From positions 1 to 37,779 of the IMG/VR virus record IMGVR_UViG_3300037628_000094: a DNA stretch of 37,779 nt. One strand, 5' to 3'. This document shows, piece after piece, positions 1 to 37,779 of the stretch (the stretch's first letter is position 1; each line of letters begins with the position of its first letter). Origin of the DNA: a virus. The notes under the pieces are model-generated. The model worked only from the letters and a program-made list of their open reading frames with translations. It was not told the origin of the DNA and made no database searches. The position numbers were made by a program, and so were the translations under genes.

Positions 1-30
1 TGGTATGTATGGCGAGGGGGTAACCCATGA
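1..30 (+). CDS. 3' end of a gene cut by the window edge
   Basis: Frame 1 is open from base 1 for nine codons (WYVWRGGNP) and stops with TGA at 28-30, overlapping the ATG of the next gene as ATGA. This is the same coupling seen between many neighbours here. The frame matches exactly the open frame that leaves the right edge (start 37561, 73 whole codons), so the two pieces would join into one 82-residue protein if the molecule is circular. On its own the fragment is too short to identify. Confidence 0.4.
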   Translation, partial: WYVWRGGNP

Positions 31-326
31 ACCGCAGAGCCCTAATAAAAGCCATACTTTGCAGCCCCTTTGCGTTCTTACTGGGCAAATCCAAGACTGA
101 GGCTGCTTTCGACCCAGAGAAGAGTTACGGGGATGGCGTGGACGTTGGCCCAGATGACGATATATACGAAGCTCGTGGCATTGTGATGAAGAATGCCACC
201 CTTGTCGTCCCAGAGGAGTATTGGGGCGGGATAAGGTTGCGCCAATGGTCGATTTCCCCCATTATCAAGGACGGCAAGGGTGTGATATTTGTTAGTTGGG
301 CTTATACTCCGGAGCCTAAATCATGA
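27..326 (+). CDS. hypothetical protein with signal-like N-terminus
   Basis: A 99-residue protein of unknown function. The N-terminus has arginines and a lysine followed by a short hydrophobic stretch (residues 1-26, beginning MNRRALIKAILCSPFAF), which resembles a weak signal peptide with a Tat-like double arginine. The mature part is acidic and then ends in a mixed beta-like segment. It starts inside the stop of the preceding frame (ATGA) and its own stop overlaps the next start, so it is translationally coupled to both. No family is recognised. Confidence 0.6.
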   Translation: MNRRALIKAILCSPFAFLLGKSKTEAAFDPEKSYGDGVDVGPDDDIYEARGIVMKNATLVVPEEYWGGIRLRQWSISPIIKDGKGVIFVSWAYTPEPKS

Positions 327-568
327 CAGAAATAAAGGAGCGTACTTGCTATAAAAACGGCCAGATATGGGAAGCTTCATGGCCCATGTGCTGGACGGTC
401 AAGTTACATTTTGTTGACGTTCGGGAGGATCAATCTTTGTTCATGGTCGAAGAAATCACTGAGGGAAGGGTTGGTATGTTCCACAGGGACTACAACGATC
501 CGCCTTACTTATTCACTCCAGATGCCATTGACAAGCTTTTGGGTGAGAAGAGGAAGCTAAATGCCTGA
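323..568 (+). CDS. hypothetical protein upstream of the terminase
   Basis: An 81-residue soluble protein with no recognised domain, rich in charged and aromatic residues. Its ATG overlaps the previous stop (ATGA at 323-326), and its end overlaps the terminase start by 8 bases. The position directly before the large terminase is where a small terminase subunit often lies. The length is short for that role and I see no helix-turn-helix, so this is only a positional possibility. Confidence 0.6.
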   Translation: MTEIKERTCYKNGQIWEASWPMCWTVKLHFVDVREDQSLFMVEEITEGRVGMFHRDYNDPPYLFTPDAIDKLLGEKRKLNA

Positions 569-2051
569 AATGAAATTTAAAACCAAGTGGTTCCAGTGGG
601 ACTTTTTCAAAGCCACGAACCGCTTCCCGTCTATGGTAGCTGGCTGGGGCACTGGCAAGACTGCCTTTGCTCTTTTCAAGGGCATTAGTTTGAGTGAGAG
701 TTACAAGGACAATTTAGGCGTTATTGTCAGGTCTAAGTTTACTGATTTACGTGACAGCACAATGAAGGATTACACGACGTATACTAAGAAAAGCGTTCCA
801 CAGGGCACTAAGGAATCTGCTTTCCCTAACGGTTCTAAGGTCTTGTTCCGTCATGCTAAGGATTTATCCGGTTTACAGAACGTTAATATAGGCTGGTTTT
901 ACATTGAGCAGGCGGAGGAATTCCCTACCGAGAAGCAGTTCATGCTCTTAAGGGGCAGACTCAGGCGCGTCCTGACTCCTAACGACGACGTGCAGGAGCG
1001 TCTTTGTGATACCATCTCCGACGTTACCGGCCTTCCTGCATTAAAGGAGGTTGTAGACGACTGGAGGGCCCTTAAAAGCGACGCCGTTGGTAAGGACGGA
1101 GAGAGGATAGTTGACCCGCAGAGTAAGACGGGTAAGTTTTTTAACGAGCGGGACATTGCGGAAATGGCCTTAGTGGACCAGTTAGGAATCGCTTTAAGAC
1201 AGGGCATGGTAATAGCTAACTCTAACGGCCATAACTGGGTATGGAAGAAATTCGTTAAGAGTAATCTTCCTGAACATTCCTGCATTGAGGCATGTTCGTG
1301 GGAGAACGAGGATAACGTACCAAGAGATACCATCGCCGACTGGCGCCGATTAGAGGTAGAAGCTCCCGCCACTTACAAACAGTATGTAATGAACTGCCAC
1401 GACGAGGTAGATATCGACGCCTGTTATTATATTAGTATTATGAACGAAATGCGGTCAAACGGCCATCTTGCCAAGGTTAATTACGACCCTTCGGTCAGGG
1501 TCCATTTATCATTTGATATCGGTTTAGACTGCACAGCCATCTGGTTTTTGCAGATCGTGAACGGGAAACGGCTCCTGATTGATTATTACGAGAATACCGG
1601 CAAGTTTCTTGACCATTACGCTAAAATCCTCGATTCCAAGAAGTACAACTACGGTAAGGTCATCTTGCCTCACGATGGTACGGCCAGAAGTAAAATCTCA
1701 GGCGAGAATTACGCTAAGGCCCTCACAGACCTCGGTTATAAGGTCCACGTCAACCCCAGGATCGCCGAGAAGGATATAGGCATCCAGATCACCGCAGGTA
1801 TGCTGCCTAGCTTTTACATGGACGAGGACAAGTGCAAGTCGGGGATTGAGGCTCTCGACCATTACAGGCGTGAATACGATGAGGATAACCGCGTTTACAG
1901 GGAGAAACCCTTACACGACTGGGCGAGCCATCCCTGCGATTCCCTGAAGGAAATGTGCCAGGCGTTGAAGGCTGGTCTTTTAGGCTCATCGAGCGGCGCT
2001 TCTATCGAGCAGGTCAAGAAATGGTCTAAATTCTATTCGAGGACGGGATGA
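561..2051 (+). CDS. terL: terminase large subunit (DNA-packaging ATPase/nuclease)
   Basis: A 496-residue motor protein that pumps DNA into the prohead through the portal and cuts the concatemer. Residues 28-34 (GWGTGKT) are a clear Walker A loop, and GWFYIEQAEEF near residue 110 fits Walker B with the catalytic glutamate. The C-terminal half is an RNase H-like nuclease with acidic residues in FDIGLDCTAIWF (about 317-328), a middle motif VILPHDGTA, and the final HDWASHPCDSLKEM (about 451-465). The length is normal for the family. The portal gene follows after two small genes, the usual order in tailed phages. Confidence 0.93.
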   Translation: MPEMKFKTKWFQWDFFKATNRFPSMVAGWGTGKTAFALFKGISLSESYKDNLGVIVRSKFTDLRDSTMKDYTTYTKKSVPQGTKESAFPNGSKVLFRHAKDLSGLQNVNIGWFYIEQAEEFPTEKQFMLLRGRLRRVLTPNDDVQERLCDTISDVTGLPALKEVVDDWRALKSDAVGKDGERIVDPQSKTGKFFNERDIAEMALVDQLGIALRQGMVIANSNGHNWVWKKFVKSNLPEHSCIEACSWENEDNVPRDTIADWRRLEVEAPATYKQYVMNCHDEVDIDACYYISIMNEMRSNGHLAKVNYDPSVRVHLSFDIGLDCTAIWFLQIVNGKRLLIDYYENTGKFLDHYAKILDSKKYNYGKVILPHDGTARSKISGENYAKALTDLGYKVHVNPRIAEKDIGIQITAGMLPSFYMDEDKCKSGIEALDHYRREYDEDNRVYREKPLHDWASHPCDSLKEMCQALKAGLLGSSSGASIEQVKKWSKFYSRTG

Positions 2052-2275
2052 ACCCAATACACGAATATTTTGCTAATAAATTACGAGATGAATTGCCTGA
2101 ACTTATTTTAAGTTCCCAGATACTTACGTGCAGTTTCAGGGATAAATATGAATACCTGACAGACCTTGAATTTCGTTTGAACTTTGGAATTCCAGCTAGT
2201 GTATTTCTAAAAGCCAGAAAACCAATAATAATAACCAAGCCGATGAAATGGCGCAGATGGGGAGATGTGGGATGA
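2048..2275 (+). CDS. hypothetical protein between terminase and portal
   Basis: A 75-residue protein of unknown function with an amphipathic N-terminal helix (MNPIHEYFANKLRDELPELI) and a basic C-terminus. Its ATG overlaps the terminase stop (2048-2051) and its TGA overlaps the next ATG, so it is part of the packaging operon. A long reading frame on the opposite strand over the same bases is taken as a shadow. Confidence 0.55.
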   Translation: MNPIHEYFANKLRDELPELILSSQILTCSFRDKYEYLTDLEFRLNFGIPASVFLKARKPIIITKPMKWRRWGDVG

Positions 2276-2415
2276 AAAAGGATTGTCCAATATGCGAAAA
2301 TAAGTTGAAGTTTGAAGATAAACCTGTTTTTATATTCTGCAATAGTTGCAAGACTAATTTGTGGGTTCCTGATTTACTGACAAAAGACCCAAAAGAATGT
2401 GGAAAGACTTGGTAA
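2272..2415 (+). CDS. 47-residue zinc-ribbon protein
   Basis: A tiny protein with two Cys pairs: CPIC at residues 5-8 and CNSC about 20 residues later, followed by another lone Cys. This is the pattern of a rubredoxin-like zinc ribbon. It starts in an ATGA overlap with the upstream gene, and its TAA at 2413-2415 is followed at once by the portal ATG, which argues that it is real. It may bind nucleic acid or a protein partner; the exact role is unknown. It is one of several small Cys-pair proteins in this genome. Confidence 0.6.
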   Translation: MKKDCPICENKLKFEDKPVFIFCNSCKTNLWVPDLLTKDPKECGKTW

Positions 2416-4407
2416 ATGCCTAACGACGAAACAACTAAATCTGAATTCCACGACGTTTACGAGATAAACCAGACTGCATGGGATCCGTTTCTGGAGCAGG
2501 CGTGTCTCGATAACGACTTTGCCTTGAAAGCCCAGCATTCATGGGAGGAAATGGAACGCGCAAATCGCCAGAACAGGATTCTTCATACGATTGACAAGAT
2601 CGGACGACAGATCAACCTTCTTCACGGCTACGAGATACGAAACAGACACATCCTAAAGATAGGTCCTACGGGAAACTTCGACGAGAACGAGGACCAGGCA
2701 TGCAATCAGCATACAGGCGTAATAATGAGCCAGATGGACCGTAACAACGGCTACGATATCATGTCAAACGCCTTCAGGTGGGGAATACTGGTACAGGGGT
2801 CAAATTTAATAGAATCATGGCGTGACCGTGACGGTATTCTTCAATATGGCAGACTCGGTTACAATCAGTTTTTGCTAGACCACGGACTCACCAAGAGCGA
2901 CCTTTCCGACTGTGGTGACATTCTGACCGGCCAGTGGATTTCCGAAGATAAGGCCAAGATGCTCGTCCCTACCCGCGCAAGTGAGATAGAAGGAATACAA
3001 CCCTTAACCCATTCGAGCAGATGGTCGTTTCAGGGCTCACCTGCAATGCAGAACCGCGCAGGTAAGAGGTTATTTGAGCAGTGGTGGAAACGTGACACTG
3101 AAGAGATTTCCGTAGTCCAGCACAGATTCAACGGCCAGAAACTAACGTTTAAAGAGTTCACGCAACGAACTGCTAATGGCGACAAGAACCTAGCCAATAG
3201 AATCATACAGGAAGCTAAGGCCCCGAACGGCGCACCACTATTGGTAAGATTCAGGGATATCAAAGACAAGATCGTTTTAAAGATATTAGTAGACGACGAA
3301 CTTATATGGGAAGGCGATAATCCCATGAAGATCAGAGACTACAATTATACATGGGTACATGGTATGTTCTGCCCCGAATGCCCAAGAACTGAGTTAAAAC
3401 TTCAGTCATTCGTTAGAGGCCAGCGTGATCCACAGGTAATGTATAACCGTAGAATAAATCAGATTATGGACATTATTGAATCGCAGGCTCAAGGCGTTAG
3501 GGTTACAAGGTCCAAACATCTAATGAATCCTGAAGAAGCTTACAAAAGCGGGCAAGGTATCAATCTTCAAGTTGACCCAGATACCCCTGACCAGCTGCCT
3601 TTGAAAGAAATATTTAACCAATTCCCAGCTTCCGAGGTAGGGCAGTCCTTATTCACCGCATTGGCTGTAATTGACAAAGACGGCACTGAAACAGGGGGTC
3701 TCAATCAAGACATATTCGGCATCGACGATAAGGATAAAGAAATATCCGGCGTGTTGGCACAATTCCGCACAGGACAGGCACTTACAGGACAGGGCTGGAT
3801 GTTCCAGAACCTAAGAGCCTCCAAGCGTGACTTCGGCAGAAAACAAGTCCAGATGGTGCAACTGAATTACGACCCTAATATGGTAAGGAAGATAATCAAC
3901 GAGGAACCGGTAGAGGGTTTTTACTCTGAAGACCTCACAAGATTCGATTGCAACCCAGTTGAAGGACTCTTAACCGACAGCCAGCAGAATATGTACTACC
4001 AGGAGTTGAAGAGTTTAAGGAAAGACTTCCCAGAAGAGTTTGCAGGTGTTATCACTGCCGATATGATAGTTCAGGCTTCGCCAATGCAGTTCAAACTCAA
4101 GACATTAGAAGCTATTAAAAGGGCTGTTCAGCAGAGGTCTCAATCTCAACAGCAACAAGCTCAGTCACAGAAGATAACCGACGAGCTAACTCAGGGACTT
4201 ACCGCTGTCCAGATTTCACAGGCGCAGGAGAACGTGGCCGATGCTCAGGAGAAACGAAGCGAGATTCCCTTAAACAGGGCAAAGACCATAACGGAAATAA
4301 ACAAGAATAGATTTGACCCGATAATCAGTTTACTAAAAGAACAGGTCAGATTAGAAATAGCACAAGAGAGTCAACAACAATTAGCAGGAGCGAACCAAAA
4401 TGCCTGA
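2416..4407 (+). CDS. portal protein
   Basis: A 663-residue protein that fits a podovirus portal, the dodecameric ring at the capsid vertex that docks terminase and tail. Support comes from its place right after the terminase, its length (podovirus portals are often 500-750 residues), and a central segment (GQRDPQVMYNRRINQIMDI, about residue 335) of the kind seen in P22-like portals. The C-terminal 120 residues are rich in Gln and predicted helical, matching the barrel/crown region of long portals. The start immediately follows the previous stop. Confidence 0.85.
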   Translation: MPNDETTKSEFHDVYEINQTAWDPFLEQACLDNDFALKAQHSWEEMERANRQNRILHTIDKIGRQINLLHGYEIRNRHILKIGPTGNFDENEDQACNQHTGVIMSQMDRNNGYDIMSNAFRWGILVQGSNLIESWRDRDGILQYGRLGYNQFLLDHGLTKSDLSDCGDILTGQWISEDKAKMLVPTRASEIEGIQPLTHSSRWSFQGSPAMQNRAGKRLFEQWWKRDTEEISVVQHRFNGQKLTFKEFTQRTANGDKNLANRIIQEAKAPNGAPLLVRFRDIKDKIVLKILVDDELIWEGDNPMKIRDYNYTWVHGMFCPECPRTELKLQSFVRGQRDPQVMYNRRINQIMDIIESQAQGVRVTRSKHLMNPEEAYKSGQGINLQVDPDTPDQLPLKEIFNQFPASEVGQSLFTALAVIDKDGTETGGLNQDIFGIDDKDKEISGVLAQFRTGQALTGQGWMFQNLRASKRDFGRKQVQMVQLNYDPNMVRKIINEEPVEGFYSEDLTRFDCNPVEGLLTDSQQNMYYQELKSLRKDFPEEFAGVITADMIVQASPMQFKLKTLEAIKRAVQQRSQSQQQQAQSQKITDELTQGLTAVQISQAQENVADAQEKRSEIPLNRAKTITEINKNRFDPIISLLKEQVRLEIAQESQQQLAGANQNA

Positions 4408-4477
4408 TCACACTAAGTCAGAACGCAAGAAAAGAACTAAAAAATCCCACAAGAAGGCAAGAAAGAGGAAGAGATAA
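4400..4477 (+). CDS. 25-residue polybasic micro-protein
   Basis: A very short frame beginning MPDHTKSERKKRTKK in which about half the residues are Lys or Arg. The ATG lies inside the end of the portal gene and the TAA overlaps the next ATG (TAATG at 4475-4479), so it is coupled on both sides. Such a peptide could bind DNA or RNA, but function is unknown. Similar micro-proteins occur at 25454 and 35200. The small size leaves real doubt. Confidence 0.45.
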   Translation: MPDHTKSERKKRTKKSHKKARKRKR

Positions 4478-4737
4478 TGGTACAGATAGTAGTAAAGAAA
4501 CCGAAGATTTACAGAGGCGATACACCCGCAGATGAGTTTAAGGCCGAGCTTACAGAAATGATGAAAGACGCTGCTATTAAGTTCAAGTGTGACGTCCATC
4601 AGTTGAAATGCAGATTCGCTAATAACGGAGTGGTTGAAATTGCAAAGATGGACGCTGATGAGATTAGCGAGATGGAAAAGAAAAGGATTGCCAAAAAGAA
4701 TGTTAAGAAGATTCGTGAACAGAGAGGTCTAAATTGA
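4477..4737 (+). CDS. hypothetical protein, paralogue of the next gene
   Basis: An 86-residue protein with a conserved-looking core around CDVHQLKCRFANNGVVEI (about residues 38-55) and a highly charged C-terminal helix. The same pattern, CD..xL.....GII.V, recurs in the next gene, so the two seem to be diverged duplicates. The start is coupled to the upstream micro-protein by TAATG. Function is unknown. Confidence 0.6.
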   Translation: MVQIVVKKPKIYRGDTPADEFKAELTEMMKDAAIKFKCDVHQLKCRFANNGVVEIAKMDADEISEMEKKRIAKKNVKKIREQRGLN

Positions 4738-5027
4738 GTAACGTAAAACAAGTTACTATCGACCCGAACATAAAATTAGACGAAAACCGTATTAAGGGAA
4801 TGCCCGACGATATTAAAGGTCGTTTGCTTGTCACTATGACGATAGCAATGGAGAGATATGAATGTGACTGGACAGACCTTAGATGGGCAGTAAAACCTGA
4901 CGGCATAATAAGTGTAAAGAGGAAACAATGGGCACTACAAAAGAACAAGAAGAACTTATTCGCCAGGCTGGTAAGTTGCTTAAAAAAGCTTTTCCAAAAG
5001 AGAATATGCAGTTCTGTTTCAACCTGA
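4734..5027 (+). CDS. hypothetical protein, paralogue of the previous gene (TTG start)
   Basis: A 97-residue frame starting at TTG (4734), overlapping the previous stop at 4735-4737, with an AGAGG Shine-Dalgarno about nine bases upstream. Residues 43-62 (around CDWTDLRWAVKPDGIISV) match the core of the preceding protein. The last 33 codons overlap the start of the gene at 4928 in another frame, an unusually long overlap for this compact genome. The C-terminal tail may therefore be non-essential, or a frame error may be present. Confidence 0.55.
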   Translation: MSNVKQVTIDPNIKLDENRIKGMPDDIKGRLLVTMTIAMERYECDWTDLRWAVKPDGIISVKRKQWALQKNKKNLFARLVSCLKKLFQKRICSSVST

Positions 5028-5095
5028 CGACTAAGCACGATAATATTAATTATAATATGGACGGAACGTGGAAGCAGAGCGGAATATTAAAATGA
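4928..5095 (+). CDS. 55-residue hypothetical protein
   Basis: The start is supported by a strong GAGGAAAC site directly upstream of the ATG at 4928. The protein begins MGTTKEQEELIRQAGKLLKK, an amphipathic helix, followed by a beta-rich half. Its TGA overlaps the next ATG (ATGA at 5092-5095). It overlaps the previous frame by 100 bases. No family is recognised. Confidence 0.5.
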   Translation: MGTTKEQEELIRQAGKLLKKAFPKENMQFCFNLTTKHDNINYNMDGTWKQSGILK

Positions 5096-5253
5096 ACGGA
5101 GTATCGAAAAGAGTATGTATTTCAATGCTGACTATTAATACTCTGGCTCAAATCGCCAAGGACGAAGCTACTACGTGGTGTATATGCGGTATAGTGCTGG
5201 TATGTTTGACTCATTATGCAGTTCAGGCAATGAAGGATAGAAAGAGTAACTAA
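5092..5253 (+). CDS. small membrane protein
   Basis: A 53-residue protein with one clear hydrophobic segment (about residues 28-45, containing CICGIVLVCLTHYAV) and a charged C-terminus. ATG 5092 is preferred over a GTG 24 bases earlier because it overlaps the previous stop. It could be a holin-like or other inner-membrane peptide, but nothing decides this. It is the last gene before a terminator. Confidence 0.5.
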   Translation: MNGVSKRVCISMLTINTLAQIAKDEATTWCICGIVLVCLTHYAVQAMKDRKSN

Positions 5254-5285
5254 AAACTAAATATAAGAGCCCAACTAGAAAATAG

Positions 5286-5328
5286 ACGCTCGTAGAAGAA
5301 TACTAACGTATTCCTACGGGCGTTTTTT
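5286..5328 (+). terminator. rho-independent terminator before the scaffold gene
   Basis: The arm ACGCTCGTAG..GAATAC pairs with GTATTCCTACGGGCGT across a four-base loop, with a two-base bulge and one G-T pair, and is followed by six Ts. It separates the terminase/portal run from the scaffold and capsid genes, so the capsid genes may have their own promoter or depend on read-through. Confidence 0.8.
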
Positions 5329-5354
5329 AATACCTTAAATAAAGGAGCAGTAAG

Positions 5355-6155
5355 ATGGAAAACGACCTAAACAAAGATCAGGTGGTCACTGATCCAGACC
5401 TAACAGCTGGAGCGGTCGCCCAGCAAGACCTAGATACTCAGGTGGTCACTGAGGACAAGGATGACTTATTAGCTGATGGTACGAAGAAAGCTGATAAAAC
5501 TGTTAAGTATTCAGAGTTCGAGAAGGCCAACGAGGCTAAGAAGGTAGCTGAAGAGCAGACTGCTTATGCTCAAAGACAACTTGAAATTGTCCAACAGCAA
5601 CAGTCGCAGGTACAGCAAACTCAGCAAAACCAGCCCGGTTCGACTTACGAACTTGCCATGCAGCAACTTGGCTTTACCGCTGACGATCTTTACGATGGGA
5701 ATAACGTCCTAAAGATCCAAAATCGCAAAGCTGAACTCGATAATATGATGCAACAGCAACAAACAGCGGCAATAGCCCAGCAGCAGTTTATAGCAAGTCA
5801 TTCTGATTTTGGAACGGTTGTGGGAAGCGTAAACCCCTCAACTGGAGTAATAATGACATGGTCCCAAGAGGCCCAGGCATTAAAAATGAAAAAGCCGTAT
5901 TTGGCCGCATCTTTTCAGACAGCAGAAGGAGCTTACCATGCAGTCATGGACGAGAGAAATCTAGTTGACCTTGAAAAGAAAGCTGCTGTGAATCAGGAGC
6001 ATCTGAACAGGCAGGGAGTTGACCTGAACACTGCCCCACTAGGCGGATCAGCCGCAGGTGGCGGTGGCGCAGGCGACCCCATGAGTCAGTCTTTGCTGTC
6101 AAGAGAAGCAACGCAGGACATCATCAACAAACTGGCCAACGGCGAACAAGTATAG
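5355..6155 (+). CDS. scaffolding-like protein
   Basis: A 266-residue acidic, Gln-rich protein directly before the major capsid gene, the normal place for a scaffold. The N-terminal 50 residues carry a short duplication (DQVVTDPDL and TQVVTEDKD). Residues 55-100 form a probable coiled coil very rich in Gln, and the C-terminus has a Gly-rich linker before a final helix, as in scaffolds that contact the capsid with a C-terminal helix-turn-helix. The start has an AAGGAG site. The assignment rests on position and composition, not on a recognised domain. Confidence 0.65.
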   Translation: MENDLNKDQVVTDPDLTAGAVAQQDLDTQVVTEDKDDLLADGTKKADKTVKYSEFEKANEAKKVAEEQTAYAQRQLEIVQQQQSQVQQTQQNQPGSTYELAMQQLGFTADDLYDGNNVLKIQNRKAELDNMMQQQQTAAIAQQQFIASHSDFGTVVGSVNPSTGVIMTWSQEAQALKMKKPYLAASFQTAEGAYHAVMDERNLVDLEKKAAVNQEHLNRQGVDLNTAPLGGSAAGGGGAGDPMSQSLLSREATQDIINKLANGEQV

Positions 6156-6167
6156 AAAGGAGCCATA

Positions 6168-7106
6168 ATGGCTACGAATAACAATATGCACACAACGACA
6201 AGGATTAATCATCCTATCAACATCTTTTACCAGTCTAAGGTGTTGCTTAGGGTTATTGATGCCTTCATATATGTACGATTTGGAAAAGACGACTCGATGC
6301 CCCAGCACGCCGGAGATACTAACAAATGGCGAAGATGGGCTAATCCGGCGGCGCAGGTAGTACCGCTCATTGAAGGCGTTGATCCTGCACCGATTCTTTT
6401 GTCTAAGACTGATATTCAGGTCCAACTGAAAGAGTACGGAGCGTGGATAGTAACCAGTTCGTGGATGACCTTTACTGGCATCACCGATGACGAGAACCAG
6501 ATGTCGGACATCTTACTGGACAACATGAGATTGACCATCGACACGCTCACCAGGGACGTTGCGAGTGGAACAGCATCACAGACTACCGCATCTAACGGTT
6601 CGGGAACGGCTACGTTTATCAATAAGACTGACTTGGATATCATCGTGACTAACCTGCTTAGTCAGAACACTAGAATGATGAAAGACCAGATAACCGCAAG
6701 CACAAAGGTAGCAACATCTCCGATAAGAGCATCATTCATTGGTATCGCTCACGTTGGCGAACGAACCAGACTTCAGAACGTAAGCGGTTTCAAGCATGTA
6801 AGCTCTTACGCGCAGGATAGGGCAATGCCTGACGAATTCGGTTCCACCGACGATATTCGCTGGCTCTTGACGACTAACGCACCACGAACTGACGCAACGA
6901 CCGGATATGAGAATCTTATCTTCGGCCAGGAGTTCTACGGCACAGTTAAGATTAAAGGGAATTCTGCGGCTGCACCACTTATCTTCACACCGAAAGATAA
7001 AGTTGGTTCACCGTTACAGAGATGGACGACCCTTGGCTGGTTGCAGAATTTCGCAGCCGAACTCCTGAATGATAACTTCGGTCACGTACTTCTCTGTACG
7101 GTTTAA
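6168..7106 (+). CDS. major capsid protein, N4-gp56 family
   Basis: A 312-residue protein that builds the icosahedral head. It resembles the N4-gp56 family of HK97-fold capsid proteins: an N-terminal segment ending in FGKDDSMPQHAGDTNKWRR, then PLIEGVDPAPILLSKTDI and QLKEYGAWIVTSSWM (about residues 65-105), then a helix with LLDNMRLTIDTLTRDVASG. The C-terminal half is more variable. It follows the scaffold with a good AAGGAG site, and a decoration-like gene follows. The family call is from pattern recognition. Confidence 0.82.
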   Translation: MATNNNMHTTTRINHPINIFYQSKVLLRVIDAFIYVRFGKDDSMPQHAGDTNKWRRWANPAAQVVPLIEGVDPAPILLSKTDIQVQLKEYGAWIVTSSWMTFTGITDDENQMSDILLDNMRLTIDTLTRDVASGTASQTTASNGSGTATFINKTDLDIIVTNLLSQNTRMMKDQITASTKVATSPIRASFIGIAHVGERTRLQNVSGFKHVSSYAQDRAMPDEFGSTDDIRWLLTTNAPRTDATTGYENLIFGQEFYGTVKIKGNSAAAPLIFTPKDKVGSPLQRWTTLGWLQNFAAELLNDNFGHVLLCTV

Positions 7107-7119
7107 GAAAGGATATATT

Positions 7120-7746
7120 ATGAATCAGATAAAAGTAGGACAATTCATTCAGGATGGGGGATTGGTAAATCTTCCTATCGGTTTCATTCCTGACTATATC
7201 GAATTGGCAAACAGAGACCTTACCAACACTATATTTCATAAATGGTGGAGGTTAATGGAAACAAATGATATCTCAGGTTCGCAGGAAGGTATCTCTATTA
7301 CAGAAGGTACCACAGCCGATTTAGCTGATGATGGAGGTATTGTCGCCTATGAAACCGGTGTTCAAACTCCGACAATCGAGGAATGGACGGAAGCAAGGTC
7401 AACTGCTGCTACGGCCAGAACTGCAACCGCCGCTGGAACGTATATCAAGCCTACGGTAGCCAATTCTGCTGATAGAGGTTCTATCTTCGAGTGTGTTACT
7501 GCTGGTACAGGTGCTTCTACTGAGCCAACGTGGCCAGACTCCGATGGTGAGAACGTCACTGACGGTTCTACCGTATGGCAGAAAGTTAATGTTAGCCTCC
7601 AGCGTGGAGGTTACCAAGGTGTTGTTATTGCCGCTGCATTGCAGACTAATGGGCAGTTAATGTATTACAAAGCTATGCTCGCAGATCAATCTGTTGTCCA
7701 CGGTGATACTGACGGTTGGACAGATGGTATTGACCCTGACGCATAA
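7120..7746 (+). CDS. putative head decoration or structural protein
   Basis: A 208-residue protein placed right after the capsid gene. ATG 7120 is chosen because GAAAGGA lies just upstream; an earlier in-frame ATG at 7069 is inside the capsid gene and has no such site. The C-terminal half carries a module common in phage virion proteins (AGTGASTEPTWPDSDGENV then TDGSTVWQKV, about residues 122-160), often seen in surface-exposed head or tail proteins. A role in head decoration is inferred from this and from position. Confidence 0.6.
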   Translation: MNQIKVGQFIQDGGLVNLPIGFIPDYIELANRDLTNTIFHKWWRLMETNDISGSQEGISITEGTTADLADDGGIVAYETGVQTPTIEEWTEARSTAATARTATAAGTYIKPTVANSADRGSIFECVTAGTGASTEPTWPDSDGENVTDGSTVWQKVNVSLQRGGYQGVVIAAALQTNGQLMYYKAMLADQSVVHGDTDGWTDGIDPDA

Positions 7747-7772
7747 ACAATAATTTAGAAAGGATTTTAGAG

Positions 7773-8552
7773 ATGGAAAACCAAGTTAAAGAAACTGGAA
7801 CGGAACGACTTAGCAGATTACGGGCAGAAGCCAAGACTTACAAAATTGTAGGTCAATATACGGCAGATGTATTCGAGATCAAGATAGCCGAAGCGAAAGC
7901 AGCGGGTGTAGTGCCCGAACAAATCACGCTTGAATCTACGGTAAAATCTGACCTTTCGACAGAAGAAAGGGACGCGATTATCGAAAGACTCAAGTTTGAA
8001 GAGGAAACCCGCGCCAAGTTCAGACGTGACCGTGAAATCCTCATCGAAGTGGCAGCTATCAAGGCTGAATCTGAAAGTTTAAAGATCAAGATCGACTTGC
8101 CGGATAACCCGACCGAACTAGAACTGGCGAAGGCAAGGCAGGCATTGGGGATTCAGAAGAAGGAAATAAAACCTTCCCCTGAGACACTTGCTATCGAGGC
8201 AAGCCCAAGAGGGTACTATGAGTTTACCAATAGGGGACAGGAAGATGCTTCGCACACTGTTAATCCTGGTGGTAAATATTACATAGACCTTATTCCGGAC
8301 GTGGTTATCGTCTTGTCTGAGTGGCATATTAAATTCTTCAAACTGAAAGCAGTTAGGCCCATTTATGGAAGGGTTTCCACTGGCGTTATACAGGAAGGCC
8401 GCATGGGTGAAGAATGTAGGAAAACCGGCAGCAAGCCGAGATTTGCCTTTGAATACTTAGGCAAAGCCCCTGACGACGCCCCGTTCGGATTAGTCTTAGA
8501 TACTAAAATCCTAGACGAATTAAAACCAAAGGAAGTTGAAGCGTTAGTTTAA
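7773..8552 (+). CDS. hypothetical structural-region protein
   Basis: A 259-residue protein with a long charged helical N-terminal half (residues 1-125, probable coiled coil) and a beta-rich C-terminal half containing NPGGKYYIDLIPDVVIVLSE near residue 170. It has a GAAAGGA site and stands between the capsid and tail genes, so a head-related or head-tail joining role is likely. I do not recognise a family. Confidence 0.6.
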   Translation: MENQVKETGTERLSRLRAEAKTYKIVGQYTADVFEIKIAEAKAAGVVPEQITLESTVKSDLSTEERDAIIERLKFEEETRAKFRRDREILIEVAAIKAESESLKIKIDLPDNPTELELAKARQALGIQKKEIKPSPETLAIEASPRGYYEFTNRGQEDASHTVNPGGKYYIDLIPDVVIVLSEWHIKFFKLKAVRPIYGRVSTGVIQEGRMGEECRKTGSKPRFAFEYLGKAPDDAPFGLVLDTKILDELKPKEVEALV

Positions 8553-8563
8553 AGGAATCAATT

Positions 8564-8752
8564 ATGGAACATGTAAGAGGAACCGATGTCGATAGCCAGG
8601 ATGCAATAGCTAAAACCTTTAACGACGCTATCGACAACATGAACACTTTAGAGGCCCGTATATTGGAATTGATTGCGGTGAATAAGTCTGTTGAGAAACA
8701 TAACGCCGAGGTCGATAAATTCAATGCAGATGTAGGCTTCGAGAAAGGATAA
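8564..8752 (+). CDS. 62-residue helical hypothetical protein
   Basis: A small protein predicted to be almost wholly helical (about residues 12-55), with an AAGGA site before the ATG. It ends three bases before the next gene. It may be a chaperone-like or structural accessory peptide; nothing more can be said. Confidence 0.55.
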   Translation: MEHVRGTDVDSQDAIAKTFNDAIDNMNTLEARILELIAVNKSVEKHNAEVDKFNADVGFEKG

Positions 8753-8754
8753 TT

Positions 8755-9798
8755 ATGAAAAAGTTTATATTAATACTGATGGCTTGTGCGCTGATAGGCG
8801 TACTTGGTATCAGAAGCCAGGCAACTGTTGATACTACCCAGATCAATTTCAGCACTGTGACATCAGGTACATTTGATAGAAGTCTTCGTGGTTGGGTTAA
8901 TACACTCAATCAGGATATCGTACTAGCAAGTGGAGCTGGAACGCTGGGTTTAAAGTCTGGCGGAACTGTGTATTACGTTGACGGTAATAAGACGACCACA
9001 GGAACTGGTACAGGTGGATGGGACAATGCTTTCAATACCCTATCCGCTGCGATGGCAGTTAGTCACGCCAATATCGGTATAACAGCGAGAAGGGCTTTTG
9101 CATCGAGGAATACTATCTATGTTAGAGCCGATGCTATCACTGAAGATTTAACTACAATGGCTCAGAAGACTGACATTATCGGCGTTGGCAGTAATGATGG
9201 CTACGAGAAAGCTTTAATCGTCGGAACATGGATAATACCTGATACCGTTTCGTACTTAGGCTGTCATTTCTATAATATGCAATTTAGGGATGACGGTGCA
9301 GGTGGTGCTTTATTCGACCTTGATACGCAAAGTGGTACAGAATTTCACGGATGCTTGTTTGATGGCGGTGCAACCGACACCATTGCTTTGCAGGTTGAGG
9401 AATGTCAGTTTCTTAAAGTCATAGGATGTGAGTTTAGTGACGTTAGCCAAACACTGCCTTGGTCGGCATCTGCTATCAAAGTAGTTGATGACACTGACCC
9501 TGTATTTGGCTATCGGATCTCAGGTAATACAATTTCAACCGCGGGTATTGGCATTGACTTTGACGAAACTGTATCTGCTAATTGTTGGATTACTGACAAT
9601 TATATTCGCGCAACAGGTTTAACTATTGATGACGAAGGTGACGACGTGTTTGTTATAAACAATCGTCTAATCACGGATGTCGATACTACAACCTCTACAG
9701 CCGGATATGGCTTTAATATTCAGTTATCCGCTGGAAATATCCAAATGGGCGTTACTGGATTAGGTGATACCATACCGTTCGCGAAGATTGCAGAGTAA
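8755..9798 (+). CDS. exported right-handed beta-helix protein (adhesin/tailspike-like)
   Basis: A 347-residue protein with a classic signal peptide: MKK, a hydrophobic core ILILMACALIGVLGI, then a likely cleavage after SQA (residue 23). The mature part has a GGTVYYVDGN start and rows of short beta-strands with turns (for example YLGCHFYNMQF, FHGCLFDGG, VIGCEFSD), typical of right-handed beta-helix proteins that bind or cut surface glycans. It has a strong AAAGGA site. A signal peptide is unexpected for a phage structural protein. A terminator follows. Confidence 0.7.
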   Translation: MKKFILILMACALIGVLGIRSQATVDTTQINFSTVTSGTFDRSLRGWVNTLNQDIVLASGAGTLGLKSGGTVYYVDGNKTTTGTGTGGWDNAFNTLSAAMAVSHANIGITARRAFASRNTIYVRADAITEDLTTMAQKTDIIGVGSNDGYEKALIVGTWIIPDTVSYLGCHFYNMQFRDDGAGGALFDLDTQSGTEFHGCLFDGGATDTIALQVEECQFLKVIGCEFSDVSQTLPWSASAIKVVDDTDPVFGYRISGNTISTAGIGIDFDETVSANCWITDNYIRATGLTIDDEGDDVFVINNRLITDVDTTTSTAGYGFNIQLSAGNIQMGVTGLGDTIPFAKIAE

Positions 9799-9804
9799 TT
9801 TAAC

Positions 9805-9831
9805 GGGGAGGCTTAGTCCTCCCCTATTTTT
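9805..9831 (+). terminator. rho-independent terminator within the structural block
   Basis: GGGGAGG at 9805-9811 pairs perfectly with CCTCCCC at 9818-9824 across a six-base loop, followed by TATTTTT. It lies ten bases before the next ATG, so it probably acts as a partial terminator that lowers expression of downstream tail genes relative to capsid genes. Confidence 0.75.
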
Positions 9832-9840
9832 GAGGTTATT

Positions 9841-10923
9841 ATGCCATTAACATGGACAAGAGAAGAAATCAGGGACAAGTTTCGGGAACTCACCGGCAGA
9901 AAGACTACCGATCAGATATCCGATAGTGATGTTAACGACTTGATCAACGATTACTATGTGAACCACTTCCCCGGCGATGCTAAGGTAGATGAATTCGATA
10001 CATTCTTCACACAGGCTCTTTCAGCTACCGATGACGGCATTTACGCTCTTGACAGTACTGTGGACCGCTTTGACGACCCTGTGACGATTAACGGCAGGCA
10101 GATAGAGTTCTCAAGGCAAAGAGAAGAGTTCTTCGGAACGGACCATGATCGACACCATCATCATTTCAACTTCTTCGGGGTACGTACAACTTTCCTCCAG
10201 CATCAGTTTATTGACGAACAGTTCATAACTGCCCCTACGTTAGTGATAGGTTCTTCTGATAACACCAAAGTTAAACACAGCGACTTCACGTACAAGGTTC
10301 AGGACTTCTCATATTCAAAGGCGTCTAGTGAGGTTGCTTTGACTGGAAGTGCAATACCACAGGGCAAGTTCGGGGCATGGAGTTTGAAGATAGACACAGA
10401 TGGTGATATCGCCGTTGCTGCTGCTGTAGCTAATTCTACGGGCTACGACACTCCCAGAATAGCATTGGAAGCTTTGAACAGTTCAGACTCCACTACAGCT
10501 TATATGGGTTATGTAACTGTAACTAAGTCAGACGGGGCTTTCACGCCAGCTGCTACGGCCTTAGACGCATCAAATGTAACTGCAACCTTTACAGACGGTA
10601 AGTTCGAGAACAGGGGCGAACCTATAAGAGCTTTGCTTTATGGTACTAACCTTTACGTCGATCCCAAGCCGAATGATATTTACGAGTTCAAAGCATTGCA
10701 GATAGCAGATAGGCCAACGGCCTTTGCAAGTGATTCAGATAAACCCGCTGACCCGAAACATGGGCCTGCGATAGCATTAGGAACGGCTATGATATTTTTA
10801 AGTGATAACGGAGACACGGAGAAGTTGGCAGAGCAATCGCCAAGATCGAGAACGCTTAAAAATTCAATAAGGTCAGATAAGGTAAAACGCCTATTAGGCA
10901 CGGTAATAGTAAGGAGCTCTTAA
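9841..10923 (+). CDS. putative head-tail adaptor / tail protein
   Basis: A 360-residue protein whose first 40 residues (TREEIRDKFRELTGRKT, SDSDVNDLINDYYVNHFPG) resemble the N-terminal helical pair of phage adaptor proteins such as P22 gp4-type head-completion factors. The remainder is beta-rich with a His cluster (HDRHHHHFNFF, about residue 101). In podoviruses such a ring joins portal to tail. The distance from the portal gene is larger than usual, so confidence is moderate. Confidence 0.5.
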   Translation: MPLTWTREEIRDKFRELTGRKTTDQISDSDVNDLINDYYVNHFPGDAKVDEFDTFFTQALSATDDGIYALDSTVDRFDDPVTINGRQIEFSRQREEFFGTDHDRHHHHFNFFGVRTTFLQHQFIDEQFITAPTLVIGSSDNTKVKHSDFTYKVQDFSYSKASSEVALTGSAIPQGKFGAWSLKIDTDGDIAVAAAVANSTGYDTPRIALEALNSSDSTTAYMGYVTVTKSDGAFTPAATALDASNVTATFTDGKFENRGEPIRALLYGTNLYVDPKPNDIYEFKALQIADRPTAFASDSDKPADPKHGPAIALGTAMIFLSDNGDTEKLAEQSPRSRTLKNSIRSDKVKRLLGTVIVRSS

Positions 10924-13206
10924 ATGAAACGATTAATAATATTTTTGTTATTATGTTCAACTTGTTTTGCCGTGGGAACCAGAAGGTATTCCGCAAAGGA
11001 CTTCGTTGTGGTTAATCCAGGCAATGGATCAGCGGTACAAGGTGCTATCAACAGTCTTCCCCCCACGGGCGGTACGGTCTATCTCAAGGCTGGCCTCTAC
11101 CCGTTCTCGCAAGCGGTCTTAGTCCCCAGCAATATCCACGTCACGGGCGATCCTAATGCACTGGTGAGAATGGATGACGGCGTAGATGACATAGCTTTCA
11201 CTAATGATGATCGGGTTAATGGCAATGTGAATATTTGGTTCAGTGGATTCACTCTCGACGGTAACAAGGAAACAATGTCGGATGACAACTTTGCAACCGT
11301 GCTGGCAAAACATACCGGCGCTTCTGGTGCTGGTATTGGTACGATTGATTTCCACAAGGTCGAGAATTTACGCATAGAAAACATGACTATTTTAAATGGT
11401 TATGCTTCTGGTATTGAGGTTCAGTTTTGCAGTAACTTCTTTATTAACAATAATAAGGTTAAGCGAGCAGCGGATGACGGCATAGCAATAAACAGAATTT
11501 CTTTTGACGGCACAGTAACGGACAATGCAATTCTTGAGTCTGGATTGGGGACTATTACAAACGATGGCACATCGGGGCTTGAGGTCCAGGATGGTTCACA
11601 TCATATAACAGTAAAGGGTAACAGTATTACCGACTCAAAGACTTTAGGCATAACAGTTTCAAACCATGAAGATGCTAATGGTTGTTTCGATATAACAGTC
11701 ATAGGTAATTCTATTCGTGGCCTGACCCATACAACTGGTATTGAAATCACGGGGCAAAATAACAATATACTTATAACGGCTGTCAGCAATGGTTCTTCCA
11801 CAATATCTTACGGTAATGACAGCGTGGACAGGTCTAAATTTTTTATTCCTGGTAATAAATTCAGAGTACATCAGTCGGATAATAATAATGGTTACTGGAT
11901 AGTACAGAGTGTGGCATTCTCCGATCCTGATACAGTGATAACATGCGTAAGAGTTGATGATGGTTCTGCCCCAACCGAAGGAGGTAATCTTGGCAGGGTA
12001 TGGGCAGGTCAGTTCCAACAGCGAATTGTAGTTGCTGATAACAGTATTGAGAACCTTTCAACTTCTGTTGCGAATGTGGGTATCACCTGGGGTTACTTAA
12101 CTGATTGCCAGATAGTAAATAACACCATTAACAATAACTATTCAGCTATAGAAACGGAAGCAGACAGCCACAGCGAGCGCATGATAATATCGGGGAATAC
12201 AATGTTTGCACCCGATGGGCAAGCCACTCATGCCGCAATAGAGTTTTTGACATCAACGGCAGCATGGGATATGCAATTTAATAATAATACAGCTCAGGGG
12301 TATAATCCTTACTTTCTCAGAATACCCTCAACGGGAGGAGCTAGTTATTATGATGGTTTAACCTCAAGGGGTAATTACCACGAAGGCATAGGCGCTAAGA
12401 ACGGTTTCCTTATACAGAACGACATTTTCAATGTTATATTATCCAGCAATAGCTTAGTCACTGACAGGGAAGCGATATGGATTCAAAAAGATATCGTTAA
12501 TGGTTTGATTTCTAATAACATGATTTTGAACGACCAGTCCAGCAACGAGAGAATTGGAATATCCTTTGCATCTGCCGAGGCATACGACGAGGTCATAGTC
12601 ACTGATAATATAATAAATGATTATGGCAGAGGTGGGATAAATCTAAATGGAACATGGACTAATGGGATTGTTTCAGGAAATTATATTGGTGATGCAATAG
12701 GGTCCACATCGTCAATTTTTGCCCCTATTATGTTTATGAGTGGTTTTCTTGGCACTAATGTCAGGTTATCAGACAACATCCTTGAAGGCACTAATTCAAC
12801 ATTTGACCAAGTATCTTCGACCGCTGACGAAATGCCGGACGGGGTATCGACATCTGGTAATGAAGTTTACAACAAGCGGGTTCTTACAGGCACAGCTAAC
12901 ATTGAAGCCGACGACAATAATAAAAACTACCAAGTGGATTGCACTTCATTAGTAACTGCCAATCTACCTCCTGCTGTAGTGGGTTTGAGATATCCCTTCA
13001 ACGTAACCGTAGGCACGAACGATCTCAGGCTCAATCCTGACGGCTCAGAGTTTATATATCTTCCTGACGGCACACTTCCAAATGTTGCCGGTGACTATAT
13101 AACAAACGGAACGGCTAACGCCGCCTTCGATCAAATAATTGTAGAATGTACTCAACCAGGTCGTTGGGTGACTTATGCCGCAATAGGCACATGGACAGAA
13201 GAATAA
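10924..13206 (+). CDS. exported right-handed beta-helix (pectate-lyase-like) protein, tailspike candidate
   Basis: A 760-residue protein with an N-terminal signal peptide (MKRLIIFLLLCSTCFA, cleavage likely after CFA). Residues 35-60 (VQGAINSLPPTGGTVYLKAG) are the hallmark start of pectate-lyase-like beta-helix tailspikes. About 500 residues of short repeated strands follow, many with Asn turns (for example FFINNNKVKRA, IVSGNYIG). The last 100 residues form a separate beta domain. The likely role is host polysaccharide binding or depolymerisation. AAGGAG precedes the start. The export signal is anomalous for a virion protein. Confidence 0.75.
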   Translation: MKRLIIFLLLCSTCFAVGTRRYSAKDFVVVNPGNGSAVQGAINSLPPTGGTVYLKAGLYPFSQAVLVPSNIHVTGDPNALVRMDDGVDDIAFTNDDRVNGNVNIWFSGFTLDGNKETMSDDNFATVLAKHTGASGAGIGTIDFHKVENLRIENMTILNGYASGIEVQFCSNFFINNNKVKRAADDGIAINRISFDGTVTDNAILESGLGTITNDGTSGLEVQDGSHHITVKGNSITDSKTLGITVSNHEDANGCFDITVIGNSIRGLTHTTGIEITGQNNNILITAVSNGSSTISYGNDSVDRSKFFIPGNKFRVHQSDNNNGYWIVQSVAFSDPDTVITCVRVDDGSAPTEGGNLGRVWAGQFQQRIVVADNSIENLSTSVANVGITWGYLTDCQIVNNTINNNYSAIETEADSHSERMIISGNTMFAPDGQATHAAIEFLTSTAAWDMQFNNNTAQGYNPYFLRIPSTGGASYYDGLTSRGNYHEGIGAKNGFLIQNDIFNVILSSNSLVTDREAIWIQKDIVNGLISNNMILNDQSSNERIGISFASAEAYDEVIVTDNIINDYGRGGINLNGTWTNGIVSGNYIGDAIGSTSSIFAPIMFMSGFLGTNVRLSDNILEGTNSTFDQVSSTADEMPDGVSTSGNEVYNKRVLTGTANIEADDNNKNYQVDCTSLVTANLPPAVVGLRYPFNVTVGTNDLRLNPDGSEFIYLPDGTLPNVAGDYITNGTANAAFDQIIVECTQPGRWVTYAAIGTWTEE

Positions 13207-13218
13207 AAGGAGTAAATT

Positions 13219-13854
13219 ATGAAAAGATTATTGATTTTGGCAATATTGGCTTTAATGGCAAATGTCGCATTTTGCGCAAATACAGAAGTTGTCCCTAAAG
13301 ACAAAGATGGGGCAAGGGTTGACCCTGGCCAGTTGCACACAGTGACGAACACATGGACTGTTATAGATACTACTGACAGTAGCGGTCTTGAACCTAACGA
13401 CTTAGCGGTAACGGAACGAACTTATCAAACAGCAAAAGCGGCGGCAGAAGGCGGGGACGCTGAAATATCGTTTTTCGATGTACCCAGAAGCTGGAATGGA
13501 CTAAGACTAAGGGCGATAGGTATAACAGACGATGGCACAGCAACATATCAAATATATCTAGGCACATTAGGTGACGGAAACAAAGACGACGATTCTACAG
13601 CAGAAGATTGTGAGTTGGCTTACTTAGGTCAGTTTGTTTTTACTATAGGCACTCAGGCATCAACTACAAGTACCTACGAGATGGCTGATACCTTGTCTAT
13701 AACAGCATCAGATTGGGGAGATACACCAACGGCAAAAAGCCCAGCGGGAAACAGAGTTGCAACGGGCAAGGTTGATCTTTTGGGAGCAGACTTGATAGTA
13801 GCAGTACCAACCGTGGTAACTGCTGACTGCAAACTATTAGGGAAGGGATTCTAG
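13219..13854 (+). CDS. exported beta-rich hypothetical protein
   Basis: A 211-residue protein with a signal peptide (MKRLLILAILALMANVAFCA, cleavage likely after FCA). The mature part is Thr/Asp/Gly-rich and beta-predicted, with no recognised fold. It has an AAGGAG site, and its TAG overlaps the GTG start of the next gene. It sits among tail and adhesin genes with similar leaders, so a role at the virion surface or the host envelope is likely. Confidence 0.65.
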   Translation: MKRLLILAILALMANVAFCANTEVVPKDKDGARVDPGQLHTVTNTWTVIDTTDSSGLEPNDLAVTERTYQTAKAAAEGGDAEISFFDVPRSWNGLRLRAIGITDDGTATYQIYLGTLGDGNKDDDSTAEDCELAYLGQFVFTIGTQASTTSTYEMADTLSITASDWGDTPTAKSPAGNRVATGKVDLLGADLIVAVPTVVTADCKLLGKGF

Positions 13855-14681
13855 TGATACGAAAAGGTCTAACCTTAGTAATAGTTTTGATTTTGATAGT
13901 TATTTTCGTCCTTGGCTTACGTGACCGTTACGGTAATCCTGGACAATTCCACGGAGATATTAACGTCGACGGCATGGCTGTTATCAAAGGCTACGGTGAC
14001 GGCGGATATACCAATTACGACCTTGAAGTTGGCATTATTCCCGATTATGGAATGATGTGTTTAGGGAATTTCGCACTTGGCATGACATCGTTTGTTAATG
14101 GCAATATAGACCTGGATGGTGCGGTGATGTTTAGAAATATAGCAGGTCCCGTCTCTGGAGATATAGAATTTATATGGGTAGAATCCGGTGGCGGTTCGAC
14201 AAGGTTTGCCCTTCCAAAATCCGGAGTTGGAAATGCAACGTATAATCCAAGGTCAATGCTAATTGCAGGTCCGGCGCCGACTGATACTAACATGGTAAAG
14301 GTCAGCTATTGGCAGGGTAATGGTATATTCCATAATCTCGTTTGCGATACCAGTGGTATAGGAGCAGACTTTGGAGTCCAGAACGACTTAGAAGTAGAAG
14401 GCGATATATTTGTTGACAGTATAAAAGAAAGTACCCCAGACGCGGGGATTGCTATTGACTGCAATATGGTAATTACAGGCACGCTAACAGTTACCGGCGA
14501 TCAATCAGGGGCGACGGACCACGTATTCGATGACTATGACGATATTGAGTTGTTGAGGAAGTGGCGTACAGGAGAAGAGCTTCCTTTTGAAAGAGGCGAT
14601 CTGCTCAATCAGGACAGGTTGCTTAGAGATGCTATTATTCAATTACAAGAACAGATAGATTTAATAAGGAAGGGTTTCTAA
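13854..14681 (+). CDS. membrane-anchored fibre-like protein (GTG start)
   Basis: A 275-residue protein starting at GTG 13854, preceded by GGAAGGG and overlapping the upstream stop. Residues 5-21 (GLTLVIVLILIVIFVLG) form a strong hydrophobic anchor without a clear cleavage site. The body has repeated short strands with 'GDI..DG' patterns (GDINVDGMAV, GNIDLDGAV, GDIFVDSI), as in fibres, and the last 45 residues are a probable coiled coil. Its TAA overlaps the next ATG. Confidence 0.6.
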   Translation: MIRKGLTLVIVLILIVIFVLGLRDRYGNPGQFHGDINVDGMAVIKGYGDGGYTNYDLEVGIIPDYGMMCLGNFALGMTSFVNGNIDLDGAVMFRNIAGPVSGDIEFIWVESGGGSTRFALPKSGVGNATYNPRSMLIAGPAPTDTNMVKVSYWQGNGIFHNLVCDTSGIGADFGVQNDLEVEGDIFVDSIKESTPDAGIAIDCNMVITGTLTVTGDQSGATDHVFDDYDDIELLRKWRTGEELPFERGDLLNQDRLLRDAIIQLQEQIDLIRKGF

Positions 14682-15619
14682 TGGCCTTTAATAAAGATAT
14701 ACCAACAGCCGGGACTTCTCTAAGGAACTCCAATCCTCAGATATTGGCCAATCAGTCTCAATTACAGACTGCTATTAACAACGAGCATATCTTCAGTGGA
14801 ACATCTGCTGGTACTCAGACAGGCGACCATACTCAAGGCTCGGCCAGATGTTTCTCTCAGGCAGGCGCACCAGCTACGAGGATTGATGGTAACGGCTTCT
14901 TGTCTACAGACTTAGGTTCGCTATGGGTTGATACCGACGACAACGCTGTGTATATCCTGACGGCCACTACACCGACGTGGACGCCTGTGTCTACAGAGAT
15001 AATAGCGACCTTACTCGCCGCCGCCAGAGTCTTTGGCGATACTTTAGGCGTTACGGGAGATTTTGCTGTCAATACGAACAAGTTCAACGTAACCGCTACA
15101 AATGGAAATACTACTGCTGCTGGTACTTTAGAAGCTACGGGATTAACTACGGTGGCCGATGGTTCCCTTACCAAGACAACTGCGGCCCCTTCGGCAGATG
15201 CTGAAATAGCCAATAAGAAATATGTGGATGACCAAATAACTGCTATAACGAAAGGGTATCATGCAGGGACATTGACAGTAGCAGGCGTTTCTGTTTCTGT
15301 TGCAAACACTTTTGAGGATTTGGATTTATCTGGTGCGGGCGGGCCTGGGGCAAATGCCGCCCTTGTATTCTTAAGAGTTGCCAACACCACAGCCGCAGGT
15401 AACGGAGTCCTGCTATTGCGGCCCAAAGGTGAAACCGAACCTGCATCTGCACGACTTGTACAGGCACAAGATAGTTCCGGTATTAGTTCGGCAAATTTCG
15501 AAACTAATAATGATGTATGTTACTTAATGTGCATCACTGATTCGTCTGGGGTTATAGAAATTACAGCCGATAACGCAGGTGCAGTATTTACGTTTAAAGT
15601 AATAGCATATATCCTTTAA
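14681..15619 (+). CDS. tail fibre-like protein
   Basis: A 312-residue protein without a signal peptide. It has features usual in phage fibres: an N-terminal polar helix, a 'GSLWVDTDDNAVYILT' strand pair near residue 88, repeats of 'LEATGLTTV' type strands, and the motif ANKKYVDDQI (about residue 176) common before fibre trimerisation regions. It overlaps the upstream stop (TAATG) and has an AAGGAAGGG site. It is likely part of the receptor-binding apparatus. Confidence 0.65.
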   Translation: MAFNKDIPTAGTSLRNSNPQILANQSQLQTAINNEHIFSGTSAGTQTGDHTQGSARCFSQAGAPATRIDGNGFLSTDLGSLWVDTDDNAVYILTATTPTWTPVSTEIIATLLAAARVFGDTLGVTGDFAVNTNKFNVTATNGNTTAAGTLEATGLTTVADGSLTKTTAAPSADAEIANKKYVDDQITAITKGYHAGTLTVAGVSVSVANTFEDLDLSGAGGPGANAALVFLRVANTTAAGNGVLLLRPKGETEPASARLVQAQDSSGISSANFETNNDVCYLMCITDSSGVIEITADNAGAVFTFKVIAYIL

Positions 15620-15634
15620 TTAAGGATTAAATTA

Positions 15635-17719
15635 ATGCCACTATATAAACCCTTTGCAGTCATGGACATACGAGAAGGCGTTAGAACCGACCTTGAGCCG
15701 TGGAAGCTCCCCGGCGATGCTTGGCAGACGCTTAATGACTGTTCGTTGCGCAAGGGGGTATTATTTAAGAGATTTGGTAAGACACTGTTCGGGCAAGTCG
15801 TAGCTACCAATACTGCTACGCAGGTCCCTACGCTTCAAACTAATCCCGTGATGGGTATATACAACTTTCTTGACGGTGCTACTGAGAACCTTGTCGTATT
15901 CGACCAGAACAGGATGAACACCACAGTGACAACGCCCGTGACGGGTGTTTCGATAGATGGAGCCTTTGCAGACGGTGGAGGTGGACAAGTTGTTGTCAAT
16001 GCTACTGGTCACGGATTTTCTGACGATGATGTTATAACTATAAGTGGAACGACTAATTATAATGATACTTACAGGGTACAGAACAAGAACGCGAATGACT
16101 TTGAAATAACCGAGACGTTTAACGCAGAGGGGGCGGGCGGAACTATTAAGCAGGAACGCTTTGAGGACGCTTCAAAGAGTCAGATACGCTACGTAGGCAA
16201 AGCAGGGCAGAACTATACCCCTGCCGTAGATGACGTTGTTAAGGGGGAAGATAGCACCGCCATAGGCACTGTAGAGAAGCTTATAGTCGATACTGGAACT
16301 ATTGCAGGCGATGACGCCAGAGGAACGATAATATTCAAACGCGGTACAATTACCGGAACCTTTCAGGACAACGAGGAACTTCAGGAAAACGGAACTCCAG
16401 CCAATATAGCAGGCCAATCTCAAGGCGCGGCATCAGATGGAGCGTTCACCGGTGATAATACGAATTTCTTCTGGGTAGCTAACTGGGAGCTTGGCGGTTC
16501 AAGTAGAATGTATATCACAAATAATAATGACCCATTGCAGAAATATGACGGGGTGGTGCTTTCAAGGCTCACGATTGACATAGGCGACGACGATGATGTT
16601 AATGACGTCAACTCTGCGCTTTTAATTTTCATAGTCAAAGAACGGATAGTCATATTCAGTGTAAACGAGGACGGTACAGATTTTCTTCAACGTGCCAGAT
16701 GGAGCGCTATTAAGGAACCCCAAAGCTGGCCTACTGCTAATTTTGTAGACGCGCCAACCGAAGACACTATCAAAGGCGGAAAGTTCATAGGTGACGATCT
16801 TTATATCTGGATGCGTAAGAGTGTATGGCGATTTGCTTACACCGGAGACGTAACAACACCGTTTGAATGGGAGCGAGTAGATGACTTTGAAGGCGCAGAG
16901 GCCCAGATGAGCATAGCGGTCAAGGACAACCTCCAATACGCAGTAGGCAAGTCAAGACTCCAAATAATGGATGGCAGAAGGGTTTTGCCTGCCGATCTTA
17001 AAATACCCGACATTACACAGGACTGGGTGCAAAACTCGGTGTTGTTTAGTAATGCTCTGGTCGTTGAAGAGGAACGGCAGATAATAACATCCTACGCAGC
17101 CAGTGGCGCTCCAGCTCATGTTGACGGCAATATTTACCCTAATAAGTTATTGATAAGAAACTACGAAGATCAGGGCTTCTCTAACCATACCCACGATGTT
17201 CATACTATGGGCAAGTCTGAAATAGGTTCTGACGTTACATGGGAGCAGGACTTGTCATGGACTGATATTGACGATCCGTGGAATGCAGGATCGAACGAAG
17301 CTGGTTTCCCCACAACTCTTATAGGCGACCACGATGGACTAGTTTTACAGTTAAATACAAGCGGTTCTGATAATGGTTCGGATATATCCTTTAGTGCAAA
17401 AGGTGCAAGGCTAAACCCATTTATCAAGGACGGCAAGGATGCTTGGTTAGAAAAGATAGACTTCTTCGTAACTGTAGATGCAAGTGCAAGTTTTGATGTC
17501 GATAGCTTTATAAATACAAGTTCAACTCCGTATCAGACTAAGACTATAACAGCCACTGCAAAGAAAGGGGCATCTTCTAAAGCATGGCACACAGTCTTTA
17601 TGAATGCGTTGGGTAACGAACATTCTATAGAAATAGGTAACGATGCTTCAAACAACAGACCTATAATTCACGCTATGATATGGTGGTTCAAGCCGGGTGC
17701 GAAAGGAAGGTTTAATTAA
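15635..17719 (+). CDS. large tail / hub protein (beta-propeller candidate)
   Basis: A 694-residue protein with an opening (DIREGVRTDLEPWKLPGDAW then LNDCSLRKGVLFKRFGKTL) of the sort found in podovirus tail-tube B / gp10-like stabilisation proteins that cap the packaged head. A domain at about residues 85-145 (VNATGHGFSDDDVITISGT) resembles inserted beta modules. The region 270-420 has blade-like repeats with Trp and Tyr. No signal peptide is present. It is assigned by resemblance and position; a beta-propeller fold is expected but not shown. Confidence 0.6.
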   Translation: MPLYKPFAVMDIREGVRTDLEPWKLPGDAWQTLNDCSLRKGVLFKRFGKTLFGQVVATNTATQVPTLQTNPVMGIYNFLDGATENLVVFDQNRMNTTVTTPVTGVSIDGAFADGGGGQVVVNATGHGFSDDDVITISGTTNYNDTYRVQNKNANDFEITETFNAEGAGGTIKQERFEDASKSQIRYVGKAGQNYTPAVDDVVKGEDSTAIGTVEKLIVDTGTIAGDDARGTIIFKRGTITGTFQDNEELQENGTPANIAGQSQGAASDGAFTGDNTNFFWVANWELGGSSRMYITNNNDPLQKYDGVVLSRLTIDIGDDDDVNDVNSALLIFIVKERIVIFSVNEDGTDFLQRARWSAIKEPQSWPTANFVDAPTEDTIKGGKFIGDDLYIWMRKSVWRFAYTGDVTTPFEWERVDDFEGAEAQMSIAVKDNLQYAVGKSRLQIMDGRRVLPADLKIPDITQDWVQNSVLFSNALVVEEERQIITSYAASGAPAHVDGNIYPNKLLIRNYEDQGFSNHTHDVHTMGKSEIGSDVTWEQDLSWTDIDDPWNAGSNEAGFPTTLIGDHDGLVLQLNTSGSDNGSDISFSAKGARLNPFIKDGKDAWLEKIDFFVTVDASASFDVDSFINTSSTPYQTKTITATAKKGASSKAWHTVFMNALGNEHSIEIGNDASNNRPIIHAMIWWFKPGAKGRFN

Positions 17720-17720
17720 T

Positions 17721-18029
17721 GTGGATAAACTTCCCGTGCAGAAAAAGTTTGAGTCAGGAGAGGCAGAGGAAAAGAAATGGCCTGGATGGTTTGAGAGAGT
17801 GCTTTTGTGGCTCGAAAAGGAAAACTTTTACAAGATATCCAAGCGGATAAACTTTTTACTAAGCAGGGTAAATAATAATAAACTGGAAATAGTAGCAGAT
17901 GGGAATACAGGCGAAGGCCAAGATGGCAACTGGAAACTTACAACTGACGCCAGTGGAAACTTAATAATACAGGAAAATATATCAGGGACATGGACAGATT
18001 CAGGATGGAAATTAAAAAGATCGCCATAA
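17721..18029 (+). CDS. small tail-region protein (GTG start)
   Basis: A 102-residue protein. The GTG at 17721 is chosen because AAGGAAGG lies about ten bases before it; an ATG at 17719 is in another frame that closes after about 43 codons. The N-terminal half is basic, Trp-rich and helical (EEKKWPGWFERVLLWLEKEN). The C-terminal half looks like a short beta module (DGNWKLTTDASGNLIIQ) seen in fibre proteins. It overlaps the next gene by 40 bases. Function is unknown. Confidence 0.55.
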   Translation: MDKLPVQKKFESGEAEEKKWPGWFERVLLWLEKENFYKISKRINFLLSRVNNNKLEIVADGNTGEGQDGNWKLTTDASGNLIIQENISGTWTDSGWKLKRSP

Positions 18030-20434
18030 TATTAATGTTGCTTTGCAGACTTTGTTTCGGCCTGTCAGAAATAGAGCATGGCGCAGATGTGAATATGACT
18101 GCTGATGGTGCGCAGTTGATATTTCACAATAACTCCTTCTTGGTATCGTTAGCAGCCCCAAGTGGTCTATCTGAAAACACGCCAATTAAATTACCACTAA
18201 CTGATGGTAGTGCAAGCCAAGTATTATTCACTGATGGGTCTAATCAATGGGGTTGGACAGATGTAAACGCAGTAGCAGGAACGCACAGTATATTGTCGGT
18301 AACTCACGACGACACAACACCTTCAGTGGTTTCGCAAGGTTCTATACTGGTTGGCGATGGTACTCCTAAGTGGATTGAACGTGTATTAGGCACAACTAAT
18401 AAATTCCTAATGAGCGATGGTTCTGATGCTGACTGGTCATTCATTGACATATCAGACAGTACGAACCTGTCTGTAAATACGGCGCATTTCAAACTCACTG
18501 ATGACGAGATAGACTTCTCAGATTTTCAAGAAGAGAACATCCACGTATGGCAGGGATCGTTCAATGAACAGATAGACTTTACTATTACCGAAGCAGGAGG
18601 AACGGTAACGGGAAACTTGGAGAAAGAAGGCGGTGGTGATCTCACAATGTTCTTCTCCGACGAGTACACCGTTCTTGACTGTACTGCCCCGTTATGTACT
18701 GTAGATTTAACAGCCCTCGTCGGGACAGATACGGCTCCTGCGGAGGCTTTTATTTATATCCTGCAAAGCGATAAAATATTAAGAGCGGCTAGTTCATGGC
18801 CTGCCGAGAACTTAGAACATATAAGAGTAGCCAAAGCCATACTCCAAAGCGCAGTTACTACCGGCACGGACGGAGCTTTAGGTAATAGGAACTGGAATGA
18901 CTTTGCTTTTGGCATCACCGATCCAAGGGGGCACGGCCTTCACATGGCCCAGAGGATAAGGGCGGAACATGCCAAGTGGCTATCGGGCGTAGCGCTTACG
19001 GTGACAGGCAGTGGAACATCTACTATAACACTAGACACTTCGGCAGGCGAAGTTTACCAGTTGCATTTACAGGCATTTCCAACTATTGATATGGCGGGCG
19101 CTGACGATATACATTTAGTGAATCTTTCGGGAAGTGAGTATTCAACATCGGTCAATATGGTGGCTGACATAACGACATTAGCTGACGGTAGTACGCCGTT
19201 GGCGAATAACAAGTATTTCAACATTGTAGTATGGGGCGTACAAAACAGGAGCGGGGAAACTTCCCACTTGCTCTGTAATCTGCCAACCGGCCAATACAAT
19301 ACATCCCTTGGCGGCACTACCGACCCTACAAAGTTCTCGGTCCATACCATACCATCCGGTTTCGTTGGAACAGGATTTCTCATAGCAGAACTTACTTTCC
19401 AACTCACTGGCGGGGGTACTACGTGGACGCTGATACAGAATAAGGACTTATTAGGACAAACCCCAACTCTCGTTCCAGGCGGTGGGACGACATCTAATAT
19501 TACTATATTCTCCGATAGCGAACTTGAGTTATTCGATAACGGCGACGCTACTAAAAGAATGAACTTTCAGCTTTCCAGCATAACAACTGGCAACACAAGA
19601 ACAATCACAATGGCTGACAGGGATTTGGATTTAGACTCTCCTACCTTTACATCGTCAACCATGATAGGCGATATGTCAGCCGATACCTTCACTCACACAG
19701 GCAGCACGCAGGATTATATCTTTGAAGATAGACTAGACGCTTTGGCCATTCAGTGTCAGACATCTGCCGATAACAGTACGATTGAACTTTATACCGCTGA
19801 CGGCGATGGTACTGACAATGCCCAGATTCATCTTTACGCAATGGGCACGCCTGGCGACGTAAATAACAGGGAGAGATTGTTATTACAGCAAATGCCCGCC
19901 ACGTCTGACATCTGGACAGAAGAAGCCGGAACAGGGGTAACAACTGACTTAAGGTTATATACTGAGGGCAGTACCGGCCAATTAACTCTTGAAAACGGTG
20001 GCGATGTAATTATGTCTACGACTTACCAGAATGCGGTAGGTGGTACTAATCACGCTTTGTTTATTGATAACACCGGCCTTATCGGCGAAGATCCATCAGC
20101 CGCGAGGTTTAAAGAAAATATAAGGGACTATGATTATACTAACGTCATTAATAATTTAAGGGTGGTCAAGTATGACCGTAAAGACGGTTCTACTATTGGC
20201 CGAGTTGGGTTGATCGCAGACGAGGTTGCGCTGATACTTCCGGAAATTGTCAGCTTTGAAAGAATACCCATCAGGGAAGATATTTACCGAGAATCTATCG
20301 ACTGTAATGTTAGTGAGATAGTTGGTTACACGCAAACGGAGATACCATTCGCAATAGATACCATAAAACTAATTCCTTACATGATCAAGGAAATACAGGA
20401 ACTAAGAAAAGAAATTGATGAACTAAAGAAATAA
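17990..20434 (+). CDS. exported tail fibre with C-terminal peptidase S74 chaperone domain
   Basis: An 814-residue fibre. The N-terminus has a signal-like segment (IKKIAIILMLLCRLCFG). The start could be ATG 17990 or ATG 18005, the second giving a more normal leader. The middle is beta-rich and resembles fibre shafts. The last 120 residues match the intramolecular chaperone domain of peptidase S74: the catalytic Ser and Lys lie in DPSAARFKENI (about residue 700), then GRVGLIADEVALILPEIV, and a final coiled coil (IKEIQELRKEIDELKK). This domain trimerises the fibre and then cuts itself off. Confidence 0.75.
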   Translation: MDRFRMEIKKIAIILMLLCRLCFGLSEIEHGADVNMTADGAQLIFHNNSFLVSLAAPSGLSENTPIKLPLTDGSASQVLFTDGSNQWGWTDVNAVAGTHSILSVTHDDTTPSVVSQGSILVGDGTPKWIERVLGTTNKFLMSDGSDADWSFIDISDSTNLSVNTAHFKLTDDEIDFSDFQEENIHVWQGSFNEQIDFTITEAGGTVTGNLEKEGGGDLTMFFSDEYTVLDCTAPLCTVDLTALVGTDTAPAEAFIYILQSDKILRAASSWPAENLEHIRVAKAILQSAVTTGTDGALGNRNWNDFAFGITDPRGHGLHMAQRIRAEHAKWLSGVALTVTGSGTSTITLDTSAGEVYQLHLQAFPTIDMAGADDIHLVNLSGSEYSTSVNMVADITTLADGSTPLANNKYFNIVVWGVQNRSGETSHLLCNLPTGQYNTSLGGTTDPTKFSVHTIPSGFVGTGFLIAELTFQLTGGGTTWTLIQNKDLLGQTPTLVPGGGTTSNITIFSDSELELFDNGDATKRMNFQLSSITTGNTRTITMADRDLDLDSPTFTSSTMIGDMSADTFTHTGSTQDYIFEDRLDALAIQCQTSADNSTIELYTADGDGTDNAQIHLYAMGTPGDVNNRERLLLQQMPATSDIWTEEAGTGVTTDLRLYTEGSTGQLTLENGGDVIMSTTYQNAVGGTNHALFIDNTGLIGEDPSAARFKENIRDYDYTNVINNLRVVKYDRKDGSTIGRVGLIADEVALILPEIVSFERIPIREDIYRESIDCNVSEIVGYTQTEIPFAIDTIKLIPYMIKEIQELRKEIDELKK

Positions 20435-20446
20435 TGGAGTAAAATT

Positions 20447-21400
20447 ATGAAAATAAGACATGAACTACCAGGCGTATTTGAATTTAATGTCAACGAAGCC
20501 TTTGACGGCGTGCTTCACAAAAGGTCGCCCGGAACTAGGTTTATAAGCTTTGACTTTGTAGGGGACGTACTAGGTTCAACAGGATTATTTGACCCGCAAG
20601 GCGGGGGTGTTACGCAGGCCCCAACGCTTGGCCCTTTACAGCAAGACCTTCTCGACCAGATAACCCAGCAACTCCTAAACCAGTTCCAAGGAGGCCAATT
20701 ACAGGGCGTAACTCCGTTTCAGGGCCAGAGAGTAGCAGGCATATCCCCGCTCCAGCAGCAGGGATTCAACTTTGCGGGTGGATTAGGTTTTGACCCATCA
20801 CAAGGACAGGGCTTCTTAGATACCTCACAGCAAGCATTACAGCAGGGATTGCAACCGATAGACACCCAAGCCATAGCTCAGGCATTCGAGCCGTCCCGTC
20901 AGCAGGCACTTAGCACGTTCCAACGGGATATAGTACCAAACATCACTGAGAGATTCGGAGCTACTAGCGGGGCTAGTGGGGCCCTTAACAGGGCCTTTGC
21001 AGAGGCAGGTAGAGACTTGTCTTTAGGGCTATCCGCCCAGCAAGCTCCGTTCGTAGGACAGGCGATACTAAACGCCCCAGGCCAGCAGTTTGCAGGGGCG
21101 CAACTAGGAGGTCAACTAGCGGGAATACCAGGGCAATTAGCGGGCCAAGGGTTAGGCTTTGCTGGTGGATTAGCAGGGCTAGGCGCCCAGCAGAGAGGCA
21201 TCCAGCAGCAGCAGCTAGGAGCAGAACAGCAGCGGTTCCAAGAGGCTCAACCGTTTAATAACCCATTCTTAGCTCAGTTCTTAGGGACAGGACTAGGAAC
21301 GAGAGGATTTGAGAATATAATTGAACCATTAACGCCGAGCATAGCCGCTCAACTAGCAGCATTAGGTCAAGCGGCAGCGGGCTTTGCAGCCGCAGGATAG
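20447..21400 (+). CDS. putative internal virion / ejection protein (Gln/Gly-rich)
   Basis: A 317-residue low-complexity protein very rich in Gln, Gly, Ala and Leu, with predicted amphipathic helices (for example LQQDLLDQITQQLLNQFQGG). Similar composition marks podovirus ejection proteins that leave the head with the DNA and form a channel in the cell envelope. It is the first of three such genes in a row, the usual number in P22- and T7-like phages. No specific family is recognised. Confidence 0.55.
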   Translation: MKIRHELPGVFEFNVNEAFDGVLHKRSPGTRFISFDFVGDVLGSTGLFDPQGGGVTQAPTLGPLQQDLLDQITQQLLNQFQGGQLQGVTPFQGQRVAGISPLQQQGFNFAGGLGFDPSQGQGFLDTSQQALQQGLQPIDTQAIAQAFEPSRQQALSTFQRDIVPNITERFGATSGASGALNRAFAEAGRDLSLGLSAQQAPFVGQAILNAPGQQFAGAQLGGQLAGIPGQLAGQGLGFAGGLAGLGAQQRGIQQQQLGAEQQRFQEAQPFNNPFLAQFLGTGLGTRGFENIIEPLTPSIAAQLAALGQAAAGFAAAG

Positions 21401-21410
21401 GAGTAATATC

Positions 21411-22706
21411 ATGGCAGTACAAAGAGGATTTGTTGATACCCTGGCTGGCTTTAATCAGTCGACTAGCAATATAATCAATATACTACTGGCGAAGCGTGAA
21501 AGAGATCGGCTCGAAGCGTTAAGGCTTGAAGGTCGGCAGAACGTAGCCGCTGATGTTCGGGCTCTCCAGCAGTTCCAGCAACAGAAACAGGCGTTCAGTG
21601 GCCAACAAGTGAACATAGGCCAACCACAACTAGGGACTCTAGGCCAGCCTGGACCGTCCTTTGCGCCGACAGGACCAGCATTCAATCCACGACCTCAGTT
21701 CCCGCAGTTACAGAGCCAGGCAGGCCAGCAGGCGACTATAGCTGGTCAGTTGCAACAGCAGTTCGGTGATCCTTTTGGCGTAGAGAGGGCAAGGGCTGGA
21801 TTGTTCAGGGCACAGGCAGTAGGTGAATCTGTGGGCGATGATGTATCTCAAATCACCCATACTATCGTTGACCCAAACAACCCAAGATCGGCAAGACTGG
21901 TAAGGGATTCGTTTGATAAGAAAACTGGGGCGTTTTTAAATAGAGTTGACGTAGGCAAGGCCGTACCAGCAGCAAGGGTTGGTGGGGTTGACCCTTCGTT
22001 TGGAGCGCCATCGGCAACAGCGTCAAAGGAACTGACTGATTTAATAGGCTTATCAAGGGTGCTTGACGGCTTTGAATCTGAATTTGGAAGGCCAGGTAGT
22101 GACTTAGCTGACGTTAGTGGCTTTGCGCAAAACATCGGTGCAGCCATAGGAGAATTCACTGGCATAAAAAAGGAAACACCCTTCATTGGTAGCATTGCTA
22201 ACTTCTTTGGGGCTACTACTCCAAACAAAAAACAGATAGCCTTTAGGCAGACTGTTAAAGATTTGGCAGATAGGGTATTGAGGGCTAGGTCTGGCGCGCA
22301 AATTAACGAACAGGAGTTTAGGCGCATGATGTCGTTCCTGCCAAACCTTAAACTTTCAGACGAGGCTAATGCTGGCAGAATCGCGGGCTTCAATGCTTCA
22401 CTGAAAGAAATAATAGGTATCAAGCAAGGTGCATTAGCTGAAACTGGCAAGATACCAATAACAGGAAATCCTGTCTCGCCAGCGGATATTCAAATTGCGC
22501 AAAGGTTTGGCCAGTTTAGTTCTGCCCAACAAGAAAAAGTAATGGAAGGTTGGCGAAGAAATTTAACTGGCAAGCAGATACTTGACGCTGTTAGAAGTGG
22601 CAAAGACTTGCCGGTTGGAAATGCAACTCCATCCCTCCAATCACGTGAGGAATTAACGCCTGCGGACTTAGACAACCTTACCATAGAACAATTACAAGGA
22701 CTATAA
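21411..22706 (+). CDS. putative internal virion / ejection protein
   Basis: A 431-residue protein starting at ATG 21411 after AGGAG; an upstream in-frame TTG at 21384 lies inside the preceding gene and lacks a site. Residues 20-70 form a helix rich in Arg, Glu and Gln. Residues 70-120 are Gln/Pro/Gly-rich and disordered, and the rest is helical. The position between two similar genes supports a role in DNA ejection. No enzyme motif is visible. Confidence 0.55.
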   Translation: MAVQRGFVDTLAGFNQSTSNIINILLAKRERDRLEALRLEGRQNVAADVRALQQFQQQKQAFSGQQVNIGQPQLGTLGQPGPSFAPTGPAFNPRPQFPQLQSQAGQQATIAGQLQQQFGDPFGVERARAGLFRAQAVGESVGDDVSQITHTIVDPNNPRSARLVRDSFDKKTGAFLNRVDVGKAVPAARVGGVDPSFGAPSATASKELTDLIGLSRVLDGFESEFGRPGSDLADVSGFAQNIGAAIGEFTGIKKETPFIGSIANFFGATTPNKKQIAFRQTVKDLADRVLRARSGAQINEQEFRRMMSFLPNLKLSDEANAGRIAGFNASLKEIIGIKQGALAETGKIPITGNPVSPADIQIAQRFGQFSSAQQEKVMEGWRRNLTGKQILDAVRSGKDLPVGNATPSLQSREELTPADLDNLTIEQLQGL

Positions 22707-22707
22707 T

Positions 22708-25149
22708 ATGCCTGTAACAGAAGAGCAAATACAAGCTGCTATAGCGAGAAGAACAACATCGGGCGTTACCGATGCTGATATCCAAGCAGCAATACAAAGG
22801 AAACAACAATCGCAATTTGGAACAGGTGACAAAGTTATTCAACCACCGTCAACTGGATTAAGCGAAACTGCTAGGACGGGGATAGAAACCCAGTTCAGGC
22901 AATCACGATTATTACCGGAACGTGCAACGGAATTAATACAGCAACTAGGCGGTAGATTCCCGTCAACACAAGAAGAGCAACTTCAAAAACAAGTGTTCCA
23001 GCCAAGGGTGACTAGTATTCAAGCTCCCCGATCACGGCAGAGGCAAGAGGCATTTGACGAACTTAAGCAGTTTGGTTTTTCGGAAGATCGGATTAGGGGT
23101 GCGTTGGCATTTGAACAGGCAACAAAAGAACCCAGCCCACTACCAGCGGCAGGAGCGGCGGCATTGACATCTATAGGAGTAGGAGCTTTATTGCCAGTGC
23201 CAGAGGAGCTTGCAACAGTCCCAGCAGCGGCATTTACAGCTTTCAGGGCGGCATTGCCAGCAACAGCAGCAACGGGGGCTAGGGCAATACAAGCTGGCTT
23301 TGACCCTATCCTTGATTTGGAAGCAAAGGATCTACTCAAGACTTTCAAAAGAGAATTTGGTACAGAGTTATTGCTAGGTGAAGTTCCAGGCCTGCTTGGT
23401 CGAAAAGTCTTTGGCGGTCTCAAAAGAAGTGCTACTCCAAGGGCGGCTATATTGCAGGAGAAATTACAAGCTGCCACGGTAAAGCGTCTGCAAAGAGAAG
23501 GTGTTGAAAATGTTCCGGCAGGATTCACTAGGGGCGCATTTAAGTTCAAGCCCAAAGAGGTAGGATTTCTCCCCGCTGATTTAATTCAAGACAAAACTTT
23601 GGGATTAGCACAGGAAATCACAGAGACTGGATTGCTTGCATCTGAGCGAATAGCTGAAACCAGAAGGCTGTCACGGCTAGGGGGATTGCAGATTGCAGAT
23701 GACTTGGCAGACAGTGTAGTTGCTGGAGCATCCAGACAATCTATTGATGACGTTGTAAATGTAGCTGTAGATTCTATAGCAGGACAGGAACAACTTTTCA
23801 AAGCAACAGGGTCTAAGCTTTTCAAGAACATAGACGAGATTACAGAAGTAACCGAAACATTCCCCCTAACGCAATCAGTGGCGTCGAACATATTAGATGA
23901 ATCTGGGAGACCTTTAACTAGAAACGTCACAAGGCAAATGACGTTACAGGAACTTGTAAACGTACAGGGCGAGGCTGGTACTGGAGCGATAATTCAGAAA
24001 TTAGGAAGAGAAGGTAAGTTAGTTGATATAAGGTCTTATAAAAAAATAGCCCAAGATGAGATAGCAAGATTACAGCGAACCGCAGGGGCAGGGACAACTC
24101 CTGAAATACCTTCTTTTCTCAAACGAGCAGCCGGTCTCGAAGGTTTTCAAGGTGGTCCAAATCTAGGTGATTTTGTAACGTATGAAACGGCTCAGGATTT
24201 ACGATCTGCAAGCCTGTCCGATGTTAGGAGATTTGGCTCCCAAGTTAAAATTGACCAGCAGGCTTTTGGAATATCCAAGCGTTTCGCAAAGACAATGAAC
24301 ACTTCAATACAGTCATCTGCAAAAAGACTGGGGCCAGAAGCATCTGAGGCGTTTGAAGTTGCTAATAAGTTCTGGCGAGAAGGTCGTACAAGGTTTGGGA
24401 AGAGAGTAGTTCGCAGGCTGATGACTAACGAGGATGCCAGAGTAGGACTAGCTCAAAGCATATTCAAGCCAAGAAACGTGACTCAGATTAATGCGGTAAA
24501 GGAAGCTATGGGGCCTGATGCTTTTAATAAGTTAAAGGGTGCATGGCTTCAGGGGTTGGTTGACGCAGCGCAACAGCCAGATGCACTGGCTACGGCGACT
24601 GGTAAGGGATTGCCTTTAGGGACAAAAATATTAAAAGGTTTTAACGCATTAGACGATAATGCCGGGACATTGGGCAAACTCTTCACAAAGAAACAAATCG
24701 AGACATTTCGTGACGGAGCAAGAATACTTGCATTGCTAGAGAGGCCCGCCGAGAAAACCGCCGCCGGGGCATTGCGAATTGTCCAAGTAGGAGCCGGTGT
24801 GGCGGCATTGGGCATTGCGGCTTCGCCATTGACAGGAGAGTCCGATTTAGCAAGGGCTGGGTTGGGTGTGGTTGGATTGACGTTAATAAGCCCATTGGTC
24901 TTGTCGAGATTCCTGACTGACCCTAAAAAGGTTAAGCTGTTAATCGAAGGATCAAAGCCAATAGCAGAAGGAATTAGAACAGCGCCGGTTGCTACCGTAA
25001 GATTGTTGAGAGCTGTCAGGGATGAAAGAAAGGCTGTGATTAGAGAGCAGCAGCAATTAATAGATAGAATTGAAAAGGAAGATCGACTAGCGGCGATAAA
25101 GGCAAGGGAACGAGAACGTGGAGTCCGGGGGATTACACCAGGCTTATAA
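22708..25149 (+). CDS. large internal virion / ejection protein with hydrophobic segments
   Basis: An 813-residue mostly helical protein, the largest of the three ejection candidates. It begins with two short repeats (EEQIQAAIARRTTSGV and DADIQAAIQRKQQS). Ala-rich hydrophobic segments lie at about residues 146-192 and 688-735 (IVQVGAGVAALGIAASPL and GVVGLTLISPLVLSRFL), which could insert in the host membrane during DNA entry. No lytic transglycosylase motif was found. The C-terminus is a charged helix. Confidence 0.6.
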   Translation: MPVTEEQIQAAIARRTTSGVTDADIQAAIQRKQQSQFGTGDKVIQPPSTGLSETARTGIETQFRQSRLLPERATELIQQLGGRFPSTQEEQLQKQVFQPRVTSIQAPRSRQRQEAFDELKQFGFSEDRIRGALAFEQATKEPSPLPAAGAAALTSIGVGALLPVPEELATVPAAAFTAFRAALPATAATGARAIQAGFDPILDLEAKDLLKTFKREFGTELLLGEVPGLLGRKVFGGLKRSATPRAAILQEKLQAATVKRLQREGVENVPAGFTRGAFKFKPKEVGFLPADLIQDKTLGLAQEITETGLLASERIAETRRLSRLGGLQIADDLADSVVAGASRQSIDDVVNVAVDSIAGQEQLFKATGSKLFKNIDEITEVTETFPLTQSVASNILDESGRPLTRNVTRQMTLQELVNVQGEAGTGAIIQKLGREGKLVDIRSYKKIAQDEIARLQRTAGAGTTPEIPSFLKRAAGLEGFQGGPNLGDFVTYETAQDLRSASLSDVRRFGSQVKIDQQAFGISKRFAKTMNTSIQSSAKRLGPEASEAFEVANKFWREGRTRFGKRVVRRLMTNEDARVGLAQSIFKPRNVTQINAVKEAMGPDAFNKLKGAWLQGLVDAAQQPDALATATGKGLPLGTKILKGFNALDDNAGTLGKLFTKKQIETFRDGARILALLERPAEKTAAGALRIVQVGAGVAALGIAASPLTGESDLARAGLGVVGLTLISPLVLSRFLTDPKKVKLLIEGSKPIAEGIRTAPVATVRLLRAVRDERKAVIREQQQLIDRIEKEDRLAAIKARERERGVRGITPGL

Positions 25150-25163
25150 GAAAGGAACTAAGC

Positions 25164-25454
25164 ATGGCAGAAGCAAAGCGGAATTTAATAGTTGTAGGAT
25201 GTGCGATAGTGGGATGCGTTGTGACGCTGTTGACTTGTGGCGTGCTTATAGGCAATATACAGGGAGAAGTGCGGGGTATATCAGGCGCTATAACCAATCT
25301 TCAGGCAGATGTTAAGACTATAACTACAGCCCAGACGGACATGAAATCAAAACAGGCGTATCTTGAGGGTGTAGTAAGTACAAAGCTCGACACCATACAA
25401 ACAGGTGTGGCTAATTTAGAGAAACAAGTAGACGATCTAGTAAGGGTAAACTAA
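25164..25454 (+). CDS. small membrane protein with coiled coil (holin- or spanin-like)
   Basis: A 96-residue protein with a single N-terminal membrane segment (residues 8-29, LIVVGCAIVGCVVTLLTCGVL) and a coiled-coil remainder rich in Thr, Gln and Leu. The topology matches class III-like holins or small virion membrane proteins. The endolysin is not adjacent (it is at 29478), so the lysis role is uncertain. AAAGGAAC precedes the ATG, and its TAA overlaps the next ATG. Confidence 0.55.
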   Translation: MAEAKRNLIVVGCAIVGCVVTLLTCGVLIGNIQGEVRGISGAITNLQADVKTITTAQTDMKSKQAYLEGVVSTKLDTIQTGVANLEKQVDDLVRVN

Positions 25455-25597
25455 TGGCAAAAGTGAGAGTAACGATAAAGAAGAAAAACGGTGTAACGAC
25501 GAAAACTAAAAGAACCGCAACTAAGAAAATAAAGGTTGTAACTAAGACGAAGAACGGGGTAAAGAAAAGGACCAAGACAATAGTTAGGAAAAAATGA
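25454..25597 (+). CDS. 47-residue lysine-rich protein with an internal repeat
   Basis: The protein is about 40 percent Lys and also rich in Thr and Val. It contains two similar halves: VTIKKKNGVTTKTKR and VVTKTKNGVKKRTK. It overlaps the upstream stop (TAATG) and the downstream start (ATGA), so it is coupled on both sides. A histone-like or DNA-condensing virion peptide is possible, but function is unknown. Confidence 0.55.
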   Translation: MAKVRVTIKKKNGVTTKTKRTATKKIKVVTKTKNGVKKRTKTIVRKK

Positions 25598-25758
25598 ACT
25601 GTGATAACTGTAAGCGGGTTAAGAACTTAGAGAAGCAGCTTGCGGAGAATCAGGATTATATCAAAAAGGAGATGTGTATGAGTGGTCTAAAGCAGGTGGT
25701 AGTCAGCGTAGTAATACTCCTGACGATAGCTTTAGTGTTAATTATGATTTACAAATGA
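25594..25758 (+). CDS. 54-residue membrane protein with possible internal start
   Basis: The N-terminal 28 residues are soluble with a CDNC pair (residues 3-6). Residues 33-53 (KQVVVSVVILLTIALVLIMI) are a membrane segment. Inside the gene, AAAGGAG at 25665-25671 stands six bases before an in-frame ATG at 25678, which would give a 26-residue membrane peptide alone. Two products from one gene recall dual-start holins. The gene is the last before the late-region terminator. Confidence 0.5.
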   Translation: MNCDNCKRVKNLEKQLAENQDYIKKEMCMSGLKQVVVSVVILLTIALVLIMIYK

Positions 25759-25817
25759 GCGAGATTTGAACCGAAAATAAGATAACTTAAAGAGTTCGTA
25801 AATCTCCCTCCCTCCTG

Positions 25818-25849
25818 GCTGGCCCCTTTGCGGGGGCTGGCTTTTTATT
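25818..25849 (+). terminator. rho-independent terminator ending the late rightward genes
   Basis: GCTGGCCCC at 25818-25826 pairs with GGGGCTGGC ending at 25841 (two G-T pairs), followed by TTTTTATTT. The U-tract is on the + side only, so it stops rightward transcripts where they meet the leftward operon. The last codons of the minus-strand gene overlap its 3' end. Confidence 0.85.
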
Positions 25850-26147
25850 TCTTCTTAAATCCTACCCCGTTCTCATCGCAGGGCTCGATCTCGTAATCGT
25901 CGTGCCTAGAGGTCTTTAACTGGCCATCTACCCAATAACTGCACGTATACAGCAATATGTAACCGTCATAGACATAGTTCTCGATAAATGCCTCTATGCC
26001 TGCTAGCTTGAATATTACTCTTTGACCTATTCGGAATTTAGGGTCAAGCTCTAAGAGTTCATCATATATACGCAAGTCAGTTCCACATTGTGTACAGCAT
26101 CCTTTTTTGTTAATAGCCGCTTTCACGATAGGTTCTTTTTCATCCAT
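25845..26147 (-). CDS. hypothetical protein with a Cys pair
   Basis: A 100-residue protein, the last of the leftward operon. It has CCTQC at residues 17-21 and single Cys residues at about 69 and 89, so it may bind a metal. The C-terminal half is beta-rich (FRIGQRVIFKLAG then YVYDGYILLYTCSYWV), like a small SH3-type barrel. AAGGAG precedes the ATG on the minus strand. Function is unknown. Confidence 0.6.
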   Translation of the reverse strand: MDEKEPIVKAAINKKGCCTQCGTDLRIYDELLELDPKFRIGQRVIFKLAGIEAFIENYVYDGYILLYTCSYWVDGQLKTSRHDDYEIEPCDENGVGFKKK

Positions 26148-26196
26148 GTTCTTTCTCCTTAACTTTCCTGTATATTAAGCATTTTTCTAACTTCTT

Positions 26197-26304
26197 TTAT
26201 CCACCGACTTTAACAGGGATTATTACCCCACGCACACTAAAGGCTGAAACCAAAGGTAAAGGCCCTATATGTTCTCTGATTCGTTGCAGGTTTGTAGCCG
26301 TAGT
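26197..26304 (-). other. open frame without a start, possible frameshifted C-terminus
   Basis: Between a stop at 26305-26307 and TAA at 26197-26199 the minus strand has 35 open codons (…NLQRIREHIGPLPLVSAF…) with protein-like composition but no ATG or GTG near the beginning. It follows, in another frame, the 47-residue gene at 26265-26408 and overlaps its end. It may be the original C-terminus of that gene after a frameshift, or chance. A gap of about 50 bases without a frame lies between it and the next gene. Confidence 0.25.
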
Positions 26305-26408
26305 TTATGTCCCAGTCGGCGTGGGAGAGCTTGCGTCAGGTTAGGCGCATCGTCGGTATCTCCCGTTTCTACCTGTTTCTTCAGATTAGTTTCATTTATA
26401 GTGTTCAT
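26265..26408 (-). CDS. 47-residue hypothetical protein, possibly truncated
   Basis: It starts in an ATGA overlap with the upstream minus-strand gene and reads MNTINETNLKKQVETGDTDD, a polar helical start, then a basic C-terminus. The first 19 bases are repeated at 26825-26843 with one mismatch. It stops at 26265, but another frame remains open to 26197, so the C-terminus may be displaced by a frameshift. No family is recognised. Confidence 0.4.
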   Translation of the reverse strand: MNTINETNLKKQVETGDTDDAPNLTQALPRRLGHKLRLQTCNESENI

Positions 26409-26662
26409 TTAAGTCTTCTCTGTTTCTTTATGGCAACCTTTGGTATCGACAGCCTTCCTAGTATCTGATTATCACTGACAGTGTGGGATAAGGTGATACA
26501 GTCCTCTGTTTCGTCAATTACGAACCCCACCGATACACAGGTAACTACCCCCAATGGCTTTAAATCTTCTCTATGTATCCAGTCCTCGCACCCGCCGTGG
26601 CTATCTACCCATTCAATTTTAAAGAGTTTTTCCATTTTCTTGATCCGGTCGCATAGATCCAT
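26405..26662 (-). CDS. hypothetical protein, coupled to the CsrA-like gene
   Basis: An 85-residue protein. The start could be 26662 (after AGAAGGG) or the in-frame ATG at 26635 (MEKLFKIEWVDSHGG), which overlaps the CsrA-like gene less. The core is beta-rich (VTCVSVGFVIDETEDCITLS), and the final residues are basic. It overlaps the end of the CsrA-like gene, so translation is probably coupled. Function is unknown. Confidence 0.6.
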   Translation of the reverse strand: MDLCDRIKKMEKLFKIEWVDSHGGCEDWIHREDLKPLGVVTCVSVGFVIDETEDCITLSHTVSDNQILGRLSIPKVAIKKQRRLK

Positions 26663-26798
26663 TAACCCTTCTTATCTTTATGTGTGCAGGCGCTTCAATT
26701 CCTATCCTTCTTGGCCTATTAGCGGGGTGCAGCTTTATAACCTCGCCTTTAACGTGAATTTCTATAATATTACCTTCGTTTAATCCAAGTACTAACAT
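26619..26798 (-). CDS. csrA: CsrA-like RNA-binding regulator
   Basis: A 59-residue protein that aligns with CsrA/RsmA, small dimers that bind GGA motifs in mRNA leaders and block or alter translation. It begins MLVLGLNEGNIIEI, matching the MLILTRRVGE start, and has RRIGIEAPAHIKIRR at residues 30-44, matching the RIGVNAPKEVSVHRE core. Arg-44, the key RNA-binding arginine of CsrA, is retained, while the Arg6-Arg7 pair is lost. The C-terminal 15 residues are unlike CsrA and share DNA with the next gene. It is preceded on the minus strand by a GGGAAAGGAAAAG leader that contains both the ribosome site and GGA motifs. The family call is from memory of the consensus. Confidence 0.7.
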   Translation of the reverse strand: MLVLGLNEGNIIEIHVKGEVIKLHPANRPRRIGIEAPAHIKIRRVNGSMRPDQENGKTL

Positions 26799-26822
26799 GT
26801 CTTTTCCTTTCCCTCACTCTAT
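26799..26822 (-). repeat. 24-bp direct repeat, copy 1: leader of the CsrA-like gene
   Basis: Identical over 24 bases to 26982-27005. Read on the minus strand it ends GGGAAAGGAAAAGAC right before the ATG of the CsrA-like gene and holds its Shine-Dalgarno. It contains AGGGA and AAGGA, which fit the CsrA target core. Confidence 0.85.
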
Positions 26823-26830
26823 GGTTTCAT

Positions 26831-26980
26831 TTATAGTGTCCATGCTTCCCCTTCTGGGGTTAAATCTGTGCATTCCAAGCAATAGAACTCATCTGTGTAT
26901 TCACGGGTTCCTCTTACGTCTATTTCTTCCTTGTGTGTTGTTCTCTTCCCACATAAAAGGCATTTGCCCGTCTCTTTCAT
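26831..26980 (-). CDS. 49-residue zinc-ribbon protein
   Basis: It starts MKETGKCLLCGKRTTHK and has two pairs, CLLC (residues 7-10) and CLEC (34-37), the pattern of a four-Cys zinc ribbon. Its leader is the second copy of the 24-bp repeat, with GGGAAAGGA as ribosome site. It lies just upstream of the CsrA-like gene in the same operon and might be under the same post-transcriptional control. Target and function are unknown. Confidence 0.65.
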   Translation of the reverse strand: MKETGKCLLCGKRTTHKEEIDVRGTREYTDEFYCLECTDLTPEGEAWTL

Positions 26981-26981
26981 T

Positions 26982-27005
26982 GTCTTTTCCTTTCCCTCAC
27001 TCTAT
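26982..27005 (-). repeat. 24-bp direct repeat, copy 2: leader of the zinc-ribbon gene
   Basis: Same 24 bases as at 26799-26822, 183 bases away, again directly before a start codon (one extra base lies between repeat and ATG). Two neighbouring genes therefore share the same translation-initiation region. Confidence 0.85.
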
Positions 27006-27025
27006 AGGGATAGCCTGTTTAGGAT

Positions 27026-27394
27026 TTAAGCTCTCACAATATCAAATAAGTCCCCACACTCATTACATCTAATATTGCCATCGTCAGTCATATACAAGCA
27101 CCCACAGCAGTCCCCGTCAAGCATAGAGCAAGGAATTACGCTCATTGATAGCTTATCTCTCTTACGTAGGGCTTCAAGCTGGGACTGGAGGTCTTCAATC
27201 CTTGTAACAAAGACTACTTCTGTGTTTTGCTGTATCCTGAGATGTTCTACGCATTCAACCTCTATCTCCCCCCTCAGTTCCTCTAATTCCCGAAGAGCCT
27301 CTTCGACTTGATTGATATGATATGGCACGTTTACAGGGCTCCAGTCCCTACCCATGTGCTTCTTAAGGTCTGTTAGTAGTTCGTAGGCTTTCAT
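27026..27394 (-). CDS. coiled-coil protein with C-terminal zinc ribbon
   Basis: A 122-residue protein. ATG 27394 follows AAGGAGAATGAT, a strong site, so it is preferred to an earlier in-frame ATG at 27445. Residues 25-75 are a charged coiled coil (VEEALRELEELRGEIEVE). The C-terminus has Cys pairs around CCGC and CNEC (about 97-115), a likely zinc ribbon of the kind found in single-strand DNA or RNA binding proteins. Its start overlaps the stop of a 30-residue gene. Confidence 0.6.
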   Translation of the reverse strand: MKAYELLTDLKKHMGRDWSPVNVPYHINQVEEALRELEELRGEIEVECVEHLRIQQNTEVVFVTRIEDLQSQLEALRKRDKLSMSVIPCSMLDGDCCGCLYMTDDGNIRCNECGDLFDIVRA

Positions 27395-27483
27395 ATCATT
27401 CTCCTTAAAAACAGGCCAGCAGCCAATCCTTTGACCGCTGACCATAGCATGAACAAGCTGGTTATAGTTGTGTTGTGTTTCAT
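27391..27483 (-). CDS. 30-residue membrane micro-protein
   Basis: The frame reads MKHNTTITSLFMLWSAVKGL and continues with AAGLFLRRMI, giving one hydrophobic stretch between polar ends. It is joined by ATGA overlaps to the gene before (27480-27483) and after (27391-27394), which is good evidence of translation despite its size. A regulatory or membrane-targeting role is possible but unknown. Confidence 0.45.
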   Translation of the reverse strand: MKHNTTITSLFMLWSAVKGLAAGLFLRRMI

Positions 27484-27782
27484 GTTAGATTATTTAGTGC
27501 TCTTTCTTTCCAATCATCGTGAAAATACTCCTCCATTTCAGGCCATATTTCAAACATTCGCTCAATGTCCCTGACGGTATCACGGACTTCTAATTTCTTC
27601 TCCAACGTCTCATTCTCAGCCTTAAGGGCTTTGTAGTCATCTTTAAGGTCGTCGAGTTGGGCTTGGACGTTGGTTAATACTTGAAGCGCCTGCTTGTGGT
27701 TTAGTATCTTGCCACTATCAACACTTTTTATATAATATGGCCTTACCGTCGTTCCTTCTGTTTCTGCATATCCGTCACTCAT
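27480..27782 (-). CDS. first gene of the leftward operon, coiled-coil hypothetical protein
   Basis: A 100-residue protein with a polar N-terminus, a coiled coil at about residues 32-72 (VQAQLDDLKDDYKALKAENE) and an acidic, Trp-containing C-terminus. It is the first gene read from the promoter at 27882-27910, behind an attenuator-like leader. GGTGAAG is a weak ribosome site. Function is unknown. Confidence 0.6.
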   Translation of the reverse strand: MSDGYAETEGTTVRPYYIKSVDSGKILNHKQALQVLTNVQAQLDDLKDDYKALKAENETLEKKLEVRDTVRDIERMFEIWPEMEEYFHDDWKERALNNLT

Positions 27783-27791
27783 GTCTTCACC

Positions 27792-27872
27792 AAATAAAAA
27801 CGGCCACCGAAAGCTCCAATCAAGAAGGTTTTACGATGGCCATTATTAAACTTTAACTTAGTCTTGATTGGA
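27792..27872 (-). promoter_or_regulatory. attenuator-like leader of the leftward operon
   Basis: On the minus-strand RNA, the arm 27862-27872 can pair with 27815-27825 (11 bp, perfect), while 27834-27841 can pair with 27802-27809 (8 bp, GC-rich, one U-G). The second stem is followed by a U-tract (27792-27800), like an intrinsic terminator. The two stems interleave and cannot both form as simple hairpins. This is the layout of antiterminator/terminator switches. The pairing is seen; the switching is inferred. Confidence 0.55.
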
Positions 27873-27891
27873 ACTTTTTCTATTGTATACT
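27864..27891 (+). promoter_or_regulatory. rightward sigma70-like promoter
   Basis: TTGATT at 27864-27869 and TATACT at 27886-27891 are spaced by 16 bases. It would start transcription near 27898 toward the early rightward genes, giving a leader of about 215 bases. Its -10 overlaps the -10 of the leftward promoter, so the two may compete. Confidence 0.55.
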
Positions 27892-27910
27892 AAAATTTAT
27901 CACATGTCAA
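27882..27910 (-). promoter_or_regulatory. leftward sigma70 promoter
   Basis: On the minus strand, TTGACA (27910-27905) and TACAAT (27887-27882) are exactly 17 bases apart, a near-consensus promoter. It drives the operon that includes the CsrA-like gene. A transcript from about 27875 would begin at the attenuator-like leader. Confidence 0.75.
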
Positions 27911-27921
27911 TCTTTTTTCTT

Positions 27922-27945
27922 AAAATACGTATATACTCGTATTTT
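27922..27945. promoter_or_regulatory. palindrome, possible operator
   Basis: AAAATACG and CGTATTTT form a perfect 8+8 inverted repeat around an 8-base AT-rich centre. It lies just upstream of the leftward -35 and downstream of the rightward start, where a repressor could act on both promoters. The LexA-like regulator at 28432 is a candidate partner. Confidence 0.5.
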
Positions 27946-28004
27946 GCAAAAAGGCTCAAGATTTTTCTTGACTTATTCCCACCGATAGCCGAAGATGCAA
28001 CTAT

Positions 28005-28090
28005 GGCTAACAGGAGTGTAAAACAAGAAACTAATCTCAGCGGCAAAATCCCCACTTCTGTTAGCCCCACAAGTCACGGGATTACCGCTG
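28005..28090 (+). ncRNA. pseudoknot-like structured leader
   Basis: Stem 1 pairs 28005-28016 with 28055-28066 (12 bp, one G-U). Stem 2 pairs 28038-28043 with 28085-28090 and 28048-28052 with 28078-28082 (6+5 bp around a small internal loop). The 5' arm of stem 2 is inside the loop of stem 1, so they form a pseudoknot or exclude each other. GGGATTA is repeated at 28078 and 28090. It ends 25 bases before the next start, near its AAGGAG site, so control of translation is plausible. The rest of the gene-free stretch 27783-28114 holds the two promoters, the palindrome and the leftward leader. Confidence 0.5.
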
Positions 28091-28114
28091 GGATTATTCT
28101 ATAAGGAGAGCAAA

Positions 28115-28417
28115 ATGAGTACAGACGAACACAAAGTTTTAAAAAGAATCAGCATTTATGAAATCAAAAGAATTTTGAGTGACTATATGAAAGCACTCAA
28201 CTACAAGCCCTTAATTGGAAGTGGGGGAGATATAAAGATTCAGTTTCTTGATTCTGCCGACAAGCCTATTATTAGTATAAATAAGGTAGAGTTTGAAGTG
28301 CAGGATGCTCAAAACCCAGAACCAGAAGCTGTTTGGTTTGATAAATCAGAAATTAAGGAAATAGTAGCTAAGGCACAAAGGATTGATTTAAAGACCCATA
28401 CGATTCATATACGATAA
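28115..28417 (+). CDS. first early rightward gene, hypothetical protein
   Basis: A 100-residue protein with an N-terminal helix (VLKRISIYEIKRILSDYMKA) and a beta-rich centre (GDIKIQFLDSADKPIISIN) and no recognised family. AAGGAG precedes the ATG. As the first gene after the divergent promoters it is likely expressed early. Confidence 0.65.
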   Translation: MSTDEHKVLKRISIYEIKRILSDYMKALNYKPLIGSGGDIKIQFLDSADKPIISINKVEFEVQDAQNPEPEAVWFDKSEIKEIVAKAQRIDLKTHTIHIR

Positions 28418-28431
28418 TAAAGGAGCTTCTC

Positions 28432-28644
28432 ATGACCACTAAGCAAAGAACAGTACTAGAAGAGATATACCGCTACATGACCAGATACAAGGGGCGTCCA
28501 AATTTAACATGGCTATCTGAACAGCTATTAATATCCATTACCCACGTCCACCGCCAAGTACAGGCTCTAAGGGCAATGGGCTATCTTGGCCTAACGCCGA
28601 GTATAACGATCACAGGCAAGACAGTAAGATTGATTGGAGAATAG
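28432..28644 (+). CDS. winged-helix DNA-binding regulator (LexA-N-like)
   Basis: A 70-residue protein resembling the DNA-binding domain of LexA: MTTKQRTVLEEIYRYMTRYKG, then the recognition region LTWLSEQLLISITHVHRQVQ, then ALRAMGYLGLTP for the wing. No protease domain is attached. It probably binds operators near the divergent promoters, including the palindrome at 27922-27945. AAGGAG precedes the start. Confidence 0.65.
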   Translation: MTTKQRTVLEEIYRYMTRYKGRPNLTWLSEQLLISITHVHRQVQALRAMGYLGLTPSITITGKTVRLIGE

Positions 28645-28646
28645 AG

Positions 28647-29081
28647 ATGGAGCATACGAAAACACCGTGGGTAACGAGGCCATATTTGCAACCATCTGAT
28701 ATGTGGCTGGTGGCCGGAGGCAGCGCGACCGCAAAGAATCAGATAGCTCAAATGCTTGACAGGGGCGAAAAGGGCAAGGTCAACGCCCATCGCATAGTAG
28801 AAGCAGTCAACATGCACGACGCCCTAATGGCCAAAGCAGCCAAGTTCGATAAGGTGGTGGAGGCTTTGGAGAAGAATGTTCACCATTGCGAATATATCGA
28901 GGGCGGAAAAAGATGCCCCAAGGTAGCTCTTTATAATGTTTCCGACTATGATTGGAGCGAGTATCTCTGCGAGGAACATAAAGATTTATGCAGTTCTCCA
29001 AATATGAGAAAAAGGGTAAAGCCGGTTTTCGTCCCTAAGCTAAAATTAGCCGAGAAAGCCCTCGCCGACGCCAAGCAATAA
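28647..29081 (+). CDS. phage hypothetical protein with HTPW-like N-terminus
   Basis: A 144-residue protein beginning MEHTKTPWVTRPY and carrying KVNAHRIVEAVNMHDALMAK near residue 45. This resembles a widespread phage family of unknown function with the pattern HTPW...N..FIV.A.N.H..L. A Cys/His cluster (HHCEYIEGGKRC, then LCEEHKDLC; about 78-117) was added in this version and may bind zinc. GGAG precedes the start. Confidence 0.6.
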   Translation: MEHTKTPWVTRPYLQPSDMWLVAGGSATAKNQIAQMLDRGEKGKVNAHRIVEAVNMHDALMAKAAKFDKVVEALEKNVHHCEYIEGGKRCPKVALYNVSDYDWSEYLCEEHKDLCSSPNMRKRVKPVFVPKLKLAEKALADAKQ

Positions 29082-29110
29082 GCAGTACCCTTGACATAAG
29101 AATAATGAAA

Positions 29111-29306
29111 GTCAGTGAGGTCAAGCTATAAGTTGATAGAGATGCTTGTCCGATTGAGAGTGGCGGAAACGCAGTTGGCGTGTGCTGGACAATGGCCCCT
29201 GTAATCTCAGGAAGGCTTGAACACACTGGCTTAGACGTGAGCCAAATCAAGTCCCACTCTCAACTCACTGACACAGGGCGATTTCGGCCTCCTCCGGTCG
29301 CCCTGT
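29111..29306 (+). ncRNA. structured RNA candidate, multi-helix
   Basis: No gene is seen from 29082 to about 29402. The segment has many helices: GTCAGTGAG 29111-29119 with CTCACTGAC 29264-29272 (9 bp); TTGAGAGTGG 29154-29163 with CCACTCTCAA 29254-29263 (10 bp), coaxial with the first; CAAGC 29122-29126 with GCTTG 29144-29148; GTGTG 29180-29184 with CACAC 29222-29226; CCTG/CAGG at 29198-29211; TGGCT/AGCCA at 29227-29244; and ACAGGGCGA 29273-29281 with TCGCCCTGT 29298-29306 (9 bp). No known RNA class is recognised. The pairings are seen; function is unknown. Confidence 0.6.
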
Positions 29307-29308
29307 AC

Positions 29309-29400
29309 GGCCTAGCAGGTGCATGGCGAGTGTAGCGGTTTGCTGTACGGTAAACAGATAGTCCAGACTTGTCAGGGGTATTCGAGTTGCCCGTAGGCCA
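29309..29400 (+). ncRNA. tRNA-like element, non-canonical
   Basis: GGCCTA 29309-29314 pairs with TAGGCC 29394-29399, like an acceptor stem, with A at 29400 as discriminator. Just inside lies a T-arm: GGGTA 29376-29380, loop TTCGAGT, TGCCC 29388-29392. The loop fits the conserved T-loop pattern. GTTTG/TAAAC at 29338-29355 holds a loop CTGTACGG that would show GTA (Tyr) but has eight bases, not seven, and lacks a purine after the anticodon. U8 and a clear D-arm are missing. The 92 bases fit a long-variable-arm tRNA by size only. It may be a tRNA mimic or a decayed tRNA. Confidence 0.4.
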
Positions 29401-29477
29401 TTATGAAGTGCAAGAAATTAAGAGGCTACATTGAAGCACAGTTATTTTCTTACTATATGAGAATGAAAGGGATGAGA

Positions 29478-30068
29478 ATGAAATACTTAGGTATTTTAGC
29501 GATTATGATATTCAGCTTTTCACTAGGAGTACTTACCCACGATTGTACAGAATACACAAACATCGCCACGGAACGGGAAACTAGTATGGAGACGGCCACT
29601 ATGGAGGGCGGATCGGGGGCGGAGGCCCCCACTTGTTATCATTCACGAATCAGTGAGTGGCAAGAATGGCAGAATATATTGTATGACTCTATTGGGTGGC
29701 TTGATTTCAGGTGTTACGATAGATTGATAGATGCCATTGAATGGGTTGAATCCGGCTGTGATTCTAGTGCCGTTGGTGATGATGGAAAAGCCGTTGGAGC
29801 TTTTCAAATTCACAAAATTTATGTTGATGAAGTCAATAGAATCATTATTAAGAATAAATACCGCATACCCACATTCAGATACGAAGATCGTTTATGCAAT
29901 AATATGAGTCGAGTAATGGTTTATATCTATCTATCAGAATTCGGGAAGCATTCATTGCCTGACAAGTTGGAAATAGCAGCCCGCATCCACAACGGCGGGC
30001 CACAAGGCTACAAAAAAGAGTCGACCAAAGCTTACTGGGCGAAGGTTAAGGAAAGGTTGGAGAAATAA
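29478..30068 (+). CDS. endolysin (lysozyme-like) with N-terminal membrane segment
   Basis: A 196-residue peptidoglycan-degrading enzyme of the lysozyme-like superfamily. AIEWVESGCDSSAVGDDGKA (from about residue 86) has the catalytic Glu, followed by VGAFQIHKIYVDEVNRI, and ARIHNGGPQGYKKESTKAYW near the end; this set is common in phage lysozymes. Residues 1-20 (MKYLGILAIMIFSFSLGVL) are a signal anchor, possibly a signal-arrest-release type. Start 29478 is chosen for its AAGGGA site; in-frame ATGs at 29403, 29457, 29463 and 29472 are also possible. Its TAA overlaps the next ATG. Confidence 0.8.
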   Translation: MKYLGILAIMIFSFSLGVLTHDCTEYTNIATERETSMETATMEGGSGAEAPTCYHSRISEWQEWQNILYDSIGWLDFRCYDRLIDAIEWVESGCDSSAVGDDGKAVGAFQIHKIYVDEVNRIIIKNKYRIPTFRYEDRLCNNMSRVMVYIYLSEFGKHSLPDKLEIAARIHNGGPQGYKKESTKAYWAKVKERLEK

Positions 30069-30214
30069 TGGAAGCAGTGGCAAAGCAAGTCTGCGAAACA
30101 GCTTTAATTCTCGTAGATGCAATATACTCAAGAACAGACCTTATTATGCTTTTGCAGGTTGTAAATTTAATGGGATTGATCGCCTTGATATGGACTGTTC
30201 ACAAGAAGAAATAG
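30068..30214 (+). CDS. small membrane protein next to the endolysin (holin candidate)
   Basis: A 48-residue protein coupled to the endolysin by TAATG. It has a hydrophobic stretch near residues 12-20 and a stronger one at 25-44 (containing MLLQVVNLMGLIALIWTV), ending in HKKK, so one or two membrane passes are possible. Position next to the lysozyme and the basic tail suggest a small holin. No family is recognised. Confidence 0.5.
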   Translation: MEAVAKQVCETALILVDAIYSRTDLIMLLQVVNLMGLIALIWTVHKKK

Positions 30215-30272
30215 AGGGAAAATGACCCTCAACTACCTCATAACCAGACAAGAACTAATAAGGAGTATTCAC

Positions 30273-30467
30273 ATGCAAGTAAAACTAAACAGTTGTGATA
30301 ATTGCGATAAATGCAAGGTGTGTACAGTAAAGACATATTTCTTAGACTCTTTTGCCGATACGAAGATGAGGATAGTATCGGCTACTTTGGATGAGCTAGC
30401 AAGGCTTACTGTAGATATGAGTTACTTACTTGCGGGACATTGCCAGTTTTACAAGAGGCTTAAATAA
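30273..30467 (+). CDS. Cys-rich small protein
   Basis: A 64-residue protein beginning MQVKLNSCDNCDKCKVCTVK, with four Cys in ten residues and one more near the C-terminus (HCQFYK), so metal binding is likely. ATG 30273 has an AAGGAG site; an earlier in-frame ATG at 30222 has a weaker context. The last codons overlap the next gene by TAATG. Function is unknown. Confidence 0.55.
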   Translation: MQVKLNSCDNCDKCKVCTVKTYFLDSFADTKMRIVSATLDELARLTVDMSYLLAGHCQFYKRLK

Positions 30468-30619
30468 TGGCTAAGCAATGGAACAAAGACCGCTTTGAAC
30501 CGCCCCATCCTGCCGATGACCATGTAGATAAGAGCTGGGAACTAAACTCAGAGAATGAATTTCACGAGGACGAGCCTAGGGACGATGAGACGGTTACTAA
30601 TATATTGAACGGAGATTGA
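30467..30619 (+). CDS. 50-residue acidic hypothetical protein
   Basis: It begins MAKQWNKDRFEPPHPADD and is strongly acidic in its second half (ENEFHEDEPRDDE). It is coupled to the gene before by TAATG and ends three bases before the exonuclease gene, whose ribosome site lies in its last codons. It may be an inhibitor or DNA mimic by charge, but that is a guess. Confidence 0.5.
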   Translation: MAKQWNKDRFEPPHPADDHVDKSWELNSENEFHEDEPRDDETVTNILNGD

Positions 30620-30622
30620 GTA

Positions 30623-31435
30623 ATGGAAATTGTGGAATGCGCCCAAGGAAGTGATGCCTGGTTCGCCGCAAAGCTTGGCATGGTGTCCAGCAGCCACTTT
30701 AGCGACATCGACAACGACCTGAATGCCAGTTTAGAAATAAGGTTAATGAGCAAGAAAGCCTTGGAGGCTGCTCTTAAAAGCAATACTTATATTGCAGATC
30801 AGCGTAAGCATCCAAAGCATCCCGAGAAGTGGTTACCATGCAAAAACAAAGAGCGAAGGGTATCACTCATAAAAAAGCAGCTTAGTAGTAGCAAGGGTGC
30901 TGCCAAAACCACAGGCGGGTTTACAAAAAAAGCAGGCCGAGGTCTTTACATGCGGAGACTTGCAGGGGAGCGACTTAGTGGCATCAGTGCGGAAAGCTAC
31001 TCAAACGGCAACATGGAGGCAGGGGTTGGCTTAGAGGATTCAGCGAGAGATTACTACCAGATGGTAAACAGCGTCAATGTTGAGCAGGTTGGCTTTATTA
31101 AGCGGGATGATTGGGTAGGCTCTTCCCCTGATGGGTTGGTAGGCTTAGATGGCGGTATCGAGATCAAGAGCGTAATCCCTTCAACGCATATCGCCACGAT
31201 CATAAGCGGTAAGATGCCGACTATCCACACGCCCCAGGTGCAAGGGTTCATGTGGGTGGCTGAACGGAAGTGGTGCGATTTTGTTTCTTACTGCCCATCA
31301 ATCACAGCCCGTCCGTTCTTTTGCGTCAGGGTTTTTCGTGACGAGGCTTATGTAAAAGAGTTGGCAACGGCAGTGGATAAATTCGTGAAGGAACTAAAAG
31401 AAATGATAAATTTGATAACCCGAAGTGAATTTTAA
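30623..31435 (+). CDS. lambda-exonuclease-like (YqaJ family) nuclease
   Basis: A 270-residue 5'-3' double-strand exonuclease that would produce 3' tails for recombination. Motifs of the PD-(D/E)XK family are in order: QGSDAWFAAKLGMVSSS at the N-terminus; GVGLEDSARDYY (Glu, about 137); SPDGLVGLDGGIEIKS (Asp, Glu and Lys, about 168-183); and HTPQVQGFMWV (Gln, about 205). It pairs with the ERF-type annealing protein just downstream, as in phage two-component recombinases. The length is normal. Confidence 0.85.
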   Translation: MEIVECAQGSDAWFAAKLGMVSSSHFSDIDNDLNASLEIRLMSKKALEAALKSNTYIADQRKHPKHPEKWLPCKNKERRVSLIKKQLSSSKGAAKTTGGFTKKAGRGLYMRRLAGERLSGISAESYSNGNMEAGVGLEDSARDYYQMVNSVNVEQVGFIKRDDWVGSSPDGLVGLDGGIEIKSVIPSTHIATIISGKMPTIHTPQVQGFMWVAERKWCDFVSYCPSITARPFFCVRVFRDEAYVKELATAVDKFVKELKEMINLITRSEF

Positions 31436-31446
31436 AAGGTGAAAAT

Positions 31447-32460
31447 ATGGATGAGAACCAAATCGAAAAAGTAAACAAGAACACAGCAATACAGACCATC
31501 GACCCTAACTCGCCGGCTGGCATAATGGAGCGGCTAATGAAAAAGGATGGTACTTTGGACGTTGAGGGGTTTGGAAAAATGCTTGTATTCCAAGAACAGT
31601 ACGAAGCGAACCAGGCTCGTAAGGCTTACCATGTTGCGATGACTGCTTTTCATTTAGAAGCACCAAAGATTATAAAAACAAAACAAGGCCATAATTGCAA
31701 GCACGCAGATTTGGCCGTTGACCTTGTTGCGGTAGTCGCCCCTAAACTTAGTAGCAATGGACTTTCTCATTCATGGGGTACAAAAACAGAAGGTGATAAA
31801 ATTACAGTCACTTGTAAGATAACCCATGTACTCGGACACTCTGAAGAAACTACTCTTTCGGCTGGCCCTGATACATCTGGAAGCAAAAATGCAATACAAG
31901 CCGTAGGCAGTACGATCACGTATTTGCAGAGATATACGCTTAAAGCCGCCCTTGGCTTAGCAGAGGCTGGACAGGACGACGACGGGAATGACGCAAGCGA
32001 CAACGAGGTCAAGCTCCCTGAGATAACCGACCAGAACAAAAAGGTTCTAGCTGCCATCTGCGTAATACTCGAAATGCAAATCCCTGACGATATGCAAATT
32101 GATCCCGACAAATTAGCCAAGAAATTCCTCGCGAACGGGGGAAGCTACCCGTCAAAGATGGGCGCGACAGCTACCGCCGCCAAGTGGATTTCGGATCTGG
32201 ACTGCATGGAGGACTGGACAACGAAGAGACCGAAAGAAAACCACCTCAATAAGCCTGGGGAAAAGGTGATGGATTTAATGCAGGAGGCTTTTATCGCGTT
32301 CAAGGATTACCACGCGGGAACTCCGGGCATAGAGGAAGCAGACTTTGACTTTTTCATGAACGAAACAAGGGAAGCGTTCGGCAAACTGCCAACGGTAAAA
32401 AGTAGCATACCCCAAATATGCGAGAAGGTTAAACCGGAAGATGTTATACCGTCAATTTAA
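31447..32460 (+). CDS. erf: ERF-family single-strand annealing protein
   Basis: A 337-residue protein that anneals complementary strands in phage recombination. The ERF core is at about residues 55-185: NQARKAYHVAMTAFHLEAP, then HADLAVDLVAVVAPKLSSNG, then KITHVLGHSEETTLSAGPD and NAIQAVGSTITYLQRYTLKA, ending in the acidic DDDGNDAS. The C-terminal 150 residues are a less conserved helical extension. It follows the exonuclease with AAAGGTGA before the ATG. Confidence 0.85.
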   Translation: MDENQIEKVNKNTAIQTIDPNSPAGIMERLMKKDGTLDVEGFGKMLVFQEQYEANQARKAYHVAMTAFHLEAPKIIKTKQGHNCKHADLAVDLVAVVAPKLSSNGLSHSWGTKTEGDKITVTCKITHVLGHSEETTLSAGPDTSGSKNAIQAVGSTITYLQRYTLKAALGLAEAGQDDDGNDASDNEVKLPEITDQNKKVLAAICVILEMQIPDDMQIDPDKLAKKFLANGGSYPSKMGATATAAKWISDLDCMEDWTTKRPKENHLNKPGEKVMDLMQEAFIAFKDYHAGTPGIEEADFDFFMNETREAFGKLPTVKSSIPQICEKVKPEDVIPSI

Positions 32461-32474
32461 GAAAGGATAGAGAC

Positions 32475-32792
32475 ATGAGCAAAGAACGTGAGATAATAGA
32501 GCAGCAGATCGTAGACCACCAGAAGGCTATCGACACAGCCCAGAAGCAGTTGGAGGACTTGGAGGTGACTTATTCGGCGGGAGATAGGTTTGAGACAGTG
32601 TCAGGGAAGCACATGATTATTGCCATTGGCAATAGCGAAGCAGTTTTGGCTTCCTTAAAAGATGGAATCAACCATAATGGTCGGACGAAAGTATGTTGTA
32701 CAAGCAGGATAACTCCAAAAGAATTGCGGCTATTATGCACTTGTGACGATCTTGTCCGCTACTGGGACGACAGAAAGCAGGTGCGAGTATGA
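32475..32792 (+). CDS. hypothetical protein with shared N-terminal coiled coil
   Basis: A 105-residue protein. Residues 4-28 (EIIEQQIVDHQKAIDTAQKQ) resemble the N-terminus of the next protein, indicating a duplicated module. The rest is a small beta/alpha domain of unknown type with several Cys (CCTS, LLCTC). AAAGGA precedes the ATG and its stop overlaps the next start. Confidence 0.6.
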   Translation: MSKEREIIEQQIVDHQKAIDTAQKQLEDLEVTYSAGDRFETVSGKHMIIAIGNSEAVLASLKDGINHNGRTKVCCTSRITPKELRLLCTCDDLVRYWDDRKQVRV

Positions 32793-33232
32793 GCGAGAAA
32801 CAAATAATCCTAGACCAAATCAAAGACCACCAGCAAGCCATAGACAAGGCCAAGACCGAGCTTGATGCCCTGGATAAGCCGCAAAGGGAAGGGGATTATG
32901 GGTATAGTGAAAATAATCATCCAAGAATCAATTTCAGGAATGGTGGCCTGTTTAACTCAGATGGAAAGATATATTCCCCCATGTCCGCTGATCAAATTAT
33001 AAAGCCCACAGGCAACATCTTCGACGACCTCGCCAGAAATAGCAAGGACTTGGAGGAGTTTCAGGTGAATGCGGATAACGTCATGTCAGGCTTCAAGGCT
33101 AAGATAGACTCAGATGGTCGTATAGATATGGGCGGAACGCGGGACACTTGGCACTTTTTGCCATCCCAAGCCCAAGAAGTCCACGACAATCTCGGCCAAC
33201 TCCTAGCCACTGCCCGCAGGAGGCAAGATTGA
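32789..33232 (+). CDS. hypothetical protein, paralogous N-terminus to the previous gene
   Basis: A 147-residue protein starting MSEKQIILDQIKDHQQAIDK, matching the previous protein's first 28 residues but followed by a different, polar body (FNSDGKIYSPMSADQI and so on). The shared leader may be a docking or oligomerising helix. It is coupled at both ends (ATGA at the start, TTGA at its stop). Confidence 0.6.
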   Translation: MSEKQIILDQIKDHQQAIDKAKTELDALDKPQREGDYGYSENNHPRINFRNGGLFNSDGKIYSPMSADQIIKPTGNIFDDLARNSKDLEEFQVNADNVMSGFKAKIDSDGRIDMGGTRDTWHFLPSQAQEVHDNLGQLLATARRRQD

Positions 33233-33660
33233 CTACGTATCGAGTTGTAACAATAGTAGAAGAAGGCCCGACCTTTTCTAAGCCCCTGACGTCCATCCTA
33301 AGCGAGCTAAAGATCGGTGGGGCAATCAAGCTCTTGAGTCCTTTGGAGTACATTACCGACCGCCAGAGACGCTACTACAAGGGTATCGTGATACCTCACA
33401 TGGTAAAGAACGATGAGAACGGCGAAACGGCTGGCTGGTGGGATTCAGAAATCAAGAAGCTCTGCAAAGGGCTGGACTATCTGAAAAAAGAGATATTCTT
33501 CTTAGAAGGCGATGATGGGAAGAAAACAGGTATTGGTAGGTTGACAACCGTTGGCGTAGGCAAAAGGAATATGAGCCTCTTCATGGAAGAAATTATAAAC
33601 CAGAGCAATATTAGGGGCTGGGGGATCGCGGCTCCGGATTCTAATTTAAGGAGTAAATAA
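33229..33660 (+). CDS. NinB-like recombination-associated protein (TTG start)
   Basis: A 143-residue protein starting at TTG 33229, six bases after a perfect AGGAGG, overlapping the previous stop. Its centre (DRQRRYYKGIVIPHMVKNDE) and end (TTVGVGKRNMSLFMEEIINQ then WGIAAPDSN) recall a phage family with Q.R.Y..GV..P, T.......F....IE.I and GI.IP.P, related to NinB-type recombination proteins. The place between ERF and the NinG-like gene fits this. An upstream ATG at 33148 lies deep in the previous gene and is rejected. Confidence 0.55.
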   Translation: MTTYRVVTIVEEGPTFSKPLTSILSELKIGGAIKLLSPLEYITDRQRRYYKGIVIPHMVKNDENGETAGWWDSEIKKLCKGLDYLKKEIFFLEGDDGKKTGIGRLTTVGVGKRNMSLFMEEIINQSNIRGWGIAAPDSNLRSK

Positions 33661-33661
33661 A

Positions 33662-34030
33662 ATGGGCGAAGAGCTAACATGGGTAAGGGCAGCACAAAGG
33701 CGGAATAAAGAAATTCATGACCTAGGGATTAAGCTGAAAGAGGCCAACACCCGCATCCTAGCCTTAGAGAACAAGCTGGCTGATAGGACTGCTGAACTTG
33801 TGGAGACAAAGGAGGGGCTAGAGGAAGCCATAGCCTTACAGGAGGTGAATTACAAAGAAGGCCGGAACTTGCGGGAAGAGGAATTATCCACGCTTCAAGC
33901 CGAGATCGTGGAACTCAAGAGCCAGCGGGATGAATTACTGGACAATCTTCAAAAGGACAACGAAAGGCTGTCAGCGGAGAACAAAGACTTGCGGGATTTA
34001 ATAACCGAGGAAGGAACCAGTAATGGCTAA
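33662..34030 (+). CDS. coiled-coil protein
   Basis: A 122-residue protein that is almost entirely coiled coil (about residues 18-110, for example LKEANTRILALENKLADRTA). AAGGAG precedes the ATG, and its end overlaps the next gene by 8 bases. It may act as a spacer or structural partner in the recombination module; function is unknown. Confidence 0.6.
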   Translation: MGEELTWVRAAQRRNKEIHDLGIKLKEANTRILALENKLADRTAELVETKEGLEEAIALQEVNYKEGRNLREEELSTLQAEIVELKSQRDELLDNLQKDNERLSAENKDLRDLITEEGTSNG

Positions 34031-34445
34031 GAAGAAGAAGCGCAAGTACAGAAAAAAAGGCGAACGAGAGAAACTGACGATAAAGCTGGACGAGCTTGTA
34101 AAGCAGATTCTAAGACTGCGCGAGGATAGTATCTGTGAGAAGTGCGATAAGTATGTAGAAGGCCCTGACGCCCATACCAGCCATGTAGTAGCGAAAGACA
34201 ACGGGGCAAGCCATCGAAGGTTCGATCTGATGAACGTGAGCTTGCTCTGTAAGCGTTGCCATCTGTACTGGTGGCACAAGAGCCCCCTAGACGCTTCGGA
34301 CTGGTACAAGGACAAATTCCCGAACAGATACGAGTATCTAAGCAAGTACAGGGGCGGTAAGCCAGCCAAGATAAGTACTGGCGAGATGGAAGAGTTGGTT
34401 GAGGAATACACTGAGAAGCTTAAGGAATTGAACAATGGCGGATAA
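34023..34445 (+). CDS. NinG/HNH-like nuclease
   Basis: A 140-residue protein with a very basic start (MAKKKKRKYRKKGER). Zinc-finger-like pairs lie at CEKC (about residue 38) and LLCKRCHLYWWHKS (about 73-86), with DAHTSHVVAKDNG and RFDLMNVS between them. This is the C..C...H.S....RFD..N...C..C pattern of NinG/Rap and related HNH nucleases that cut recombination junctions. The catalytic His is probably in the HTSHV segment. The assignment is by pattern. Confidence 0.7.
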   Translation: MAKKKKRKYRKKGEREKLTIKLDELVKQILRLREDSICEKCDKYVEGPDAHTSHVVAKDNGASHRRFDLMNVSLLCKRCHLYWWHKSPLDASDWYKDKFPNRYEYLSKYRGGKPAKISTGEMEELVEEYTEKLKELNNGG

Positions 34446-34716
34446 AGACGGCTACCCAACGGAAGCGGAGCTTAAGCTGATAACCGAATGGGACGTAATC
34501 AACGATGTTAAGGGGCTGATAGAGTTCATCAAGGAGCAGTGGATATACGAGGAGTATTTCAAATACGAGCCTCCATTGCTTGAACTTCACACTGGTGGAT
34601 GGTCAGGCCATGAGTCAGTTATCGGCGCACTGGAAAGGAATTTGATATTCTGGGGCGTGTTCTGGCAGAAGTCAGAACGAGGCGGGCATTATTACTTTGA
34701 GATTAAGGAAGGATAA
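34435..34716 (+). CDS. hypothetical protein
   Basis: A 93-residue acidic and aromatic protein (WIYEEYFKYEPPLLELHTGG, WSGHESVIGALERNLIFW) with no recognised family. The start is within the last codons of the NinG-like gene and has AAGGA upstream. Its Gly-rich turn and paired Trp residues give it a compact look. Confidence 0.6.
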   Translation: MADKDGYPTEAELKLITEWDVINDVKGLIEFIKEQWIYEEYFKYEPPLLELHTGGWSGHESVIGALERNLIFWGVFWQKSERGGHYYFEIKEG

Positions 34717-34722
34717 GGAGCA

Positions 34723-35025
34723 ATGGCATACTTTAGCAACGGCACGGAAGGTGACATGTACCAGGAGAAGTATTGCGAGAATTGCGACCATTGGAAACTT
34801 GACGAAGATACAGAGACTTGGGGTTGTCCCGTTATGGATCTTCATTACGAACATAACCGGAGCAAGGATGAAACAATCAAGACAATACTTGAAATACTTA
34901 TCCCGACAAATGAGGAAACTACCTTTGCCGAGCCCTGTAAGATGATGGTCGAGAAAAAGAAAAAAGAAGAACCATGTTATTTTGACAGTTTAGCCACGCA
35001 GGGAGATAAGGAGTTGAGTAAATGA
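34723..35025 (+). CDS. small phage protein with Cys pairs
   Basis: A 100-residue protein with CENC (residues 18-21), GCPVMDLHYEHNRSKDET and later Cys residues (EPCKMM, EPCYF). The pattern C..C....GC...DLH......LIP....C.M occurs in a common phage family of unknown function, likely metal-binding. AAGGAG precedes the ATG and its TGA overlaps the next ATG. Confidence 0.6.
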   Translation: MAYFSNGTEGDMYQEKYCENCDHWKLDEDTETWGCPVMDLHYEHNRSKDETIKTILEILIPTNEETTFAEPCKMMVEKKKKEEPCYFDSLATQGDKELSK

Positions 35026-35189
35026 GTAACCTTTGGGGTACATTTTATAGCAACTCTGTAACGAAAGAGGCCATTGGAAAATTAGGCCAAGAAAAAGCTG
35101 AGGATGCAATCAATTGGTTATTGCAACTCCACCTTGACGAAATGACTCTTAAGCAAATAGAAGAAATGGCAAAACATAGAGAGAATTAG
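35022..35189 (+). CDS. 55-residue helical hypothetical protein
   Basis: It reads MSNLWGTFYSNSVTKEAIGK and then a helical body (AEDAINWLLQLHLDEMTLKQ). It is coupled to the upstream gene by ATGA. No family or motif is recognised. Confidence 0.5.
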   Translation: MSNLWGTFYSNSVTKEAIGKLGQEKAEDAINWLLQLHLDEMTLKQIEEMAKHREN

Positions 35190-35199
35190 GAGAACCAGG

Positions 35200-35286
35200 A
35201 TGAAACCAAAAAAGAAACGCAAGAAAAAGAAAAAAGAAAACTGGCTAATCAAGTTTTCAATTACAGCCCCGCATGTTTGGAGATAA
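35200..35286 (+). CDS. 28-residue polybasic micro-protein
   Basis: A tiny frame starting MKPKKKRKKKKKE, followed by a hydrophobic half (NWLIKFSITAPHVWR). AGGAG stands before the ATG. Its first half resembles the basic peptides at 4400 and 25454. It may be a leader peptide or a nucleic-acid binder. Size makes it uncertain. Confidence 0.4.
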   Translation: MKPKKKRKKKKKENWLIKFSITAPHVWR

Positions 35287-35299
35287 AGGAGAATAAGAC

Positions 35300-36151
35300 A
35301 TGAAAGCAAATGAACATAGATTAAATAAAGCTCTCGCTGACCTCCAAGAAAAAGAGCCCTGCAAAGACTTCCAAAAAGAAGTCGGAGAATGGGGAGATAG
35401 AACTTTTAACCCAGATGGCCACAATGTAACAACAGGAATAATTTGCCATTTAGAAAAAGAGGTTGACGAACTTCAACAAACTGCGAATCCCACAGAAGCC
35501 GCCGATTGCTATATATTGCTGTTGCAGTTAGCTCACAATCTAGGATTTAATCTTGAACATGAAGCTCGCCTGAAAATGAAAATCAATTATAAACGTAAAT
35601 GGGACAAGCCTGACAAATTTGGCGTAGTTGAACATATCAAAGAGCCCTGCTCAAAGCCAGATCAGCCAGATTGTAACACTTGTGAAGATGAAAAATATGT
35701 CAGAAAATACATGGATTGTTTAATACCATGCGCAAAGGATGTATTAGGCAGTTTACCCTGCCCCGCCTGTAGCAAGCCAGCACAGGAGCAAGGGGACACG
35801 GCGGCGTTTGTGAAAGAGTGCAATGACGTACTTGATAACTGGAAATCCAATAGATACTCACCTGCTATATGGTGCTTATGTCAAGCAATAATCCGTATAG
35901 AGGATTATGAGGAAACTCTTAAAAATTCAGTTGAGATCGTAGAGCGTGACCAAGAATGGCAACAAGAAGATAATGCAGAGATAGCCCAACTGCGGAAAGA
36001 TTTGAAGTGGTATGGGATGCACAGGCCGCGTTGCAATACTCGTTTTACTATCGACAAGCCCTTTATGAAGAAATGTGACTGTGGCTACGAGCAAGCCTTG
36101 CAACCCCAGCCCAAATCCCCGCCAAGCAGTGAGAAAGAAGGTGAGAAATGA
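35300..36151 (+). CDS. DUF550-like nucleotide pyrophosphohydrolase fused to a Cys-rich domain
   Basis: A 283-residue protein. Residues 20-105 (FQKEVGEWGDRTFNPDGHN, ICHLEKEVDELQ, ADCYILLLQLAHNLG, KMKINYKRKWDKP) match the all-alpha, MazG-like DUF550 family that hydrolyses dNTPs; E and D residues for metal binding are in HLEKEVDEL and ADCYILL. The remaining 180 residues have Cys pairs (CNTC, CPAC, CDCGYE) and a helical segment, which are not part of the usual domain. AGGAG-type site upstream. A role in host nucleotide control is likely. Confidence 0.7.
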   Translation: MKANEHRLNKALADLQEKEPCKDFQKEVGEWGDRTFNPDGHNVTTGIICHLEKEVDELQQTANPTEAADCYILLLQLAHNLGFNLEHEARLKMKINYKRKWDKPDKFGVVEHIKEPCSKPDQPDCNTCEDEKYVRKYMDCLIPCAKDVLGSLPCPACSKPAQEQGDTAAFVKECNDVLDNWKSNRYSPAIWCLCQAIIRIEDYEETLKNSVEIVERDQEWQQEDNAEIAQLRKDLKWYGMHRPRCNTRFTIDKPFMKKCDCGYEQALQPQPKSPPSSEKEGEK

Positions 36152-36243
36152 AACTAAGACTCTACCTTGCCCTACCCATAGCCTACCTGGTGATAGGGCT
36201 TATCAAGGCTGTGGACTGGGTGGCTGGGGATGGGGAAAGCTGA
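36148..36243 (+). CDS. 31-residue membrane micro-protein
   Basis: It reads MKLRLYLALPIAYLVIGLIK followed by AVDWVAGDGES, one membrane segment with a short acidic tail. It is coupled to the upstream gene by ATGA. The next small frame overlaps its end. Function is unknown. Confidence 0.45.
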   Translation: MKLRLYLALPIAYLVIGLIKAVDWVAGDGES

Positions 36244-36337
36244 GATCGTAAAGAAATATAAAAAAAAGCTTGACGAACAGAAGGATATAGAGTATGGTAA
36301 AGAAAATGAAGACGCTGGTATCAAAACAAAATACTAG
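36230..36337 (+). CDS. 35-residue charged micro-protein, possible leader peptide
   Basis: It reads MGKAEIVKKYKKKLDEQKDI and is mostly charged. The ribosome site is weak. Its last codons contain the first arm of an attenuator-like structure, so if translated it could act as a leader peptide whose translation decides which stem forms. This is inference. Confidence 0.35.
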   Translation: MGKAEIVKKYKKKLDEQKDIEYGKENEDAGIKTKY

Positions 36338-36390
36338 AAATATAGCCGTAAGGGAACTACCAGCGTCTTTCCTTTGCGGCTTATTTTTTA
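36309..36390 (+). terminator. attenuator-like terminator with competing stem
   Basis: AAGACGCTGGTA 36309-36320 pairs perfectly with TACCAGCGTCTT 36358-36369 (12 bp). AGCCG/AAGG at 36344-36353 pairs with CCTT/CGGCT at 36371-36381 and is followed by TTATTTTTT, a terminator. The second stem's loop contains an arm of the first stem, so the two compete. The element ends just before the next gene's ribosome site. The pairing is seen; the switching is inferred. Confidence 0.65.
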
Positions 36391-36400
36391 TGGAGTTGAC

Positions 36401-36652
36401 ATGTACATAGACCGCACACCCAAAACAACTGGGGAGTTATGGCAACAAGCGTGGATGCTGGCAGGGAAGTCACTATTCTATATGCAATTCTGCTACCCCC
36501 ATGAATATGACGAACAAGCCATAAGAGTTCACCAGATGTGCTACCACTTGGCCAAGGAAAGAACAGCCCACCTCGAGGATACCCCGGAAAACAGGAATTG
36601 GTATCACGAATGGATAGAGAAATTCATAGAAGAAGTAGAAAATCAATGTTAA
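36401..36652 (+). CDS. hypothetical protein behind the attenuator-like site
   Basis: An 83-residue helical protein (MYIDRTPKTTGELWQQAWML, then HLAKERTAHLEDTPENRNWY). ATG 36401 follows GGAG at the right distance; an in-frame upstream start at 36374 lies inside the terminator stem and is rejected. Its end overlaps the next ATG. Function is unknown. Confidence 0.6.
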   Translation: MYIDRTPKTTGELWQQAWMLAGKSLFYMQFCYPHEYDEQAIRVHQMCYHLAKERTAHLEDTPENRNWYHEWIEKFIEEVENQC

Positions 36653-36843
36653 ACACAAAACACAATAGAGCTGTTCGGCGATGGCACAACCGCAGGATGA
36701 AGCGTAAGGTTGTAGCGGCGTGGGGTTATCCTGAAGCTATGAAGTACGCTGATCACATGTGTACTTGCAGTAGGCCATGTTGCGGGCATAGAAGAAAATG
36801 GGAAGGGCCAACTATTCAGGAAAGAAGGCACCAAAATAATTAA
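36646..36843 (+). CDS. small basic protein with CSC-CG motif
   Basis: A 65-residue protein: KHNRAVRRWHNRRMKRKVV, then CTCSRPCCGHRRKWEGPTIQ. It resembles a common family of small, very basic bacterial and phage proteins with CSC..CG..R....T.QE, of unknown role, likely metal- and nucleic-acid-binding. ATG 36646 overlaps the previous stop region; a start at 36538 would need a long out-of-frame overlap and is rejected. Confidence 0.6.
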   Translation: MLNTKHNRAVRRWHNRRMKRKVVAAWGYPEAMKYADHMCTCSRPCCGHRRKWEGPTIQERRHQNN

Positions 36844-36885
36844 CATGATACAGAACATAGACGGTTAAAATCTAACTCAGGCTAT

Positions 36886-37171
36886 CCCTATCTAGTGTGG
36901 CCTGCGGGCAGATAGGGGACAAAGCTGGAGGTATAAAAGACCAGCAACGGTAATGAGGGCATCCTTGCCGGGTTGCCTCCGTCTTAGACGACTCAAAATA
37001 GGATCATGTAGTTGGGAGTGAACCGTCCCCTGAATAGTGAGAAGTCCTATTGCTTAAAGACCAAACTGTCTCAGTTTATACAGGGAGGCTTAACAAAGCG
37101 CCTTATTTCCAAGGTGCTTTTCCCTCCTGAACTCGATTACCAGGGAGACTAAACCCTACTAACTTAATAGG
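36886..37171 (+). ncRNA. second structured RNA candidate
   Basis: The 338 bases between genes (36844-37181) have no gene but many hairpins: CCCTATCT 36886-36893 with AGATAGGG 36910-36917; GCTGG 36924-36928 with CCAGC 36941-36945; GGCA/TGCC at 36958-36969; AATAGGA 36997-37003 with TCCTATT 37045-37051; AAACTG/CAGTTT at 37063-37077; CAGGAGG-type pairing of 37081-37088 with 37123-37129, which encloses GCGCCTT 37098-37104 with AAGGTGC 37111-37117; and AGGG/CCCT at 37142-37157. No known RNA class is recognised. It could be a small RNA or a long leader of the next gene. Confidence 0.55.
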
Positions 37172-37181
37172 ATATAAGAAT

Positions 37182-37439
37182 ATGAGCAGAAGCAAGAAGA
37201 AACCAATAATCCAGCTTACACACCAAATAGATAAGGATATAGACCACAGAAGAGTTAGGCGCAGAGTTAAGGTGGAACTGGCTAAGTTTGAAGAGCCTGA
37301 CATAATCATTATTGAAGGTGATACCCGTGATTTTGGATTAGAGGAGCTGGGAACGGTACTAGGCTACCACACTGCCGATATATGCAATAACGACGATGAG
37401 CGAGCTATTGAGAGTAAGAAAGTTGATAGCAGAAAATGA
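37182..37439 (+). CDS. small basic phage protein (MSRSKKKP type)
   Basis: An 85-residue protein beginning MSRSKKKPIIQLTHQ with RRVRRRVKVELAKF, like a widespread phage family that starts MSRSxRKTPI and has an RR.RR.vK.aL motif. The C-terminal half is acidic. It is coupled by ATGA to the next gene and follows the structured segment. Function is unknown. Confidence 0.6.
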   Translation: MSRSKKKPIIQLTHQIDKDIDHRRVRRRVKVELAKFEEPDIIIIEGDTRDFGLEELGTVLGYHTADICNNDDERAIESKKVDSRK

Positions 37440-37573
37440 ACAATGAATACATGAAAACAGCCGAGCGTATAATGAAGAAGCTCAGAGCTAAAGACCCTGA
37501 CTTCTGGAAGATAGATATGAGTCAGTACGAGAAATATGAATATGTAAATGGAGAACTAAAATGCCAAAACTAA
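37436..37573 (+). CDS. 45-residue hypothetical protein
   Basis: It reads MNNEYMKTAERIMKKLRAKD, then PDFWKIDMSQYEKYEYVNGE, with no recognised family. It overlaps the gene before by ATGA and the gene after by 13 bases. The packing supports a real gene. Confidence 0.5.
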   Translation: MNNEYMKTAERIMKKLRAKDPDFWKIDMSQYEKYEYVNGELKCQN

Positions 37574-37779
37574 GCAGAAAAACCAAGAAAAAAGACGACC
37601 GCCCTGCAAGAGTAAAATACTGGATGTCCAGACATCTAGAGAAAAAGAAAGTCAAGGCTTTAATGAGAGTTACCGGCCTGACTCGCAAACAGGCTTTAGA
37701 ATACTGGAACACTGTCCGAGGAGGCCGGAGAACGCCATCGGGGACACCACAAACCCCACTGACGGCCAAAGAGCAGAAA
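37561..37779 (+). CDS. basic helix-turn-helix-like protein, open at the right edge
   Basis: 73 codons remain open to the end of the window. The protein is very basic (RKTKKKDDRPARVKYWMSRH) with a helical pair KVKALMRVTGLTRKQALEYW that looks like a helix-turn-helix, then GGRRTPS. A similar basic family is common in phages. If base 1 follows base 37779, the frame continues nine codons to a stop at 28-30, giving 82 residues. A small terminase or DNA-binding role is possible from its place before the terminase genes, but unproven. Confidence 0.5.
   Translation, partial: MPKLSRKTKKKDDRPARVKYWMSRHLEKKKVKALMRVTGLTRKQALEYWNTVRGGRRTPSGTPQTPLTAKEQK

Follow-up and report, generated by a model that had tools for sequence, protein, structure and literature searches.

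Assembly of tailed phages is taught as cytoplasmic throughout, and this raises the question why tail proteins of such a virus should begin with export signals. The case is a 37.8 kb IMG/VR virus record (IMGVR_UViG_3300037628_000094), analysed over its whole length and called the window below. Five of its late-operon ORFs, named here by their start positions (8755, 10924, 13219, 13854, and 17990), have hydrophobic leaders. The original prediction described them as structural-block proteins with a signal peptide or membrane anchor, among them two beta-helix proteins and an S74 fibre, and proposed that they are exported to alter the host surface, to display adhesins, or to assemble at the membrane.

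By its gene content, the virus is a P22-portal podovirus from a lineage of uncultured short-tailed phages. Its portal matches PF16510 over almost the full length (E 3.6e-36), and the head genes comprise terminase, P22-type portal, a scaffold position, major head protein, and a decoration-like protein. As in P22 and other podoviruses (Lederbergvirus and kin), a P22-type portal is combined with an ERF recombinase, which lies farther along the window with a YqaJ nuclease, and the late genes follow the order portal-scaffold-capsid-adaptor-hub-fibres. The tail block spans 8564 to about 20434 (Table 1). Close kinship to cultured P22-like phages was not detected: portal and adaptor had no tblastn match in 50,697 phage records, and tblastn of the hub and 22708 against cultured phages gave no match. 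Alignments of capsid and portal against GTDB genomes yielded a single match (28%, portal), on a 12 kb Zixibacteria MAG contig, where the genes present have no leaders. The relatives compared below are loci on metagenomic contigs.

Table 1. Head and tail features of the window; signal peptides are predicted and are given with the residues that follow the proposed cut.
Feature	Start	End	Strand	Remarks
P22-type portal protein	2416	4407	+	PF16510; head gene without leader
Major head protein	6168	7106	+	phrog_1357; without leader
Small coiled-coil-like cistron, 62 aa	8564	8752	+	directly upstream of fibre A
Fibre A, 347 aa	8755	9798	+	Sec leader; probable beta-helix
Signal peptide of fibre A, MKKFILILMACALIGVLGIRSQA / TVDTTQIN	8755	8823	+	cut site aligned across 16 homologues
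Head-tail adaptor-position protein	9841	10923	+	never with leader (0/16 loci)
Beta-helix protein, 760 aa	10924	13206	+	Sec leader; Pfam PF13229
Signal peptide of 10924, MKRLIIFLLLCSTCFA / VGTRR	10924	10971	+	
Small beta-rich protein, 211 aa	13219	13854	+	Sec leader
Signal peptide of 13219, MKRLLILAILALMANVAFC / ANTEV	13219	13275	+	cut possibly one residue later
Fibre-like protein, 275 aa	13854	14681	+	GTG start; N-terminal membrane anchor
Fibre C, 312 aa, begins MAFNKDIP...	14681	15619	+	leaderless here; leader in most relatives
Tail hub	15635	17719	+	leaderless here; phrog_3287 (virion structural protein) via L052 and sister-phage orthologues
Small tail-block protein	17721	18029	+	overlaps S74 fibre start
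S74-chaperone fibre, 814 aa	17990	20434	+	Sec leader; Pfam PF13884, PHROG tail fibre
Signal peptide of 17990, MDRFRMEIKKIAIILMLLCRLCFG / LSEIEHG	17990	18061	+	
S74 intramolecular chaperone domain of fibre	20096	20251	+	Pfam

The five ORFs were located as predicted, with clear leaders and sound starts. A positive n-region and a hydrophobic core stand at the N-terminus in all five. Four start with ATG and only 13854 with GTG; Shine-Dalgarno matches amount to 5-6 bases at 8755, 10924, and 13219, 4 at 13854, and 3 at 17990, and an upstream in-frame start is absent for all five. Within the first 70 codons, a start that has a strong Shine-Dalgarno and would drop a leader occurs just once, at codon 29 of 10924; the alternative start of 17990, an ATG at codon 6, keeps it. 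The leaders at 8755, 10924, 13219, and 17990 look like Sec signal peptides, and that of 13854 (MIRKGLTLVIVLILIVIFVLGLRDRYGN), lacking a clear signal-peptidase site, more probably represents a membrane anchor. No lipobox cysteine was found in any of the five by pattern scan or by eye, and lipoproteins of the Llp/Cor superinfection-exclusion type are thus not indicated; in relatives, lipoprotein-like genes occur at other places. Adaptor, hub, fibre C, portal, and capsid of the window have no leader, the five ORFs holding the only clear ones of the tail block.

The S74 fibre was correctly recognised, its C-terminal domain scoring 31 bits with PF13884 (cutoff 22). Among the two presumed beta-helix proteins, 10924 is confirmed by its Pfam match; the fold of fibre A (8755) is probable, judging from a poor AlphaFold model (mean pLDDT 54.7) with weak Foldseek matches to tailspikes. 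The 13219 model is also poor (mean pLDDT 53.3), and Foldseek on the two models gave no match with E below 0.001, so these matches are hints only. Orthologues of the 13219 protein likewise bear leaders.

Leaders were called by a rule that combines a net positive n-region, an uncharged core of at least 8 residues, and a hydropathy threshold, and that picks up 28 of 34 E. coli signal peptides used as a test set. A self-made cleavage matrix was too strict and was dropped in favour of this plain rule. In the window, 5/9 tested tail proteins are called, which is far above chance because shuffled tail proteins are called in 2% of cases. Sixteen loci, i.e., the window and 15 relatives collected through the adaptor gene, have leaders on 61/138 tail-block genes vs. 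0/74 head genes (Fisher 1.7e-14), and the trait is kept down to about 44% adaptor identity. By contrast, the rule called none of the 44 structural genes of P22, T7, and epsilon15; in a Pelagibacter podophage it called 3/32 genes. The 20 residues that host protease OpdA removes from P22 gp7 (P22 record) constitute a leader of a different kind. The view that export leaders on these virion-type proteins are unusual is upheld. The leaders are very probably genuine and conserved, and the comparison shows predicted Sec leaders on virion appendages to be conserved and compatible with signal peptidase I (SPase I). Cysteine content of the leader-bearing proteins is not notably higher (7.6 vs. 5.6 and 6.6 per 1000 aa), and a disulphide rationale for export was dropped for this reason.

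The predicted cut site of fibre A is conserved. Its leader stands ahead of the mature domain in essentially all loci examined in two scans. When the homologues are aligned on the mature start (TDIN..), all 16 have Ala, Gly, or Cys at position -1 and a small or aliphatic residue at -3, and 15/16 have a bulky one at -2; the chance P for position -1 is 5e-10, a figure flattered by the cut position having been picked by eye from the alignment. The predicted signal-peptidase site is of the textbook type. Roughly half of the relatives examined have lost the stop of the coil cistron, resulting in an in-frame read-through of coil, lysine-rich linker, leader, and fibre. Most read-through forms have a Shine-Dalgarno and an ATG, GTG, or TTG in the linker right before the leader, and a short leader-fibre product is therefore probably still made. 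The arrangement supports the leader start as called, and possibly it also allows a membrane-tethered long form.

Fibre C, leaderless in the window, is a natural control. In leaderless forms Met lies directly before the motif A[FW]DK..PA, and in leader forms a Gly/Ala ends the leader at the same point. Thus, fibre C of the window, L044, and L047 starts with M-AFNKDIP or M-AFDKDKP, and in L040, L042, L045, L049, L051, L052, and L054 leader and Gly/Ala are followed by AFDKDKP, AWDNNLP, etc.; in L046 and L048 an extra stretch separates leader and motif. Searching with the mature domain found 35 loci. Leader forms break at the same residue, and leaderless forms have Met directly or a few residues before the motif, usually with a good ribosome site. 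The cut position is here fixed independently, by the leaderless orthologues: position -1 is Gly or Ala in 15/15, making a small residue at -1 in 31/31 for families A and C together. Position -3 is permissive in just 8/15 and often bulky, so cutting of fibre C is less certain and may be poor. Some fibre C genes have an ATG at -2 that might give a second product; this idea was rejected, the ribosome sites there being absent or weak.

Leader switching extends to other genes. Sister phages L095, L099, L101, L105, L106, and L107 have the same gene order with leaderless fibre C and hub, and leaderless adaptor wherever one was called; the L099 fibre C matches tail fibre families. Family D, a 130-residue beta-rich protein encoded after the adaptor, occurs with and without leader (profile E down to about 1e-26). 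Among hubs, only those of L052 (TTG start) and L079 carry a leader, and the phrog_3287 match of the L052 hub begins at residue 29, past the leader. Appendages with and without leader coexist within single phages (window, L044, L047, L049), and export would thus be dispensable for some of them. On these alignments, leaders are add-ons at a fixed point ahead of ordinary fibre proteins of phages. Virion membership of the leader proteins is suggested by their position, the S74 domain, and the leaderless orthologues, and a virion role is supported because the same mature segments are N-termini of leaderless fibres.

The distribution of leaders on trees suggests an old trait. In a hub tree of 24 rows, rooted at the midpoint and with a moderately supported deepest split (82/69), the leader-bearing fibre C lineage comprises 18 rows; three of these are leaderless, as are six sister rows outside it. 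The fewest changes required are four, e.g., one gain and three losses; the adaptor tree requires at least two. Both trees indicate that the leader was acquired long ago, kept, and lost gene by gene, and is no recent accident. The leader lineage of fibre C so appears to have been retained across deep divergence.

Known systems share parts of this arrangement. Mosaic adhesive trimer (MAT) fibres of Bdellovibrio also have a signal peptide followed by a beta-rich fibre, with an S74 chaperone in many, but they are cellular, surface-displayed predation proteins (PMC10769870). They indicate that an exported S74 fibre can fold (PMC10769870). The genes of the window, in contrast, belong to the late operon of a phage, where adaptor and hub are their neighbours, and leaderless phage orthologues exist for some of them. 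Although 17990 has both signal peptide and S74, it is not filed as a member of the MAT superfamily, which is defined also by a conserved beta domain of ~130 aa after the signal peptide; it had no sequence match in PDB. PblA and PblB of Streptococcus phage SM1 are phage tail proteins also found at the cell surface, but they exit through phage holin and lysin, and the review mentions no Sec leader (PMC7600539). T4 antiholin RI (PMC8385771), spanins, and SAR endolysins are late phage proteins that use host Sec, but they are lysis proteins and not virion appendages. A partial coverage of the literature, at the level of titles and abstracts, turned up no description of a lineage whose tail proteins bear Sec leaders as a trait.

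The preferred explanation, which falls somewhat short of an even chance, is that the tail appendages are exported, cut, and attached to virions once lysis mixes the compartments. Sec signal peptides would have been added before beta-helix fibres, S74 fibres, and small beta-domain proteins. Late in infection, they would direct these proteins into the Sec translocon of the host, most leaders would be cleaved by signal peptidase I, and the mature fibres would reach their folded, trimeric state in the periplasm. Capsid, portal, adaptor, and usually also the hub would be built and filled with DNA in the cytoplasm. Lysis would mix both pools, the fibres docking on adaptor or hub via the conserved N-terminal segment that leaderless relatives use. 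Tailspikes of P22 are established to attach in vitro to finished heads.

The steps of this scheme differ in strength. Export and cutting of the leader proteins in the host are likely, and their subsequent joining to virions at lysis is proposed tentatively. The restriction of leaders to tail genes suggests that virus pieces are made outside the compartment of main assembly and joined later, and the mixture of leader and leaderless appendages in one phage fits better with independent late attachment than with whole-tail assembly outside. The hub leader in L052 and L079 is difficult to square with DNA retention if addition of the hub cannot be delayed as well. Conceivably, assembly is divided between two compartments, with DNA-filled heads in the cytoplasm and much of the tail, including the hub in two phages, in the periplasm, both being joined at lysis or by membrane docking; this is less likely than not. 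Phage-encoded glycosylation of the exported fibres, considered in view of Wzy_C/TPR genes beside fibre A in relatives, was dropped; the block of the window and of several leader-bearing relatives contains no Wzy_C/TPR gene.

Alternatively, the leaders, if uncut or cut slowly, could retain the proteins in the inner membrane and make it the site of tail assembly, with capsids docking from the cytoplasmic side, appendages periplasmic, and the coil-leader-fibre read-through protein as a tether. This is unlikely, despite an anchor of the uncut type on 13854, anchor-only cistrons (~87 aa) between fibre genes in L040, L046, and L048, the common poor -3 residues of fibre C leaders, and read-through forms that could be N-in, C-out membrane proteins. 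All 16 cut sites of fibre A are of the textbook type, the read-through forms mostly retain an internal ribosome site and start from which the short leader form is probably made, and leaderless orthologues assemble without any anchor. Improbable to a similar degree is that the exported proteins stay off virions, acting as free fibres in the periplasm or outside, e.g., covering or degrading receptors and so sparing progeny from loss on debris or on the infected cell, or as adhesins. Lectin (Laminin_G_3) or depolymerase-like domains in several of them would suit such a function, and relatives encode an O-antigen ligase family protein in the same block, as well as proteins with lipoprotein- and Tat-like leaders, genes which imply that these phages act on the envelope. 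Yet leaderless versions hold the same fibre position in sister phages, that of L099 with its tail fibre matches included, and the hub leader in two phages has no obvious envelope role. Adhesin display or host-surface change, as originally suggested, gained no specific support: Pfam detected no surface anchor, autotransporter, or sorting domain in window proteins, and the same mature domains form the extreme N-terminus of leaderless phage fibres. Export or membrane assembly, the other part of that suggestion, is apt in kind given the conserved SPase I-compatible leaders.

Hydrophobic virion segments of podoviruses are known to insert into membranes at entry, and by this precedent the leaders might remain on the virion protein and enter the host envelope at DNA delivery rather than serve as export signals. 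This has only a slim chance, as the leaders combine positive n-region, core, and small -1 (families A and C throughout), occur on fibres and small beta proteins and not at ejection-protein positions, and should be recognised by SRP/Sec while being translated. The least credible reading by far is that the leaders are accidental, through miscalled starts or chance hydrophobic stretches. The weak Shine-Dalgarno at 17990 would agree with it, but the rarity of leaders in shuffles and their lack on head genes, the conservation among distant adaptors, the exact junctions, and the good ribosome sites refute accident as a general explanation.

If export followed by joining at lysis is true, a lineage that keeps Sec leaders on its fibres, and at times on its hub, would imply that a virion can be assembled in separate compartments, and the site and timing of fibre attachment would become directly testable. 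Natural pairs, i.e., one fibre with and without leader, allow study of what a phage gains from export. Candidate gains are folding, keeping enzymes and fibres from intracellular sugars, less progeny loss on debris, and envelope action before lysis.

In about half of the relatives examined, the leader (Sec-type export signal) and fibre A are continuous in frame with the coil cistron directly upstream, and an internal Shine-Dalgarno sequence sits within the lysine codons of the latter. This read-through form, coil-leader-fibre, may be a two-product gene.

In L046, L047 and L077, a polytopic membrane protein resembling O-antigen ligases (Wzy_C) and ending in TPRs is encoded between fibre A and the adaptor gene, and similar genes, judged by their N-termini, are found at L045:848 and L048:8507; the protein could serve either to change the serotype or to glycosylate exported fibres. 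A phage having a leader on the hub encodes a leaderless metallophosphoesterase-Laminin_G_3 fusion (L079). In L043/L082 (one contig), leader-bearing fibre C no longer sits in front of the hub, where it normally lies, but has moved downstream of the 631-aa protein that comes after the 20447-like gene.

Features of the window and of relatives (L, loci in metagenomic relatives)
Feature	Window	Relatives	Remark
Coil cistron and fibre A leader	8564-8823	L110-L123, L134, L137	
Wzy_C/TPR protein		L046:8502-9986; L047:8419-9993; L077:1436-2914	
Metallophosphoesterase-lectin fusion		L079:3047-4738	Tail block
Small proteins, twin-arginine-like leader	27-326	G004 12720 (L046:3201); G012 34938 (L052:3800); G011 9456; L054:3745; L065:5963	
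Lipoprotein-like small genes		L043:2484; L053:3452; L055:3471; G001 44180; G005 4837	
dATP/dGTP pyrophosphohydrolase domain	35300-36151		PF04447
Lysozyme-like protein	29403-30068		Destabilase match, slightly below cutoff

Small proteins of the window and relatives carry twin-arginine-like leaders (MNRRSFLK, MKRRSFLK, MNRRALIK), encoded in relatives mostly between portal and scaffold. This interval also contains small lipoprotein-like genes, some sharing a W...FGN.N motif, which are candidates for superinfection-exclusion. The pyrophosphohydrolase is possibly connected with modified DNA bases. The lysozyme-like protein has an N-terminal hydrophobic segment and is probably a signal-anchor endolysin, in which case it would itself use host Sec.
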